The notes under the pieces are model-generated. The model did no database searches. It saw nothing but the letters and a program-made list of their open reading frames with translations, and had not been told where the DNA came from. Positions 1 through 57,358 of a stretch of DNA of 57,358 bases are shown piece after piece. This stretch comes from Verrucomicrobiota bacterium (lineage in GTDB: Bacteria > Verrucomicrobiota > Verrucomicrobiia > Chthoniobacterales > UBA10450): positions 5,741 to 63,098 of the forward strand of contig QHQA01000066.1 in NCBI GenBank assembly GCA_003219695.1. The letters run 5' to 3'. Position numbers and translations under genes: made by a program. Position 1 is the stretch's first letter. Every line of letters starts with the position of its first letter.

Positions 1-293
1 CGCAGACGTCCCTTTTCTTTGCGCACCGCGTCCAGATCCCGGCGCTCCAGTAACAGCGCAAAAAAGCCCTGAGTGAGATCTTCTGCTTCCTCTGGTGAAG
101 AACCCTGACGCCTGACGAAGCCATAAATCGGCCGCCAATAAGTGCGGCAAAGTTTCTCCAGCGCCGCCTGCGCTGCCGGCGTCGGACCTTGCGCCTCGAG
201 CACCACGCTCCAGTGGGTAGTCGTGAATGCCGCGCCATGATGAGTATTTCCGCCAATGGCGGTCAGCGACGTCACATCATCGACAGGGGGCAC
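1..293 (-). CDS. ECF-type RNA polymerase sigma factor, N-terminal part (runs off left edge)
   Basis: Only about 97 N-terminal codons are in the window; the C-terminus lies beyond base 1. Read on the minus strand from a GTG at 293, the product has FTTTHWSVVL at residues 23-32, followed by a region-2 helix containing EEAEDLTQGFFALLLER. That combination is typical of the ECF sigma factors expanded in Verrucomicrobiota and Planctomycetota, which redirect RNA polymerase to small regulons. A stop codon lies a few codons upstream of the GTG; another GTG (276) and a TTG are possible starts. The divergent neighbour is the MFS gene, so the 170-bp gap probably holds both promoters, but I see no clear box. 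Confidence 0.8.
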   Translation of the reverse strand, partial: MPPVDDVTSLTAIGGNTHHGAAFTTTHWSVVLEAQGPTPAAQAALEKLCRTYWRPIYGFVRRQGSSPEEAEDLTQGFFALLLERRDLDAVRKEKGRL

Positions 294-380
294 GCCGTGA
301 TCCAATCAAAAAATCACGTGATAAGCAAGCCTGCATTACCTCAAGGAGGGACGGCTTGAGCAGTCGTCCATTTGAAACTG

Positions 381-407
381 TGACGGCTGGGAAGCCCTCA
401 TTCCTTG
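381..407. repeat. Palindromic repeat arm, same family as 29681-29740
   Basis: TGACGGCTGGGAAGCC here is followed by CTCATTCCTTG; the same words (with CGTCGTTCCTTG) occur at 29713-29738. The core folds as GACGGCT-GGGA-AGCCCTC with one mismatch. It lies between the divergent sigma factor and MFS genes. A looser GGACG...CGTCC inverted repeat precedes it (about 351-370), so this is probably a degraded two-hairpin element. Confidence 0.6.
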
Positions 408-465
408 CGACGCTGGCCGGTCAATCTACAATCTCGTGCGCGTGTTCGAACGAACGCGCTCGAGC

Positions 466-1815
466 ATGCCGCAACCAATCGATACGGGGTCCTACCAATC
501 GCCGGAGGAACGACGTCCAGCGGTTCCTTTGCCGATTGAAAGGAAACCTCGGCTGCACGATCCGTACGCAGCCTTCCGCTTCGGCGATTTCGCTCTGTTT
601 ACGGCTGGTAATCTGCTCTCGATCACCGGCCGTTTAATGCTCGCGGTGGCGGTGGAATGGGAGATTTACGCGCGCACACTGCCGGCCGGGCATTTGGCGG
701 ATCGGGTCAGCCGAAAACGCATCATTCTTGTGTCGCAGATTTTTAGCGGGCTCGCGTCCGTGGCGCTGGCGATCGTGTCGTGGAAACATCTCGCCATTCC
801 ATCAATTGCGCCGTTGCGCGGAGCCAATGGCACGCTGGCCGCAATCGCCAGGCTCTTCGAACGGCATCATCCAGTGTTTCATTTTGATGATCCCTCGGTT
901 CCGCTCATCTATCTGCTTCTTTTGATCGGAGCATCTGCGCGCACATTCAGTTGGGCGGCGCGCACCGCATTTTTCCCAACGTTGGTTTCGCGCGACGCCT
1001 TCTCCAACGCGGTCACCTGGAACAACAGCATTTTTCAAATTGGATCTGTCGTTGGCCCGGCAGTCAGCGGATTGCTGGTGGCATTCGTCGGGTTTCCATT
1101 TGTCTATCTCCTCGATGCGCTCTGCGCGTCTCTCTTTTTTCTTCTGGTTCTTCCAATCCGCCGCAGTGCCCAAAAACGAGAGCAAACTGGGGTGAGCACT
1201 TGGAAGAGTCTCATCGCCGGCGTTCGATTCGTGTTCCGGAGAAAAGTGATCCTGGCGACGATCACCCTCGATCTGTTCGCAGTGTTGTTAGGGGGTGCGA
1301 CGGCACTGATGCCGATTTTCGCCGATCAAATCCTGCACGTTGGACCTGTTGGCCTCGGCTGGATGCGGGCGATGCCGGCGATTGGCGCGTTCGGCACGGC
1401 GCTCGCAGTCGCGCATCTGCCGCCGATGAAGCAGGCCGGGAAAACGTTACTCTGGTGCGTCTCGGGCTTTGGAATTGCGACTATCATTTTTGGCTTATCC
1501 AAAGCATTCTGGTTATCGCTTGGAGTGTTGTTTTTCGTCGGGGCGTTCGATAGCGTGAGCGTGATCATTCGTGGTTCCATCGTGCAACTGATCACGCCGG
1601 ATGAGATGCGCGGGCGCGTTTCGTCGGTGAACAATATTTTTATCGGCACATCGAACGAATTCGGCGCGTTGGAATCTGGGTTGACGGCAGCGCTATTCGG
1701 TCCGGTCGTTTCCGTTGTAGCAGGCGGTATCGGAACGATTCTGGTCGTGCTCGGGGTCGCGTTCCGCTGGCCGGAGACACGAAAAATCGGTGCTCTGGAT
1801 CGGAATCTGCGCTGA
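466..1815 (+). CDS. MFS transporter (MFS_3/EntS-like) with apparent loss of TM2
   Basis: A 12-TM-type major facilitator exporter of the MFS_3 (EntS-like) group. The first helix (FGDFALFTAGNLLSITGRLML) runs into VAVEWEIYART and then straight into LPAGHLADRVSRKR, the A-loop motif. In relatives about 24 residues forming most of TM2 separate these two blocks, so an in-frame segment seems to be missing here. The remainder has the expected helices to the C-terminus (WPETRKIGALD). ATG 466 is preferred; a GTG at 436 extends the frame. Substrate cannot be inferred. The product may be inactive, or the deletion may be an assembly artefact. Confidence 0.8.
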   Translation: MPQPIDTGSYQSPEERRPAVPLPIERKPRLHDPYAAFRFGDFALFTAGNLLSITGRLMLAVAVEWEIYARTLPAGHLADRVSRKRIILVSQIFSGLASVALAIVSWKHLAIPSIAPLRGANGTLAAIARLFERHHPVFHFDDPSVPLIYLLLLIGASARTFSWAARTAFFPTLVSRDAFSNAVTWNNSIFQIGSVVGPAVSGLLVAFVGFPFVYLLDALCASLFFLLVLPIRRSAQKREQTGVSTWKSLIAGVRFVFRRKVILATITLDLFAVLLGGATALMPIFADQILHVGPVGLGWMRAMPAIGAFGTALAVAHLPPMKQAGKTLLWCVSGFGIATIIFGLSKAFWLSLGVLFFVGAFDSVSVIIRGSIVQLITPDEMRGRVSSVNNIFIGTSNEFGALESGLTAALFGPVVSVVAGGIGTILVVLGVAFRWPETRKIGALDRNLR

Positions 1816-1826
1816 AGCGACGCGCG

Positions 1827-1842
1827 TAGCCGTTAGCGGCTA
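1827..1842. terminator. Small hairpin after the MFS gene
   Basis: TAGCCG-TTAG-CGGCTA, a perfect 6-bp stem with a 4-base loop, 11 bases after the MFS stop codon. There is no T-run, so it is at best a weak terminator; it may be a reduced member of the GTAGC-type palindromes seen elsewhere in the window. Confidence 0.4.
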
Positions 1843-1890
1843 GACAGCCGATTTGATTCGGCGAGACGATCCTAATTTAGAGATAAAACG

Positions 1891-2301
1891 ATGAAAGAAC
1901 ATATGCGTTTCTGTATAGCAACGGTGACTATTTTTATGGCAGTAACTTTGAGCGCTGCCAATGCCGCATCGAATGAGCCGGAAGCCTCCACGCCGCAGCA
2001 GGTGTTCGATTCGATGCGGGGCAGTTTTAAGCCGGACAAAGCGAAAGGTGTGCACGCGCGTTACCAATGGGAACTCAGCGGCCCGCACGGCGGCGAATGG
2101 TGGATCGACGTGAATGATGGAACCTACAAGATGGGCAAGGGAAAAATTGATAACCCCAGTGTTACGTTCATCACAAGTGACAATGACTGGGTTGCGATGT
2201 CGAACGGCAAACTCAAAGGGACGTGGGCTTATATGACCGGGCGATTAAAAGTTCGCGGCCCGCAATCAGTCGCGCGAAAGCTCGACGAAATCTTCCCTTA
2301 A
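1891..2301 (+). CDS. Exported SCP2-like sterol/lipid-binding domain protein
   Basis: 136 aa with a signal peptide (cleavage probably after SAANA near residue 26), then an SCP2-type fold: QVFDSMRGSFKPDKAKG, a beta stretch with GGEWWIDVNDGTYKMG, and the characteristic closing KLKGTWAYMTGRLKVRG with a helical end. SCP2 domains bind lipids or acyl-CoA in a hydrophobic tunnel; an exported copy suggests periplasmic lipid binding, which is inference. It converges on the next gene with a 4-base overlap of stop codons. Family assignment is from motif memory only. Confidence 0.75.
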   Translation: MKEHMRFCIATVTIFMAVTLSAANAASNEPEASTPQQVFDSMRGSFKPDKAKGVHARYQWELSGPHGGEWWIDVNDGTYKMGKGKIDNPSVTFITSDNDWVAMSNGKLKGTWAYMTGRLKVRGPQSVARKLDEIFP

Positions 2302-3206
2302 AATTTCGCTTCGATCTCGAACTTGACGAGAGCGGCAGGCCTCGTCTTGACGCTTGCTTCGGCGCGAAAGAAATCAAAGTCGCGCCTCACTGTGGCGCCG
2401 CCGGCGAGCGAGATCTCAAACGGCTTGAAGCCAGAATAGCTCACCTGTAGGCCAACACGATCCTCGCTGTACTGAACCCATGCGTTATGTACTTGCAGCT
2501 TCCTCTCGGGGGTTATGACATCATCGGTGCGGAAACTTTCGTAAAACAAATTTCCGAAGATGCGAAATTCCCAATTATCACTGGGATTATAAACCAGCGC
2601 GGGTTTTGGAAAGACGCCTTCGAGACGAAGTTTGTCGGTGAAGAGCCAGATGATACCACCGCCGGGGGCAACGATTGGAGTCTGGTTAAGCGCGAAGCCC
2701 ACTCCCACCACGGCAAAGATTTTGTCTTTTATTAGCGGAAACGTGACGAACGCCTTGGCCGGTATATCGAAATCGTTGCCGTGGACGTCATTTTGGAAAT
2801 AAAGTCCTGGATCAATCTCGATACCCGCGCCAGCGTGATCGTGCACCACATACTCAAACGCCAACAGAGCGTGCGCGGTCTGGAGGTGATCGGGCAAGCC
2901 ATTATTGGTTCCATCGAAATCGAACCGCTCGTACTCGGCGCCTGCCCGGAAATACCACTTACCGGTAACGAGGAAGCGATGAGCGTAGCTAAAATCATTA
3001 TAGAGCGAGTCGCCGTGACCAAAGTTGCCGTGGACGTCGTAGAAATTGCTGCTGAACGTGTAGTCCATCTCATAATCGAACAGATTAAGATGGTTGCCTT
3101 CCGCTGGCGTGGGCGAAGGCAGGGCCTCTAAAGTCGGCGGCCCGGCGAAAGCTGAGGTTACCGCAGCTAGGAAGAGAAAGATGAAAAATCCGTGGATCGT
3201 TTTCAT
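2298..3206 (-). CDS. Predicted outer-membrane beta-barrel protein
   Basis: 302 aa. An N-terminal signal peptide (hydrophobic FFIFLFLAAVTSAFAG) is followed by alternating polar/hydrophobic strands rich in Tyr, Phe, Asp and Gly and a terminal Phe (EIEAKF), as expected for an outer-membrane barrel recognised by BamA. No enzymatic motif is visible. It resembles the porin-like transporter proteins common in Verrucomicrobiota, but I cannot name a family. Its stop codon overlaps that of the SCP2-like gene. The 517-bp region beyond its start is gene-free. Confidence 0.7.
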   Translation of the reverse strand: MKTIHGFFIFLFLAAVTSAFAGPPTLEALPSPTPAEGNHLNLFDYEMDYTFSSNFYDVHGNFGHGDSLYNDFSYAHRFLVTGKWYFRAGAEYERFDFDGTNNGLPDHLQTAHALLAFEYVVHDHAGAGIEIDPGLYFQNDVHGNDFDIPAKAFVTFPLIKDKIFAVVGVGFALNQTPIVAPGGGIIWLFTDKLRLEGVFPKPALVYNPSDNWEFRIFGNLFYESFRTDDVITPERKLQVHNAWVQYSEDRVGLQVSYSGFKPFEISLAGGATVRRDFDFFRAEASVKTRPAALVKFEIEAKF

Positions 3207-3723
3207 AGGTTAGGGCGACTCGGTTACATATCGGATGGGCGAGCTAACCCCGATGTATTGAATCGAAAATATTATGGCAAGCCAAAAATTCGAGAAAAAC
3301 CGGGAGTCCCCCTAAATCACGGATGCCCGGACGCTGGCGGCGCTCCTGTTTTTCTCGGGGCGCGCGTGGACATCGCTGGCTAACGCTGTAGCCGGCATCG
3401 GTGATGCCGGTCTTCAAACCACCAGGATAGTAGCGGGATCGCTCCACGCGCCGGCGCCATTTGGCCCGACCGCGCGAATGCGCGCCCGGCTCTTTGAAAG
3501 GCTCCCGCGTGCTCGTGCGTTTCGATCACGCTTTGCGTGGTCGCACTTCGTAAACGTGCGTAGAAATCATCGTTGTCAGAAACGATTCTAGCGATGTGAA
3601 AATGGCATTATCGTTTGGGAAGCAAGAAGCGTTAATCGAAGCGAGCACCGACATAACCGCAAAAAAAAGCTGGCTCAGAATCGCTTCCAAGCCAGCTCAG
3701 TGGATTTTGTGTCCTATGTCAGC
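3207..3723. other. Gene-free stretch with two inverted repeats
   Basis: No credible coding frame. It holds CCGGCATC-GGT-GATGCCGG (3392-3410), an 8-bp perfect stem preceded by TGTAG and therefore likely a member of the palindromic family, and a wider inverted repeat CGAGAAAAAC (3291-3300) / GTTTTTCTCG (3348-3357) with 47 bases between arms. Promoters for the leftward barrel gene presumably lie at its left end, but none can be called. Confidence 0.6.
3291..3357. repeat. 10-bp inverted repeat enclosing a 47-base loop
   Basis: CGAGAAAAAC at 3291-3300 is the exact reverse complement of GTTTTTCTCG at 3348-3357. The enclosed sequence is GC-rich. It could fold in an RNA upstream of the barrel gene or act as a transcription block; neither is shown. 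Confidence 0.35.
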
Positions 3724-3972
3724 TTAGTACCAATGGTGGTAGTAATGATGACGGTGGTGGCGGTAGTAACGATGCCCGCCGTACCAGTAGTAAGACGGTC
3801 CATAGTAGTAGCCATAGTACGGATACGGTCGGTAGTATCCATACGGATAATAGCCGTATCCGTAGCCCGGATAGCCAATTCCGACTGAAATCTGAGCGTC
3901 AGAACGCTGCACGGGAACCAAGGTCAATCCACTTGCCACCAATGCAATTAGAAGAACCTTTTTCCAGTTCAT
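3724..3972 (-). CDS. Small exported Tyr/Gly/His-rich protein
   Basis: 82 aa: signal peptide (VLLIALVASGLTL, cleavage near SDAQ), then a mature part made almost only of Gly-Tyr-Pro strings (GYPGYGYGYYPYGYYRP) and a C-terminal cluster of Tyr, His and Arg (HRYYRHHRHHYYHHWY). No fold or catalytic motif is visible. A perfect AAGGAGGT lies six bases before the ATG. It follows the 4013-4339 gene in the same direction with a 40-base gap, so the two are probably cotranscribed. Role unknown; a surface or matrix-associated structural protein, possibly metal-binding through the His cluster, is only a guess. Confidence 0.75.
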   Translation of the reverse strand: MNWKKVLLIALVASGLTLVPVQRSDAQISVGIGYPGYGYGYYPYGYYRPYPYYGYYYGPSYYWYGGHRYYRHHRHHYYHHWY

Positions 3973-3978
3973 TATTTT

Positions 3979-3986
3979 ACCTCCTT
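3979..3986 (-). promoter_or_regulatory. Strong Shine-Dalgarno for the Tyr/Gly-rich protein
   Basis: Minus strand AAGGAGGT, a full match to the anti-SD, six bases upstream of the ATG at 3972. It fixes that start and implies high translation of this small exported protein. Confidence 0.85.
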
Positions 3987-4012
3987 GATGATTTAACGCT
4001 GGTTACTAGATT

Positions 4013-4339
4013 TTAATCCTCGTCGAGAATCACGCGATCAACCAGCATGTTGTCGCCTTCTCCGACATAATGGACGCGGACGGGAACACCCACTTTGATT
4101 CTGGTTCTCACGGCATCTTCATCGAGCACCCTGCCGCTCCGAGTCACATAAGTGACGGTTTTGCCGAAGTGGTAGGTGCGCGGCCCGCTACTTTCCCTAA
4201 GCGCGATTACACTCCCCGGAGTGTACTCCGTGATTGTCCCGCTGCCTTCAGTCGTGGTCGTAGTAGTAGTCTCCGAGACCTGTCCCCATGCAAACGGGGC
4301 CACAACTGCCAAGGCTATGCTGAGTAATACTTTTCTCAT
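4013..4339 (-). CDS. Small exported protein of unknown function
   Basis: 108 aa with a signal peptide (LLSIALAVVAPFAWGQ), a run of seven Thr (ETTTTTTTEG), then a compact beta-rich domain: ITEYTPGSVIALRESSGPRTYHF split over two strands, TVTYVTRSGRVLDEDAV, IKVGVPVRVHYVGEGDN and a closing acidic DRVILDED. Similar exported proteins are frequent in Verrucomicrobiota but have no assigned function. It is the upstream gene of a probable two-gene unit with the Tyr/Gly-rich protein. Confidence 0.75.
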   Translation of the reverse strand: MRKVLLSIALAVVAPFAWGQVSETTTTTTTEGSGTITEYTPGSVIALRESSGPRTYHFGKTVTYVTRSGRVLDEDAVRTRIKVGVPVRVHYVGEGDNMLVDRVILDED

Positions 4340-4754
4340 TTATTTTCCCTTCTTGTTTGTTTCTGTACAGGGGTGAGGTTCCTGCAGTGTTAAGGATTCC
4401 CTCGACGCTGGAAGAATATGCGTCGCCCCTACATAATGTAATCGGCCACGGACCGTCGCGCGGTCGCCACCTTCCAAACAAAAACGGGCAGCCGGTTTCC
4501 AATCCGCACGAATCTTTTTTCCACCCGTTAGGCGCGATTTCGGATCGGTATCGGTCTTTTTCGGGTCTAGACCGATCAATTTTCAACCCGTATCGGTGCG
4601 TTTCTTATCCACACGTACCGATTTCCCATCCATACGTTGTAGAAAATGATCCATATCACGAATTTTTGCGACAGGCTAGCGGACTTGCCAAAGATCAATA
4701 CGATCCGAGCGGGCCGAGACTTGGGCAATCCTAATGATACCTACCGAGCAGCTA
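4340..4754. other. Gene-free stretch, AT-richer, with one hairpin
   Basis: No frame here has protein-like composition. ATCGGTCT (4550-4557) and AGACCGAT (4569-4576) form an 8-bp stem with an 11-base loop; on the minus strand it lies downstream of the 4755-5504 gene and may help end that operon. Variants of CGGTATCGGT and CCCATCCATACG repeat loosely nearby without a regular period. Confidence 0.5.
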
Positions 4755-5504
4755 CTAAGAGGGATCGTCCAGCTCTTCCTTCGCAGGCTTCGATACTGCG
4801 TCCTTGAATAAACCTTTGCGCTTCGCCTCGCGCATTGCTCTCTTGGCCCACTTCTTTTCACGCCGACGATACGCGTCCTCGGCAATAATTCGGACTAACG
4901 GTTTCTCAAAGCCGGTCGCTATGTGACGAATGCTCCGCGCTAGTTCTTTTAGTTCCTCAGCGACCTCGTGTAATCCCAAACGCTCGATATGCATTACGCC
5001 CCTCTGCGCCGAAAGATCGATCTCGAAATCGTCCCGGTATCTAGCCTGATCAGATCCCCTGTACGCCACGTAACCAGAAAATCTCAGCTGCGGGTAATGG
5101 CTAAGGAATCGCGGCCAAAAGCCGACAGCAGATTTTATCTCCCTCTGCGGCGGCATCATCGTGACACCGTTTGCAATGAATGGTATAGGCTCGTCACGCT
5201 CCTGAGCGGGCATGGTATTTGGTCCACCGTGCAGCGTTCGAATCTCCGGGTAGGTGACGACTTTGATATTGCGCGCCGTCGTTTGGCCGAAATTTTTCAA
5301 CGTGACGTGGACGAACGCGTGCTCCGTGATCAAGTCTAGAATGATCACCGGGCGCGTCCGAGCCCGCTCTAGCTTAAATGCTGCGCGAAGTTGCAGGAAT
5401 CCGAGCAAAACCAAGCATAACGTGGCAATGACATAAACGAGCGTCAGCAACGCCGACAGAAAACCGACGTTGCTGTTACACCACGTGACTACGTCGTGGA
5501 GCAT
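4755..5504 (-). CDS. Membrane-anchored protein coupled to the methyltransferase gene
   Basis: 249 aa, no recognised family. One or two transmembrane segments near the N-terminus (NVGFLSALLTLVYVIATL through LVLLGFLQL, residues 12-38), then a cytoplasmic beta-rich domain (TRPVIILDLITEHAFVHVTL, LKNFGQTTARNIKV) and a strongly basic helical C-terminus (RRREKKWAKRAMREAKRKG). Its start lies two bases after the stop of the upstream methyltransferase-nuclease gene, so the two are translationally coupled. A structural or effector role next to a DNA modification/restriction enzyme is inference. Confidence 0.7.
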   Translation of the reverse strand: MLHDVVTWCNSNVGFLSALLTLVYVIATLCLVLLGFLQLRAAFKLERARTRPVIILDLITEHAFVHVTLKNFGQTTARNIKVVTYPEIRTLHGGPNTMPAQERDEPIPFIANGVTMMPPQREIKSAVGFWPRFLSHYPQLRFSGYVAYRGSDQARYRDDFEIDLSAQRGVMHIERLGLHEVAEELKELARSIRHIATGFEKPLVRIIAEDAYRRREKKWAKRAMREAKRKGLFKDAVSKPAKEELDDPS

Positions 5505-5506
5505 AA

Positions 5507-7186
5507 CTACAACATCTCCGCCTGCTCGTGCTGTTTCGCCTCGCGTGCAGCCATTGCGAAAGGATTGATTTGCGGCGGAGCGTCGATGCGTTCCGTGGCG
5601 TTGAGCAGGCCTTCGACGGTTAAAATCTGAATGCGCGGATAATCTTTATCGTGCCAGAGCGCTGACATGTAACGGCCGGCGTCGGCCGCTTCTGTGCGCA
5701 TTTGTTTGCTTGGTTTTTCCAGCGTGATCAACACGCCGCCAGCGGCTTTTTGATTTTCAACGTCGCCGAGCAGCGTCGCCACATCGCTGCGATTCACTCC
5801 GCCGCCTTTGACTTGCACGATGATTTTCTCACGGTGCACGGGTTCGCTTTTCGGTAAAGGTTCTTCCCTGACGCGTCCCGGAAAATCTTTTCGCTCGGTT
5901 TCGTAGTAGTAAAGCAAGCCATCGACGCCGCGATCAGCGCCTTTGCCGTCGCCTTCTCTGAGCGGGCGCGCGCCAATCAGTGACAATGCCCAATGTTGGA
6001 ATTGGAATTTGTCGAGCTCGGCTAATCGCTTTGCGCTGGCGAAATCGGTTGGCTGGCCTTTCTCTTCGAAATCGATCTCTTCGCCGAACGCATCTTTCAA
6101 TCGGCGCTTGATCAGGTTGATCGCGAGATAGGTGATGTCGATGCCGATCCATTGTCGGTCTAACTTCTGCGCTGCGTGAATGGTCGTGCCGCAACCGCAA
6201 AACGGATCGAGCACCACATCGCCCGGTTTAGTGCTCGCTTTGATAATTCTCTCGAGCAATGCCAAAGGCTTCTGGGTGGGAAATCCAAGGCGCTCCTGCG
6301 CTTGAGAATTTAATGGAGGAATGTCGATCCAAACATCATCAAGAGGTTTTCCCTCGCGTTCGTCTAGGTATCGCTTAATGCGCGGAACCGCGCCCGGACT
6401 GGGCTGGACTACAAGCCCAGCTTTGTACGCTTGCTGCATTCGCTCCTTCGTCCATCGCCAGACTTTGTAATGGCCCAGGAACTCATACGTGAGGTTTGGC
6501 CTGTTTCGATTTGGATTTGTCAGATCGCCAAGCGTGTATCTGCGGCCGTCGGGATCACGAAATGAATATTTTTTATCAGTCTTCTCATCGAGATCGTTGG
6601 GATCGTAAGGAGTAAAAATCGCGCTCGCGTTCCAAAATGCTTCGTCCGTTTTCTGATACGCGAGAAGTAGATCATGATTGCTGGGGAGTCGACGCGTCAT
6701 CAACGTCTTGGCGGTTGTTCGTTTCCAAATTATTTCATTTCGGAAATTTTCGGCGCTGAAGATTCCATCCATCAGCATGCGCAGATAGTGCACAGCAATT
6801 GGATCGCAATGCAGATAAAGGCTGCCAGTCGCTTTGAGGACGCGATGAAGCTCGACGAGTCGCGGCGCCATCATCGCTAGGTACGCCATCATCGGTGAAT
6901 GTTTGAGAAAGCTGTGGAGCGCTTCCATCAACTCGACGACTGCGATATTCGGGCAGTTATCGATGAATTGATGATAGGTGTCAGCGGCGTCGGCCCAGCT
7001 CCACGTATCGGTGAAGGCGTGGAATTGCGCCTGGCTGACTTGTCCGCTCGGCTCGCGAAAAAGGACGTTGTAATCGGCGTTCGAGTTAAACGGCGGATCG
7101 AGATAGACAAGATCGACACTGGCGTCGGGAAATTCTTTCCGATCCGAAAGCCATTTCAGATTGTCCCCGAAATACAGCCGATTCAC
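5507..7186 (-). CDS. DNA methyltransferase fused to Mrr-like endonuclease domain
   Basis: 559 aa. Residues 1-370 are an N4/N6-aminomethyltransferase of beta-type order: catalytic motif IV DPPF at 30-33 first, then QKP (305-307) and the SAM-binding DPFCGCGTT at 327-335. Residues about 395-520 look like an Mrr-type PD-(D/E)xK nuclease: GADRGVDG (416-423) then IIVQVKGG (455-462), giving D422 and Q458-x-K460, followed by [13 protein letters not shown] and a GGVLITL strand. It could modify and cut DNA in one chain, or the nuclease fold could be a binding module. No separate restriction or specificity gene adjoins; the membrane protein gene follows two bases downstream. Confidence 0.85.
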
Positions 7187-7343
7187 GCGGTTACTTTTAT
7201 CCTAACATCAGCACGCGCGCTATTTGCTTTGTGATGCCGGGACCGGGTTTCCAAGGCGCAACCAGAAGATACTTAACGCTGTTGAATAATTGAGTAGGCA
7301 ATCTTGTCTAAGGGCTTGAAAGGAAAATTGAGGAAAAAAAACT

Positions 7344-8225
7344 ATGAAACGAATTCTATTTTCGATAGGCATCGGCAGTCTCGCGCTGGCGCTTACGGCG
7401 TGGGGTCAGTCAATCAACGACACACGGCCTGGCAGAGCTAGGGCGCGTCCAACAGCAAATGTTCCGGCGGCAAGGCCCGCAAACACCGGCGCGATGATGG
7501 GTGCGCACCGTTACGCTCCCGCGGCGCAGTTCCGGCAGCGGACTTACATGGCGCCACGCGCTCGCTCGAACGCTGTGGTCAATCAAAACGCCCGGGTGCG
7601 GGCGTTTCCCGAGCAAAACTTCTCGCGCAATCAGGATTTTCGCGCGCGAAGCAACGTCATCGCCAATCGCGACCGAAACTTTGCGGTCAATCGGGCAAGA
7701 AACTTCGACTATTATCGCGGTCGCACTGCTGAGGACTTTCGTGCTCGCAATACCTCAGCGATGAATCGCGACAGAAACTTCGCGGTGAATCGTCGGAGCA
7801 ATGTGGCGATCAATAATAACTTCCGCAGTAGCGCGTTTCGCGGCCAGCAGTATGCGGCCTTCCGCAATTACCACAGACAATGGCACGATCGCGGTTGGTG
7901 GAGGAGCCATTACGATCGGGTCATCTTTGTCAGCGGCGGGTGGTATTACTGGGACGCGGGTTACTGGTTCCCCGCATGGGGTTATGACCCGTATGCTTAT
8001 TATCCGTACGATGGTCCAATCTACGGCTATAATGGATTGGCCCCTGACCAGGTAATCGCCGATGTGCAGTTACAACTGCAGCGTGACGGTTATTACGATG
8101 GGCCGATCGATGGGATACTTGGGCCGGCGACCCAAGACGCTATCGCAGCCTTTCAGGCGGACAATGGATTAGCAGTGACATCGGCAATCGATGAGCCGAC
8201 ACTTGCCACGCTCGGGATATCGTAA
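7344..8225 (+). CDS. Exported Asn/Arg-rich repeat protein with peptidoglycan-binding domain
   Basis: 293 aa. Signal peptide (FSIGIGSLALALTAWGQ), a long low-complexity region of Arg, Asn, Ala and Phe with near-identical units NRDRNFAVNR seen twice and related RNQDFRARSN units, then a Trp/Tyr-rich stretch (GGWYYWDAGYWFPAWGYDP), and a C-terminal PG_binding_1 fold (VQLQLQRDGYYDGPIDG, LGPATQDAIAAFQADNGL). It probably attaches to the cell wall and presents the repeats. A purine-rich AGGAAAAAAA precedes ATG 7344. A strong terminator follows, so it is likely monocistronic. Confidence 0.85.
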   Translation: MKRILFSIGIGSLALALTAWGQSINDTRPGRARARPTANVPAARPANTGAMMGAHRYAPAAQFRQRTYMAPRARSNAVVNQNARVRAFPEQNFSRNQDFRARSNVIANRDRNFAVNRARNFDYYRGRTAEDFRARNTSAMNRDRNFAVNRRSNVAINNNFRSSAFRGQQYAAFRNYHRQWHDRGWWRSHYDRVIFVSGGWYYWDAGYWFPAWGYDPYAYYPYDGPIYGYNGLAPDQVIADVQLQLQRDGYYDGPIDGILGPATQDAIAAFQADNGLAVTSAIDEPTLATLGIS

Positions 8226-8243
8226 TTTATCGGAGCCGTTTGT

Positions 8244-8282
8244 AGAGCCGCGTGATGCGTTCCATCACGCGGCTCTTTTTTT
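8244..8282 (+). terminator. Strong rho-independent terminator
   Basis: AGAGCCGCGTGATG (8244-8257) pairs perfectly with CATCACGCGGCTCT (8263-8276) around a 5-base loop CGTTC, then a run of seven T's. It ends the peptidoglycan-binding gene at 8225. Confidence 0.95.
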
Positions 8283-8390
8283 AGAAACGAAACGTTTTCC
8301 CGTTTGACGGGTGTTTAATGGGCGTTATGTTAAGTGGGTTTTTTTGTGACAAACGTGCTCTTACTCCCCCAGAATTGCGTGGCCCTGGCC

Positions 8391-8996
8391 ATGGCAAATC
8401 CATTTGCCGGGCCCGATCAGGAAGTCGCGGGATGGTTCCACGCGCATTTGACGCGCACGTTCGTGAGCGTGCTGCGGGCGTTCACCGACTTCGGTTGTGC
8501 CGAGTGGATCGGGATCGTTCTGGGTGCATTGGTGTTGTTTTTTGCATGGAAACGCTGGTGGCCGTCGCTGGTGACGCTGATCATTGCCGTGCCCGGCGGC
8601 ATGCTGCTGAACGAGTGGCTGAAGGTTCTTGTTCACCGGCATCGCCCCTTTGTTGACGGCCCATTTGTGGATTGGTCTGGATACAGTTTTGCCAGCGGCC
8701 ACACCATCGGAGCGACTCTGCTTTACGGGCAACTCCTGCTATTTGTCCTGCCTGTGCTGAAGGCGCGCCACTGGCGCATGCTCTCCATTTTTAGCGCGGC
8801 GTTACTGGTCGCTTTGGTCGGCTTCAGTCGTATCGCCTTGGGTGCGCACTTTTTGACTGATGTGCTCGCGGCAATCGTTTTTGGCATTGCCTGGCTGATG
8901 CTGTGCCTGCTTCTTGGAAAGTCGGTCTGGCGACGAACCGTTGCGTCAGCAATCCCAGCCGCCGATCGCACAGAATCGCAGGCGCTGAAGTTGTAG
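8391..8996 (+). CDS. PAP2-family phosphatase, membrane-bound
   Basis: About 201 aa from ATG 8391 (a GTG at 8334 adds 19 residues). The acid phosphatase signature is complete: KVLVHRHRP (C1), SFASGH (C2) and SRIALGAHFLTDV (C3), spread over six hydrophobic segments. Such enzymes dephosphorylate lipid pyrophosphates, for instance undecaprenyl pyrophosphate, or phosphatidyl phosphates at the membrane. It is followed by the HpnL-like membrane protein gene in the same direction, which also suggests lipid handling. Substrate unproven. Confidence 0.85.
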   Translation: MANPFAGPDQEVAGWFHAHLTRTFVSVLRAFTDFGCAEWIGIVLGALVLFFAWKRWWPSLVTLIIAVPGGMLLNEWLKVLVHRHRPFVDGPFVDWSGYSFASGHTIGATLLYGQLLLFVLPVLKARHWRMLSIFSAALLVALVGFSRIALGAHFLTDVLAAIVFGIAWLMLCLLLGKSVWRRTVASAIPAADRTESQALKL

Positions 8997-9105
8997 AGCT
9001 GGCGCTTCGCCTGCTATATCAAGATTGGCAATCGACGCGGTTGCCCTACAATCCGAATTGCTCGGTTGACCCGGCGTTGAAACGCTGGGCTATTTCCACC
9101 TTACA

Positions 9106-10116
9106 GTGAAAGCACCAGGAAAAATCCACATAACCATGTGGTTGTTAGGCCTAGCTGGGGCCGCGCTATTTACATTCCTGCTGATTCGGCAGGGCGCGCC
9201 GCAGGTCGGTGCAGCTTTCGCATCGGCGGGCTGGGCGATTGCCGGAGTGGTGATCTATCACTTTGCGGTTCCCGTGGTGCTGGATGGGATTGCGTGGTGG
9301 GTGCTCTTTCCGAAATCCGATCGTTTGCCGCTGCGGCAACTGATTTGGATGCGCTGGATCGGTGAATCAGTGAGCACCCTGGTGCCTTCGGCTGCTGTTG
9401 GCGGCGATGTGGTGCGTGCGCGTCTGGCCGCGATCCATGGCACATCGATATCAACCGCTGCGGCGAGCGTGCTGGTGGATATTACGCTTGGAGTTTTCGT
9501 CCAGATCGGGTTTACGTTGTTGGGACTGGCGTTAATTGTTAGCGTCACCGGACACCAAGGCTTTGTGCGACCCACCCTGATCGGAGCGCTGATCGGGGTT
9601 CTTGCGATTATCGGCTTTTACGTCGTCCAGCGGCTGGGGATGTTTCGTTTTATTGGCAAGATGATTTCGCGGCTGGCGAATGCGCCTGATTGGCATTCGC
9701 TGGTGGAGGGCGGCCACACCCTCGACCAAACGGTTCGAACACTGTATGCGCGGCGACACGGCGTGATCGACTGCTGCACGTGGACGGCGCTCTCGCTCGT
9801 TCTTGGGTCAGGCGAAATCTGGATCGCGCTTCACGCGCTTGGCCTGCATGCGACGCTGATCAACGCATTGATTCTTCAAAGTATGGTCCTAACGATTCGC
9901 TCGGCGATGTTTCCGGTACCCGGCGCCCTAGGAGTGCAGGAAGGCGGCTACGTCGTGGTTGGTAATTTGCTGGGGATTCCCGGTGACGCTGCCTTCGCCC
10001 TCTCCTTGATTGCGCGCGTGCGCGAACTGGTTCTCGGAATCCCGGGGCTGATTGCGTGGCAGTTGATTGAAGCTCGGCGTCTCTTGCGCGCGCGCCTGGC
10101 CGCAAACGCCCGGTAG
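9106..10116 (+). CDS. Lysylphosphatidylglycerol synthase TM-region/HpnL-like membrane protein
   Basis: 336 aa starting with GTG; about eight TM helices. The family marks are GESVSTLVPSAAVGGDVVRA in the first third and a PVPGALGVQEGGYV loop in the last third, as in the UPF0104/LPG_synthase_TM group that includes HpnL of hopanoid-producing bacteria. The proteins lack a synthase domain and are thought to move or position lipids. The last 169 bases overlap the 3' end of the convergent kinase-like gene, which is unusual. Confidence 0.85.
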   Translation: MKAPGKIHITMWLLGLAGAALFTFLLIRQGAPQVGAAFASAGWAIAGVVIYHFAVPVVLDGIAWWVLFPKSDRLPLRQLIWMRWIGESVSTLVPSAAVGGDVVRARLAAIHGTSISTAAASVLVDITLGVFVQIGFTLLGLALIVSVTGHQGFVRPTLIGALIGVLAIIGFYVVQRLGMFRFIGKMISRLANAPDWHSLVEGGHTLDQTVRTLYARRHGVIDCCTWTALSLVLGSGEIWIALHALGLHATLINALILQSMVLTIRSAMFPVPGALGVQEGGYVVVGNLLGIPGDAAFALSLIARVRELVLGIPGLIAWQLIEARRLLRARLAANAR

Positions 10117-10961
10117 TACTCCAGATCAGCAACCACGCCTCGAATTTTCTCGAGACGCCGTTTTACTTTCGCCGGATTGACGAAACTGGTCCGAACGCCC
10201 CACCAGATCCATGCGAAGCCGCTGGGAAGAGCGAGTTCATCTTCCAATTCTGCAATGACAGCTGCGTTTCCGTAGGCGTTGAGAAACGCGAGTGCCAGAG
10301 AAAGCCACTGCGGATTGGGCGCTACGGCGATCAAATCGAGCAGGAAGACCAGCAAATCATCGGCGTGTCGCGATTTCGCCGGCAACGACTGCTCGTGCAC
10401 AATTTCAAAGTCGATCAAGCGCGCGCGGCCTGTCCGATTGTTATAGATCACGTTATTCATACCCGCATCGCCGTGTGACCATGGGCCGGCGAATTCGTCA
10501 CTCCGGAAATTGTGCGCCCGCCGAAGCTCGGTGGCGGCCGCTTCAACCATCTGCCGCGTCAGCGTGCCACGATTCAAATGGTCCCAAAGACTTTCGCCCG
10601 GGATCTTGTCGGCGCAGACGGTGTTCGGTCCTGAGGCCCGAGCGCGAAAACGATCGCCGTTAAGCATGTTAAAGCATTTCACTTCCCAGCGCCGCCACTT
10701 TGCGATTTTCGCCCAGAACCGGATCGGAATGCCGGCCACGCGAAAGTATAAATTTGAGAGTTCGGCAAGCTGTTCGCTGTAGCCGTTACGCCGTTTGATC
10801 ATCATCCGGCGGCCACGTCGTACCTTTTCGGAGACCGAATTGATCTTTATGGAATCTACAAGTCTCGATGCGGCGTTGCTTACAGCCGGTGGGATGAGTC
10901 GTTCTGCCAAACTTGTCCCATTTTCCCGATTTGGCATGGTTTCTCTCCTATTCGACTTCAT
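9948..10961 (-). CDS. Lipopolysaccharide/aminoglycoside kinase-like phosphotransferase
   Basis: 337 aa. A small-kinase core is visible: WSHGDAGMNNVIYNNRTG (catalytic HxD with the Mg-binding Asn) and ARLIDFEIVHE (DFE, metal-binding Asp), with an upstream RRAHN helix. This fits LPS kinases (InaA/WaaP-like) or aminoglycoside phosphotransferase folds; envelope sugar phosphorylation is the likelier role given the neighbours. The last ~55 residues (Arg-rich, then SPGIPRTSSRTRAIKERAK) lie antisense to the 3' end of the HpnL-like gene and look like read-through into non-coding sequence. Starts at residue 1 or 9 are possible. Confidence 0.7.
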   Translation of the reverse strand: MKSNRRETMPNRENGTSLAERLIPPAVSNAASRLVDSIKINSVSEKVRRGRRMMIKRRNGYSEQLAELSNLYFRVAGIPIRFWAKIAKWRRWEVKCFNMLNGDRFRARASGPNTVCADKIPGESLWDHLNRGTLTRQMVEAAATELRRAHNFRSDEFAGPWSHGDAGMNNVIYNNRTGRARLIDFEIVHEQSLPAKSRHADDLLVFLLDLIAVAPNPQWLSLALAFLNAYGNAAVIAELEDELALPSGFAWIWWGVRTSFVNPAKVKRRLEKIRGVVADLEYYRAFAARRARKRRRASINCHAISPGIPRTSSRTRAIKERAKAASPGIPSKLPTTT

Positions 10962-10990
10962 TGCTGCTCATGGCTGTATGGATGGAAGAA

Positions 10991-11083
10991 GAGTTAAAAC
11001 GTTAAAACCCTTACAAATTCAAATGGTGCTTGGAATTTGCCGGCCATTTCCCTTTCAACTTTGTAACTCTTTTAACGATTAAC
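10991..11083. repeat. Near-palindrome built of TTAA/TTACAA words
   Basis: Left half reads GTTAAAACGTTAAAACCC then TTACAA; right half TTGTAACTCTTTTAACGATTAAC is its inverted match, with AAATGG...CCATTT also paired inside. The element lies between the kinase start and the UPF0173 3' end; the UPF0173 stop codon falls in the final GATTAAC word. It is one of several intergenic elements made of iterated 7-8-base words. Confidence 0.6.
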
Positions 11084-11831
11084 TTTTGCTGAGCGCAATT
11101 GTCTCACCGACTTTCATGACGCGCAGCTTGGCCCTTAGTTTACGCTTTTTCATTTCGCGATCGAACGCTTCAGGCGTGCCCGTCAAGACTGGGAACGTTC
11201 CATAGTGCATCGGAATCACCATCCGCGGCTTGACCAGCTTTGCTGCTTCGGCTGCCCGATCTGGTCCCATGGTGAAATGATCGCCGATACAAATCAGCAT
11301 CACGTCGATTTTGTGAAATCGTGATACCAACTCCATGTCCGAAAACAAATCGGTGTCGCCAGTGTGGTAAATGGTTGGTCCATTGCGCAGGGCGATGATT
11401 AATCCGCTTGGCGTGCCAGCGTAAATTGCCGGCCCGTTTTCCTCCTTGGAAACCGCGGACCCATGCCACGCAGGCACGAACGTCACTGCGACTTCGCCTC
11501 CGAGCAGATTCAGCTTGCCACCCATGTGCCCGGTCGTTTCAACATCAGCGAGCTCGCTCGGATAACCCAACGCGGTGACAAGCGCCGCTGACAAATCGAA
11601 TGTGGCCACAAGCTTCGCGCGGGTCTTTTCCCCGATCTCGACTGCGTCTCCCACGTGATCAGAGTGCCCGTGCGTAAGCACAATGAAATCGACACGATCG
11701 AGCGCCGCGATCTCCTCCTTCGCTTTTTCGAAAACAGGATTTGTTAGCCATGGATCGATGAGCAGAACGTTTCCGTTTGGCGTAACAACCTTAAAGGCCG
11801 CCTGCCCATACCATGTGAGTTTCGTATCCAT
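11079..11831 (-). CDS. UPF0173 metal-dependent hydrolase (beta-lactamase fold)
   Basis: About 250 aa from ATG 11831 (an in-frame ATG lies eight codons upstream). Opens with KLTWYGQAAFKV, has LLIDPWLTNP, the metal-binding THGHSDHVGD, a middle PAWHGSAV, YHTGDTDLFSDM and closing PMHYGTFPVL: the full set of histidine and aspartate ligands of the UPF0173 metallo-hydrolases. The substrate of this family is not established. The C-terminal codons and the stop codon lie in the word-repeat element at 10991-11083. Confidence 0.9.
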   Translation of the reverse strand: MDTKLTWYGQAAFKVVTPNGNVLLIDPWLTNPVFEKAKEEIAALDRVDFIVLTHGHSDHVGDAVEIGEKTRAKLVATFDLSAALVTALGYPSELADVETTGHMGGKLNLLGGEVAVTFVPAWHGSAVSKEENGPAIYAGTPSGLIIALRNGPTIYHTGDTDLFSDMELVSRFHKIDVMLICIGDHFTMGPDRAAEAAKLVKPRMVIPMHYGTFPVLTGTPEAFDREMKKRKLRAKLRVMKVGETIALSKS

Positions 11832-11867
11832 GTGACTCACCAAACTGAAAAGCATTCGTTCAGCAAG

Positions 11868-12118
11868 GACGATGAACGTGCCCGAATGACGAAGCTCGAA
11901 TGACCAATGACGAAGGAATGTCGAAGCTCGAAGACCATGACGCAGTCATCCTGAGCGGAGCCCGTTCGACTCGCTTCGCTCACTCAGGATAAACTCCGCC
12001 GAGTCGAAGGAACCCGTAGCGCTACCGTAAAGTAATGAAGCGGGATTCCTCGACTTCGCCCAGAATGACAGTCGCCATTTCGTCATTCGACATTCGACAT
12101 TCGTCATTTTAGTTACGC
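11868..12118. repeat. Inverted GAATGACGAA/TTCGTCATTC words enclosing a second repeat
   Basis: Left arm (11868-11935) is made of CGAATGACGAAGCTCGAATG-like words; right arm (12078-12115) of TTTCGTCATTCGACATTCG-like words, their reverse complements. Between them sits the GTCATCCTGAG...GAATGAC element (11945-12069). The whole 250 bp is a nested inverted structure filling the gap between the UPF0173 gene and alkA. No coding capacity is apparent. Confidence 0.65.
11945..12069. repeat. GTCATCCTGAGC...GAATGAC dispersed repeat, copy 1
   Basis: Begins GTCATCCTGAGCGGAGC and ends TTCCTCGACTTCGCCCAGAATGAC, the inverted terminal words of a family also seen at 23531-23624, 50674-50765 and, as a half copy, 51893. 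The interior here holds an extra inverted pair around CTCACTCAGGAT. No transposase is nearby, so it is a non-autonomous palindrome. Confidence 0.7.
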
Positions 12119-12126
12119 TCTACTCT

Positions 12127-12756
12127 ATGAATCACGAACACGCTCACCAGCTTCTCGGCGCGAGCGATCCGCGCATGGCGGCGCTCATCTCACGCTCGAG
12201 GCGTTATGAAATCCAACCGGCGGTTTCGATTCGCCCATTTGACGCGCTGGCCGAATCCATCGCTTACCAACAACTGAACGGCAAAGCCGCGGCGATGATT
12301 TGGAGCCGCGTCCGCGCGCTGTATCCCAAAAGAAAATGGCTCGTTCCCGAAGAAGTCGTCGCAACACCGGACGAAACGCTTCGCGCGGCAGGTCTTTCGC
12401 GTTCGAAGATTGCCGCATTAAAAGATCTCGCAGCGAAGACGATCGATCGCACAGTGCCTTCGGGACGCGCGCTTCTCGGGATGAGCGACGAAGAGATCAT
12501 CACGCGGCTCACCGCGGTGCGCGGCATTGGACGCTGGACGGTCGAGATGCTTCTTCTATTCGATCTTGGTCGTCCGGACGTCTGGCCAGTCGATGATTAC
12601 GGCGTGCGCAAAGGTTTCGCGAAAATTTTCGGACATCGAAAACTTCCAACACCGAAACAGCTGATGAAAGTCGGTACCAAATGGCGGCCGTACCGATCGA
12701 TCGCAGCCTGGTATTTCTGGCGAGCGCTGGACGAGCCGGAAAAGTTACAAGGTTAA
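12127..12756 (+). CDS. alkA: DNA-3-methyladenine glycosylase II (AlkA-type)
   Basis: 209 aa HhH-GPD protein. FDALAESIAYQQLNGKAA opens the domain; the helix-hairpin-helix is LTAVRGIGRWTVEMLLLF, followed by DVWPVDDYGVRKG with the catalytic Asp (156/157). It excises alkylated purines in base excision repair; it lacks the N-terminal domain of the E. coli enzyme and matches the short bacterial/yeast MAG-like form. The last codons (KLQG, stop) fall inside GTTACAAGGTTAA words of the following repeat, so the C-terminus has been shaped by it. Confidence 0.9.
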   Translation: MNHEHAHQLLGASDPRMAALISRSRRYEIQPAVSIRPFDALAESIAYQQLNGKAAAMIWSRVRALYPKRKWLVPEEVVATPDETLRAAGLSRSKIAALKDLAAKTIDRTVPSGRALLGMSDEEIITRLTAVRGIGRWTVEMLLLFDLGRPDVWPVDDYGVRKGFAKIFGHRKLPTPKQLMKVGTKWRPYRSIAAWYFWRALDEPEKLQG

Positions 12757-12824
12757 AGCAGTTACAACCGTTACAACGGATCCCTTTGTAACATTGTAAC
12801 GTTGTCACTCTTTTAAGCATTTAA
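12744..12824. repeat. Inverted word repeat GTTACAAC / GTTGTAAC
   Basis: Left half contains GTTACAAGGTTAAAGCAG and GTTACAACCGTTACAACG; right half TTGTAACATTGTAACGTTG and CTTTTAAGCATTTAAC. The halves are reverse-complement vocabularies around GATCCC. It overlaps the last codons of alkA and could form a long imperfect stem at its 3' end. Confidence 0.65.
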
Positions 12825-12863
12825 CTTGCGCTTCCCGGCGTGTTTCCCTAAAACGCCCGAATT

Positions 12864-13727
12864 ATGGCCATGATCCATGTTAACCGGGGCGCAACAAGCT
12901 TGGGTGTCTTTTCCGAGGAAGAAGTCCGCGAAGGCCTGCGCACTGGGCGCTTTGCTCCCAGCGACATCGGATGGCGCGAAGGACTGGCGAACTGGCAGCC
13001 ACTCTCGCAGTTCCCAGAGTTCGCAAGCGTGGCTGGACCGGCTGTGCCGCCCGTGCGAGCTGGTGCGGCTCCGCCCTCGGCAGTCGCGGCCGCGCGCACC
13101 GGTCTCCCGTGGGAACACCGGCAAGAGCGCGGCTTTTTCAGCGCGTTTATCGAAACGCTTGTGATGGTTTTGACCAAGCCGGGCACGGCGTTCACCATCA
13201 TGCGAACCGAAGGAGGACTGGGCGAGCCTCTGCTTTATGCCGTCATCGGCGGCGGCGTAGGAGTGATTGTATGGTTCATTTTCTCGCTGGCCTTGAATTC
13301 ACTTGGCTTTTTCAATCCTCGCGAGACGGGTTTTAGCTCCATGGTGGGAACGAGTGTGAGTTTTATTGTGTTCATTTGGCGTTTGGTTGCTATAGCGGCA
13401 GCACCTTTTGTCCTAGGCGGCTTGGTTCATTTGTCCTTGGTGCTTATTGGTGGTGCCAACAAAACATTCGAAACGACATTTCGCGTCATCTCGTTTTCGC
13501 AAGGTTCCACTGCCCCGCTCCAGCTAGTGCCGTGTTGCGGTGGGCTGGTTGCGCTTGTCTGGTTTTTGGTGGCGAGTTGTATCGGCGTCGCGCGTGCCCA
13601 TGAAATTGATTCAGGCCGCGCCACGCTTGCCGTATTGTTGCCCATCATTGCTTGTTGCGGCGGGGGACTGTTGCTTCTGTTCCTGTTCGGCGGGCTTGCG
13701 CTCCTTCAACAAAACTGGAGCCACTGA
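12864..13727 (+). CDS. GYF_2 and YIP1 domain membrane protein
   Basis: 287 aa. Residues 1-50 are a GYF_2 (DUF4339-like) domain with SEEEVREGLRTGRFAPSDIGW then the typical WQPLSQFPEF; an Ala/Pro linker leads to a YIP1-type membrane domain with five helices (from RGFFSAFIETLVMVLTKP through the closing GGGLLLLFLFGGLALLQQ). GYF_2 domains are thought to bind proline-rich peptides; YIP1-like bacterial proteins have no settled function. The DUF2752 gene follows in the same frame after the TGA. Confidence 0.85.
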   Translation: MAMIHVNRGATSLGVFSEEEVREGLRTGRFAPSDIGWREGLANWQPLSQFPEFASVAGPAVPPVRAGAAPPSAVAAARTGLPWEHRQERGFFSAFIETLVMVLTKPGTAFTIMRTEGGLGEPLLYAVIGGGVGVIVWFIFSLALNSLGFFNPRETGFSSMVGTSVSFIVFIWRLVAIAAAPFVLGGLVHLSLVLIGGANKTFETTFRVISFSQGSTAPLQLVPCCGGLVALVWFLVASCIGVARAHEIDSGRATLAVLLPIIACCGGGLLLLFLFGGLALLQQNWSH

Positions 13728-13781
13728 GGCATACAGGTTGTAAGGCGCCGGCTGCAAAGAGGAGACGTCGATTATGAGCTG

Positions 13782-14150
13782 GTGTGGCTGAGCGCTTCGC
13801 TTGCTTCGCTAGGCATGGCGGCGGCTTGGTTCACGCTTGGCTTGCCGTGGCCTGTCTGCGCATTTCACCAGATCACTGGTTTGCCATGCATCACCTGCGG
13901 CATGACGCGGTGCTCAGTTCAATTTTTTCACGGCCACTTTCTCGCTGCGGTGAAATGGAACCCGCTCGTGTTCGCAGCCCTTTGCGGCGTGATGGCGTTT
14001 GACCTCTACGCGTTCGGTGCGCTCGTAATGCGCGCACCGCGTCTGCGAATCGCGTTCCAGCAACGCGAAAAGAAATACGCGCGAGGAATTGTCGTCAGCG
14101 CGTTGGCGCTCAATTGGATTTATTTGCTGATGCACTGGCGCAATTTTTAA
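13782..14150 (+). CDS. DUF2752 membrane protein
   Basis: 122 aa as read from GTG 13782. The family mark CAFHQITGLPCITCGMTRC is present near residue 26, followed by two hydrophobic segments. Relatives usually have a few more N-terminal residues resembling the sequence RGDVDYELVWLSASLA, and here those codons are open back to the TGA of the preceding gene, but without ATG, GTG or TTG. The start is therefore uncertain. DUF2752 function is unknown; the paired GYF_2-YIP1/DUF2752 arrangement suggests a shared envelope role. Confidence 0.8.
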   Translation: MWLSASLASLGMAAAWFTLGLPWPVCAFHQITGLPCITCGMTRCSVQFFHGHFLAAVKWNPLVFAALCGVMAFDLYAFGALVMRAPRLRIAFQQREKKYARGIVVSALALNWIYLLMHWRNF

Positions 14151-14152
14151 AC

Positions 14153-14207
14153 TGTAGTGTGTTTCTTGAATCCCGGATGCTTTCGGGACTGACACAGACG
14201 CTCTACA
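14153..14207. repeat. TGTAG...CTACA palindromic element
   Basis: Starts TGTAGTGTG three bases after the DUF2752 stop, contains TCCCG-GATGCTTT-CGGGA, and ends GACGCTCTACA. The ends and an inner hairpin match the organisation of the better-preserved elements at 20298, 21688 and 26479. May serve as the terminator of the upstream genes. Confidence 0.55.
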
Positions 14208-14269
14208 ACGCCGACCAATAATTATTTTCTTCGTGCACTTCGCGTGCTTCGTGGTTGAACTTCTGGTCA

Positions 14270-15220
14270 ATGCGGATTCTAGTCACAGGCGGGGCGGGGT
14301 TCATCGGCTCGCATCTTGCCGAGAAACTGCTCGAGCGCGGACATGAAGTCGTCATCCTGGACGATTTCAACGATTTTTACGATCCACAAATCAAGCACGC
14401 AAATATTAGTGGTTTCGCCAAACACGTGACCGTTCACCACGTCGATCTTCGCGATAGCGAATCGGTGCGGAATGTGTTTCACCGGGAAAAGTTTGACGCG
14501 ATCGCGCACCTGGCTGCCCGCGCAGGTGTTCGGCCGTCGATTCAACAACCGCGACTTTACTACGACACGAATGTCACCGGCACATTGCATCTACTCGAGG
14601 CGGCGCGTGTGACCGGGGTCGAGCGATTTATCTTTGCATCCAGCTCATCGGTTTATGGAGCTTCGAAGACGATTCCATTTTCTGAGGATCAACATCTCAC
14701 TCAGACGCTCAGCCCATACGGCGCGACGAAAATCGCAGGCGAATTTCTGTGCTCCGCCTACTCGCATCTTTACCAGATGCGCGTGGTCGCGTTGCGGTAT
14801 TTCACCGTTTACGGCGCGCGCCAGCGTCCCGATCTGGCGATTCATCAATTCACCCGGCGGATTTACGCTGGTCAATCCATCGACCAATTTGGCGACGGCA
14901 GCACGCGCCGCGACTACACTTACATTGATGACATTATCCAGGGCACGATGGCCACGCTCGATTATAAGGGTCCGCTTTACGATATTTTTAACTTGGGCGA
15001 GAGCGAAACGATTCGCCTGAAAGATTTGATTTCGGCGATCGAGAATGCGCTTTGGAAAAAAGCGAAAATTAACCGGTTGCCGGAGCAACCCGGCGATATG
15101 CCGCTGACCTGCGCGGACATTTCCAAAGCGAGACAGTTGCTGGGCTACAATCCAACGACCAAGTTGAGCGAAGGCCTCCCGAGGTTCATCGAGTGGTTTT
15201 TGCGGAGCCAAAAGAGATGA
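14270..15220 (+). CDS. NAD-dependent sugar-nucleotide epimerase (UDP-glucuronate 4-epimerase-like)
   Basis: 316 aa short-chain dehydrogenase fold. MRILVTGGAGFIGSHLAE gives the NAD-binding GxxGxxG and fixes the ATG at 14270 (a TTG at 14255 also lies in frame). HLAARAGVRPSIQQP, ASSSSVYG, the catalytic SPYGATK (YxxxK) and LRYFTVYGARQRPDLAI match the UDP-glucuronate/UDP-galacturonate 4-epimerases. Product would feed surface polysaccharide synthesis together with the sulfotransferase downstream. Confidence 0.85.
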   Translation: MRILVTGGAGFIGSHLAEKLLERGHEVVILDDFNDFYDPQIKHANISGFAKHVTVHHVDLRDSESVRNVFHREKFDAIAHLAARAGVRPSIQQPRLYYDTNVTGTLHLLEAARVTGVERFIFASSSSVYGASKTIPFSEDQHLTQTLSPYGATKIAGEFLCSAYSHLYQMRVVALRYFTVYGARQRPDLAIHQFTRRIYAGQSIDQFGDGSTRRDYTYIDDIIQGTMATLDYKGPLYDIFNLGESETIRLKDLISAIENALWKKAKINRLPEQPGDMPLTCADISKARQLLGYNPTTKLSEGLPRFIEWFLRSQKR

Positions 15221-15298
15221 TAGCCAAACCTTTCCAAAGATCGGATTAAGGACGCCAGGCTATTATCATTTCGCCGGTAGATATTGTAAGCTGCTTCG

Positions 15299-16321
15299 AT
15301 GATTTCGACCTTGCCATTCGAGCAGCGCGCCTGTTTTATCGCGGGCCAGGCGAAATCAGGGACGACGCTTTTGGTGGCGCTACTCGATAATCATCCCGAG
15401 CTGCTGGTGTTGCCGGAGGAAACCGCTTATTTTCCGACCGTCCTGACCAAATTCGCGCCTCGCGGCCGCCGGGCGCAGTTCAATTACCTGACGAAACAAT
15501 CGCTTTCCAACGTGCTCTTCGGTGGCCCGTGCAAATGGGGCAAGCGGAATTACGCGACCTTCCCGCGAGAGAAATTCCTCAAGACGTTCGAGCGCGCTGC
15601 ATTCGATCCCGCGAACGCTCAGGAAGATTTGCTCGTGTTGATGGTTCAAGCGTACGCGGCGGCGCTGGAACGTCCACTCGACACCATTCGGCGGTGGGTG
15701 GAAAAAACTCCGGCCAATCGCAATCACGTTCCAGAGATTCTCAGGCGTTTTCCGCACGCAAAAATTCTCGTCACGATTCGCGATCCGCGCGCCATCCTCG
15801 CGGCGCAAATCGCGCTGGAGAAAACGAGGCAGACAGGCAGGTTCTCAACTTATTACGTGATCGCGCATTGGCGCGTAGCCGCGAAGCTGGCCAGGCGCGT
15901 CCGCGACGGCGAAGTTCCCGGGCTCGTAGTGCCGTATGAACAATTGGCCTGCGGACCGGCCGGGACGATGGAAGAAGTCTGCGCTTACCTCGAAATCGAC
16001 TTCGATCCGGACACAGTACTGACTCCGACGAAGGTCGGCCAATTCTGGAGCGGCAACTCCGCGGCGCGGATTCATTTTTCCCAGATCAGCACCGAACCGG
16101 TGACGCGCTGGCAACGCGAGCTCTCCGAGGAAGAGATCGGCTGGGTGGAATGGCATTGCCGCGATCTCATGCCGGAATTTGGGTACGAGCCGAGGCTGAG
16201 CCGACGCGAACTGCGATATTTTGTGCGACCGATTCGTGGCGAGCGCCCGCGAGAATACATCAAGTCGCGTGCGTATTCTTTGCGTGACGAGTGGATTCGA
16301 CGCGAAGTTCGACCCGCCTGA
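15299..16321 (+). CDS. Sulfotransferase family protein
   Basis: 340 aa. The PAPS 5'-phosphosulfate loop is FIAGQAKSGTTLLVALLD (residues 13-30) and the 3'-phosphate motif ILVTIRDPRAILA lies near residue 155-167. WVEKTPANRNHV is another family block. It transfers sulfate from PAPS to a hydroxyl or amine, probably of a carbohydrate or lipid given the epimerase upstream. The acceptor cannot be read from sequence. The C-terminus is basic and lacks a membrane segment. Confidence 0.85.
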   Translation: MISTLPFEQRACFIAGQAKSGTTLLVALLDNHPELLVLPEETAYFPTVLTKFAPRGRRAQFNYLTKQSLSNVLFGGPCKWGKRNYATFPREKFLKTFERAAFDPANAQEDLLVLMVQAYAAALERPLDTIRRWVEKTPANRNHVPEILRRFPHAKILVTIRDPRAILAAQIALEKTRQTGRFSTYYVIAHWRVAAKLARRVRDGEVPGLVVPYEQLACGPAGTMEEVCAYLEIDFDPDTVLTPTKVGQFWSGNSAARIHFSQISTEPVTRWQRELSEEEIGWVEWHCRDLMPEFGYEPRLSRRELRYFVRPIRGERPREYIKSRAYSLRDEWIRREVRPA

Positions 16322-16662
16322 CCTGCCGCACTTGCAATCCCGCTGGAAGCAGGTCATAATCATGGCCGAGATGTCGGGAATCTTCTTCGATCTTCCGAGC
16401 GTCCGGTTCCTACGACGATTCAGATTTCTTGAACTGATGCTGCAAAAATTTGCCACATCACTGCTTCGTTGGTTGAGCGCGCCGGCTAGTGCTTCTAGAC
16501 AAGGCCATTTCCGATACAATAAGGCGGAGTTTCCATTGGCGCCGCAGAGTGCTTGCAGAGAGTTTGACTGGGCTCTTGATGATTCGCGCGCCGCGGACGG
16601 TGTCCCGAGCCTTTTCGGGGCGCTCCGCCGTTTTAACCATTGGAAGAAACTTAAGGATCAAC
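16322..16662. other. Gene-free leader before the RRM protein
   Basis: Open frames here are not protein-like. CCCGA-GCCTTT-TCGGG (16604-16619) is the one clear small hairpin, 44 bases before the RRM start codon. A long untranslated leader would suit a protein that binds RNA and often regulates its own messenger, but nothing here proves it. Confidence 0.45.
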
Positions 16663-17163
16663 ATGAACTCTTATTCATCCGGAAGACGCTCACACCGTTC
16701 GCGCGGTGGGGGCCGACGCAGAACAAATTACCAACGCTTTCGGGAACAGCAGACAGCAGCGAAGACACAGAAAAAGACATTCTGGCAACGAGTTGTCGAG
16801 TTTTTCGGAAACGGCGGGGACAAAAGGAAACCGGCGGCACCGGCGCGCAATGGCGCGCAGCCTTCGCGACCGGCGCGCAAACCAGAGCTGGTTGAAGTCA
16901 CTTCGCCGCGTCTTTACGTTGGCAATTTGTCGTTCGACGCCACCGAGAGCGATCTCTTCGAGTTGTTTAACGGTGTCGGCCACGTGCAAAATGCCGAGGT
17001 CGTAAGTTACCGGCACAACCAGCGCTCGAAGGGTTTTGCCTTTGTGCAGATGCAAACTGTCGAAGAAGCAAAGCGCGCCGTAGAGGAATTACACGATAAG
17101 GAATTCCTCGGCCGCAGGCTGGTGGTGAGCGGGGCAAAGTCCGACCAGCACCAGGCGCGCTGA
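16663..17163 (+). CDS. Small RRM RNA-binding protein with basic N-terminus
   Basis: 166 aa. The RRM covers residues ~80-160 with RNP2 RLYVGNLSF and RNP1 RSKGFAFVQM; VEELHDKEFLGRRLVV closes it. The first 80 residues are Arg/Gly/Ser-rich (SYSSGRRSHRSRGGGRRR) and probably disordered, an unusual extension for bacterial RRM proteins of cyanobacterial Rbp type, which are mostly bare domains. An AAGGA seven bases before ATG 16663 supports this start over upstream alternatives. Likely role: RNA chaperone or cold response, inferred from family only. Confidence 0.85.
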   Translation: MNSYSSGRRSHRSRGGGRRRTNYQRFREQQTAAKTQKKTFWQRVVEFFGNGGDKRKPAAPARNGAQPSRPARKPELVEVTSPRLYVGNLSFDATESDLFELFNGVGHVQNAEVVSYRHNQRSKGFAFVQMQTVEEAKRAVEELHDKEFLGRRLVVSGAKSDQHQAR

Positions 17164-17191
17164 CGCTTTTCCCGCAGTCAATATATTAGGA

Positions 17192-17212
17192 GGACGCCGC
17201 AGCGCGGCGTCC
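17192..17212. terminator. Bidirectional hairpin between convergent genes
   Basis: GGACGCCGC-AGC-GCGGCGTCC, a perfect 9-bp stem with a 3-base loop, between the RRM gene end (17163) and the LolA-like gene end (17213). Flanking TAGGA...CTA suggests it belongs to the palindromic family and now doubles as a terminator for both genes. Confidence 0.65.
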
Positions 17213-17878
17213 CTACCTCTTTATCTCCAGATACGTGCGCGCCACCACGTGACTCGTGCCCGGCTGGAATTCTTCGATGCGCATTTGTTTTAGGAACCAG
17301 CGACCCTCGATTTTTTGCGCGGAGATGACCTCAAACCGTTTAACCATCTGGGCGTTCCAATCATAGCCTTCCATCCGCATCAGGGCACCGCTCGCCTTAT
17401 CGACCCACAACAACACGTTTGAATACTGCGACTCGCGCGAGGGCGCGCGCAGTTGCAGTTTCCAGCAATTGCGAGTGCGAACATTCTCTTCACCCAAGAC
17501 CCGGGCAGTCGGCCAATAAAGAAATTTAAACGCCAAGTCTTCGTAGGTGACGCTAGTGCCGCGGATTCTTTGATCGAGCTTTGACGCGACGAATTTTTCC
17601 GTGCCAGCGCCAGTCACAAGATCAAGACGCGAACCCTTTTCGCCGAGGCGCAACTGCAAAGTTTCATCGGGATTTGTGAATGAATAGCGAATTAGCGGTC
17701 CGTTTTGAACGAGCCGAAACGGAATCAGCACATCATTTTGGCGAAGCTGCCCCTGCAGATCGATTTGCTGTCGCGACTCCAGCATGCGCACTGAGGCGAG
17801 AATGTCTTTCGCTGAAGGCGGAGGATCGGCGAACATGGATAACGCGAGTCCAAAAAAAATTGCGATTGTCTTTCTCAT
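17213..17878 (-). CDS. LolA-like outer-membrane lipoprotein-sorting protein
   Basis: 221 aa. Signal peptide (TIAIFFGLALSMFADP), then SAKDILASVRMLESRQQIDL and successive beta strands with LLWVDKASGALMRMEGYD, GRWFLKQMRIEEF and TYLEIKR at the end: the half-barrel organisation of the LolA-like/TP0789 group. Members carry lipids or lipoproteins across the periplasm, though many are uncharacterised. Not in an operon; its neighbours point away or converge. Confidence 0.75.
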   Translation of the reverse strand: MRKTIAIFFGLALSMFADPPPSAKDILASVRMLESRQQIDLQGQLRQNDVLIPFRLVQNGPLIRYSFTNPDETLQLRLGEKGSRLDLVTGAGTEKFVASKLDQRIRGTSVTYEDLAFKFLYWPTARVLGEENVRTRNCWKLQLRAPSRESQYSNVLLWVDKASGALMRMEGYDWNAQMVKRFEVISAQKIEGRWFLKQMRIEEFQPGTSHVVARTYLEIKR

Positions 17879-17889
17879 GGGGAAACGAG

Positions 17890-17962
17890 CTTTAAGTTTT
17901 AAGTGTTAAGCTTTAAGCCAATGATGTGGACGAACAAAAATTAAAACTTAGAGCCTTAACTC
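17890..17962. repeat. Inverted TTTAAG/CTTAAA word repeat
   Basis: CTTTAAGTTTTAAGTGTTAA and GCTTTAAGCC on the left face AAAAATTAAAACTTAGAGCC and TTAACTC on the right. It occupies the whole divergent gap between the LolA-like gene and the second PAP2 gene, whose TTG start follows at once. Promoters of both genes would have to lie in it. Confidence 0.55.
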
Positions 17963-18694
17963 TTGGACCAAACTGTTTTTCATTTCATCAATCAGCAATG
18001 GACAAGCCCGGCGCTGGACTTGTTCATGGCTGCCTTGAGCGATGGGGAGATTTGGAAACCGTTTTTCATCGCGATTGGAGCGAGCGCGCTCTTTTTTGGT
18101 CGATTCAGAGCGCGCGCATTCGTGATTTGTTTGGCCATCGCGTTGCTGATCACGACTCAGCTCACCGGTTTGTTAAAATTGGCTGTGGATCGTCATCGGC
18201 CCAAACAGGTGGAAAGTGTGCGGATGGTCCAATTACAAAAGGCACGCCCGAAACTCCTGGCCCTGTTCAGGAAACCAATCATTCGGTTTTCCGGTTCGTC
18301 CGACCGCAACCGATCGGGACCATCGTTTCCCTCAGGACACATGGCGACTAACAGTGTGATTGCTGTCTTTTGCACGCTGTTTTATCGGCGGCGCGGCTGG
18401 CTCTACTGGTTCGTCGCCGTGGCGGTTGGTTACTCGCGAATTTATCTGGGCGCGCATTGGCCCAGCGACGTGATCGCTACGCTTTTTCTTGGCACCGGTG
18501 AAGCGCTGCTTTTGCTCGGCCTGTTCGAATTGATTTGGAGAAGCGCAGCACGCAAATGGATGCCGGAGCTTTTTGCGCGCCATCCGAGTTTGATGGTAGG
18601 GCATGCTTCCAGCTTGCCATCTTTAAACGTGCAAGCTTGCCGCGGGACGAGTCCGTCCGAGCGGCGGACCGGAGGCTCGCGCTATCTTCTATGA
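17963..18694 (+). CDS. PAP2-family phosphatase with repeat-encoded C-terminal tail
   Basis: 243 aa from TTG 17963. PAP2 motifs KLAVDRHRP, SFPSGH and SRIYLGAHWPSDV are all present across six TM helices. Conserved sequence ends near RKWMPELFARHPS; the remaining ~35 residues (VGHASSLPSLNVQACRG and on) are encoded by a palindromic dispersed repeat and look like an acquired tail. The stop overlaps the ATG of the GT39 gene (ATGA), so the two are coupled. Likely acts on lipid-linked phosphate intermediates for the glycosyltransferases downstream. Confidence 0.85.
   Translation: MDQTVFHFINQQWTSPALDLFMAALSDGEIWKPFFIAIGASALFFGRFRARAFVICLAIALLITTQLTGLLKLAVDRHRPKQVESVRMVQLQKARPKLLALFRKPIIRFSGSSDRNRSGPSFPSGHMATNSVIAVFCTLFYRRRGWLYWFVAVAVGYSRIYLGAHWPSDVIATLFLGTGEALLLLGLFELIWRSAARKWMPELFARHPSLMVGHASSLPSLNVQACRGTSPSERRTGGSRYLL
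18592..18662. repeat. Palindromic repeat inside the PAP2 3' end
   Basis: GATGG...GCATGCT-TCC-AGCTTGC-CATC folds as a hairpin with one mismatch and the loop TCC; a second palindrome GCAAGCTTGC follows. The loop and stem style match the argS insertion (23187) and other copies. It lies within the PAP2 coding sequence and encodes its non-conserved tail. Confidence 0.6.
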
Positions 18695-20268
18695 GAATCA
18701 CGCGCACGGTGTGGCTTTTCATAATCGCACTGACAGCGATTCGGCTGTCGCTTCTAGCGACGGCCGATCTCTCTTTCGACGAAGCGCACTATTGGATGTG
18801 GTCGGAGCGGCTGGCCCCGGCTTATTTTAGCAAAGGCCCGGGAATCGCTTTCGCCATGCGCGCCAGCACCGCAATTTTTGGCGCGAATGAATTCGGCGTC
18901 CGCTTTTTCAGTCCTTTGCTCGCGGCGGGCACGAGCCTGCTTCTCTTTTACTTTGCGCGCCGGTTGTTCAACGCGACCGCCGGTCTGTGGGCGGTGATCG
19001 CTTTAAATGCAACGCCCATTTTCAATGTCGGCGCGTTCCTGATGACGATCGATGCGCTGTCGATTTTCTTCTGGCTCGCGGCGATGTTCACGTTCTGGCT
19101 GGCGGTGGAAAAAAGTCCGCGTTTCTCTTTGTATTGGCCGCTCACCGGATTGCTGATTGGGCTTGGGTTTCTTTCCAAATACACGAACGCACTTGAGCTT
19201 ATTTCGATTTTGTTAGTGCTTGCGTTGGCGCCCCGGCTCAGGCAGGAGTTCAAGCGGCCCGGCCTATATCTGTTGCTCGGGATGTTTGCTCTTTGCATGG
19301 TGCCGCCCGTCATGTGGAACGCGCAGCACGCTTGGATTACGCTCGTCCATTTGCGGTCGCGCGGAAGTCTCGAGCGCGGCTTCGGGTTTCACTCGGGCGA
19401 AGCCCTTTCCTTTCTGGGCCAGCACTTCATCGTGTATTCGCCGCTGCTCTTTCTCGCGCTGGCTTGGGGCATCATCGCAAGCTGGCGACGGGTGAATCAG
19501 CAGTTCAAGGTGCTCTTCCTGATGTGGTTCGGGTTGCCGGTGTTTCTTTTTTATCTGCTTCTTTCACTGAACAAGGCGGCTGCGCCAAATTGGGATGGAC
19601 TGGCTTTTCTGGGCTTCGGCCTTTTGGCACTTTATTTCTGGTGGGAACGACTCGAAACCAGCGTCGCGTTACGGTCAGGCGCGATCGTGGCGATACTGGT
19701 TGGGCTCACCATGAGTATGATCGCGCTGGACACAGATTTGTTGCGCGCGGTCGGATACAACCTGGAGCGAACCGACCCCAGCGATCGGATGCGTGGATGG
19801 AAAAGCGCTACGAGCGCGCTGGAAAAAATGCGTAACGATCTGGAAGCGAAATTGGGCGAGAAGCTTTTTCTGATTGCGGATGCTCGCGATCGCGCATCGG
19901 AAATTTCGTTTTACCTGCGCGATAAACAACTGGAAGGCCCGGGGCATCCGCCGGTTTACATTCCCGAGTCGCAGGACATGGTAAACCAATTTTCGTTCTG
20001 GCCGCGCTACGACGAATTTATCGAACTAAAACCGGGGATGCAGCGGCCAGAGGGCGAGGTCTATACCGAAGAGAACGGCATCAATCCTTTTGTTGGGCGC
20101 GATGCGCTGTTCGTCAAGGCCGGAGAAAAAGGGCATGTGCCTCACAATATTCGAGCAGCATTTCAATCGACCGAGCCGGTTGGCACCATCGAAGTGTTAC
20201 GTTACGGAAAGCCGCTGCGGGTGTGGCAGGTGTTTCTTTGTCGAAATTATCGGACGCTCCCATTATGA
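18691..20268 (+). CDS. GT39/ArnT-like integral membrane glycosyltransferase
   Basis: 525 aa, about 11 TM helices in the first 370 residues and a soluble C-terminal domain. ADLSFDEAHYWMWSERLAP with the catalytic Asp-Glu in the first periplasmic loop and YFSKGPGIAF match the PMT_2/ArnT group, which uses polyprenyl-phosphate sugars to glycosylate lipid A or protein. ATG 18691 overlaps the PAP2 stop; a GT2 enzyme able to charge the carrier lipid follows 160 bp later. The three genes make a plausible lipid-linked sugar transfer set. Confidence 0.85.
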   Translation: MRITRTVWLFIIALTAIRLSLLATADLSFDEAHYWMWSERLAPAYFSKGPGIAFAMRASTAIFGANEFGVRFFSPLLAAGTSLLLFYFARRLFNATAGLWAVIALNATPIFNVGAFLMTIDALSIFFWLAAMFTFWLAVEKSPRFSLYWPLTGLLIGLGFLSKYTNALELISILLVLALAPRLRQEFKRPGLYLLLGMFALCMVPPVMWNAQHAWITLVHLRSRGSLERGFGFHSGEALSFLGQHFIVYSPLLFLALAWGIIASWRRVNQQFKVLFLMWFGLPVFLFYLLLSLNKAAAPNWDGLAFLGFGLLALYFWWERLETSVALRSGAIVAILVGLTMSMIALDTDLLRAVGYNLERTDPSDRMRGWKSATSALEKMRNDLEAKLGEKLFLIADARDRASEISFYLRDKQLEGPGHPPVYIPESQDMVNQFSFWPRYDEFIELKPGMQRPEGEVYTEENGINPFVGRDALFVKAGEKGHVPHNIRAAFQSTEPVGTIEVLRYGKPLRVWQVFLCRNYRTLPL

Positions 20269-20297
20269 GACGCGTGCTAACGTCCTCGGCCGTTTGC

Positions 20298-20380
20298 TGT
20301 AGCCGCTTCGCTGTGCGAAGCGCAGAAGCTCAGGTTGTCTGCGGCACGATCCCGGCGCGTCTCACAGAGACGCGGCTACA
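20298..20380. repeat. TGTAGC-hairpin-hairpin-GCTACA element, copy 1
   Basis: TGTAGC (20298) then CGCTTCGC-TGT-GCGAAGCG (20304-20322), a spacer, CGCGTCTC-ACA-GAGACGCG (20356-20374) and GCTACA (20375-20380). Both 8-bp stems are perfect, and the loops TGT and ACA are reverse complements. It sits between the GT39 and GT2 genes. Confidence 0.85.
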
Positions 20381-20428
20381 GTATTCGCAGCGAGAAGACA
20401 TGCTTGAGCGGTGAATCCGTAGCCCATA

Positions 20429-21139
20429 ATGCAGACGCCAAGTTCGCCCGCGGTTTCAGTGGTGGTCCCGCTTTTCAACGAGGAAAAGAACGTGCCTATC
20501 CTGCAAGCGGAGCTGAACGCAGCGCTAAAAGGCTTTGATTACGAAATCATTTTTGTCGATGATGGCTCGGTCGATGGCACAGTTTATCGCATCGAAGCGG
20601 CACCGAATGTTCAGGTGATTCGGTTCGCAAAGAATACTGGCCAAAGCGCGGCGATCTACGCAGGTGTCACAACAGCGCGGGGGGCGACCGCGGTTCTCAT
20701 CGATGGCGATTTGCAAAATGATCCTGCCGATATTCCACGGTTGCTCGCCGAGATTGCGCGCGGGGCCGATCTGGTGTGCGGTTATCGCGCCCGGCGCAAA
20801 GACACGCGCGTGAAACGGCTGACCAGTTGGATCGCCAACGCGGTGCGCAGCCGTTTTACGAAAGACGGCGTGCGCGACACCGGTTGCACACTCAAGGCGA
20901 TGCGGCGTGAATGCGTTGACGCGCTGGTGCCATTCAAGGGGATGCATCGTTTTATTCCCGCGCTGGTTAAAGGCGCTGGCTACCGGCTGGTGGAAATCCC
21001 GGTCAACCATCGCCCACGTCGCTTTGGCCACAGCAAATACGGCTTAGGCGACCGTGCGTGGCGCGCCACCATCGACATGTTCGGCGTGCGCTGGCTGCTC
21101 TCGCGCCGGTTGAATTACAAGATTCGCGAGCGAACATGA
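20429..21139 (+). CDS. GT2 polyprenyl-phosphate glycosyltransferase (DPM1/ArnC-like)
   Basis: 236 aa GT-A domain: VSVVVPLFNEEKNVP, IIFVDDGSVDGT, and the metal-binding LIDGDLQNDPADI (DxD), then GYRARRKDTRVKR and a C-terminal basic FGVRWLLSRRLNYKI without the two TM helices of ArnC. Enzymes of this kind load a sugar from a nucleotide donor onto a polyprenyl phosphate. Its product could be the donor for the GT39 enzyme upstream. Stop overlaps an ATG of a small unconvincing frame. Confidence 0.85.
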   Translation: MQTPSSPAVSVVVPLFNEEKNVPILQAELNAALKGFDYEIIFVDDGSVDGTVYRIEAAPNVQVIRFAKNTGQSAAIYAGVTTARGATAVLIDGDLQNDPADIPRLLAEIARGADLVCGYRARRKDTRVKRLTSWIANAVRSRFTKDGVRDTGCTLKAMRRECVDALVPFKGMHRFIPALVKGAGYRLVEIPVNHRPRRFGHSKYGLGDRAWRATIDMFGVRWLLSRRLNYKIRERT

Positions 21140-21227
21140 CGAACAGCGCGAACGTGACGCATCTCGAAAACACGCTTGTCAACCTATGCGCTGCCGCTAA
21201 GCTTGGCCTCCCGCACCGGGAATCCGC

Positions 21228-21686
21228 ATGTCGCTGGCTAATTTACTTTCTGCAGAGCAAATCATCCCCGAGATGAAAGCTACCGAACGTTGGCCGGCCA
21301 TTGTCGAGCTGATCGATCTGCTGGTTCGACTGGGCAAAATCAAAGAGCCGGACCGCGAGCCTATTCTTGCCGCGCTCAAGCAGCGCGAGGAAACCATGAG
21401 CACCGGCATCGGGTTCGGTATCGCCATTCCGCATTGTTCGTCTGACCGGTTGGATGAAGTGGTGGCGGCTTTCGGACGATCGACGACGGGGATTGAATTC
21501 GACGCGCTCGATAATGCTCCGGTCAAGTTCGTGGTTCTTTTCATCGTTCCGAAAAACCAATTTCAAACGCACCTGCGCACGCTGGCGTCGATTGCAAAGT
21601 TTCTGAATGACCGTTCTGTACGGGAAAGCCTGGCCACCGCGAAATCCGCCGACGAAATTTTGTCGATCTTTCGCGAGCGCTCGTAG
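21228..21686 (+). CDS. PTS EIIA type-2 (fructose/nitrogen) domain protein
   Basis: 152 aa, a stand-alone PTS_EIIA_2 fold. STGIGFGIAIPHC carries the phosphorylated His (near residue 67); FDALDNAPVKFVVLFIVPK and HLRTLASIAKFLND are standard blocks. With no EIIB/EIIC nearby it is probably regulatory, PtsN-like, rather than part of a sugar permease. ATG 21228 is the only suitable start. A TGTAGC element follows directly after the stop. Confidence 0.9.
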   Translation: MSLANLLSAEQIIPEMKATERWPAIVELIDLLVRLGKIKEPDREPILAALKQREETMSTGIGFGIAIPHCSSDRLDEVVAAFGRSTTGIEFDALDNAPVKFVVLFIVPKNQFQTHLRTLASIAKFLNDRSVRESLATAKSADEILSIFRERS

Positions 21687-21687
21687 C

Positions 21688-21758
21688 TGTAGCGGCGGTC
21701 TGTGACCGCCGACCATCAATCAAATATCACGATGCGGCGCTCACAGAGCGCCGCTACA
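21688..21758. repeat. TGTAGC-hairpin-hairpin-GCTACA element, copy 2
   Basis: TGTAGC, GGCGGTC-TGT-GACCGCC (21694-21710), 23 bases, GCGGCGCTC-ACA-GAGCGCCGC (21734-21754), GCTACA ending 21758. Stems differ from copies 1 and 3, but both remain perfectly paired and the loops are the same. Lies in the 87-bp gap between the PTS gene and argS. Confidence 0.9.
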
Positions 21759-21773
21759 GTTCAGCGGTTGTCC

Positions 21774-23510
21774 ATGGAAACTTTCCAGTTACTTCTCGCG
21801 AAGAGGCTTTCCGATGCTTTGGCAAACGCCGGTTTGGCTGAGACCGGCGAGCTAACACAGGCGACCGATCCACGCTTCGGCGATTACCAGACCAACGTCG
21901 CCTTGGTGCTGGGAAAACAACGCGGCGAAAACCCGCCGGCGCTGGCGGAGAAAATTCTTTCGCACCTTGACGTTGACGATGTCTGCGAACTGCCGGCAGT
22001 CGCGGGCGCCGGCTTCATCAATTTTACGTTGCGTCCCGACGCCATCGAAAAAAAGACCCGGGAAGTTTTGCGAGACAATCGGCTGGGCGTTCCAGAGACC
22101 GCTTCGTCACAACGCATCGTCATTGATTTCGGGTCGCCCAACGTCGCCAAGCCGATGCATGTCGGTCATATCCGCAGCACCGTGCTCGGCGACGCGCTGG
22201 CGCGCATCGCGCAGTTCCTTGGACACGAAGTGATCCGGGACAACCACATCGGCGACTGGGGCACGCAGTTTGGCATGGTGATCTACGGCTGGAAAAATCT
22301 GCTTGATCGACAAGCTCTCCAGCGCAATCCGCTGGCTGAGATTGTGCGCATTTACAAAGAAACAAACGCACGCGCGGCGAGCGATCCGGAAGTTCGCGAG
22401 GCCTGCCGGCAGGAGCTGGTGAAGCTGCAAGCGGGAGACAAGGAAAACATCGACATCTGGAACGAGTGCGTCGCCCTATCGATGCAGGATTTCGAACACG
22501 TCTATAAACTGCTCGGTATCCATTACGACCTTCAATGCGGCGAAAGTTTTTATCACGATCGTTTGCCCGGCGTGGTTGATTGCCTGCTAAAAGCCGGCAT
22601 AGCGGAGATCAGCGAAGGCGCAGTGGTCGTTTTCTTCCGTGATAATCCAGAGCTGGCCGATAAACCATTGATCATTCGCAAACGCGACGGTGGATTCAAT
22701 TACGCAACGACCGATATCGCTACGGTCGATTATCGCGTTAACGAATTGAAAGCCGACGCTGTCTGGTACGTCGTCGGCGCGCCGCAGACGTTGCATTTCA
22801 AGCAAATTTTCGATGTCGCCCGGCGCGAAGGTTACACCGCTGATCTGCGCCACATCATATTTGGCAGTGTCCTTGGTGAAGATCGCAAACTGATGAAAAC
22901 GCGCTCCGGTGAAAATGTGCCGCTGCGCGAGCTTCTCGAGGAAGCATGCAAGCGCGCGCGCAAAATCGTCGAGGAAAAAAATCCGAACTTGAGCGAGGAG
23001 GAAAAGACCGACATCGCGGAAAAGATCGGAATCGGCGCAGTGAAATACGCCGATCTCTCGCAGTACCGGATGACCGATTACATTTTTTCCTGGGAGAAGA
23101 TGCTCGCACTTCATGGAAACACCGCGCCGTATTTGCAGAACGCGTATGTCCGGATTCGATCCATCTTTCGCAAAGCAGGCGAATCGTGGCATCGGCATCC
23201 TGCCGATGAGGAGATTGGCTGGAAGCCAATGCCACTTTGCCTCGCCGAACTGCCCGAGATCGATCTCGCCAAAAGGCTGTGTCAGTTCGCCGAGTTTGTT
23301 CCACATGCGTTGAACGGTTTTCGTCCAAACATCCTGACAAATTATCTGTTCGAGCTGGCAAACAGCTTCCACGCATTTTACGAAGCCTGCCCGGTCTTGA
23401 AATCGGAAGAGCCGAGGCGCAGCTCGCGTCTGGCATTGTGCGATCTGACTGCGCAGGTTTTGCAACGCGGACTCGGTCTTCTCGGAATCAAAGTGCCGGA
23501 GAAGATGTGA
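21774..23510 (+). CDS. argS: Arginyl-tRNA synthetase with a 16-residue repeat-derived insertion
   Basis: 578 aa class I synthetase. The N-terminal Add-1 domain precedes the HIGH-box block FGSPNVAKPMHVGHIRSTVL; the lysine loop follows as GEDRKLMKTRSGE, and the anticodon-binding domain ends FHAFYEACPVLKSE...LLGIKVPEKM. Residues 472-487 (WHRHPADEEIGWKPMP) have no counterpart in other ArgRS and are encoded by a 48-bp palindromic repeat exactly 16 codons long. The rest is intact, so the enzyme is probably functional. ATG 21774 fits the usual length. Confidence 0.95.
   Translation: METFQLLLAKRLSDALANAGLAETGELTQATDPRFGDYQTNVALVLGKQRGENPPALAEKILSHLDVDDVCELPAVAGAGFINFTLRPDAIEKKTREVLRDNRLGVPETASSQRIVIDFGSPNVAKPMHVGHIRSTVLGDALARIAQFLGHEVIRDNHIGDWGTQFGMVIYGWKNLLDRQALQRNPLAEIVRIYKETNARAASDPEVREACRQELVKLQAGDKENIDIWNECVALSMQDFEHVYKLLGIHYDLQCGESFYHDRLPGVVDCLLKAGIAEISEGAVVVFFRDNPELADKPLIIRKRDGGFNYATTDIATVDYRVNELKADAVWYVVGAPQTLHFKQIFDVARREGYTADLRHIIFGSVLGEDRKLMKTRSGENVPLRELLEEACKRARKIVEEKNPNLSEEEKTDIAEKIGIGAVKYADLSQYRMTDYIFSWEKMLALHGNTAPYLQNAYVRIRSIFRKAGESWHRHPADEEIGWKPMPLCLAELPEIDLAKRLCQFAEFVPHALNGFRPNILTNYLFELANSFHAFYEACPVLKSEEPRRSSRLALCDLTAQVLQRGLGLLGIKVPEKM
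23187..23234. repeat. 48-bp palindromic element inserted in frame in argS
   Basis: Terminal TGGCAT/ATGCCA, hairpin CATCGGCA-TCC-TGCCGATG (23190-23208) and hairpin ATTGGCT-GGA-AGCCAAT (23214-23230). Two hairpins with complementary loops inside terminal inverted words is the same plan as the intergenic elements. Length 48 keeps the argS frame open. Confidence 0.85.
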
Positions 23511-23530
23511 CATGCTCTAATTTGAAACGT

Positions 23531-23624
23531 GTCATCCTGAGCGAAGCGAAGGATCTCGGATTTTTGGGGCATCCCTCGCGAAGAGGTGAATAGTAAGAGA
23601 TTCCTCGACTTCGCTCGGAATGAC
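23531..23624. repeat. GTCATCCTGAGC...GGAATGAC repeat, copy 2
   Basis: Starts GTCATCCTGAGCGAAGCGAA and ends GATTCCTCGACTTCGCTCGG plus AATGAC. It fills the argS-treY gap. The ATG in its last word (23620) is the only reasonable start for treY. Confidence 0.85.
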
Positions 23625-26487
23625 AAAGGATACGACAAAAACAACAGATCCCCGAATTCCCACCTGCACCTACCGATTGCAATTCAATCGGTGGTTCAGG
23701 TTTGCGCAAGCGCGGGAGATCGTGCCGTATCTCCATGAGTTGGGGGTGAGCGACGTTTACGCGTCGCCGTATTTTGAGGCGAGTCCGGAGAGCTTGCATG
23801 GCTACGACATTACTGACCATAACAAACTGAACCCGGCGATCGGCTCGCGCGCGGATTATGATGGCTGGATCGAAGAACTGCACGCTCACGGCATGGGCCA
23901 GGTGCTGGATTTTGTCCCGAACCACGTCGGCATCGCAGACTCGCGCAACGCCTGGTGGATGGACGTGCTGGAGAACGGGCGCAGCTCAAGGTATGCGCCG
24001 TATTTCGACATCGACTGGCAGCCGTTAAAGTCTGATCTGCGCGACAAGGTTCTGCTGCCAATTCTGAGCGACCAGTACGGGCGCGTGCTTGAGCGCGGCG
24101 AATTGCAGGTGCGTTTCGAGGAGGGAACGTTTTATCTTCTCTATGGCGAGCGCAGGCTGCCGATCGCGCCCGGTACTTATCGTTACATTCTCGAAGTCGC
24201 GCTGCAAAATCTCGCCGACCACAAGGACGAAGATTTTTATGCGGAACTGCAAAGCATTCTGACCGCGCTCGAGTATTTGCCGAAGCGCACCGAAACGGAT
24301 CCGAAACGAATTGCGGAACGCGCCCGTGAAAAGGAGATCATCAAGCGACGCCTCGAACGGCGTTGTGCGCAAGCGCCGCAGGTTCAACAGGCGATCGAAA
24401 AAGCAGTGGCGCAGATCAATGGAAATTCTGGCAATTCGCGCAGCTTTGATGCGCTGGATGCGCTGCTGAACGCGCAGTCGTATCGGCTGGCGTTTTGGCG
24501 GGTCGCGGCAGAAGAAATCAATTATCGCCGTTTTTTCGACATCAATGATTTGGCGGCAATTCGGGTCGAGCTGCCCAGGGTGTTCGACGCCGTTCACCGC
24601 CTACTACTGGACTTGGTGAGCACAGGCGCGGTGAGCGGACTCCGCATTGATCATCCCGACGGTCTGTATTTGCCGCGCGAATATTTCGTAAAACTTCAGC
24701 AGCGTTCCGCGAAAGCGCTCGGGATTGGATTGCCCCGCGACGGACGAGCCATCTATTTGGTTGCTGAAAAAATTCTCATCGGCTCCGAAAAGTTGCGCAA
24801 AGACTGGCCCGTCCACGGCACGACCGGGTACGATTTTGCCAATCACCTAACGCAACTGCTGGTCGATCCTTCGGCTGAAACAGCCATCACAAAAGCGTTC
24901 CATCGTTTCATTGGGCACTCGATGCCTTTGGGCCACCTGCTTTACGCGAAAAAGCTTCTCGTGATGAAGGTGGCTCTCGCCAACGATGTGGATGTGCTCG
25001 GCAACATGCTCGATCGGCTCTCCGAGCAAAACCGTTGGTATCGCGATTTCACGCTCGAGGCGCTCTCGCGCGCCGTGCGCGAGACGATCGCGTGTTTTCC
25101 GGTTTACCGGACTTATCTCGAGTCCGGTCAGCCGACCAGCAAGGAAGACCGGGAGATTATCGAACGCGCGATCGCCGCGGCCAAACGGCGGAACCCGGCG
25201 ATGGAAGAATCGATCTTCAATTTTTTGCGCGACTTATTGCTGTTTCGTTTTCCGCCGAACCTCGATGCCAAAGCGCGGGCTGCGCACACGCATTTCGTTC
25301 TGAAATTCCAACAAACTACAGCGCCTGTGATGGCGAAGGGCCTCGAGGACACGGTGCTTTACATTTACAACCCGCTGGCGGCGTTGAACGAAGTGGGAGG
25401 CGAGCCACAGCAGTTTGGGTTGAGCGTCGAGACGTTTCACGAACGAAATCTGGATCGCCAACGCAATTGGCCTGCGAGCTTGCTCGCCACCTCGACACAC
25501 GACACCAAACGCAGCGAAGACGCGCGCGCGCGAATCGCCGCCATTTCCGAAATCCACGAGCTGTGGCGGCGCTCGTTGCAACGATGGCATGTGGCAAATC
25601 GACGCTGGAAACGCACCGTCAGTGATTTGGAAGCGCCGGATGCGAATGAAGAGTACTTGCTTTATCAAACTCTGTTGGGCACGTGGCCCATCCAGGCAAA
25701 CGGTGACCCCGAACCGGTACCAACTCGGGATTACGTCGAGCGCATCCAAACCTATATGGCCAAGGCACTGCACGAAGCGAAGATCAACACCAGTTGGATC
25801 CAGCCTAACGAGCAATGGGACACAGCGATGCGCGATTTCATTGCCAATATTTTGGATGCTTCGCCGCGAAACAAGTTTCTGCCGATTTTCATTCCGGTGG
25901 CGAAGGAGATTGCGCGTCTGGGAGCGATCAATTCGCTCACCCAAACCCTGCTGAAGCTGACTTTGCCCGGCGTGCCTGACATTTATCAGGGGAACGAGAT
26001 CTGGGACTACAGCCTGGTCGATCCAGATAACCGGCGGCCGGTCGATTACCAACTGCGGCGAGAAATGCTTTCATCTCTGCCAAGCGCAAACCCTCAAGAG
26101 CTTCTGCGCAATTGGCCGGATGGCCGGATCAAATTGTCTCTGACCCAGCGAGCGTTGCGATTTCGCCACGAGCACGCCGGCCTTTTTCAGCGCGGCGAAT
26201 ATCTTCCGCTTCGCGTTAGTGGAATGTTTGCGGAGTCTTGCATCAGTTTCGCGCGACGGCTGACGGGCAAATGGATCGTCGTCATCGCGCCGCGACTTTC
26301 TTCGCGTGTTGGGTTTCCGCCGATTGGCGAATTATGGAAGGATACGGCCATCGAATTTCCCGAAACGCTTTCTCTCAAGAACGCGCATGATCTCTTCACC
26401 TGCCGGCCTGTTCGTCATCAGAAGCGGCGCGTCTCGGTAAGGGACGTATTGTCCGTTTTGCCTTTTGCAGCGATCACGAACCTGTAG
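23620..26487 (+). CDS. treY: Malto-oligosyltrehalose synthase
   Basis: 955 aa GH13 enzyme that converts the reducing end of maltodextrins to a trehalose unit. [47 protein letters not shown] (nucleophile Asp), LVAEKIL (acid Glu) and [17 protein letters not shown] are diagnostic TreY blocks. Both ends of the frame lie in dispersed repeats: the ATG is in GGAATGACAAAGG of the upstream GTCATC element, and the TAG stop is in the TGTAGC of the downstream one. No treZ is in the window. Confidence 0.95.
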
Positions 26488-26565
26488 CCGCTTCGCTGTG
26501 CGAAGCGTAGCTGGTGTGAATGGTTCCCTCGAAGGGCGTCGCCCACAGGGCGACGGCTACAGGTT
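26479..26565. repeat. TGTAGC-hairpin-hairpin-GCTACA element, copy 3, between convergent stops
   Basis: AACCTGTAGC (26479-26488) and GCTACAGGTT (26556-26565) are 10-bp terminal inverted repeats. Inside are CGCTTCGC-TGT-GCGAAGCG (26489-26507) and GTCGCCC-ACA-GGGCGAC (26538-26554). The TGTAG at each end provides the TAG stop of treY and of the convergent metalloprotease gene, both ending Asn-Leu-stop. Confidence 0.9.
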
Positions 26566-27381
26566 ACGCGTTGTGAGACGGTGAAGAAGTTTCGCCATCC
26601 ATTGCGAAAAATTGCCTAGGTTCGCCAGTAAATCAGCGCCGAAGCTTGCAAATGTGATTTGCGGCGAGGCGAGAATCAGCATGACGCTCAGCAGAACGAG
26701 GTTCATCAGATAAATCACTACGAGTGAAAAAAATGTGCCCTGCTCGGTGAGGTCGGTCTGATTTTTCGGGATCATCCAGCAGGTGAAGGTGAAATGGAAC
26801 GCCCAGGTCGCGCCGATCACCGCGTAAAGCAGGCGTCCATACGGCTGCACGTTTAGAAAAAGGCTGAGCGCACCGTAAATCGCGATCGTTAGAATGCTGT
26901 AAATCGGGAAAAAGTAGGGTGCCAGCGCGATCCAGAAATTGGCCTTGCTCGTGACGACATGCCCGCCGTCTGGACCAACGCGAAACCGGCTCACGCTGCC
27001 GCCCATCAGCCAAACCCAGAGCGCATGGGTGAGCTCATGCCCGAAAACATAAATCAGAATCGGCCGCGGCAGACCGAAGAACGCGATCAGCCATAGCGCT
27101 GCCCCTAACGAGAAGAACCAGAATTCTTCGCCCGCCCACAGCCGTTGCGTGACAGTTGCGCGCGCGAACGCGGTGAAAAATGTCTCTGTGAGAACCACGC
27201 AGACCGGCAGGAGAAAAATCGCGAAAACAAATTTCACCCACCGCGTCGGCACCGTGAGCGGTTCCGGTGCAGCGACGAAGCTTCTCGATCTCGCATGCGC
27301 AACACTTCGGACAACCTTCCGGCCGCGCTCGGATTTGCGCCTGCCGCGATTGTTTTTCGGTCTTCGCTTCTTTGCAGCCAA
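26557..27381 (-). CDS. Predicted membrane zinc metalloprotease-like protein
   Basis: 274 aa. A Lys/Arg-rich N-terminus, then about seven TM segments. IYVFGHELTHALWVWLMGG contains HExxH (HELTH) in a membrane helix, as in M50-like intramembrane proteases, and ALAPYFFPIYSIL may contribute the remaining motif. No PDZ domain or classical NxxPxxxxDG is visible, so proteolysis is not assured. Its last residues (RNL and stop) come from the palindromic element shared with treY. Confidence 0.65.
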   Translation of the reverse strand: MAAKKRRPKNNRGRRKSERGRKVVRSVAHARSRSFVAAPEPLTVPTRWVKFVFAIFLLPVCVVLTETFFTAFARATVTQRLWAGEEFWFFSLGAALWLIAFFGLPRPILIYVFGHELTHALWVWLMGGSVSRFRVGPDGGHVVTSKANFWIALAPYFFPIYSILTIAIYGALSLFLNVQPYGRLLYAVIGATWAFHFTFTCWMIPKNQTDLTEQGTFFSLVVIYLMNLVLLSVMLILASPQITFASFGADLLANLGNFSQWMAKLLHRLTTRNL

Positions 27382-27437
27382 AATTGCGAAGATTACGCAA
27401 GTTTACCGCAAGAAAAGCAAGATCGAATCGCGACCGA

Positions 27438-27560
27438 TGTAGCGCAGACTTCCCAGTCTGCTGTATCGTGGGTTTCTAAACCCGCACAGCGCGCGAATTG
27501 ACATGCCCGGCCGATTTGGAAATCGGCGACACAGCAGGTTTAGAAACCTGCGCTACGGCA
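27438..27560. repeat. Four-hairpin palindromic element with two matching arms
   Basis: Left arm: TGTAGC, GCAGACT-TCCC-AGTCTGC (27444-27461), GGGTTT-CT-AAACCC (27470-27483). Right arm: CCGATTT-GG-AAATCGG (27511-27526), GCAGGTTT-AG-AAACCTGC (27534-27551), CGCTACG. The right arm read on the other strand follows the same template as the left arm (GTAGCGCAG, hairpin, CTGCTGTRTCG, hairpin). Lies between the metalloprotease and efp genes, downstream of efp. Confidence 0.9.
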
Positions 27561-27609
27561 CGACTAAAACCTTTCCAGCCGGCTTACAAGCGAGAAGCTT
27601 ACACTACTC

Positions 27610-28167
27610 TTACGCCCGTCCCACGTACGCGCCGGTGCGCGTGTCGATTTTGATCGTTTCGCCTTCCTTGATGAAAAGCGGGACGTTAATTTTCTTTCCG
27701 CTCTCGAGCGTCGCCGGCTTTGTGACGTTGCTCGCAGTGTCGCCGCGCACGCCTTCCGGTGATTCAATTACCTTCAAACTCACTGACGCGGGCAACTCCA
27801 CCTGCACCGGTCTGCCTTCGGCGTAGAGGACCTGCACGGCGAGATTTTCCACCAGATAATCTTTCGCGTCGCCGATCAGGTTTTCCTGCAGCGTGATCGT
27901 GTCGTATGTCTCCGGGTCCATGAAATGATAGCCGTTGCGGTCTTTGTAACTGAACTCGAGCATTTTTCGCTCAATCTCCACCAGTTCCACCTTGTCGGTT
28001 GAACCGAACCGGACATCGGCGCTTTTGCCGGTATTGATGTAACGGATGATTGCCTGAACGAAAGCGCGCAAATTTCCCGGCGTGCGATGATGCACTTCCA
28101 GCACAATGGCGGGGTTGCCATTGTATTTTATGGCCATTCCTTTGCGAAGATCGTTGGCTGCGAGCAT
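27610..28167 (-). CDS. efp: Elongation factor P with Asn at the modified-lysine position
   Basis: 185 aa, three OB-like domains; ends INVPLFIKEGETIKIDTRTG-AYVGRA as in EF-P. It relieves ribosome stalling at proline runs. The loop that carries Lys34 in E. coli or Arg32 in Pseudomonas reads HHRTPGNLRAFVQ; the residue aligned with Lys34 is Asn32, so neither lysylation nor rhamnosylation at that exact site seems possible, though Arg34 lies two residues on. Start ATG 28167. Confidence 0.95.
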   Translation of the reverse strand: MLAANDLRKGMAIKYNGNPAIVLEVHHRTPGNLRAFVQAIIRYINTGKSADVRFGSTDKVELVEIERKMLEFSYKDRNGYHFMDPETYDTITLQENLIGDAKDYLVENLAVQVLYAEGRPVQVELPASVSLKVIESPEGVRGDTASNVTKPATLESGKKINVPLFIKEGETIKIDTRTGAYVGRA

Positions 28168-28184
28168 GGTCTAAAGGCGTGATT

Positions 28185-28230
28185 CGTTACAAAAGTTACA
28201 TCGTTACAACGTTTATGCCTTCAAACGTTG
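28185..28230. repeat. GTTACA word repeat with inner inverted CAACGTTT/AAACGTTG
   Basis: CGTTACAAAAGTTACATCG and TTACAACGTTT repeat the word GTTACA about every 10-11 bases; CAACGTTT (28207-28214) pairs with AAACGTTG (28223-28230). It lies just upstream of the efp start codon on the minus strand, so it would be in the efp leader or promoter. Confidence 0.55.
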
Positions 28231-28333
28231 GGGAGGGGACGCGATTTTACACGCGCCCGGCGATTTTGCAATTGCAGGGGCAGCCGCATCGCCTGCCGTC
28301 CGCTGGCAAATCCCCAAAGCGTTCGAGGTTGCC

Positions 28334-29305
28334 CTACAACAACTTCAGCCGCGTCAAATCCTGCGAATCCACAATCCCTACGGGCACATTGTCATCATCG
28401 ATTACCACCAGATCGTCGATGCGATGGCGTTCAAGCAGGTTCAAAACTTCCACAGCCAGTTTGTCTTTGTGCACGGTGACCGGGTTCAACGTCATCAAGT
28501 CTGCCGCCAAGCGTTCGCCGATCCTGGAATCGGATTGAAAATGCCGCACGAAATCGCCGTGCGTGAAGATGCCCAGCAATTGCTGGTCTTCATCGGTCAC
28601 AACGGCAGCGCCGGCGCGCACGCTGGTCATGGCCCTGAGCACGTCGCGGATCGGCGTGTTGGCCGCGACAATTGCCATCGCTTCGCGCGGCCGCATGATT
28701 TGATGCACCCGCATGAGCATGCTGCGGCCGATCATTCCGCCGGGATGAAATTTGGCGAAATCTTCCTTGTTAAAGCCGCGCGCTTCGAGCAACACCATTG
28801 CGATTGCGTCGCCCAGCGCCAACATCACAGTCGTGCTCGAAGTCGGCGCCAGGTTCAGCGGACACGCTTCCTGTTCAATGTTTACATCGAGGAACAGATG
28901 GGCGGTTTGTGCGAGAGCGGATTTTGGATCACCGCACATGGCGATGATCCGCACTTGGAAACGCGCGATCGCCGGCAGGATCCGAAGCAATTCCTCCGTC
29001 TCGCCGCTCGCGCTCAAGGCGAGCACGACATCGCCATCAGCGATTACGCCGAGATCGCCGTGCAGTGCATTGGAAGAATCGAGTACCACCGCAGGCGACC
29101 CGGTGCTGGTGAGGGTGGCGGCGATCTTTGCGCCGATGTGGCCGGATTTTCCCACACCGACGACCACGACTTTGCCTCGCGCATCGATCGTTGCTTTGAT
29201 CAATTCCACCGCGCGGGAGAAACTTTCACCCAAGCGTTCCCGGAGCCGCTGGAGCTCAAAAATTTCTATATCCAGGACGCGTCCGGCCTTTTCAAGGTAG
29301 TCCAT
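28334..29305 (-). CDS. kdsD: Arabinose-5-phosphate isomerase (KdsD/KpsF)
   Basis: 323 aa: SIS domain (KVVVVGVGKSGHIGAKIAAT, SSNALHGDLG, ALSASGETEELL) followed by two CBS motifs (MRPREAMAIVAANTPIRDV and LMTLNPVTVHKDKLAVEV). Converts ribulose-5-phosphate to arabinose-5-phosphate, the first step toward Kdo in LPS. Start ATG 29305 matches family length; an upstream in-frame start would add 18 unrelated residues. Confidence 0.92.
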   Translation of the reverse strand: MDYLEKAGRVLDIEIFELQRLRERLGESFSRAVELIKATIDARGKVVVVGVGKSGHIGAKIAATLTSTGSPAVVLDSSNALHGDLGVIADGDVVLALSASGETEELLRILPAIARFQVRIIAMCGDPKSALAQTAHLFLDVNIEQEACPLNLAPTSSTTVMLALGDAIAMVLLEARGFNKEDFAKFHPGGMIGRSMLMRVHQIMRPREAMAIVAANTPIRDVLRAMTSVRAGAAVVTDEDQQLLGIFTHGDFVRHFQSDSRIGERLAADLMTLNPVTVHKDKLAVEVLNLLERHRIDDLVVIDDDNVPVGIVDSQDLTRLKLL

Positions 29306-29318
29306 CGAACTATATAAT
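29291..29318 (+). promoter_or_regulatory. Candidate sigma-70 promoter for the small exported protein
   Basis: TATAAT at 29313-29318 with a poor -35 (TTCAAG, 29291-29296, 16-base spacer), about 56 bases before ATG 29375. The -10 is a full consensus match, which is why it is listed; the -35 is weak. Confidence 0.35.
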
Positions 29319-29374
29319 GTGGGCAGGCGTTGTGACGGGCAAGAACTTGCGCGCCTCAAACGAAAGGAAAAAAC

Positions 29375-29677
29375 ATGAAAACACTAATGATCGCAATCCT
29401 AGGGGCTGCACTGGTTACGACCGCTTCGGCACAAGAATTCAGAGCACCGATTGGTCCGCAAAAACCGGTGCGCGCGATGGAGACACCGCCTCCTCTCTTA
29501 AAACGTCCCGAGGTCACCGGAGTTGTCCCGCGAGGATTCAGCGACGGCCGCAACCCGCTCCAGATGCTCAATCCATGGGCGCCCGCGCGTTACGGCACCT
29601 GGGTGGAAAGCACAGCATTCGATCCGAACCACCCCGGAAAATGGAACGGTATTAAGCTCTTCGAAATCATCTTTTGA
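29375..29677 (+). CDS. Small exported protein of unknown function
   Basis: 100 aa with a clear signal peptide (LMIAILGAALVTTASAQE). The mature part is Pro-rich (IGPQKPVRAMETPPPLLKRP) and ends with ARYGTWVESTAFDPNHPGK and a hydrophobic tail. A good AAAGGAAAAAAC ribosome site precedes ATG 29375. No family is recognised; size and export suggest an envelope-associated protein. Confidence 0.75.
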   Translation: MKTLMIAILGAALVTTASAQEFRAPIGPQKPVRAMETPPPLLKRPEVTGVVPRGFSDGRNPLQMLNPWAPARYGTWVESTAFDPNHPGKWNGIKLFEIIF

Positions 29678-29680
29678 TTT

Positions 29681-29740
29681 TTGGAGTGGCGGCTTCCCAG
29701 CCGTCACGTTCCTGACGGCTGGGAAGCCGTCGTTCCTTGG
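29681..29740. repeat. Palindrome GACGGCTTCCCAGCCGTCA and its inverse
   Basis: CGGCT-TCCC-AGCCG (29690-29703) and GACGGCT-GGGA-AGCCGTC (29714-29731) are themselves inverted copies of each other across ACGTTCC, with one mismatch. The right arm recurs at 381-407. It encodes the last dozen residues and the TGA of the minus-strand glycosyltransferase. Confidence 0.85.
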
Positions 29741-30771
29741 AGCTCAGCAAAGAATTTTTCCAGTTGCGAGCGTACCGCTTGAAACGAGAGCCGCTCCAAG
29801 GCGCGCTGCTGTGATTCGGCGACAATGGCAGCACGCAGATCGGAATCTTTCAATAAATCGAGCGCCATCGAAGCAATCTCGCTAATGGTTCGGCCTTCGC
29901 CGCAAGTTTTCGAGAACGCGATTCGCTCGATTGCGCCGTCGCCGCCCACACATGGGATTCGGCAGAGAAGAGCATCGCCCGCGACCTGGCCTGGCACATG
30001 GCTGCGGTCCAATTGCAAAACAATCTTATGCCGCGCCACGTCGCGCAAATATTCCGGATAAGACTTTCTTTGCTCAATTACGCTGAATTTTCCCTCCGGA
30101 AATTTCAGCTCGGAGAGCAATCGCCGCGCTTTATGTCCATCCAAGTTAACAACGGTGACTGGTTCACCCGTGGCATCACAAAGCTTACGCGCCACCAACA
30201 GCGCCGCGAAATGATTGCGCGATGGCACGTCCCATTCGCGTGTGCCGACAAAAATCCCCGATTGCTCTTGTGGCGATAGAGAAAAATTCCATCTTTGATC
30301 TTCAACAGGATAGGGGGTCGGAATAAAGACTACCCGCCTCAGACTCCAGCGGACACTCTGGTAGATTTCGGCAGCTTCCGGAGTCGTGGCGATGCATCCA
30401 TCGGCTTGTGCCACAATTTTCATCAAGCGCGATAATCTGGCGCGGTCGCGCATCTGCCGTGCAATCTGGTGCAGCCCGGTTTCCTTCAATGAAACAGCGA
30501 CGGTGCGACCTCGCTTCTTTAGGTCGCGCAATGCGCGCTCTGAAGCGCGAAAGTCGCTGCGCAAAAGGAGAAGCACCGGCGTGTCCTCTGCGAGCGCAGG
30601 GCGAGCGCTGAAATGAAATGCCCCCAACGTGCACGCAGCGAAAGCATGAAAATTGGTCGGCGGATGCGCGCCTTCGCCCGGCGCAGGCACGCCATGGAAT
30701 TGCTGTTCTCGATCGCGTCCGCCGGGGTTGAGCACGGTCAACCGGAAGTTCTCTGCCTCGCGAAATGCCAT
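29704..30771 (-). CDS. Glycosyltransferase (GT-B, family 1-like)
   Basis: 355 aa. The C-terminal half has the donor-binding layout of GT4/GT1 enzymes: SGIFVGTREWDVPSRNHFAALL, KFSVIEQRKSYPEYLRDV, a PGQVAGDALLCRIPCVGG loop and EIASMALDLLKD. The first ~55 residues are less regular and the true start may be internal. The final ELQGTTASQPSGT is encoded by the palindromic repeat and is not expected in homologues. Sugar and acceptor unknown; LPS or capsule synthesis is plausible near kdsD. Confidence 0.7.
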   Translation of the reverse strand: MAFREAENFRLTVLNPGGRDREQQFHGVPAPGEGAHPPTNFHAFAACTLGAFHFSARPALAEDTPVLLLLRSDFRASERALRDLKKRGRTVAVSLKETGLHQIARQMRDRARLSRLMKIVAQADGCIATTPEAAEIYQSVRWSLRRVVFIPTPYPVEDQRWNFSLSPQEQSGIFVGTREWDVPSRNHFAALLVARKLCDATGEPVTVVNLDGHKARRLLSELKFPEGKFSVIEQRKSYPEYLRDVARHKIVLQLDRSHVPGQVAGDALLCRIPCVGGDGAIERIAFSKTCGEGRTISEIASMALDLLKDSDLRAAIVAESQQRALERLSFQAVRSQLEKFFAELQGTTASQPSGT

Positions 30772-30810
30772 GGTCTATCGCCCGCTCGAACGTTAGTGAC
30801 GGACAGTAGT

Positions 30811-30950
30811 GACGAATGACGAATGACGAATAACGAATGACGAAAGAAGCAGGAAGCACCAATGATGAAAAAAGCTGGTCTTTATGTTCGTCATTTGGAC
30901 ATTCGTCATTCCTTCGAGCTTCGTCATTTGGTTTTCGTCATTTTTCGTTC
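30811..30950. repeat. Heptamer array GACGAAT x5 with inverted counterpart
   Basis: 30811-30845 is five successive 7-mers: GACGAAT three times, AACGAAT, GACGAAA. From 30887 the reverse-complement words follow less regularly (TTCGTCATTTGG, ATTCGTCATTCC, TTCGTCATTTGG, TTCGTCATTT). The region separates the glycosyltransferase start from the PBP 3' end and has no coding potential. Confidence 0.75.
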
Positions 30951-30974
30951 AGAGACTTAACTGAGGGACGGCAG

Positions 30975-33617
30975 CTATTCGTCCCTCTCGCCCGACGGCC
31001 GCGCTGCCGATTTCAACAGCGTGTCTTCTTCGCTTTCCTGGTCGAGCGGTTTGACGGGTATCGCGCGCCGGATCTCGACCGGCTGCTTCTCTTGCGGTTG
31101 GACGGGAATTGCTTTGCGAATCTCGGGAGTGGGTTCTGCCGATTCAGTATTCGACTGGTTTTGGCCTGTGGCCTTGCTTGCCGTCTTTACCTCACTCGCA
31201 TCAGCGGCGCTCTTGCTCTTTTGATTTTCGGCCGTTTCCGTTGCCGGCTGCGGTGTTGGCTCGGGCTTCGGTGTCGGCTTGAGTGAATTGTAGGGGTCCT
31301 TGTCAGCTACCAACGTCGGACTTTTGATCGCGATTGGGAGGACTTCACTCAGGTCCACGGCCAGAGACGCGCGGGGCAAATCAGCGGATGGAAACTCGCG
31401 AGCGAGGCGCACGCGCGGTTCGCCGTGGACGTTGCAGGGTTCGGTAGGCGCTTGCGCTGGCGTAGCAATCTCCATGTATGTGGTGCGGCGCTCGACCGTT
31501 TCGCCGTCCGCCGTTGTCACCGCGTCATAACATTTATCCGTGGCCAGCAACCCGGACCTCGAGCAAATCTCAATCTGCTTCAGGTTCGCTGGCTGTTTAA
31601 TTTCTCGGGGCGGATAACTCCAGGCGGCGGCATTCATAATGTCCACCCAGATCGGCAGCGCCAGGTCGCGCCCGAACGCGCCGCGATAAATTTTCTGTGG
31701 CTTGTCGAAACCCGTCCAGACTGCGCAGGTGAAATTGGAATCGTAACCGGCAAACAGCGCATCGGTAAAATCGTAAGCAGTGCCGGTTTTACCGGCCGCC
31801 GGCATTTTCTTCAGACCAAAATCTGTAAAAGCAGCTTTGCCTGTTCCTAATCGAAGCGCGTCTGCGAGACAGGAGTGCACTTCATAGGCGATCTCCGGTT
31901 TGAGGACTATTTTCCGGATGCTCTGCTGCTTCGCGTCCCAGACCAGCGTCCCATCCTTCTCCTCGATGCGCTCCAAAATGTGCGGCGCGTTTGGTCGCCA
32001 GCCGCCATTCGGGAAAATCGTGTATGCGAGCGCCAGCTCGGCCAGAGTGACCTCGCTGCTGCCCAGAAACGTCGCAGGATACGGGCGAAGCGGGGAACGA
32101 ATGCCCGCCAATGAGCAGAGCTGCAACACCGCATCGACTCCGGCGTTCATTCCGACGCGGACGGTTGCACCATCTTTTGATTTGACCAGCGCCTGCCTGG
32201 CCGTCATTGCGCCTTCGTAACGGTTCTCAGCGCTTTCCGGGCCCCACTCGCCCAGAATTCCCGTTGTGCCGCCGATCATGACCGCGCGATTATCCAGCGG
32301 CGAATCTTCCACCAGCGATCCGGGATACATCCCTTTGTCGAAAGCTGCCGCATAAACAAATGGCAACATGGCCGTGCCCGCGGGCCGACGAGCTTGTAAC
32401 GCGCGATTGTATTGGTTGTGCTCGAAATCGCGCCCGCCCACCAACACCAGAATGTCACCCGTGGCATTATCGAGGCCAATGACTGCGCCTTGCAGATACT
32501 CGGGCGCAGGCTGTTCACCCATCGTGCCGTTTGCCTTCGCTTTACGAAACAATGCCGCATAGTCGGCATAAGTTTGATGATTGTAACCGCGACGCTGTTC
32601 GACCTGTTCGAGATGAGTCCGGAGCGCATCCTCGGCAATCTTTTGAAGATCGACGTCGATGGTGGTGTGAATGCGATAGCCTTCGTTGATTGCGCGGTCC
32701 CAGCCCACTGCTGCGATGACTTGCTGACGGATGTAATCGACTGCGTAGGTCTGCCCCTGCGCGTTTTGCCGGCTGCCGACCACGATCTTTTCCGCGCGCG
32801 CAGTCGCGCATCGTTCCCGGCTGATGAATCCCAGATCGCGCATCCGATCGAGCGCGTAATCGCGCGCCTCGCGTGAATTGCCGCGATCCGCCCACGGCGA
32901 CAATCGGTTTGGGCTTTTGATCAGGCCAGCCAGCGTCGCGCACTCCGCCAGGGTCATCTCCCGCGCAGACTTGCCGAAGTACCCGCGCGCGGCTGCCTCC
33001 GCCCCGTATAATCCGCCGCCGAAATAGATGCGGTTCAGATACAGCTCCATGATTTTTTGTTTGCCGAACTGCTGTTCGATTCGTTGCGCCAGAAAAATCT
33101 CGAGCAGCTTGCGGCGAAGCGTTCTTTCTTTGAGCGAAAAACTGTTGCGCGCCAGTTGCTGCGTAATGGTGCTCGCGCCCTGGCGCACATGGCCTGCGGT
33201 CAAGTTCTTGAGCGCAGCGCGGATGATCCCGAACAAATCGTAGCCGTGGTGCTGGTAAAATTTTGCGTCCTCGACGGCAACGACGGCGTTGACGAGATCC
33301 TGAGGCAACTGATCATACGGAACCGTCTCGCGGTTCTCAACGTAGATTTGGCCGAAGATTTTGCCGTTGCGGTCCAGAATTACGCTGGCTGATTCCATTT
33401 GTTCGAGCTTGTTTAAATCGAACCTCGTGGCCTGCGCCTTGAGGTCGGCGACGAGGCTGGAGACGTAAACTGCGCCGACCACGACCAGCACCGCAACGAC
33501 TGCGACGGGAATATAAAACCACGGTCTGAAGTACCAGGGCGGTCGAAAGCGGTAGCCCGGTGGGGGCCTCAGATATGTGGTAGTCGGTCTCAAGTTACAA
33601 ATAAACCGGTCGCGCAA
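30975..33617 (-). CDS. Class A penicillin-binding protein with substituted transpeptidase motifs
   Basis: About 880 aa. A Pro-rich cytoplasmic start, one TM helix (YIPVAVVAVLVVVGAVYV), a GT51 transglycosylase with catalytic VEDAKFYQHHG (E116) and QGASTITQQLARN (146-158), then a transpeptidase-like domain. Where active PBPs have SxxK, this one reads PAGTAMLPF: Thr415 for the Ser and Leu418 for the Lys. SxN is SKD (480-482); KTGT (610-613) is kept. Glycan polymerisation is expected, acylation is not. The tail repeats EIRKAIPVQP/EIRRAIPVKP. The start is uncertain (TTG 33617). Confidence 0.9.
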   Translation of the reverse strand: MRDRFICNLRPTTTYLRPPPGYRFRPPWYFRPWFYIPVAVVAVLVVVGAVYVSSLVADLKAQATRFDLNKLEQMESASVILDRNGKIFGQIYVENRETVPYDQLPQDLVNAVVAVEDAKFYQHHGYDLFGIIRAALKNLTAGHVRQGASTITQQLARNSFSLKERTLRRKLLEIFLAQRIEQQFGKQKIMELYLNRIYFGGGLYGAEAAARGYFGKSAREMTLAECATLAGLIKSPNRLSPWADRGNSREARDYALDRMRDLGFISRERCATARAEKIVVGSRQNAQGQTYAVDYIRQQVIAAVGWDRAINEGYRIHTTIDVDLQKIAEDALRTHLEQVEQRRGYNHQTYADYAALFRKAKANGTMGEQPAPEYLQGAVIGLDNATGDILVLVGGRDFEHNQYNRALQARRPAGTAMLPFVYAAAFDKGMYPGSLVEDSPLDNRAVMIGGTTGILGEWGPESAENRYEGAMTARQALVKSKDGATVRVGMNAGVDAVLQLCSLAGIRSPLRPYPATFLGSSEVTLAELALAYTIFPNGGWRPNAPHILERIEEKDGTLVWDAKQQSIRKIVLKPEIAYEVHSCLADALRLGTGKAAFTDFGLKKMPAAGKTGTAYDFTDALFAGYDSNFTCAVWTGFDKPQKIYRGAFGRDLALPIWVDIMNAAAWSYPPREIKQPANLKQIEICSRSGLLATDKCYDAVTTADGETVERRTTYMEIATPAQAPTEPCNVHGEPRVRLAREFPSADLPRASLAVDLSEVLPIAIKSPTLVADKDPYNSLKPTPKPEPTPQPATETAENQKSKSAADASEVKTASKATGQNQSNTESAEPTPEIRKAIPVQPQEKQPVEIRRAIPVKPLDQESEEDTLLKSAARPSGERDE

Positions 33618-33628
33618 CTTAGGTCGTT

Positions 33629-33668
33629 CAGTTGACGATTCAACGATTTAACGATTTAACGATTTAAC
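33629..33668. repeat. Tandem octamers GATTYAAC next to a start codon
   Basis: GATTCAAC once and GATTTAAC three times in exact 8-bp register (33637-33668), preceded by a looser CAGTTGAC. ATG 33671 of the MidA-like gene follows two bases later. It occupies the 53-bp divergent gap between that gene and the PBP. Confidence 0.85.
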
Positions 33669-33670
33669 GA

Positions 33671-34771
33671 ATGAACACCGGCAGTCCTGTTCTGGTCGAA
33701 TTCATCCGCTCGGAAATCCGCAAGCACGGCCCTCAATCATTCGCCTGGTTCATGCAACAGGCGCTCTATCATCCGGAGCATGGATATTATTCCTCTGGCC
33801 GGTGCGCGATCGGGAGGAAAGGCGATTATTTTACGAACGTCAGTGTCGGTTCGCTTTTCGGTCAACTACTGGGCGCGCAATTCGCCGAAATCTGGGAACG
33901 ACTCGGTAAAATCGATGACATTGTGATTGTCGAACAAGGCGCACACGATGGGCAGTTCGCGCGCGACGTTCTCCAATCGGTGCAGAAACGCGCGCCGGGA
34001 TTCTTCGAAGCTTTGCGCTACCGAATCGTCGAGCCATTTCCGATTTTGCAACAGCGACAACAGCGAACGCTGGAAGGATTTCGCGAGAAAGTTGAGTGGC
34101 GCGATTCGCTGCAACCTTTCGTGGGCGTCCATTTTTCCAATGAACTGCTCGACGCCATGCCTGTGCGCTTGATCGGGGATGGCAAAGAGAAGTTCGTCGG
34201 TCTGGACGGCGACAAATTTGTTTTCGTTGAGCGCCCGCTTTCCCAGGGAAAAGACGCCTTCAATCGAGCCGCGCTTGATTGGGTGGATCAGGTCGCAGCG
34301 AACTTGCACCGCGGTTATGTGATCGCGGTCGATTACGGACATTCGGGCGACGAATTTCAGGGCAATCTTCATGTCCGGGCGCAGCATCGGCATCTCGATT
34401 CACCATTCGACCAAATTGGATATGCCGACATCACGACGCACGTTCATTGGCAAAGCATCGTCGAGCGCGCGCAGTCAAACGGATTGCGCATCGCGGGATT
34501 CGCTGATCAACATCATTTCCTGACCGGGATCGTTTCTACCTGGCCAGACTTGCTCCAAGCCCGCCCGGAAAACTCGACTGCTTTAAGCAATCAAGTTTTC
34601 AACGCCGGCGTTGATCGTCGAATCAAGCGGCAACTCCAAACGCTGCTCCATCCAGAACTGCTCGGCCGCGCCTTTCAGGTGATCGCACTTGAAAAAGATT
34701 CCGGAGCGCCTCGGTTGGCAGGCTTCAAATTTGGCCGGGACCCGAAATCAGAGCTGGGACTCATCGAATAG
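33671..34771 (+). CDS. MidA/NDUFAF7-type SAM-dependent methyltransferase
   Basis: 366 aa. FAWFMQQALYHPEHGYYSSG and GRKGDYFTNVSVGSLFGQLL open the domain; IVEQGAHDGQFARDVL stands for the SAM-binding GxGxG loop, VGVHFSNELLDAMPVRL and VIAVDYGHSGDEF are family blocks. The eukaryotic homologue methylates an arginine of complex I subunit NDUFS2; bacterial targets are unknown. The glycine loop (EQGAHDG) is variant. The start codon abuts an octamer array. Confidence 0.88.
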   Translation: MNTGSPVLVEFIRSEIRKHGPQSFAWFMQQALYHPEHGYYSSGRCAIGRKGDYFTNVSVGSLFGQLLGAQFAEIWERLGKIDDIVIVEQGAHDGQFARDVLQSVQKRAPGFFEALRYRIVEPFPILQQRQQRTLEGFREKVEWRDSLQPFVGVHFSNELLDAMPVRLIGDGKEKFVGLDGDKFVFVERPLSQGKDAFNRAALDWVDQVAANLHRGYVIAVDYGHSGDEFQGNLHVRAQHRHLDSPFDQIGYADITTHVHWQSIVERAQSNGLRIAGFADQHHFLTGIVSTWPDLLQARPENSTALSNQVFNAGVDRRIKRQLQTLLHPELLGRAFQVIALEKDSGAPRLAGFKFGRDPKSELGLIE

Positions 34772-34808
34772 AAAAAGTCGAATTTCAGCCTTTTGCAGCG
34801 CTAACGGT

Positions 34809-34849
34809 AGAGTGGCCGCGCACTTTCGGCGGACTGAGAACGCCACTCC
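34809..34849. repeat. GAGTGGC...GCCACTC palindromic element
   Basis: GAGTGGC at 34810-34816 and GCCACTC at 34842-34848 enclose a GC-rich spacer. It lies between the convergent MidA-like and fdhD genes and may terminate both. Confidence 0.5.
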
Positions 34850-34878
34850 TTGGTTTTGCTTTGCTGCGTTTAAGCCGA

Positions 34879-35685
34879 TTATCGATCCAAGATTACGCGC
34901 TCGACGTGCGCGTAGATGTTGAACGACGGCGGACGTAAAAACCCGATCAATGTCTGATTGCTTTCTCGCGCAAAACTCACTGCGAGCGTAGAAGGCGCAG
35001 AGACAGCAGCTACAATGGGAATCCCCGCAGCCAGCGCCTTTTGCACGATTTCGAAAGAAGCGCGTCCACTGACGAGAAGAATATGTCCATCCAGCGGCAA
35101 AGAATCGTCGAGCAATGCGCGGCCGATGACTTTATCCACCGCGTTGTGACGGCCAATGTCTTCTCGAACGATTTTCAATTCACCGTTCGCATCGAAAATT
35201 CCAGCAGCGTGAATCCCGCCGGTGCGCGCGAAATCGCTTTGAGCGTTTCGCAGTTTTTCTGGAAGCGAAAGCAATGTGTCGATGTCGATCCGGATTTCTT
35301 TCGATGTTATTGCCGGGAAATTTTGTCGGATCGCGTCGATGCTGGTTTTGCCGCATAACCCGCAACTGCTGGAGATCGTTCCGAAGCGTTGCGCTGAATT
35401 CAGTTTCAATTTCACGCCGTCCTTGAGATCGATCATCACTCTGTTATCGCGATCTGCCGAAATCTGCGCGATCTCGTCGCGCATCCGGACAATTGCCTCT
35501 GAAACCAAAAATCCGGCGGCAAGCTCTTCGTCGTGACCTGGCGTCCGCATTGTGGTGGCAACGGTCTTGCGGCCGATGCGAATTTCCAGCGGCTCCTCGA
35601 TCGTCAGATCGTCCGGCAAATACTCCATCTCGCCGTCGCGTTTTCGCCGGATAATCTTTTGCGAATCAATCCCGCTATTGTTCAT
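34879..35685 (-). CDS. fdhD: FdhD sulfurtransferase for molybdenum cofactor
   Basis: 268 aa from ATG 35685. SSSCGLCGKTS holds the CxxC whose cysteines pass sulfur from IscS to the bis-MGD cofactor of formate dehydrogenases; DFARTGGIHAAGIF, EDIGRHNAVDKVIG and LLVSGRASFEIVQKA are further FdhD signatures. It is divergent from the MOSC gene with 26 bp between starts, so they likely share a control region; mobA follows the MOSC gene. The client oxidoreductase is not in the window. Confidence 0.95.
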   Translation of the reverse strand: MNNSGIDSQKIIRRKRDGEMEYLPDDLTIEEPLEIRIGRKTVATTMRTPGHDEELAAGFLVSEAIVRMRDEIAQISADRDNRVMIDLKDGVKLKLNSAQRFGTISSSCGLCGKTSIDAIRQNFPAITSKEIRIDIDTLLSLPEKLRNAQSDFARTGGIHAAGIFDANGELKIVREDIGRHNAVDKVIGRALLDDSLPLDGHILLVSGRASFEIVQKALAAGIPIVAAVSAPSTLAVSFARESNQTLIGFLRPPSFNIYAHVERVILDR

Positions 35686-35711
35686 GTGAAACGAACCGCC
35701 CAAATGTTATC

Positions 35712-36266
35712 ATGGGTGCAGTGGAAATCTGTCATCTTTACGTTTCGCCGGGACACAATTTTGTCGGGCATCACGGGCGGGAGCCGGATGCGTATCCCAT
35801 GATCGAAGTGGCCGAGCTCGAATGTGTGCCCGGGCGCGGGCTTCGCGGCGATCGCTATTTCGATTTTAAAGACGATTACAAAGGCCAGATCACTTTCTTT
35901 TCGCTGGAAGTTTTCGATGAACTTTGCGGCGCGCTGCAAATTCATGACTGCTCGCCTGCTCTGGCGCGGCGCAATGTGATCACTCGCGGCGTCGATCTGA
36001 ACGAATTGGTCGGCCAGGAATTCGAAATTAAGGGTGTTCGCTTTTACGGAACGCAGGAATGCGCGCCATGTTACTGGATGGATCGCGCGCTTGCGCCCGG
36101 TGCACACGAATTCCTGAAAGGTCATGGCGGATTGCGCGCGAAAATTTTGAGCGACGGCAGATTGCGCTCCACTGCGCAAATTGTAACTCAGGCATCCTGT
36201 CCGCCACAGGACGGACTCGCTGCGGCGAGCCTGACTGATCGGACAGGCTTCCAGGCTGGAGCTTAA
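35712..36266 (+). CDS. MOSC-domain protein with repeat-derived tail
   Basis: 184 aa. ARRNVITRGVDLNELVGQEF and FYGTQECAPCYWMDRAL, with the conserved Cys, identify the MOSC fold of molybdenum cofactor sulfurases/carriers. Homology should end near RAKILSDGRL; the last ~30 residues (QASCPPQDGLAAASL and on) are encoded by a palindromic repeat. Divergent from fdhD and upstream of mobA, forming a molybdenum cofactor cluster. Confidence 0.85.
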   Translation: MGAVEICHLYVSPGHNFVGHHGREPDAYPMIEVAELECVPGRGLRGDRYFDFKDDYKGQITFFSLEVFDELCGALQIHDCSPALARRNVITRGVDLNELVGQEFEIKGVRFYGTQECAPCYWMDRALAPGAHEFLKGHGGLRAKILSDGRLRSTAQIVTQASCPPQDGLAAASLTDRTGFQAGA

Positions 36267-36312
36267 GTGCAGGCAGGATGCCCGCACGACGAGACAGCCA
36301 AGATGGCTGTGT
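36190..36312. repeat. Multi-hairpin palindromic element over MOSC 3' end and mobA leader
   Basis: TCCTGT-CCGCC-ACAGGA (36195-36211), CTCGC-TGCG-GCGAG (36216-36229) and ACAGCC-AAGAT-GGCTGT (36294-36310) follow one another, together with GGCATCC and GGATGCC inverted words. It begins inside the MOSC reading frame and stops four bases before the mobA ATG. Confidence 0.65.
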
Positions 36313-36316
36313 TACG

Positions 36317-36877
36317 ATGAACATCAGCGTCGTCTTGCTTGCCGGCGGTGAATCACGCCGCATGGGCAGGGACAAAGCGACACTTGTGTTTCGCGGAAAA
36401 CCGCTCTGGGAGATTCAACTGAATCGGCTGCGGAGATTGAACCCGGCAGAAATCTTCGTTTCTGCACGAACCGATCCCGCCTGGCGGCCTGACGACGTTC
36501 AATTCGTTGGAGACGAGCGGCCATCACGTGGCCCGCTTGGCGGCATCGCTGCTGCGCTGGCGCGGATGCGCACCAAACATCTGCTCGCGCTCGCCATCGA
36601 CATGCCGTGGATGACTGAAAGGTACCTGAAGTTCCTTTGCGCTCAGATTGAGCCTGGTCGCGGCGTTCTTCCAAAGATCGGCAACCGCGCTGAACCGTTG
36701 GCGGCAATTTATCCCCGAGAGGCGGGTGCCGAGTTTCGCGCCGCGTTGGCAGGCACCGATTTTTCATTGCAAACCCTGGCTCGCGGCCTGGTCAAGACAG
36801 GAAAGCTCCGCGAGATCCCTGTGGGAGGAAAGGAAACGAGATTCTTTCTGAACGCGAATGAGCCGTCGGACCTGTAA
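36317..36877 (+). CDS. mobA: Molybdenum cofactor guanylyltransferase
   Basis: 186 aa. The nucleotide-binding LLAGGESRRMGRDKATL is at the N-terminus, with RGPLGGIAAAL and ALAIDMPWM (metal-binding Asp) after it. MobA attaches GMP to molybdopterin to make the bis-MGD cofactor, the form FdhD-dependent enzymes need, which fits its place beside fdhD. ATG 36317 gives the family's usual length; the leader is repeat sequence. Confidence 0.92.
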   Translation: MNISVVLLAGGESRRMGRDKATLVFRGKPLWEIQLNRLRRLNPAEIFVSARTDPAWRPDDVQFVGDERPSRGPLGGIAAALARMRTKHLLALAIDMPWMTERYLKFLCAQIEPGRGVLPKIGNRAEPLAAIYPREAGAEFRAALAGTDFSLQTLARGLVKTGKLREIPVGGKETRFFLNANEPSDL

Positions 36878-36997
36878 CTGGCCTGATGTTGCTGAGGTGG
36901 ATCGGCTTCTCTGAAGACGATGCCCATGCACCGAAAAAGCTGCTCTTGCAAATTCGGTAAGGCTGCTCAATATGTCTGCTGCGATTTGGCGATTGTG

Positions 36998-37807
36998 ATG
37001 AGACCTTCGATCTTGCGCGGCGCAGCTTTGCTTCTTTGGCTTCCGGTGTGGGTCTTCGCGGACAACAGCGTGGTGAATCTTTCACATTACGACATGGTCC
37101 GGCCGGATTTCACCGCCATGAAGAGCGAGGGAATTCTCGGGGTGATCCACGAAGCCACCTACCCGGCGTTCGAGCGCGACTCGAAATATTTGGAACGAGA
37201 ACAGGCGGCGACACGTGCCGGTCTCTTCTGGGGAGCGTATCATTACGCCAATGCAAGCGATCCCATTCGCCAGGCTGATCATTTTCTAAGCGTTGTCTCT
37301 AATGCTTGGGCGCAAGCCAATCCGGCGACGCGATCACCGGGTGTCCTGCTCGTGCTCGATTTCGAAAAGAATGGTCATTATCCCGGCGGGACGATGCGCG
37401 TTGATCAAGCGGTGGCTTTCATCGAGCGGATTCACGAGCGGACCGGCAAGTACCCGGGGATTTATTCGGGCGAATATCATGCGCGAACGAGTTTTAGCAG
37501 CCCCAGGGTGAGCACTACGGACAAGAGCATTTTAGCAAAGTGCTGGCTTTGGCTGGCAAATTATAGCAGCCAACCTCGAGCCACAGCACCGTGGGACTTT
37601 TGGAATCTATGGCAGTACTGCGGCGATGGCCGATGCAAGCTTCCGCGGTCAGCTTATCCGAAAAGTATCGCGAATGTGATCAAAGCGGAACGCAATATCT
37701 TTCGCGGAAGCCGGAGTGCGCTGGAAAGTTTCTGGCAGGCCCATTCTTGGAACCCCGGGGAAAAACCTCACCGCGAACCGGAGCGAACGCTCGCGGCCGA
37801 GTTGTAA
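36998..37807 (+). CDS. Exported GH25 lysozyme-like muramidase
   Basis: 269 aa from ATG 36998, giving a proper signal peptide (ILRGAALLLWLPVWVFADN). VVNLSHYDMVRPDFTAMK, FWGAYHYANASDP, VLLVLDFEKNGH (the catalytic Asp-x-Glu region) and YPGIYSGEYHAR follow GH25 order, and WDFWNLWQYCGDG closes the barrel. It would cleave the MurNAc-GlcNAc bond of peptidoglycan. An upstream ATG (36920) would add a Cys-rich stretch and spoil the signal. Confidence 0.85.
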   Translation: MRPSILRGAALLLWLPVWVFADNSVVNLSHYDMVRPDFTAMKSEGILGVIHEATYPAFERDSKYLEREQAATRAGLFWGAYHYANASDPIRQADHFLSVVSNAWAQANPATRSPGVLLVLDFEKNGHYPGGTMRVDQAVAFIERIHERTGKYPGIYSGEYHARTSFSSPRVSTTDKSILAKCWLWLANYSSQPRATAPWDFWNLWQYCGDGRCKLPRSAYPKSIANVIKAERNIFRGSRSALESFWQAHSWNPGEKPHREPERTLAAEL

Positions 37808-37816
37808 GACGGCGTT

Positions 37817-38989
37817 TCAAGGCGCGGCGCTTCCCGAAGTGTTCTTCGGCTGTTGTGAATTGGGCGTCCGCTGTTTCTGGATACCGCGCTGCGTGGTGAG
37901 ATAAACCGCAAAGCTGCCGAGCCAATGGCCGCCTTCGTAATGTTCGCCGGTTACTGCTGCCAGTCCGGCGCGGCGATACGCTTCTACTGTGGCTTCAAGC
38001 GCAGCGCGCCGCGGATCATCGTTAGGTAGGGCCGAGGCGATTCCTTCCAGCATCCAAGCACGACTCAAGTTCAGTCCGTCCAGATGCGCGAGCTTGGGAT
38101 CGCTCGGATCGGGTGAGACAACGACCGGCAGCCAGTTAGCTGTAGCCGACTCGCTGCGTCGAGGCGTCGTGGGAATTTGCGGCATGAAACTTCTCAGCCA
38201 TTCGGCAAACTCGTTAGGCGGGGGCATCCGGCGCATCGCATCGGCTTCGGCCAGACAGGGTGACAGAAAATCTTCACCAGATGGTTCGTGTGCGAGTGGA
38301 CAATCTTTATCGTGCAGAAAAAATTTCCGCGCCGAATCGATCAGGAGTCTTGTAAAGGGCTCGTTCGGTTTCGAGCGCGCGTAGTCCAGCATGAGACCAA
38401 GAGCAAACGCCGTCTGATCATGCTCACCAATTCGCACCGGGTGCGAAAGTTTTGGCAACCACGTTTTCAACCGCTCCACTGCGGCATCTTCGAGTGGCTT
38501 CAGGTTGGCGAGCATTTCGTGCGCTTGCGGATCATCCCACTCGCGCAGCTCTGCGCATAGCTGCAACAGCCACGCTAATCCGTATGGGCGCTCGAAGCTG
38601 GCGCGACCTTTCCCGCGAATGTATGCAGCTTCCTGCTTCAAATTTTCTGCGGTAAGGCTTTTGCGCAGCGCTTCGCGCGTCGCTCCAGCAAACGGTGCGT
38701 TTGGAAATGTGCGCAGCTGCCTAACGAGCAGCCAATGTCCATGCACTGACGAGTGCCAATCGTAACACCCGTAAAACGCCGGCGTAAGCTTTTGCGGCGG
38801 CGCGACGTCTGCGTCACTGTTCAACACATGACTGATTTTATTCGGGTACTCCTTCCCGACGCACGCCAGAGCCAGTTTTGCGAACCGCTCCGCGGCTTTC
38901 GCGTCAAATGTCGGATTTTCCTCCGCGAAAAGCCAAACCACACCGCACGACGAGATTAGGCCAATTAAAGCTAAGTTGCTCCTGCTCAT
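37817..38989 (-). CDS. DUF2891 exported protein
   Basis: 390 aa with an N-terminal hydrophobic signal (LALIGLISSCGVVWLFAEE). PAFYGCYDWHSSVHGHWLL is the DUF2891 signature, and YGLAWLLQLCAELREWDD, IGEHDQTAFALGLMLDYA, EDFLSPCLAEADAMRR and GEHYEGGHWLGSFAVYL indicate an alpha/alpha-barrel like those of sugar-processing enzymes. Activity is not established. The C-terminal tail is polar and variable. Confidence 0.88.
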   Translation of the reverse strand: MSRSNLALIGLISSCGVVWLFAEENPTFDAKAAERFAKLALACVGKEYPNKISHVLNSDADVAPPQKLTPAFYGCYDWHSSVHGHWLLVRQLRTFPNAPFAGATREALRKSLTAENLKQEAAYIRGKGRASFERPYGLAWLLQLCAELREWDDPQAHEMLANLKPLEDAAVERLKTWLPKLSHPVRIGEHDQTAFALGLMLDYARSKPNEPFTRLLIDSARKFFLHDKDCPLAHEPSGEDFLSPCLAEADAMRRMPPPNEFAEWLRSFMPQIPTTPRRSESATANWLPVVVSPDPSDPKLAHLDGLNLSRAWMLEGIASALPNDDPRRAALEATVEAYRRAGLAAVTGEHYEGGHWLGSFAVYLTTQRGIQKQRTPNSQQPKNTSGSAAP

Positions 38990-39049
38990 GCTCGTGCTCG
39001 AACCTAAGGCGAAAGCGAAGAAAGCTGCTGTATTAGCTTTGCTGAATTA

Positions 39050-39083
39050 GATGTTGGATGTTGGGCGTTCAGCGTTGGATGTT
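39050..39083. repeat. GTTGGATGTTGGGCGTTC word repeat
   Basis: On the other strand it reads AACATCCAACGCTGAACGCC and CAACATCCAACAT, the same vocabulary as the array at 49739-49771 (AACGCCC, AACGCTC, AACGTCC). It fills part of the gap between the DUF2891 and Asp-box genes. Confidence 0.6.
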
Positions 39084-39101
39084 TTCCGGTCTCTGACCCT
39101 T

Positions 39102-42100
39102 TCACTGGCCGGGCTGCCCTCCGGGGGCCACTTTGTCGGTTTCGGCAATGTCAGCTCCAAGCTTTTGTGCGCCTTCCTTGGCTTGCTTATCGAGTTCGCG
39201 GAACACCGCTTCTTGCGCCGCAGTTGGCCGGTCATAGGATACGTCAATGTCCGCCGCCAGGTACGCGAGATGATCGCGCAGCTTGGTCTCAAAGAGCAGG
39301 CTGCCTTCGCTCGCTTTCATCGCCATCTGCGCAACGCTGTCGATGTCGCGGTTGAGAGCGGCCAGGGCGGCGTCGGCCTGCACATCGGTTAGGCTGTGAT
39401 CGGCGACAGCTTTCTGGAGCTTGTCGCGCGCAGCGAGCGCTCGGTTAATGTCTTTATTCAGCGCGTCGAGGTCCGCGTGAATCTTTAGATCCAAATCGAG
39501 GCGCGCCGCCAAATCCTCTTTTGTAGCGTGCAGCCGCGGGTCGAGAGCGACCGTAAAATTCTGCTGCGTTTTCTGTCCGCCATAATCGAGCACGACTGAA
39601 TATGCGCCGGGCACAACAACTGGGCCCTGCACCGAATCTTCCAAGCCGCCTGCCGCGATGGGAGCATGATAGCCGATTATCTCCGTCGCGTACGGATAGC
39701 GCAGATCCCACTGGAGCCGATTTATCCCCGGCTCGATCGCAGCAAGCCTCGCTTCCTTGTCGCGAATTTTCTGGTCTGTGCTTTTTTCACTTTCCGCTGC
39801 TTCTTCGGCAGCATTTTCAAGACGCTCGCTTGCCTGAACTGCGTTTCCATACGCCCCAGCTTCTGCTTTCTCCTTGTCCTTTTTCTCTTTTTCCGTAGCG
39901 AGGTGCAGCGGGATGCTACGAATCACTTTTCCCTGCGGATCGGTGAATTGGAGCGTTGCCGGCGTTTTCCCATCGTAATCCTGCGGGATGTGGAAGAAAA
40001 CTGTCAGTCCAAATGGCGGGTTATAGCCGGCATCGGGTGGACGTCTAAAGTCGGGATCAGGAAGGCCGTAATCATGTGTCAGCCAGGCTTGCTGAGGAGC
40101 GAACAGGAAACTGGCATTCGATTGCACGGCCGGATTTTTGGTCAACTGGTCGAGAACGGTGAGATTGTCGAGGACCCAGAACGAACGCCCGTGAGTCGCC
40201 GCAACCACCTGGCCCTGGCGCGTGTTGATCGCGAGGTCGCGTACCTGCGCGACCGGCAGATTCAACGTAAGCGGTTGCCAGTGCGCGCCCGCGTCGAGAC
40301 TGAAATACACCGTGCTGCGTGTACCGAGGAATAGCAGTTTGGATTCGTTAGGATCTTCTCGCATATCGAACACAAATTCCTCTGCGGGCAAGCCGGTCGT
40401 GATCGCGGTCCAATGCTTTCCCAGATCGGTGGTCTTAAAGACGTACGGCTTGAAATCGTCCAGCATGTAGCGCCGCGCCGTCAGGTACGCAGTTTGTTTG
40501 TCTTTGTGCGACGGCTCAATGCAACTGATCCATGATGGATTCGGCAGTTCGGGCGGGGTCACTTTTTGCCAATTCTTCCCGCCGTCCGTAGTGACGTGGG
40601 CAAGACCGTCATCGGATCCGGCCCAAATCAGATTGCCGTCCAGCGGCGAAACCGCGAGCGCCGAAACTAACGGATAAATTTCCGCGCCCGATTGGTCGAG
40701 ATCAACGGGGCCGCCGCTGGGCGCTTCCGTGCTCGGTTCGTTACGGGTGAGATCAGGCGAAATTTGTTTCCAAGTCGCGCCGTAGTCGTCGCTCCTGAAT
40801 ACATACTGCGCAGCAATGAACAGTTGCTTCGGGTTCGCCGGCGAAAACAAAATGGGATGCGTCCATCCAAACCGGTGCTTGAGCTCGCCCGACGATGCGC
40901 CTTCCTGATAATGCGGCCACGGGCTCACGCTGCGGTACTGGTCGGTGCGCCGATCGTGCTTCACGAAAATGCTGTAATAGCCACTGCCATAGGTGATTTG
41001 GGGATCGTTCGGTTGCGGCACCGCATAGGTGCTTTCGCCATAGGCAACCCTGTGCCATGCGCCAAACGGAATCATTCCACCATCGTGCGCGCTCGGTCCT
41101 TCAAAGGAACCTTCGTCCTGTTGCGCGCCGTAGATATGATACGGAAACTGGTCGTCAATATTGACATGGTAGAACTGCGCGGTGGGCTGATTGTGCACGG
41201 TGCTCCAGGTCTTGCCGCCATCGCGCGAGATGGTCGCGCCGCCGTCGTTGCCTTCGAGCAAAATCTTGGTGTCGTCCGGGTTGATCCACACCACATGATT
41301 GTCGCCGTGCGGCGTTTTCAGCTTCGTGAACGTTTTGCCGCCGTCACGTGAAACCCACAGCGCATCCACCTCCGGCGCATAGACGGTGTTGGGATCTTTC
41401 GGATCGACATAGATCGTCATGTAATAAAAAGCGCGTTGCCGCAGCTTCATCTCTTCATTGACACGGTTCCACGTGGCGCCCGCGTCATCCGAGCGGAATA
41501 CGCCGCCTTCTTTTGCCTGAATAATCGCATACACAATGTCCGGTTTGCTGGCGGCGATGCCCAGGCCCATGCGTCCTAGGACTCCCTGCGGCAAACCGGG
41601 ATTGCGCGAAATATTGGTCCAATGCGCGCCGCCGTCGGTAGTCTTGTAAATGCCGCTGCCCGGGCCGCCGCTGGAAAGTCCCCACGGTTTGCGGATGGCT
41701 TCCCACATAGCCGCGTACATCACCTCCGGATGATTCGGATCGTTCACCAGACAGATTGCCCCGGTATTGTTGTCCACGAACAAAATTTTGTTCCACGATT
41801 TGCCGCCATCCGTGGACTTGAAAACGCCACGGTCAGGATTGGGACCGAACACATGTCCCATGGAAGCGACATAGACAACGTTCGGATCCTTCGGATCGAT
41901 GAGGATCGCGCTGGTCGAATGCGTGTCGCGCAGACCGGCATACTGCCACGTTTTGCCGGCGTCGTTTGATTTGAAAACGCCGTTGCCCGGAATTGCGGTG
42001 TTGCGAATGTCCGTTTCGCCCGTGCCGACATAAAGAACCTTGGGATCGGACGGCGCCACTGCTACCGCGCCGATACTGGCACTCGGCCCCGGCATCTTGC

Positions 42101-42377
42101 CGTCAGTGATATTTTCCCATTGGCTCCCGTCGGCGCTTTTCCAAACGCCTCCGCCCACCGTTCCCGCGTAAAAGAGGTTGTTGTTTCCCGGAACGCCGGT
42201 CACGGTGACGACCCGCCCGCCGATGTACGGCCCAACGCAACGCCATTTCAGCTTGCTCATCAGCGTCTGCGGCGGCAAAGGCCCCGAAGGTTGAGCTTCT
42301 ACGAGCGCGGAAAACAGCGCGGCTACGGTGAAAACACCAAGCGTACGAACGTTCACGAAATGAAAAACATTTTTCAT
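39102..42377 (-). CDS. Large exported Asp-box (VPS10/sortilin-like) beta-propeller protein
   Basis: 1091 aa. Signal peptide (LGVFTVAALFSALVEAQP), then at least ten Asp-box repeats of the form S-x-D-x-G-x-T-W (SNDAGKTW, STDGGKSW, TTDGGAHW, SDDAGATW, SRDGGKTF, SRDGGKTW, SDDYGATW, TTDGGKNW, TTDLGKHW, SLDAGAHW), giving two adjacent propellers as in VPS10/xyloglucanase-type proteins. The last 300 residues hold a beta-sandwich and a coiled-coil (LDLDLKIHADLDALNKDINR). No catalytic residues are recognised, so 'glycosyl hydrolase' labels for this family are unproven. AGGAGA precedes the ATG. Confidence 0.85.
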   Translation of the reverse strand: MKNVFHFVNVRTLGVFTVAALFSALVEAQPSGPLPPQTLMSKLKWRCVGPYIGGRVVTVTGVPGNNNLFYAGTVGGGVWKSADGSQWENITDGKMPGPSASIGAVAVAPSDPKVLYVGTGETDIRNTAIPGNGVFKSNDAGKTWQYAGLRDTHSTSAILIDPKDPNVVYVASMGHVFGPNPDRGVFKSTDGGKSWNKILFVDNNTGAICLVNDPNHPEVMYAAMWEAIRKPWGLSSGGPGSGIYKTTDGGAHWTNISRNPGLPQGVLGRMGLGIAASKPDIVYAIIQAKEGGVFRSDDAGATWNRVNEEMKLRQRAFYYMTIYVDPKDPNTVYAPEVDALWVSRDGGKTFTKLKTPHGDNHVVWINPDDTKILLEGNDGGATISRDGGKTWSTVHNQPTAQFYHVNIDDQFPYHIYGAQQDEGSFEGPSAHDGGMIPFGAWHRVAYGESTYAVPQPNDPQITYGSGYYSIFVKHDRRTDQYRSVSPWPHYQEGASSGELKHRFGWTHPILFSPANPKQLFIAAQYVFRSDDYGATWKQISPDLTRNEPSTEAPSGGPVDLDQSGAEIYPLVSALAVSPLDGNLIWAGSDDGLAHVTTDGGKNWQKVTPPELPNPSWISCIEPSHKDKQTAYLTARRYMLDDFKPYVFKTTDLGKHWTAITTGLPAEEFVFDMREDPNESKLLFLGTRSTVYFSLDAGAHWQPLTLNLPVAQVRDLAINTRQGQVVAATHGRSFWVLDNLTVLDQLTKNPAVQSNASFLFAPQQAWLTHDYGLPDPDFRRPPDAGYNPPFGLTVFFHIPQDYDGKTPATLQFTDPQGKVIRSIPLHLATEKEKKDKEKAEAGAYGNAVQASERLENAAEEAAESEKSTDQKIRDKEARLAAIEPGINRLQWDLRYPYATEIIGYHAPIAAGGLEDSVQGPVVVPGAYSVVLDYGGQKTQQNFTVALDPRLHATKEDLAARLDLDLKIHADLDALNKDINRALAARDKLQKAVADHSLTDVQADAALAALNRDIDSVAQMAMKASEGSLLFETKLRDHLAYLAADIDVSYDRPTAAQEAVFRELDKQAKEGAQKLGADIAETDKVAPGGQPGQ

Positions 42378-42419
42378 AATTAGATTTCTCCTAGCGAATT
42401 TCTTCTAAACTCTTTACGC

Positions 42420-43829
42420 ATGCGACTATATGCCCGGCTGTCCCGCACTGAATCCCACTGGCTCAAATCTGCGCGTCGTGCGCTTGTCTTCGGGATTTGG
42501 CTGGCAATCCTCGTGCTGGCTGTGCCAGGCTGCAACAGATCTAGCGAAGATCGACACGCGCGGCAAATGGCGGTGCGAGTGCGGAGCGAGTTCTTGCACG
42601 CGTGGCGGAATTACGAGCGCTATGCCTGGGGACATGACGCGTTGCGGCCCTTGAGCAAAACTCCGCACGATTGGTACGGGCAATCGCTTTTGATGACCCC
42701 GGTTGATGCGCTCGACACGCTCGTCCTGATGAAGCTCGACGCCGACGTCGGGAAAACGAAGGCGCTCATCGTGAGCGATCTCTCGTTCGATCGCGACATC
42801 TACGTCAAAAACTTTGAGGTCACAATTCGACTCATAGGCGGATTGCTCTCCAGCTATCAACTAACCGGCGACAAACATTTGTTGCAGTTGGCTCAAGACC
42901 TGGGCAACCGGCTCCTTCCCGTATTCAATTCGCCGACCGGATTGCCTTACGTGTATGTCAACCTGCGCACGGGGCAGGTCCGCGAGCCGGTAACGAATCC
43001 GGCTGAAACAGGCACGTTGCTGCTTGAGTTCGGCACGCTAAGCAAACTCACCGGGAGACCGGAGTTTTACGATAAAGCGAAACGCGCGCTCGTGGAAACT
43101 TACAAGCGCCGGTCGCTACTCGGACTGGTCGGGCAGGGCATCAATGTCGAGACCGGTGCGTGGACAGATACCGATAGCCACATCAGCGGCGGGATCGATT
43201 CGTATTACGAGTATCTTTGGAAGTGCTGGCTCTTGTTCGGCGACAATGACTGCCGCGATATGTGGAACGCCAGCATACCCGCCATCAACAAATATCTCGC
43301 CGACGAGGCCGGCGGTGAATTGTGGTACGGGCATGCCAACATGCAGACAGGCGCGCGTACCGAGACGACCTACCGCGCGCTCGACGCGTTTTTCCCCGCG
43401 CTCCTTGCCCTCTCAGGCGATCTCGAACGGGCGCGTCGTCTGCAAGCGTCCTCCTTCAAAATGTGGAACCTCCACGGAATCGAACCTGAAACTTTCGATT
43501 ACAAATCGATGCGCGTGGTCAACGGCGCGTATCATCTGCGCCCAGAAATTGTCGAATCGACTTATTACCTGTATCACTTCACGCGCGACGCGCGTTATCG
43601 CCAGATGGGCGAGAAACTCTTCGGCGATTTCGTGAAATATTGCCGCGCGGATGCCGGCTACGCCGCGCTGGCCGACGTCGTCACCAAACAAAAGCGCGAC
43701 GAAATGGAGAGCTTCGCGCTGGCCGAGACATTCAAATATTTCTACCTGCTCTTCGCGCCGCCTCGGACAGTGGATTTCGACAACGTTATTTTTAACACCG
43801 AAGCGCATCCGCTCAGCCGGACGTGGTGA
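42420..43829 (+). CDS. GH47 alpha-mannosidase-like lipoprotein
   Basis: 469 aa. A lipobox (LVLAVPGC, Cys near 38) predicts membrane anchoring. YAWGHDALRPLSK, DALDTLVLMKL, NFEVTIRLIGGLLSSYQLTG, AETGTLLLEFGTLSKLTG, GGIDSYYEYLWK and the C-terminal VIFNTEAHPL follow the (alpha/alpha)7 barrel of GH47, whose best-known members are ER/Golgi alpha-1,2-mannosidases; the Thr of FNTEAHP is the calcium ligand. Bacterial members are few. It probably trims mannosides at the cell surface, beside a sugar ABC importer. Confidence 0.88.
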   Translation: MRLYARLSRTESHWLKSARRALVFGIWLAILVLAVPGCNRSSEDRHARQMAVRVRSEFLHAWRNYERYAWGHDALRPLSKTPHDWYGQSLLMTPVDALDTLVLMKLDADVGKTKALIVSDLSFDRDIYVKNFEVTIRLIGGLLSSYQLTGDKHLLQLAQDLGNRLLPVFNSPTGLPYVYVNLRTGQVREPVTNPAETGTLLLEFGTLSKLTGRPEFYDKAKRALVETYKRRSLLGLVGQGINVETGAWTDTDSHISGGIDSYYEYLWKCWLLFGDNDCRDMWNASIPAINKYLADEAGGELWYGHANMQTGARTETTYRALDAFFPALLALSGDLERARRLQASSFKMWNLHGIEPETFDYKSMRVVNGAYHLRPEIVESTYYLYHFTRDARYRQMGEKLFGDFVKYCRADAGYAALADVVTKQKRDEMESFALAETFKYFYLLFAPPRTVDFDNVIFNTEAHPLSRTW

Positions 43830-43850
43830 ATTGTTCGCAGGAGCCCAAGC

Positions 43851-43879
43851 GGCGCTCACGGCGCCTCGCACAGCGAGGC
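43851..43879. terminator. Double hairpin between GH47 and xylH-like genes
   Basis: GGCGC-TCACG-GCGCC (43851-43865) runs into GCCTCGC-ACA-GCGAGGC (43863-43879). The ACA loop and following GCTA recall the right half of the TGTAGC elements. Between two convergent stops it likely ends both transcripts. Confidence 0.65.
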
Positions 43880-43888
43880 AGCTAATAG

Positions 43889-45013
43889 CTATCGCGCGAG
43901 ACGAACATCCATCCAAACGGCCAGCGATAAGACTGCGCCGCGCGCGATGAACTTAAACTCGGGTGAAACCGCGAGGAGCGTCATGCCATTGAGCAGACAC
44001 GCCATGATGAGCGCGCCGAAGAGAACGCCGAGAACTGTGCCGCGTCCACCCTTCAAACTGACTCCGCCGATGACGCACGCGGCGATGGCGTCGAGTTCCA
44101 TCAAGTCGCCCACCGTCGTAGTCGAAGTGCCGGAATAAGAAGTCTGCATGAAACCAGTGATCGCGACGATTGCTCCCATGATAGTGAAGGAGCCAACCAC
44201 GACTTTCTCGACGGGAACGCCAGAGATCACCGCCGCTTCCTCGTTGCCGCCGATGGCGTAAAGATAGCGTCCGAATGGAGTGTGCGCGGTGAGCACGTAA
44301 ACCGCGAATGCAATCACGCCGAGAATGCCCGCTGACAATGGGATGCCGCGGAATTTATTTGTCACAATGACAAAGAGAAAAATTAGTTGCGCCGCGAGAA
44401 ATAGTTTCAGAAAGAGAACCTCTCCGTCTTCGACGCCAAATCCGTACGCCTGGCGCGCTTTGCGCGCGCGAAGTTTTTCCAGAACAAGGGCAATAACGAT
44501 CAGGGTTGCGAGCGTGTATCCCGCCAACGGCGGCAAATAAAACGTGGTGAGAACGGAGTAAAGATTCGCGCGCCCGCCCTGCACGATTGGGATCGTGGAA
44601 TTGTGAATCACGAGCCAGAACAATCCCTTAAAGATAAGCAGACCGCCCAGAGTGATAATGAAGGCGGGTATTTTCTGGCGCACGATCAAATTACCCATGC
44701 AAAACCAGATGAAAATCCCGGTGACCGAGGCGGCGCCCATTGCCAGCGGCGCTGGCCAGTTGTGCTCGAATACGAGGACGCTCGCGATACCACCCAGCAG
44801 ACCGACCCCGCTTCCGGCCGACAGATCAATGTTGCCGGGAAGTATCACCAGCAACATTCCCATCGCCAGCGTGGCGGTGATCGACAACTCGGTGGTGAGC
44901 AACGAGAGGTTGCGCGCGCTCAGAAATTGCGGCGACGCGATCGCGAAAAACGCGCAGATCACGACGAGCGCGATCACCAGCGAAAAATCGCGAAATGATT
45001 TCGTCGTTTGCAC
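43889..45013 (-). CDS. xylH: Sugar ABC transporter permease (XylH-like)
   Basis: 374 aa, ten or so TM helices of the BPD_transp_2 family. LLVILPGNIDLSAGSGVGLLGG is the RbsC/XylH signature; YAIGGNEEAAVISGVPVEKV is the EAA-like coupling loop, and the long inserted loop after the fifth helix is typical of XylH. GTG 45013 lies three bases after the ATPase stop, so translation is coupled. Partner genes encode the ATPase and binding protein. Confidence 0.88.
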   Translation of the reverse strand: MQTTKSFRDFSLVIALVVICAFFAIASPQFLSARNLSLLTTELSITATLAMGMLLVILPGNIDLSAGSGVGLLGGIASVLVFEHNWPAPLAMGAASVTGIFIWFCMGNLIVRQKIPAFIITLGGLLIFKGLFWLVIHNSTIPIVQGGRANLYSVLTTFYLPPLAGYTLATLIVIALVLEKLRARKARQAYGFGVEDGEVLFLKLFLAAQLIFLFVIVTNKFRGIPLSAGILGVIAFAVYVLTAHTPFGRYLYAIGGNEEAAVISGVPVEKVVVGSFTIMGAIVAITGFMQTSYSGTSTTTVGDLMELDAIAACVIGGVSLKGGRGTVLGVLFGALIMACLLNGMTLLAVSPEFKFIARGAVLSLAVWMDVRLAR

Positions 45014-45016
45014 AGT

Positions 45017-46549
45017 TTAGGTCAGCATCACGTGAGCCTGGCCCATGGCCGCGGCGAGCAGAATTTCCTGGGTCGCCTCGTCGCGATCAAATTCACCGGC
45101 GATGCGACCTTCGTGCAGGACCAGGATGCGATCGCTCATCCCGATCAATTCAGGCAGCTCGCTTGATACGAGGAGGACGGCTTTGCCTGCATCGGTCAGT
45201 TGATTTACGATCTCGTAAATTTCCAGCTTGGCCCCGACATCAATTCCGCGGGTTGGTTCGTCGAGAAAAATCACCAGCGGCTCGGTCATGAGCGCCTTGC
45301 CCAGAACAACCTTCTGTTGGGTGCCGCCGGAAAGCTTCGCCACCGGCGCTTCGAGTGTCGGCGCTTTCACGCGCAGCGATTGAAAAAAATGATTGTTCTT
45401 TTGAAATTCCAGTCCCTCATCGATGAGCCGGTTTTTCGTCAGCTTCGCCAAAGAGGAAAGCGAAAGATTGAAGCCGACCGTTTTGTCCAGAATCAACCCG
45501 TACCGGCGGCGATCTTCGCTCACCAGAACCATGCCGCGACGAATAATTTCCTCTGGCTTTTGCGCGCGCAATTCGCGGCCATTGAGGCGGACCGAGCCGC
45601 TCAACCGGGTGCCCCACGCGCCGAACAAATGCATCAGCAACTCGGTGCGCCCGGCGCCCATCAGGCCGCCGATGCCCATCACTTCACCGACGTGCAATGA
45701 AAAACTGATGTCGGTCAAAACGCGCTGGCCAAAATCGCCATCGGTGACGCTGAGACCTTCAACCTCCAACGCAGCTGCGCCCGGTTTCGAACGGCGTCTT
45801 GGAAACAGCTCGCCAAGTTCGCGTCCCACCATGTACTTAATGATCTGCGCCTTGGTCGCTTGCTCGGTGTTGAACGCGGCGACGGACCCGCCGTCGCGCA
45901 GCACGGTAATGCGGTCGCAGACAGCAAACAGCTCATCAAGTTTATGCGAGACGTAGATGCTGGCGATTCCCCGGTTCCGGAGATCCCGCAGGATATCGAG
46001 CAGCGTGAGGACCTCGTGCTCCCCCAACGCAGCAGTCGGTTCATCGAGAACGAGCATGTTCGAATTTTTTGAGAGCGCCTTTACAATTTCAATCAACTGT
46101 TTCTGGCCCATCCCAAGCTTCGCGACCGGCTCGCTGGGATCGATCTCGACGTTGAACTTCTGCAAGAGCACGCGCGCTTCGTGATAAACCTTGTGCCAAT
46201 CGATCAAACCTTGCGGCGTGCGCGGCTCCGACCCGAGAAAAATATTTTCGCCGACCGTCATGTCGTTAACCAGAGCCAGCTCCTGATAGATGACCGCAAT
46301 GCCGGCCCTCTGCGCGGCTGCCAGCGAGCGAAATTTCGCAAGCTGTCCGTGGACGAAAAAATCTCCCTCGTATGAACCGTACGGATAAATGCCTGAGATC
46401 AGTTTGATCAGCGTCGATTTGCCAGCGCCGTTCTCGCCGCAAAGCCCATGGATTTCGGCTGCACGCAGATCAAAACTCACGTCTTTGAGGGCGACAACGC
46501 CCGGAAATTGCTTGGTGATATTTTCTGCCTGAAGGACGACCGGCTTCAT
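45017..46549 (-). CDS. xylG: Sugar ABC transporter ATP-binding protein, double ATPase (XylG-like)
   Basis: 510 aa with two nucleotide-binding halves. First: HGLCGENGAGKSTLIKLISG (Walker A), LGMGQKQLIEIVKAL (signature) and MLVLDEPTAALGEHE (Walker B). Second: GIGGLMGAGRTELLMHLFG (degenerate Walker A), LSGGTQQKVVLGKAL and VIFLDEPTRGIDVG. This asymmetric form is usual for RbsA/XylG. AAGGA before ATG 46549 decides the start. Middle gene of the operon. Confidence 0.92.
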   Translation of the reverse strand: MKPVVLQAENITKQFPGVVALKDVSFDLRAAEIHGLCGENGAGKSTLIKLISGIYPYGSYEGDFFVHGQLAKFRSLAAAQRAGIAVIYQELALVNDMTVGENIFLGSEPRTPQGLIDWHKVYHEARVLLQKFNVEIDPSEPVAKLGMGQKQLIEIVKALSKNSNMLVLDEPTAALGEHEVLTLLDILRDLRNRGIASIYVSHKLDELFAVCDRITVLRDGGSVAAFNTEQATKAQIIKYMVGRELGELFPRRRSKPGAAALEVEGLSVTDGDFGQRVLTDISFSLHVGEVMGIGGLMGAGRTELLMHLFGAWGTRLSGSVRLNGRELRAQKPEEIIRRGMVLVSEDRRRYGLILDKTVGFNLSLSSLAKLTKNRLIDEGLEFQKNNHFFQSLRVKAPTLEAPVAKLSGGTQQKVVLGKALMTEPLVIFLDEPTRGIDVGAKLEIYEIVNQLTDAGKAVLLVSSELPELIGMSDRILVLHEGRIAGEFDRDEATQEILLAAAMGQAHVMLT

Positions 46550-46569
46550 GTGCAATTCCTTTGCGGCAA

Positions 46570-47637
46570 TTAGCGTGACGGTTCACTAGGCAGATTGCGA
46601 TACACATCCGCCGCTGTGTGAAAGCCGTCTTTCACAACGGTGTCCATCATGTTCTCTTTTGTGACCACAACGACGTCGAGAAGGATCGAAGGCACATCGA
46701 TTTTTCCGTTGTTGATTTTACCGGGCGCGAAAACCGGTTTGCCTCTCGCCATTTTCGTCGCCGCTTCCGCGGCCTGTTTTGCAAGCCGGGAAAGCGGTTT
46801 GTAAATCGTCATTGCCTGGGTGCCATTGACGATCCGCTGACAGGCGCTCAGTTCGGCGTCCTGCCCGGTGACCAGAATTTTGCCGGCAAGGCCTTCTTCG
46901 CTCAGTGCCTGAATCGCGCCGCTAGCCGTGCCGTCATTCGACGCCAGAATTGCATCGAAATTCGCGCCAGCCTTGGTGATTGCTGCGCTGGTGATCTTCT
47001 TTGCGTTCTCCGGCTTCCAATCCTGTGCCCAGTCTTCGTGCACGACCTCGATCTCGCCCTTGTTGATCAGCGGAGTCAGCACGTTGTCCTGGCCTCGCTT
47101 AAAGAGCAGCGCGTTATTGTCGGTTTTCGCGCCGTAAATTCGAACGATCCGTTTTTTCCGGTCCTTCGGCAGATGATCCACCAAGAATCGGGCCTGGAGT
47201 TCGCCCACTTTTTCGTTGTCGAATGTCATGTAAAGATCGAGATCGCAGTCGGTAATTAGCCGATCGTAGGCCAGCGCGGGAATTCCGGCGTCATGCGCCA
47301 TGTTGACGGCTTTGGCCATGGCGCCGCCGTTGTGCGGAACAATCACCAACGCATCGACGCGCCGGCTGATCAACGCCTGGACGTCGCTGATTTGGCGGGT
47401 GTCATCGCTGTTTGCCGATTGCACCAGAACATCCGCGCCGAGCTCCTTTGCGTGCGTCATAAACAGGTCGCGGTCTCCCTGCCAGCGTTCCTCTTTCAAC
47501 GTGTCCATCGAAAGGCCGATCAGAGGTTTGGCGCGCGTCCTGACATTTTCGGTCGAAGAACCATTGCGCGAAATGACAAAGCCTGTAATCAGGCTGACCA
47601 CGCACGAAGCAACGACCAGAAAAATCCTGAATCTCAT
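46570..47637 (-). CDS. xylF: Sugar ABC transporter periplasmic binding protein (XylF-like)
   Basis: 355 aa from ATG 47637, which begins a signal/anchor (MRFRIFLVVASCVVSLITGF). PLIGLSMDTLKEERWQGDRD, YDRLITDCDLDLYMTFDNEK, ILVTGQDAELSACQRIVNG and AMTIYKPLSRLAKQAA are closely XylF-like, so D-xylose is the best guess for ligand. First gene of the xylFGH-type operon; no xylose isomerase or regulator is in the window. The divergent gap to korA holds a palindromic repeat. Confidence 0.9.
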   Translation of the reverse strand: MRFRIFLVVASCVVSLITGFVISRNGSSTENVRTRAKPLIGLSMDTLKEERWQGDRDLFMTHAKELGADVLVQSANSDDTRQISDVQALISRRVDALVIVPHNGGAMAKAVNMAHDAGIPALAYDRLITDCDLDLYMTFDNEKVGELQARFLVDHLPKDRKKRIVRIYGAKTDNNALLFKRGQDNVLTPLINKGEIEVVHEDWAQDWKPENAKKITSAAITKAGANFDAILASNDGTASGAIQALSEEGLAGKILVTGQDAELSACQRIVNGTQAMTIYKPLSRLAKQAAEAATKMARGKPVFAPGKINNGKIDVPSILLDVVVVTKENMMDTVVKDGFHTAADVYRNLPSEPSR

Positions 47638-47702
47638 GTGAGTTTGGCGGCGCTTTATTCTTTCAAATCTTCTGGTGAAAAGCGATCTTTCCATATCACG
47701 GG

Positions 47703-47728
47703 TTGACGGCTGGCAAGCCGGCGGCTCG
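47703..47728. repeat. Palindromic repeat remnant in the xylF-korA gap
   Basis: CGGCT-GGCA-AGCCG (47707-47720) preceded by TTGA resembles TGACGGCTGGGAAGCC at 381 and 29713. It lies in the divergent promoter region. Confidence 0.5.
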
Positions 47729-47784
47729 CGCTTCTTCAATTGCCGGTGGAATGCTGCGCCAATTCTGTTATTTTTATAAATCCC

Positions 47785-49731
47785 GTGAATAAAACCGTCG
47801 TTGACCCAGCATCCGCCACTTCAAATGCAGACGGAGCGCCCGCCGCCACTCCGGCTTCGGAGCGCGCCGATTTGCGTCCTGAAAACATTCAGGACGCGGT
47901 GATCCGTCTCGCGGGAAATTCACAGGACGGAATTCAAACTGCGGGCGCGTTCCTCGCGCGACTTGCGGGACGCAGCGAGCACGACGTCATGACCTACATG
48001 ACGATTCCGGCGACGATCTCCGGTGGCCCGTCGATCTTTCAGGTGCGAATCGGTTCGGGCGAAGTTTTGTCGGCGGGCGATGAAGCCGATTTTCTGGTCG
48101 CATTTTACCAGCACAGCTACCAGGACCACATCGGTTTCCTGCGCGAAGGCGGCGTCCTGCTTTACGACTCTGACAACGTCGAGCCGAATCTGGACGATAA
48201 ACGGTTCTTTTACGTCGGCGTGCCGATCACCGGTCTTACCGTGGAAGCGCTCGGCGGCACGGCCAAGGACAAGGGAAAAAATATTTTCGTGCTCGGCCTG
48301 ATCTCGAAAATTTTCAATCTCGATGTCGAGAAGCTGAAGAAAATCATTGCCGAAAAATTCGGCGGCAAAAACGAAAGCATCGTCAACACTGCATTGATGG
48401 CGTTCCAGGCCGGTTACGCGTATCCGGTCGGCAACGTCTTGACGAAACATTATCGGTTCGAGCACATCCCGAGACCTAGCGGGCGTGCACAGATTACCAT
48501 GGACGGCAACCAGGCCCTCGCGTACGGCCTGATCGCGGGCGGCGTGCGCTTCGGCGCCGGTTACCCGATCACGCCGTGGTCGTCCGTGATGGAAACGCTC
48601 CGGCGCGAGCTGCCGAAGTACGGCGGCATTTTTGTTCAAGCGGAGGACGAGCTCGCTTCGGTATCAATCGCTCTCGGCTGTTCGTATTCAGGTTATCTCG
48701 CGGTGACCGGCAGCGCCGGCCCGGGCATTTCGCTCAAGGCCGAAGCGATCGGTTGGGCGTCGATGGCCGAGATCCCGCTCATTGTTTGCAACATTCAACG
48801 CGGCGGGCCGAGCACCGGTCTGCCCACCAACGTCGAGCAAAGCGATCTGCATCAGGCGATCTTCGGCAGTCACGGCGACAGCCCGCGCGTGGTGCTCGCG
48901 CCTTCGACAGTGGAAGATTGTTTTTACATCGCGATCGAAGCGGCTCGGATCGCGCGCAAATACAGCACACCCGTTTTCATTTTGAGCGACACGTCGCTGG
49001 CCACGCGCATCGAAGCTTTCGACGAGCCGGATCTTTCGAAATTGATGGTCGATCCCAAACCGGACCTGACGCCGCGCCAGACGCACAAGCCGTATCCCAT
49101 CGACCAAATCACGCACCACGTTCCGCCCGGCACGCGCATTCTCGATGGCAAATACCCGCTTCTCGCCGGACTCGAACACGACGAAATGGGTCATCCGACC
49201 GGCTCGCCTAAATTGCACATGGCGATGACCGCGAAGCGCCGCAACAAATTGCGCAAACTCGCCGAAGAAATTCCGGTGCCGGAAATTTATGGTGATCAGG
49301 AAGGCGACACACTGCTCGTCGGCTGGGGATCAACCTACGGCCCGATTCACGACGCGGTGAAAATGGCGCGCGAAAACGGGGAGAAAGTCGGTGCCATGCA
49401 TTTGCGTCATCTCCATCCGCTGCCGAACGGGCTTGAGAAAATTTTCGGGAAGTTCAAGCGCATCGTGACTGTCGAGATGAACGACCAAGGCGTTTACGGC
49501 TACGGCCAGCTCGGTACCATCCTGCGCGCCCGTTACTGCGAGCCGAAAATTACCGCCTTCACCAAGACCGACGGTCTAACCTTCCGCGTAAAAGAAATTT
49601 TGGACGGCGTATTTAAGGGCAAGTCGTTCGCTGCCCGACACATTCCGCGCGAGGGCGTCGAAGTCATTCACGAGGCCGGCGCGGAAAACGTGAAAACGTT
49701 ACGAGAAGTCGTGCCGCAAGGCGTCGGATAA
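47785..49731 (+). CDS. korA: 2-oxoacid:ferredoxin oxidoreductase, fused gamma-alpha subunit
   Basis: About 648 aa from GTG 47785 (a TTG at 47740 also in frame). The gamma domain comes first (IQDAVIRLAGNSQDGIQTAG), then the alpha domain with GVRFGAGYPITPWSSVMETL, DELASVSIALGCSYSG and GPSTGLPTNVEQSDL, and the C-terminal LLVGWGSTYGPIHDAV. The gamma-alpha fusion is the KorA type that oxidises 2-oxoglutarate (or related acids) to acyl-CoA with ferredoxin. korB is 1.2 kb away, beyond an inverted gene. Confidence 0.93.
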   Translation: MNKTVVDPASATSNADGAPAATPASERADLRPENIQDAVIRLAGNSQDGIQTAGAFLARLAGRSEHDVMTYMTIPATISGGPSIFQVRIGSGEVLSAGDEADFLVAFYQHSYQDHIGFLREGGVLLYDSDNVEPNLDDKRFFYVGVPITGLTVEALGGTAKDKGKNIFVLGLISKIFNLDVEKLKKIIAEKFGGKNESIVNTALMAFQAGYAYPVGNVLTKHYRFEHIPRPSGRAQITMDGNQALAYGLIAGGVRFGAGYPITPWSSVMETLRRELPKYGGIFVQAEDELASVSIALGCSYSGYLAVTGSAGPGISLKAEAIGWASMAEIPLIVCNIQRGGPSTGLPTNVEQSDLHQAIFGSHGDSPRVVLAPSTVEDCFYIAIEAARIARKYSTPVFILSDTSLATRIEAFDEPDLSKLMVDPKPDLTPRQTHKPYPIDQITHHVPPGTRILDGKYPLLAGLEHDEMGHPTGSPKLHMAMTAKRRNKLRKLAEEIPVPEIYGDQEGDTLLVGWGSTYGPIHDAVKMARENGEKVGAMHLRHLHPLPNGLEKIFGKFKRIVTVEMNDQGVYGYGQLGTILRARYCEPKITAFTKTDGLTFRVKEILDGVFKGKSFAARHIPREGVEVIHEAGAENVKTLREVVPQGVG

Positions 49732-49738
49732 GCACAGC

Positions 49739-49771
49739 AAAACGCCCAACGCTCAACGTCCAACGTCCAAT
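49739..49771. repeat. Heptamer array AACGCCC/AACGCTC/AACGTCC
   Basis: Four consecutive 7-mers AACGCCC-AACGCTC-AACGTCC-AACGTCC in exact register, right after the korA stop. The 39050-39083 element is built from the same words. Confidence 0.75.
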
Positions 49772-49844
49772 TGTAGGCGTCCGTGCCTGCCTGCACCGTA
49801 ATTCTAGCGAAGGCCGGGTCAGAAGCCTTCCTTTAACTTTCGCC

Positions 49845-50678
49845 TCACTCTAGGCGTGGCCCGCGTGGCCAGACAAAATTCTTCAGCGCGTACAGCTCCA
49901 GTGCGAACGGGATGTATCCGCCGTAGCCCAGCAAGGGCATTTCGAAAATCCGCAAAAATGCGGCGCCCGGGATGTGATAAGTCCACTTCGGGAACGAGTA
50001 GTAGTTCCACATCTCCCAAAAGAAGCCGCACACCAGCGCGCCAAGCGCCAGCGAGATCACCGTGCGCCAATCGCCCGCGCGCAGTTCCTTCAGAAAATAC
50101 GGTCGGCCCGTCCAGTAATTGATCGGCTCAAAAATCAACACCAGCGAAATCCAGGTGAACGGGTAAAAAATTTTTGGCCAAACCAGCATCGCCGAGAGCA
50201 TCATCAGTCCGATCACAAAGAGACCCACAAAAACCGCGTGCGTTGCCGGTATGCGCGAACCCGAGCCGAAACGTTGCATCCAGCCGAAGCCGCGCATCAG
50301 CTCCGCGGTTTCGAACACGGCAGGAATCACAATCGAAAACGAGATCGTGCAAAGCACATCGAACTCGAGCGGGCTGAATAACTCGCGCCCGAGATATTTC
50401 CAATTCGCAGTGCGCAGGTTGATCAGCTCAAACAACCACCATACCGGTGCTGACAACACAAAGAGCAGGACAAAATCTTTCGGCGAACGCGACCAGAGCG
50501 AATTGCGCGCACGCCTCTGTACCAGAGCATCGACCACCAGAATGTATCCAAGCCAAAGCGGAAAGAACAGGTAAGCCGTGCGCGCGCCCGGCAGTGTCCA
50601 ATTCAGCGGCCAGCAGACCGCCAGCAGGAGCAGACCTATCCAACCGTGGGTCGACCAACGTCTTCTGACCGTTGTCAT
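49845..50678 (-). CDS. Polytopic membrane protein, start codon supplied by a repeat
   Basis: 277 aa from ATG 50678; about eight TM helices (WIGLLLLAVCWPLNW, AYLFFPLWLGYILVVDAL, DFVLLFVLSAPVWWLFEL and so on) and a conserved-looking GFFWEMWNYYSFPKWTYHIP. No family is recognised. The upstream 19 codons of the open frame translate the GTCATTCCGAGCG repeat and are unlikely to be native; the ATG sits in GGAATGACAACGG of that repeat, as in treY. It lies inverted between korA and korB. Confidence 0.75.
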   Translation of the reverse strand: MTTVRRRWSTHGWIGLLLLAVCWPLNWTLPGARTAYLFFPLWLGYILVVDALVQRRARNSLWSRSPKDFVLLFVLSAPVWWLFELINLRTANWKYLGRELFSPLEFDVLCTISFSIVIPAVFETAELMRGFGWMQRFGSGSRIPATHAVFVGLFVIGLMMLSAMLVWPKIFYPFTWISLVLIFEPINYWTGRPYFLKELRAGDWRTVISLALGALVCGFFWEMWNYYSFPKWTYHIPGAAFLRIFEMPLLGYGGYIPFALELYALKNFVWPRGPRLE

Positions 50679-50765
50679 TCCGAGCGAAGCGAGGAATCTC
50701 TGGCTTTTGTTCACGAGCAACGCACAACGCAACAATCAGAGATGTTTCGCTTCGCTCAACATGAC
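50674..50765. repeat. GTCATTCCGAGC...ATGAC repeat, copy 3
   Basis: On the plus strand GTCATTCCGAGCGAAGCGAG opens and TTTCGCTTCGCTCAACATGAC closes. The inverted terminal words match copies at 11945 and 23531. Its minus-strand end carries the ATG of the membrane protein gene. Confidence 0.85.
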
Positions 50766-50871
50766 AGCTCAACGTGCGACAGCAACTACTCGCGTTTTTC
50801 TCGCGCTGTGGTAAAGATTTATTAGGAATGAGTCAGAGCCTCGCGACAACAATTGCGGTCAATCTCTTCTG

Positions 50872-50893
50872 CCTCTCCCTTGCTCGGGAGAGG
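50872..50893. repeat. CCTCTCCC/GGGAGAGG hairpin before korB
   Basis: CCTCTCCC (50872-50879) and GGGAGAGG (50886-50893) pair perfectly over a 6-base loop, followed by ACTGAGGTGAGGGTG. It ends 26 bases before the korB ATG and so would be in its leader. The GGGAGAGG...GTGAGGGTG wording is widespread in unrelated bacterial genomes. Confidence 0.6.
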
Positions 50894-50919
50894 ACTGAGG
50901 TGAGGGTGAATTAGACTTT

Positions 50920-51876
50920 ATGGATGGGACAATACCAAACGGCGAAGGGGCCACCGCCATAGCGGAACCCCCGAGGGAAAAATTAACCAAGAAGGCCATC
51001 ACCGCCGATCACCCAACGTGGTGTCCCGGCTGCGGCGATTTCGCCGTGCTTGCCGCGTTCTACAAAGTTCTCGAGAAACGCAACCTCGATCACGAAAAGA
51101 TCGTCACTCTCGCCGGGATCGGTTGTTCATCGCGGTTTCCCTATTTCGTCAACGGTCACGGCGCGCATTACATCCACGGCCGCGCCGTGCCGCTAGCCAG
51201 CGGCATCAGCCTCGCCCGGCCTGATCTTCACGTGTTCCTGTTCGGTGGCGACGGCGACGGCTTCTCTATCGGCGGCAACCATCTCGATCACGGCGCGCGC
51301 AAGAACATCAACATGACCTATTTCATCATGGACAACTTCGTCTATGGCCTGACCAAGAAACAGACCTCGCCGACGTCGCCCATCGGATTCAAATCCAAGA
51401 CGGATCCCACCGGCGCGATCGATCAGCCGGTGAACCCGATGAAAAAACTGATCGCAGGCGGTGCAACCTTCATCGCGCGCACGCACGCCGCGCAGGTGAA
51501 TCACATGATCCAAATGATCGAGCGCGCGTTCGATCACCAGGGCTTTAGCGTCATCGAATGCTTGAGCGAATGCGTCGAATTCTTCCCCGATGTGTTCGAT
51601 CCGGCTAACCCGCGCAAAGGCGGCAGCTTCGAGGTCATCCAGGAAAAGAAATGGGACGGCACGCCCGAGGACGAGCTCCGCCACGACGTCACCGACGAGC
51701 TCGCTGCCTACAAACTCGCCACGCTCCCGTTCCCCGGCGTGTTCGGGGTTTTCTACGAAACCGATCGTCCAACCAAAAACGCGCTGGAGAAAAAATGGAT
51801 TGAGACCACGCGCGAAAAAGTCGGGCAGGCTTCCGATCTCGAGATTCTCCAGAAGACATTCGACCGGATGAAGTGA
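50920..51876 (+). CDS. korB: 2-oxoacid:ferredoxin oxidoreductase beta subunit
   Basis: 318 aa. HPTWCPGCGDFAVLAAFYKV with the cluster-binding cysteines, AGIGCSSRFPYFVNGHGAH, and the TPP-binding VFLFGGDGDGFSIGGNH identify KorB. With the KorA fusion it forms the heterotetrameric or heterodimeric enzyme that makes succinyl-CoA and reduced ferredoxin. The two genes are separated here by an inverted membrane-protein gene and a repeat, whereas they are normally adjacent. A diverged scrap of a second korB 3' end lies at 53738. Confidence 0.95.
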   Translation: MDGTIPNGEGATAIAEPPREKLTKKAITADHPTWCPGCGDFAVLAAFYKVLEKRNLDHEKIVTLAGIGCSSRFPYFVNGHGAHYIHGRAVPLASGISLARPDLHVFLFGGDGDGFSIGGNHLDHGARKNINMTYFIMDNFVYGLTKKQTSPTSPIGFKSKTDPTGAIDQPVNPMKKLIAGGATFIARTHAAQVNHMIQMIERAFDHQGFSVIECLSECVEFFPDVFDPANPRKGGSFEVIQEKKWDGTPEDELRHDVTDELAAYKLATLPFPGVFGVFYETDRPTKNALEKKWIETTREKVGQASDLEILQKTFDRMK

Positions 51877-51892
51877 CGCTGCCGCAGGCATT

Positions 51893-51930
51893 GTCATCCT
51901 GAGCGCAGTCGAAGGATCTCACGTCTCTGG
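51893..51930. repeat. Half copy of the GTCATCCTGAGC repeat
   Basis: GTCATCCTGAGCGCAGTCGA then AGGATCTCACGTCTCTGG, without the matching GGAATGAC end. It begins 17 bases after the korB stop. Confidence 0.6.
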
Positions 51931-52025
51931 AGCACAGACGTTGTCGGCTCTCCCATTGGATGCTTCTTAATTCTTCTTTGCTACTTCTTGCTCCGGGTGC
52001 GGTTAAACATTAAGAGGTAAACATC

Positions 52026-53012
52026 ATGAAACTACGTTCCATTATTTTGGCTGGATTTGCATTCATCGCACTGCCTTTCGCGTCGTTCGCGCAGGTAGGC
52101 GTATCGGTCAATTTTGCTCCGCCGGTTCTGCCGGTAATAGAACAACCGCCTGCGCCAGTGGAAGGCTATATCTGGACCCCCGGTTACTGGGCCTGGGGCG
52201 GTGCAGACTATTACTGGGTACCCGGAGTCTGGGTCCCTCCGCCCACAATAGGTCTGCTTTGGACGCCGCCCTGGTGGGGCTGGAACAACGGCGTTTACGT
52301 GTTTAACGAGGGTTACTGGGGTCCGACTGTCGGTTTTTACGGCGGCATCAACTACGGCTATGGCTACTTCGGAAACGGTTACTGGGGCGGCCGCTGGGAA
52401 GGAAACACCTTCCGTTACAACACCGCCGTGACGCGCGTGAACACCAACGTCGTTCATAACACGTACGTCGATAAGTCGGTGGTGAACAAACAGGCGAACG
52501 CTAGTCATACCAGCTTCAACGGTCCGAACGGCGTGAAAGCGGAGCCGACTGCGGAACAAAAAGCCGCTGCGGAGAACGCCCGGAAAATGCCGCCGACTTC
52601 GGACCAGCTCGCACGACGGGAGGCAGCAAGCAAGGATCGCAATCTCCAGGCGTCGGTGAACCACGGCCATCCGAACGCCGACGCGATCAAGTCATTCAAC
52701 AAGGAGCACGGCAAAGCCGGAGAGGGACTTGGAACCGCGGCGGGGGCGGGAAAAGCTGAGAACAAACCCGGGAACATGGCTGAGCATCACGGCCAGGGGG
52801 CAGGAAATCTTGGAGAACACGGAAACAAGCACGAGCAGGCCAAAGCGCACTCCGGCAAAATGGCCCAACACGGCGGCCCTGCTCACGGGCGGAATGAGAT
52901 GAATCAAAAGTCGCGCCAACCCCAAATGGCAGCGCATTATCCGCAAGGGGGCGGCAATCGCGGCCATGCTGGCGGACAGCAGCAAGGCAAGAAAAAGCAA
53001 GGCAAACCCTGA
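52026..53012 (+). CDS. Exported YXWGXW-type repeat protein
   Basis: 328 aa. Signal peptide (IILAGFAFIALPFASFAQ), then aromatic repeats of the form Y-x-W-x-P-G-Y-W (YIWTPGYWAWGG, YYWVPGVWVPPP, LLWTPPWWGWNN) and NEGYWGPTVGFYGGINYGYG. The C-terminal half is disordered, rich in His, Gly, Asn, Lys and Gln (GNLGEHGNKHEQAKAHSGK). YXWGXW proteins are exported structural or surface proteins of unknown role. A GAGGTAAAC precedes the ATG. Confidence 0.85.
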   Translation: MKLRSIILAGFAFIALPFASFAQVGVSVNFAPPVLPVIEQPPAPVEGYIWTPGYWAWGGADYYWVPGVWVPPPTIGLLWTPPWWGWNNGVYVFNEGYWGPTVGFYGGINYGYGYFGNGYWGGRWEGNTFRYNTAVTRVNTNVVHNTYVDKSVVNKQANASHTSFNGPNGVKAEPTAEQKAAAENARKMPPTSDQLARREAASKDRNLQASVNHGHPNADAIKSFNKEHGKAGEGLGTAAGAGKAENKPGNMAEHHGQGAGNLGEHGNKHEQAKAHSGKMAQHGGPAHGRNEMNQKSRQPQMAAHYPQGGGNRGHAGGQQQGKKKQGKP

Positions 53013-53146
53013 ACAGCCGCACGGCCAGCGTTAAAGGCGCCGCGTCTCGTGTTGTCGCCATGACCGCAGTCGAATGATCCCGTGATTCTGGGGAGCGCGT
53101 GCGTCTCCTTGGCTCGCCGTAGCCTCGGCGAAGGCGGCGCGTGTTG

Positions 53147-53167
53147 GTCTCGGCGCCCCGCCGAGAC
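53147..53167. repeat. Hairpin GTCTCGGCG-CCC-CGCCGAGAC
   Basis: A perfect 9-bp stem with a CCC loop in the 197-bp gap after the YXWGXW gene; the preceding GATTCTGGGGAGCGCGTGCG resembles part of the direct repeats at 55525 and 56783. No T-run. Confidence 0.6.
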
Positions 53168-53209
53168 GACCTTCCCTTTCGGGATGCTCTGGTTAGGATC
53201 TGACTCGCG

Positions 53210-53446
53210 ATGGCTTCGCGCGCACAAAACGAACGAAAATTTAAGTATTGGGAAGAATTACCGAATGGCGGCCGCCGGTACATTCGCGAATTTGCCGGAC
53301 GTGCTGGCGGCGGCGCCCGGTACATCAAAGAAGTCGATCCGAACGAACGGACGATGCGATTCGCACAGGAGATTTATGACGCAACCGGCCGTCTCATCGC
53401 GGTTCACGAGAAATTTCCCGTCGATTCGGGTCACAAACGGTTGTAA
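53210..53446 (+). CDS. Small conserved-looking protein, first of a pair
   Basis: 78 aa, no recognised domain. Sequence is dense and protein-like: RKFKYWEELPNGGRRYIRE, AGGGARYIKEVDPNERTM, FAQEIYDATGRLIAVHEKFP and a closing SGHKRL. The wording suggests a small beta-rich fold with two strand-turn-strand units. The second gene begins ten bases after its stop. I recall similar pairs in related bacteria but no function for them. Confidence 0.7.
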   Translation: MASRAQNERKFKYWEELPNGGRRYIREFAGRAGGGARYIKEVDPNERTMRFAQEIYDATGRLIAVHEKFPVDSGHKRL

Positions 53447-53456
53447 AATCCACCCG

Positions 53457-53717
53457 ATGAAAATCACCCGCCAGATCGTTGCCGATAAAATCGCCGACTA
53501 CCTGCATGGCAAAGTCAGCCAGGCAGGACTGGTCGATTGGGCCGAGCGCGCAATGATGAACGCCGACTTCGACGAAGCCGATGTCGATCTTCTCACTGAT
53601 ATCGTCGGCAGGCTCGGCCTTGCTGATGTCGCCGAATTTGGATTGCGCTGGCAAGATTGCGAAGAATTCCTGCGCCGATTGGGCTATCGCGCGAAAGTAA
53701 TTGTATCGAGCGAGTGA
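53457..53717 (+). CDS. Small helical protein, second of a pair
   Basis: 86 aa, all-alpha by eye: ITRQIVADKIADYLHGKVSQ, AGLVDWAERAMMNADFDEAD, LLTDIVGRLGLADVAEFGL, WQDCEEFLRRLGYRAKV. Follows the 53210 gene by ten bases and is probably cotranslated. The arrangement (two tiny genes, basic protein then acidic helical protein) is compatible with a toxin-antitoxin-like or chaperone pair, but no known toxin fold is visible. Confidence 0.7.
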   Translation: MKITRQIVADKIADYLHGKVSQAGLVDWAERAMMNADFDEADVDLLTDIVGRLGLADVAEFGLRWQDCEEFLRRLGYRAKVIVSSE

Positions 53718-53737
53718 AAGTGCAACCCGATCCTTGC

Positions 53738-53781
53738 GACGTCGAAATTCTGCAAAAAGAACCTTTGACCGGATGAAGTAA
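53738..53781 (+). pseudogene. Relic of a korB 3' end
   Basis: GAC GTC GAA ATT CTG CAA AAA ... GAC CGG ATG AAG TAA aligns with the end of korB (GAT CTC GAG ATT CTC CAG AAG ... GAC CGG ATG AAG TGA). Differences in the aligned codons are nearly all third-position, as between diverged genes, but a +2 length change breaks the frame. It probably marks a lost paralogue or an old duplication. Confidence 0.55.
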
Positions 53782-53844
53782 GATCGCTGATCTCGGTCGT
53801 TCGACTTTAGCTTTCCAACACAGCTTTCTTCGGGCCCGCCGTTA

Positions 53845-55368
53845 TTAAGCGACGGGAACGACAGTAGCAGCTGCCATTTCCTCGGGCGGTATCTCCGCTT
53901 TGTCGGTGATCAGCTTGCGCAGGAACGGAATCAGCACGACGAGCGCGACACCGACCGCGAGGCTGCCGGCGCCAAGCTCGGCGAAAAGCTTCGCGTAACC
54001 GGGGTTCGTGGCGACCGCGGTGGTGCCGGTCGGCTCGGGGATCATGCCCGAGAAGTCGCCGGCAAAGAGCGAGGCGAGGCCGGTCACGAGCATCCAGCTG
54101 CCCATCATCACGCCTTGGTACTGCTTCGGCGCGAGCTTCCCGATCATCGCGTATCCGATCGGCATGATGAGCAGCTCACCGATGCTTTGCAGCACGTAGC
54201 TGAGGAATAGCCAAACGAACGCGCTCTTGCCATCGCCGCCGGCCGCCTTGATGCCGAGCGGAAGAATGAGAAAGGCAACCGCCATCAACAGCAGCGACGC
54301 CGCAAACTGCTGCGGGATGTCGATTCTCCACCCACGCCCGCGCATGCGGGTGAAGAGCGCCGCGAGCATCGGCCCGCCGAGCACAATGCAGACGGTGTTG
54401 ATGTTCTGGATCCACTGCGGCTGAATCTTCACGGGGCCGATCATCAGGTTGACGTTGTTGACCGCGAACAGCATCAGGCCGCTGGGCGCCATCTGGTAGA
54501 GGGACCAGAACATCAGCGAGCCGATGGTCAGAATCAGGTACGCCGTCATGTTCCGCCGCTCCCGGCGATCCGAGTGGCGGAGCGTGAGATAAGCGAGCGT
54601 GAGCGCGACCGCGGCGCAGATCCCCTTGATCAGCGTCTCGGTCCCGCTGGGCCGCTGGAGCAGGAACCACACGACGGGGACGAGGCCGATGAGAATGCCG
54701 ATGCCGGCGAGCTGGCGCAACCGGAACTGCCTCTGCGTTTTGTCGAGCAGCGGCGTGTTACGGTCGGTCAGCGTCTTCCAGTTGAACAGGGCGAGGATGA
54801 TGGCGACGAAGTTGCCGAGCGTGGCGAAGATGAACAGGCTCGAATAGCTCTCGGTGGCTTGGAAATGACCAGCGACGCTGAACCCGACGAAGAAGCCGAC
54901 GTTCATGCCGGCGTAGTTCCACAGGAATGCTCCTTCGCGGCGCGGGTCCTCCGGGGTAAAGCGCTGGGTGAGCATCATGTTGATGCAGGTGACGTTAAGA
55001 CCGCTGCCGGTGAGGAAGAAGGCGAGGCCCACGTAGAACAGCACGAGCGTGCCGGTCGCGATGCACGCGCAGCCGATGACCTGCAGCGCCATGCCCCCAA
55101 CGAACAGGTTCCGGTTAGAAAGGAAGCGGCCGCCCAGGTAACCGCCGAAGAGATGCAGGCCATAGTTGAAGGCGCCGAACACGCCCATCAACGTGGTGGC
55201 TGCTTTTACGCCGAGATGCAGGTGCTTCGTTGCGTAGAGGACAAGCGTCGAGTAGAGGACGGCGAAGCCGAGCGTCGAGAAGATCTGGATGAAGAACAGT
55301 GCCGTCGTTCCCTCCGGAGCCGCGGAGAAAAGGCGTTTCAGAGATTTGATGAAGCTGATGCCCATCAT
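53845..55368 (-). CDS. POT/PTR-family peptide transporter
   Basis: 507 aa, 12-14 TM helices. Starts FIQIFSTLGFAVLYSTLVLY; contains FGAFNYGLHLFGGYLGGRFL, the POT block GAFLWNYAGMNVGFFVG and FLSYVLQSIGELLIMPIGYAMIG split over two helices, matching proton-coupled oligopeptide transporters of the gammaproteobacterial DtpT-like type. Third codon positions are almost all G or C, clearly more than in neighbouring genes, which hints at acquisition from a higher-GC donor. No peptidase adjoins. Confidence 0.88.
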   Translation of the reverse strand: MMGISFIKSLKRLFSAAPEGTTALFFIQIFSTLGFAVLYSTLVLYATKHLHLGVKAATTLMGVFGAFNYGLHLFGGYLGGRFLSNRNLFVGGMALQVIGCACIATGTLVLFYVGLAFFLTGSGLNVTCINMMLTQRFTPEDPRREGAFLWNYAGMNVGFFVGFSVAGHFQATESYSSLFIFATLGNFVAIILALFNWKTLTDRNTPLLDKTQRQFRLRQLAGIGILIGLVPVVWFLLQRPSGTETLIKGICAAVALTLAYLTLRHSDRRERRNMTAYLILTIGSLMFWSLYQMAPSGLMLFAVNNVNLMIGPVKIQPQWIQNINTVCIVLGGPMLAALFTRMRGRGWRIDIPQQFAASLLLMAVAFLILPLGIKAAGGDGKSAFVWLFLSYVLQSIGELLIMPIGYAMIGKLAPKQYQGVMMGSWMLVTGLASLFAGDFSGMIPEPTGTTAVATNPGYAKLFAELGAGSLAVGVALVVLIPFLRKLITDKAEIPPEEMAAATVVPVA

Positions 55369-55524
55369 CTTCGCTCGCTACCTCGCGAGCTTGACCGTCC
55401 ATGTCGCGCCGTCCGAGTCGCTCCATACAGCATGCGCTCATTTCGCCCGCAACCGGGCAATGTCAAGCCAACCGCAAAGGCGGCAACGACTGATCACGTC
55501 TCGTCGATCACTGATCGCTTCAAA

Positions 55525-55581
55525 ATGCAACCCGGACCTCGCATCTACGAAATCCGCATCTGTCCGGGGAGCACACGCGTC
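55525..55581. repeat. Direct repeat D1, left of the toxin-antitoxin cluster
   Basis: ATGCAACCCGGACCTCGCAT then CTACGAAATCCGCATCTGTC and CGGGGAGC. A second copy in the same orientation starts at 56783; about 47 of 57 bases agree without gaps. The stretch 55369-55524 to its left shows nothing else I can identify. Confidence 0.7.
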
Positions 55582-55627
55582 CCGTCCGGCAGCTGCCGGA
55601 GCGATTGCGCCCTCGCCGATCGCGGAC

Positions 55628-55864
55628 TTAGCCGATCTCCGTGCGTCGCTGCTCCAGGTGACGCGGATGACGCCGCCCATGAAAGATCGCAAGTAGCCAC
55701 ACCTCTTCTTCCCGAACGATGTAATAGACTCCATAGAATTTGAACCGGCGTATCGGTGCCCGGCACACATCCGCGAATCGGATTCGGTGAAGCAACGCTG
55801 ATTCGGTCAGCGTTGTGGGATTTTGCTCGTTCCATCGTGCTAGAAGTGCTAATTTCGGAATGTT
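55628..55864 (-). pseudogene. ParE/RelE-type toxin remnant, N-terminus missing
   Basis: Minus-strand frame ending TAA at 55628. It reads IRRFKFYGVYYIVREEEVWL then LAIFHGRRHPRHLEQRRTEIG, the C-terminal beta sheet of ParE/RelE toxins, preceded by LALLARWNEQNPTTLTESAL. The first ~40 residues expected of such toxins are absent: upstream the frame runs into the antisense of the vapB gene with no proper start. It has the same orientation as the orphan antitoxin at 56424-56690. Confidence 0.65.
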
Positions 55865-56068
55865 GTGAGCAGCCTGGCTGAAATCGAAGCGGCCGCGGAA
55901 GCGCTACCGTTGGATCAGAAAAGAAAGCTCCTGGAGTTTCTGATATCGCAAGTAAATGGCGAGCGGGCAACGACACCGCCCACTGACCTGGCTAAATTCG
56001 CCGGTACAGTGCGATTGTCAGAAGATCCGCTGGTGTGGCAGCAGCGCATGCGCGGCGAGTGGGGATGA
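55865..56068 (+). CDS. vapB: VapB-type antitoxin
   Basis: 67 aa from GTG 55865. An N-terminal helix (LAEIEAAAEALPLDQKRKLLEFLISQ) then a linker and a C-terminal toxin-binding tail (FAGTVRLSEDPLVWQQRMRGEWG). Its stop overlaps the toxin ATG (ATGA), the usual VapBC arrangement. No AbrB or RHH motif is clear; assignment rests on the partner. Confidence 0.8.
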   Translation: MSSLAEIEAAAEALPLDQKRKLLEFLISQVNGERATTPPTDLAKFAGTVRLSEDPLVWQQRMRGEWG

Positions 56069-56427
56069 CAGACCTACTCGATACCAACGTTGCTCTTTAT
56101 CTGCTCGGTGGCCGGTTGGCCGAACCACCTCCCGCTGGAAGCTATGGCGTGTCGGTGATCACCGAAATGGAGCTGCTCGCATGGCCGTCCCTCACAACCC
56201 GGGAAGAAAAGAAGGTGCGCGAATTCCTCGCGCAACTTGTGATTTGCGAATTGACCCCATCCATTCGTGCACGAGCGGTGCAACTGAGGAGAGAACAACA
56301 TTTAAAACTGCCGGATGCTATCGTCTGCGCCACCGCGATCGAGTTTGGCGTGGAGCTTTGGACGAACGATACGAGCCTTGCCAAAGTGCCCGGACTCACC
56401 TGTCGCAACGCGAAGCTTTCGACTTAA
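56065..56427 (+). CDS. vapC: VapC-type PIN-domain toxin ribonuclease
   Basis: 120 aa. DLLDTNVALYLLGGRL gives the first catalytic Asp, VSVITEMELLAWPS the Glu, HLKLPDAIVCATAIEFGVEL the second Asp pair and LWTNDTSLAKVPGL the last, in full PIN order. It should cut RNA and be neutralised by the upstream antitoxin. Its 3' end overlaps by four bases the stop of the minus-strand orphan antitoxin. Confidence 0.9.
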   Translation: MTDLLDTNVALYLLGGRLAEPPPAGSYGVSVITEMELLAWPSLTTREEKKVREFLAQLVICELTPSIRARAVQLRREQHLKLPDAIVCATAIEFGVELWTNDTSLAKVPGLTCRNAKLST

Positions 56428-56690
56428 TAGCGAGCGGAAGCTTTCTGACGACGAAACTCATGAAGTCGCTCGCTGACCCGCTCGAGGGTTCCATCCCACG
56501 GCTCGAGCAATTCAGGATGGGCGAGAGCGAAATCGCGGCGGTGCACGACTTCAGCCTCTTGCTCCGCGGTCAGATCGTCCGACCCGTCCCCTAGCAGTTC
56601 CTGCCGATTCTCTTCAAACCAGACCGCCAGCCGCTGCCGCTGCTCGGGTGTGAGGCCGAGAATCGCTTGTTCCAATTGTTCCAAGCTCAT
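56424..56690 (-). CDS. Addiction-module antitoxin (TIGR02574-like), orphan
   Basis: 88 aa. LEQLEQAILGLTPEQRQRLA opens it, as in the short antitoxins that pair with ParE/RelE toxins; RRDFALAHPELLEPWDGTLE and a basic RVSERLHEFRRQKAS follow. The toxin expected directly downstream is absent: vapC occupies that position on the other strand, and a truncated ParE frame lies 560 bases on. The antitoxin may still be expressed. Confidence 0.8.
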   Translation of the reverse strand: MSLEQLEQAILGLTPEQRQRLAVWFEENRQELLGDGSDDLTAEQEAEVVHRRDFALAHPELLEPWDGTLERVSERLHEFRRQKASARY

Positions 56691-56782
56691 GCGCCTAGTC
56701 TATCAAAGGTCGGCCGCCTGGCGAACCGGAAATTGCTGACGCCGTTGCAAAAACTGAATCTCAAACCGCGATGAAAACACCG

Positions 56783-56839
56783 ATGCAACCTGACCCTCGC
56801 GACTACGAAATCCGCATCTGTCGGGGGAGCGTATGCATC
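56783..56839. repeat. Direct repeat D2, right of the toxin-antitoxin cluster
   Basis: ATGCAACCTGACCCTCGCGA then CTACGAAATCCGCATCTGTC and GGGGGAGC; direct-orientation partner of 55525-55581. The rest of 56691-56981 has no gene I can support. Confidence 0.7.
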
Positions 56840-56981
56840 TCGTCGGACCGCCGTCGCCCCTGGCTCACCGTAACTTTCCCGGCACGTCATAGTCTTGACG
56901 ACGACGGCAACGCTTCAACAAATCACGCGGCGCCTGTTAACTGCCAGTCCGGTCGCAGACTCGCCGCGGAGAGCTCGGAAC

Positions 56982-57358
56982 TCAATCCAATGGATGCCGC
57001 CACTTCAGGCCGGGGAACCGCGCAAACCCGCGATCGAGCGTTAACCATTCACAACCAAGCTCGATCGCCAACGCGGCGTGGAACGCGTCCGGCACAAGAT
57101 TGCCCCGCGCATCGCTTCGCCGGCAGAGATCGATAAAAATCTTCCAGTGACCCGCGCCCGGCCCGAGAAGATGCACTTCTTCACGAGAGCGAAAGTCTTC
57201 CAGAAAATCGAGCGCCTGAGCCAGTGGCGTCGGTTTCTTGAAAATCTTCGGATGCGTGATCACGCGCAGGCAACCGCTCAAGGCGAGTTCCGACACGGCG
57301 ACTCCAGCGGGATTGCGCAGGGCTGCTTCCAGCCACGACTTGATCTCTCGATGTTGAT
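56982..57358 (-). CDS. PIN-domain (VapC-like) toxin, N-terminus beyond right edge
   Basis: The frame is open to the window edge; at least 125 aa are visible. VAVSELALSGCLRVITHPKI holds the catalytic Glu, then LVPDAFHAALAIELGCEWL and TLDRGFARFPGLKW supply the distal Asp residues, all as in PIN toxins with the ...SELVLSGFLRV... signature. The first Asp (usually within ten residues of the start) is off the window. The GTG at 57296 is unlikely to be the true start because homology extends upstream of it. Its antitoxin would also lie to the right. Confidence 0.82.
   Translation of the reverse strand, partial: QHREIKSWLEAALRNPAGVAVSELALSGCLRVITHPKIFKKPTPLAQALDFLEDFRSREEVHLLGPGAGHWKIFIDLCRRSDARGNLVPDAFHAALAIELGCEWLTLDRGFARFPGLKWRHPLD

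Follow-up and report, generated by a model that had tools for sequence, protein, structure and literature searches.

REP-type palindromes in frame in one loop of arginyl-tRNA synthetase, and RAYT genes nested in housekeeping genes, in a family of Verrucomicrobiota

The argS gene of this Verrucomicrobiota bacterium contains, in frame, a palindromic element which is a REPIN in a permissive loop of the enzyme and not ordinary protein sequence. We consider it to belong to a small GTGG-tagged REPIN family and most likely to have entered argS after the split from the nearest sequenced relative, being tolerated in a flexible loop and presumably moved by a RAYT; as a whole we give this reading a probability of roughly four in five. 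The element lies in a window of 57,358 nt, the whole stretch of DNA that was analysed, and the features discussed below are collected in Table 1.

Table 1. Positions of the argS element and of other repeat and RAYT features (window positions unless a locus is named; ArgRS residues are counted from the ATG at 21774)
Feature	Position	Strand	Remarks
argS, arginine--tRNA ligase, 578 aa	21774..23510	+	TIGR00456 517.5 bits (cut-off 261.65); PF00750, PF05746, PF03485
REPIN-like head-head REP dimer, 50 bp, in frame within argS	23186..23235		
Left REP: GTGG tag, 8-bp stem, 3-nt loop	23186..23208	+	
Spacer separating the two REPs, 5 bp	23209..23213		
Right REP: GTGG tag, 7-bp stem, 3-nt loop	23214..23235	-	
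argS codons 472-487 (WHRHPADEEIGWKPMP), low-confidence loop of the ArgRS model	23187..23234	+	
GTAG-tagged REP dimer, intergenic	20299..20379		
GTAG-tagged REP dimer immediately 5' of the argS ATG, different family	21689..21757		
GTAG-tagged REP dimer at the 3' end of ORF 23620-26487	26484..26560		
Two inverted GTAG-tagged hairpins, 72 nt between, intergenic	27439..27556		
recG and metH, each with a RAYT nested in frame	L199 and L196		own genome

The preliminary description had drawn a 48-bp element encoding exactly residues 472-487, with hairpin loops TCC and GGA, and the sequence, the frame and the loops were all as described. The element is nevertheless better drawn with 50 bp, as each hairpin has an outer GTGG tag, and it then reads GTGG and hairpin, spacer, hairpin and inverted GTGG. 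It has the build of a REPIN, with short stem-loops (stems of 8 and 7 bp, loops of 3 nt) paired in inverted orientation about a short spacer and a tetranucleotide tag of the GTAG type, GTGG, outside at both ends. The folding z-scores of the 48-mer were -4.12 and -4.09 for the two strands, only 1 and 0 of 200 shuffles folding equally well. When compared with the empty loop of 87 nt, which is the commonest state (38 of 74 family loci) and serves as the reference for replaced length, the 50-nt element gives a net gain of 30 nt (10 residues), 20 nt having been replaced. The palindrome is in frame, as had been claimed, but with 20 nt of the empty loop replaced it was not cleanly inserted. The replacement is unlike a clean IS200-type insertion and counts against our explanation. 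In an unsystematic check no target-site duplication, which together with terminal inverted repeats would mark a MITE, was evident at the argS junctions, 2-20 nt being replaced across the loci.

Besides the argS element the window contains three more dimers, situated in intergenic DNA (20299, 21689 and 26484), and one wide inverted pair. Its GTRG-tagged hairpins number 16, whereas ten Markov resamplings gave 0-5. The TAG stop of ORF 23620-26487 is supplied by the GTAG tag of its REP (window 26484-26487). A repeat of CATTCGA/GTCATT-like units is also present as inverted copies at window 12078-12108 and 30815-30845.

The claim that a mobile-type palindrome lies within argS is borne out by near-identical copies elsewhere in the genome and by the empty loop of the nearest relative. 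Allowing up to two mismatches, the REP pattern was found at 19 places in the own genome, versus 2 for a reversed-pattern control. Clear dimers of the family of the argS element number about five; repetition as dimers in the genome is expected of a REPIN, though five is a low number for one. Two of the five are inside coding DNA (argS, and uvrA on contig C98, in frame on the opposite strand) and three are at gene borders (contigs C46, C102 and C5). The family being this small here, its present activity is unproven. A stricter half-REP pattern matched in 24 of 35 genomes of the genus, with a maximum of 17 in G029 and none for the reversed-pattern control. A sample of 435 kb of the own genome (the window and 20 further stretches) yielded 18 tagged dimers, whatever their family: 10 outside a longest-ORF tiling and 8 within it. 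As that tiling spans 89% of the DNA, tagged dimers are underrepresented in coding DNA. Four of those 8 appear to be genuine internal in-frame inserts (in argS, a CbiX-family protein, a sortilin-like protein and TreS) and the other four are doubtful. The bases 5' of the tag would at most form a weak target motif, with T at -2 in 22 of 45 REP ends and C at -1 in 25 of 45.

The copy in uvrA agrees with the earlier suggestion that such elements can reach coding DNA. The longer piece of the own uvrA scored 938 bits with TIGR00630 (cut-off 729.8), and a piece of 240 aa matched no Pfam family. The stretch between the ABC signature and the following DEPTTG, read in 30 of the 83 matched genomes (L256-L285), is very variable in length and sequence, apart from a few near-identical loci (L274/L284). 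The element, family F1 in our naming, is present there in L256 (own genome), L258 (G006) and L267 (G015) and, in a form judged by eye to be decayed, in L266 (G017); several of the others have different palindromes or short tandem repeats. All three genomes with F1 in argS (G000, G006 and G017) have it in uvrA too.

A search for argS in 83 genomes of the bacterial family, mostly many-contig drafts, matched 75 and gave 74 loci, some of them partial genes, in which the loop could be read. Taking a loop of more than 93 nt as an insert, 27 of the 74 loci are occupied (17 of 32 in the genus) and 47 are empty. All 27 inserts sit in the same loop, and every alignment block of at least 3 residues filled by fewer than 60% of the rows lies within it, so that the argS element sits in the only ArgRS loop where inserts were seen. 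An assembly artefact might be thought of, as the genomes are mostly drafts of many contigs and the window itself comes from a metagenome-assembled genome, but an artefact is hardly credible when the 27 inserts are of many kinds and keep the frame; in addition two named GenBank MAGs, L110 and L112, have the same loops as L034 and L054, though these are possibly the same assemblies.

The inserts were sorted by eye into families whose names are our own, the placing of some decayed forms being uncertain. F1 is found at L030, L031 and L041, F2 at 10 loci, besides one copy that is displaced and one that is inverted, F3 at five loci with decayed forms counted in, and the remainder are three single hairpins and four others. 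At L034 and L110 a second palindrome-like stretch is apparently nested in the F2 dimer with the frame kept. The loop of L102 has a long repeat reading SPQPSPASGRG...GEKVRMRG, presumably of a kind found in many unrelated annotated proteins. A first form of an F2-like pattern gave 3 weak matches in the own genome (reversed control 2) and a second form 8 (control 0), indicating that the first form was too strict. Among 32 genomes (11 with and 21 without F2 in argS; G005, G020 and G027 were left out as undetermined) the F2 load of the genome was related to F2 in argS (one-sided Mann-Whitney p 0.009, or 0.027 after subtracting 2 per carrier), which is suggestive only.

The preliminary description had proposed that close relatives with the same residues but no palindrome would show the insert to be ordinary protein sequence. 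The 74 loci divide into 47 empty, 24 with other inserts and 3 with these residues, and of the three, L030 and L031 have the palindrome and L041 has it in decayed form. A chance palindrome or plain protein sequence was ruled out by folding against shuffles, by the copies elsewhere and by the empty relative. It is true that the stretch is translated free of stops in an otherwise normal ArgRS, and that L041 keeps similar residues despite the decay of its palindrome; however, near-identical DNA at the borders of genes and, on the opposite strand, in uvrA, the empty state of the nearest relative and of most family loci, and the presence of other palindromes in the same loop of other relatives leave this explanation with next to no probability.

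A codon tree of argS was made without the loop from 77 rows (71 family loci and 6 outgroup sequences; L099-L101 and two duplicate named genomes were left out). It requires at least 17 changes between empty and occupied, or 22 when 13 insert labels are distinguished versus 23-27 in 500 label shuffles; collapsing branches with support under 95 gives 18 and 23. As 22 is below the value of any shuffle, loop occupancy is partly inherited, yet it changes often. In each of the five stretches compared the closest locus to L030 was L032, which has an empty loop and neighbours L030 on the tree, on a branch for which no support value is given. Between L030 and L031 pS was 0.10 in the insert (17 codons) and 0.61 in the rest of argS, so the insert looks younger than the split of the two genes. 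The replaced length, measured at the 13 of 15 loci tried where both tags could be matched, was 2, 11, 17 or 20 nt relative to the empty loop for elements of 47-71 nt.

These data suggest either two independent insertions at one site or transfer of the loop through a very short recombination tract. Against two independent hits, L030 and L031 have exactly the same junctions and the same 20-nt replacement. This identity, together with the 11 nt replaced in most of the measured F2 carriers (5 of 7) and the patchy distribution on the argS tree, is what would be expected if loop content had spread between species by short homologous recombination of argS, the original insertions being one or a few old events per family. 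A large recombination tract was looked for and not seen at L030, whose flanking stretches are nearest to L032; since this holds within 25 codons on either side, any tract would be very short. The differing replaced lengths and families mean moreover that several insertions would be needed anyway. We regard such spread as possible, at somewhat worse than even odds, and prefer entry of the REPIN after the lineages split.

Mapping of the insert on the structure of the enzyme, as had been recommended, placed it in a flexible loop of low pLDDT. The AlphaFold model of ArgRS (43 sequences) has a mean pLDDT of 93.3, and values below 50 over at least 3 residues occur only at 475-478 and 480-483, both in the insert; a Foldseek search with the model returned Neisseria and E. 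coli ArgRS with TM of about 0.9. The loop belongs to the DALR anticodon-binding domain and lies between helices 451-468 and 493-503. Tolerance would be due to a net change that keeps the frame, to a reading used that is free of stops and to the flexibility of the loop. It had been remarked that housekeeping enzymes seldom tolerate palindromes; this needs qualifying, tolerance here being tied to one loop which many repeats have entered.

The insert might instead have been retained as useful to ArgRS or its mRNA, as a selected loop extension or an RNA hairpin. Recurrence in one essential gene would fit such a role, as would pN below pS in 13 of 20 same-family pairs, most clearly in L030/L041 (pN 0.10, pS 0.42 in the insert); in the other 7 pairs pN exceeds pS. 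However, pN/pS was higher in the insert than in the rest of argS in all 20 pairs, which are non-independent and involve inserts of only 17-27 codons. The clearest pair, L047/L051 (22 codons), shows pN and pS of 0.20 and 0.15 in the insert versus 0.013 and 0.10 in the rest, the opposite direction to L030/L041. The palindromes of L041, L047, L051 and L035 have by eye decayed, and the insert is not confidently folded in the model. We therefore consider selective retention improbable, and these short comparisons hint that the insert may be near-neutral for ArgRS.

Movement of the element would have been by a RAYT, a Y1 HUH transposase, acting on single-stranded hairpins. A RAYT search of the 83 genomes matched 65 at 1e-10. 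The models with which the proteins were scored have cut-offs of 80 bits (the RAYT model NF047646) and 23 (Pfam Y1_Tnp). In G029 a RAYT lies in frame within sua5 (L244:1170-2957) and scores 81.5 bits with NF047646 when taken alone. Such sua5-nested RAYTs occur in four genomes of three genera (L306-L309), in frames reading Sua5_yciO_yrdC, Y1_Tnp and Sua5_C, the whole frames scoring 72.8-78.5 bits versus the cut-off of 80. REPs of the family of the argS element lie to both sides of them in L306 and L307; L308 and L309 have such REPs on one side. The same REP is thus found beside a RAYT, as is typical of REPINs, in relatives only: within 1.5 kb of the own genome's 14 Y1_Tnp loci there is no hairpin of this family, and a sua5-type RAYT was not found in that incomplete draft, where the best match (6.1e-45) is in carB. 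G006, the other genome with an intact argS copy and also an incomplete draft, had no RAYT match at E 1e-10.

More distant RAYTs are found inside long frames in family genomes. The recG and metH genes of the own genome (L199 and L196) and valS of G084 each hold one, the host genes scoring above their NCBIfam cut-offs. The NF047646 scores were 69.9 bits in recG, 79.5 in metH (84.1 as a DNA hit), 64.1 in carB and 63.5 in valS, against the cut-off of 80, and all of these and the sua5 copies were above the Pfam Y1_Tnp cut-off. A RAYT is nested in the central region of carB at at least 32 of 72 loci (71 genomes; L332 and L336-L365 among them), counting those on the same strand at most 900 nt downstream of the query segment. 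In 21 of the 32 the frame is 1,318-1,388 aa long and in 11 it is shorter, presumably through contig ends or stops. The frame runs open through the site in 22 of the 23 carB loci tried, with the HUH motif in 22 of 22 and the tyrosine motif in 21 of 22. The median dN/dS of the carB-nested RAYT was 0.145 over 62 of 231 pairs, the others being dropped with dS saturated or at most 0.1, and the seven pairs of lowest dS gave 0.12-0.22. The carB genes of G015 and G029 are the same except for 600 nt: in G015 the RAYT is absent, the REPs are left and the frame is kept. The carB frame of the own genome contains a stop farther downstream. L326 and L334 have a further repeat-like in-frame insert downstream of the nested RAYT, and in L358 the frame of another RAYT-like stretch is broken. 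Fourteen nested RAYT loci were scanned for tagged hairpins: 5 had them on both sides, 3 on one side and 6 on neither, and those in carB, recG and metH of the own genome had none on either side. In 144 genomes of the phylum most RAYT frames among the matches listed are short and stand-alone and a minority are long. The RAYT-host fusions in carB, sua5, recG, metH and valS may be translated as single chains with working host enzymes.

As a parallel the preliminary description had named the palindromic elements of Rickettsia, which are palindromic repeats in frame within genes. Only this in-frame habit is common to both; RPE-1-type elements are longer than the argS element and to our knowledge are not linked to RAYTs. 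Intragenic GTAG/GTGG-tagged REP dimers with a RAYT are the closer parallel. The excerpts of Di Nocera et al. 2013 (PMC3733652), which name the Rickettsia elements, describe REPs that resemble ours in an unpaired 4-nt tag outside a short stem-loop, in inverted head-head dimers and in copies within genes, including both uvrA genes of Opitutus terrae (Verrucomicrobia) and tRNA synthetases of three other species. The majority of the O. terrae GTAG-20 repeats have a GTGG tag, and recB of two Xanthomonas species has REPs at about the same site while in other genes the sites differ (PMC3733652). In the present case several families occupy one loop across a bacterial family, and RAYT genes lie inside other genes, a situation that is not described in the excerpts of that paper. 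In the portion of Bertels and Rainey 2011 (PMC3116915) that we used, the REPIN is, as here, an inverted REP doublet with a short spacer and a RAYT association, but it is analysed in extragenic space whereas the argS copy is coding. According to the portion of PMC8266576 on RAYT / TnpAREP, the GTGG variant can still be cleaved by one enzyme, at altered sites. Our nested proteins are like these in matching RAYT or Y1_Tnp models and in the HUH motif of 22 carB copies, and differ in that the gene is in frame inside housekeeping genes.

A search of the open-access literature with literal terms returned intragenic REPs (PMC3733652) and, in the results listed, nothing on RAYT genes nested in carB, recG or sua5. 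As far as these searches show, two things are new: different repeats have repeatedly captured one ArgRS loop, and RAYT genes are kept in frame inside housekeeping genes. We tentatively suggest, from gene sequences, that the REP/RAYT system may live partly inside housekeeping genes: transposase and repeats would be maintained in frame within the linkers and loops of CarB, Sua5, RecG, MetH, ValRS, ArgRS and UvrA, be expressed with the host protein and be guarded since only an exact in-frame deletion would be viable, and the 600-nt difference between the G015 and G029 carB genes would be a route to a REP-only insert like that in argS. The repeated entry of different repeat families into one loop of an essential tRNA synthetase is a natural experiment in insertion tolerance that tests directly where REPINs insert and are retained, and RAYTs intact in frame in carB over several genera bear on why such transposases persist for so long.
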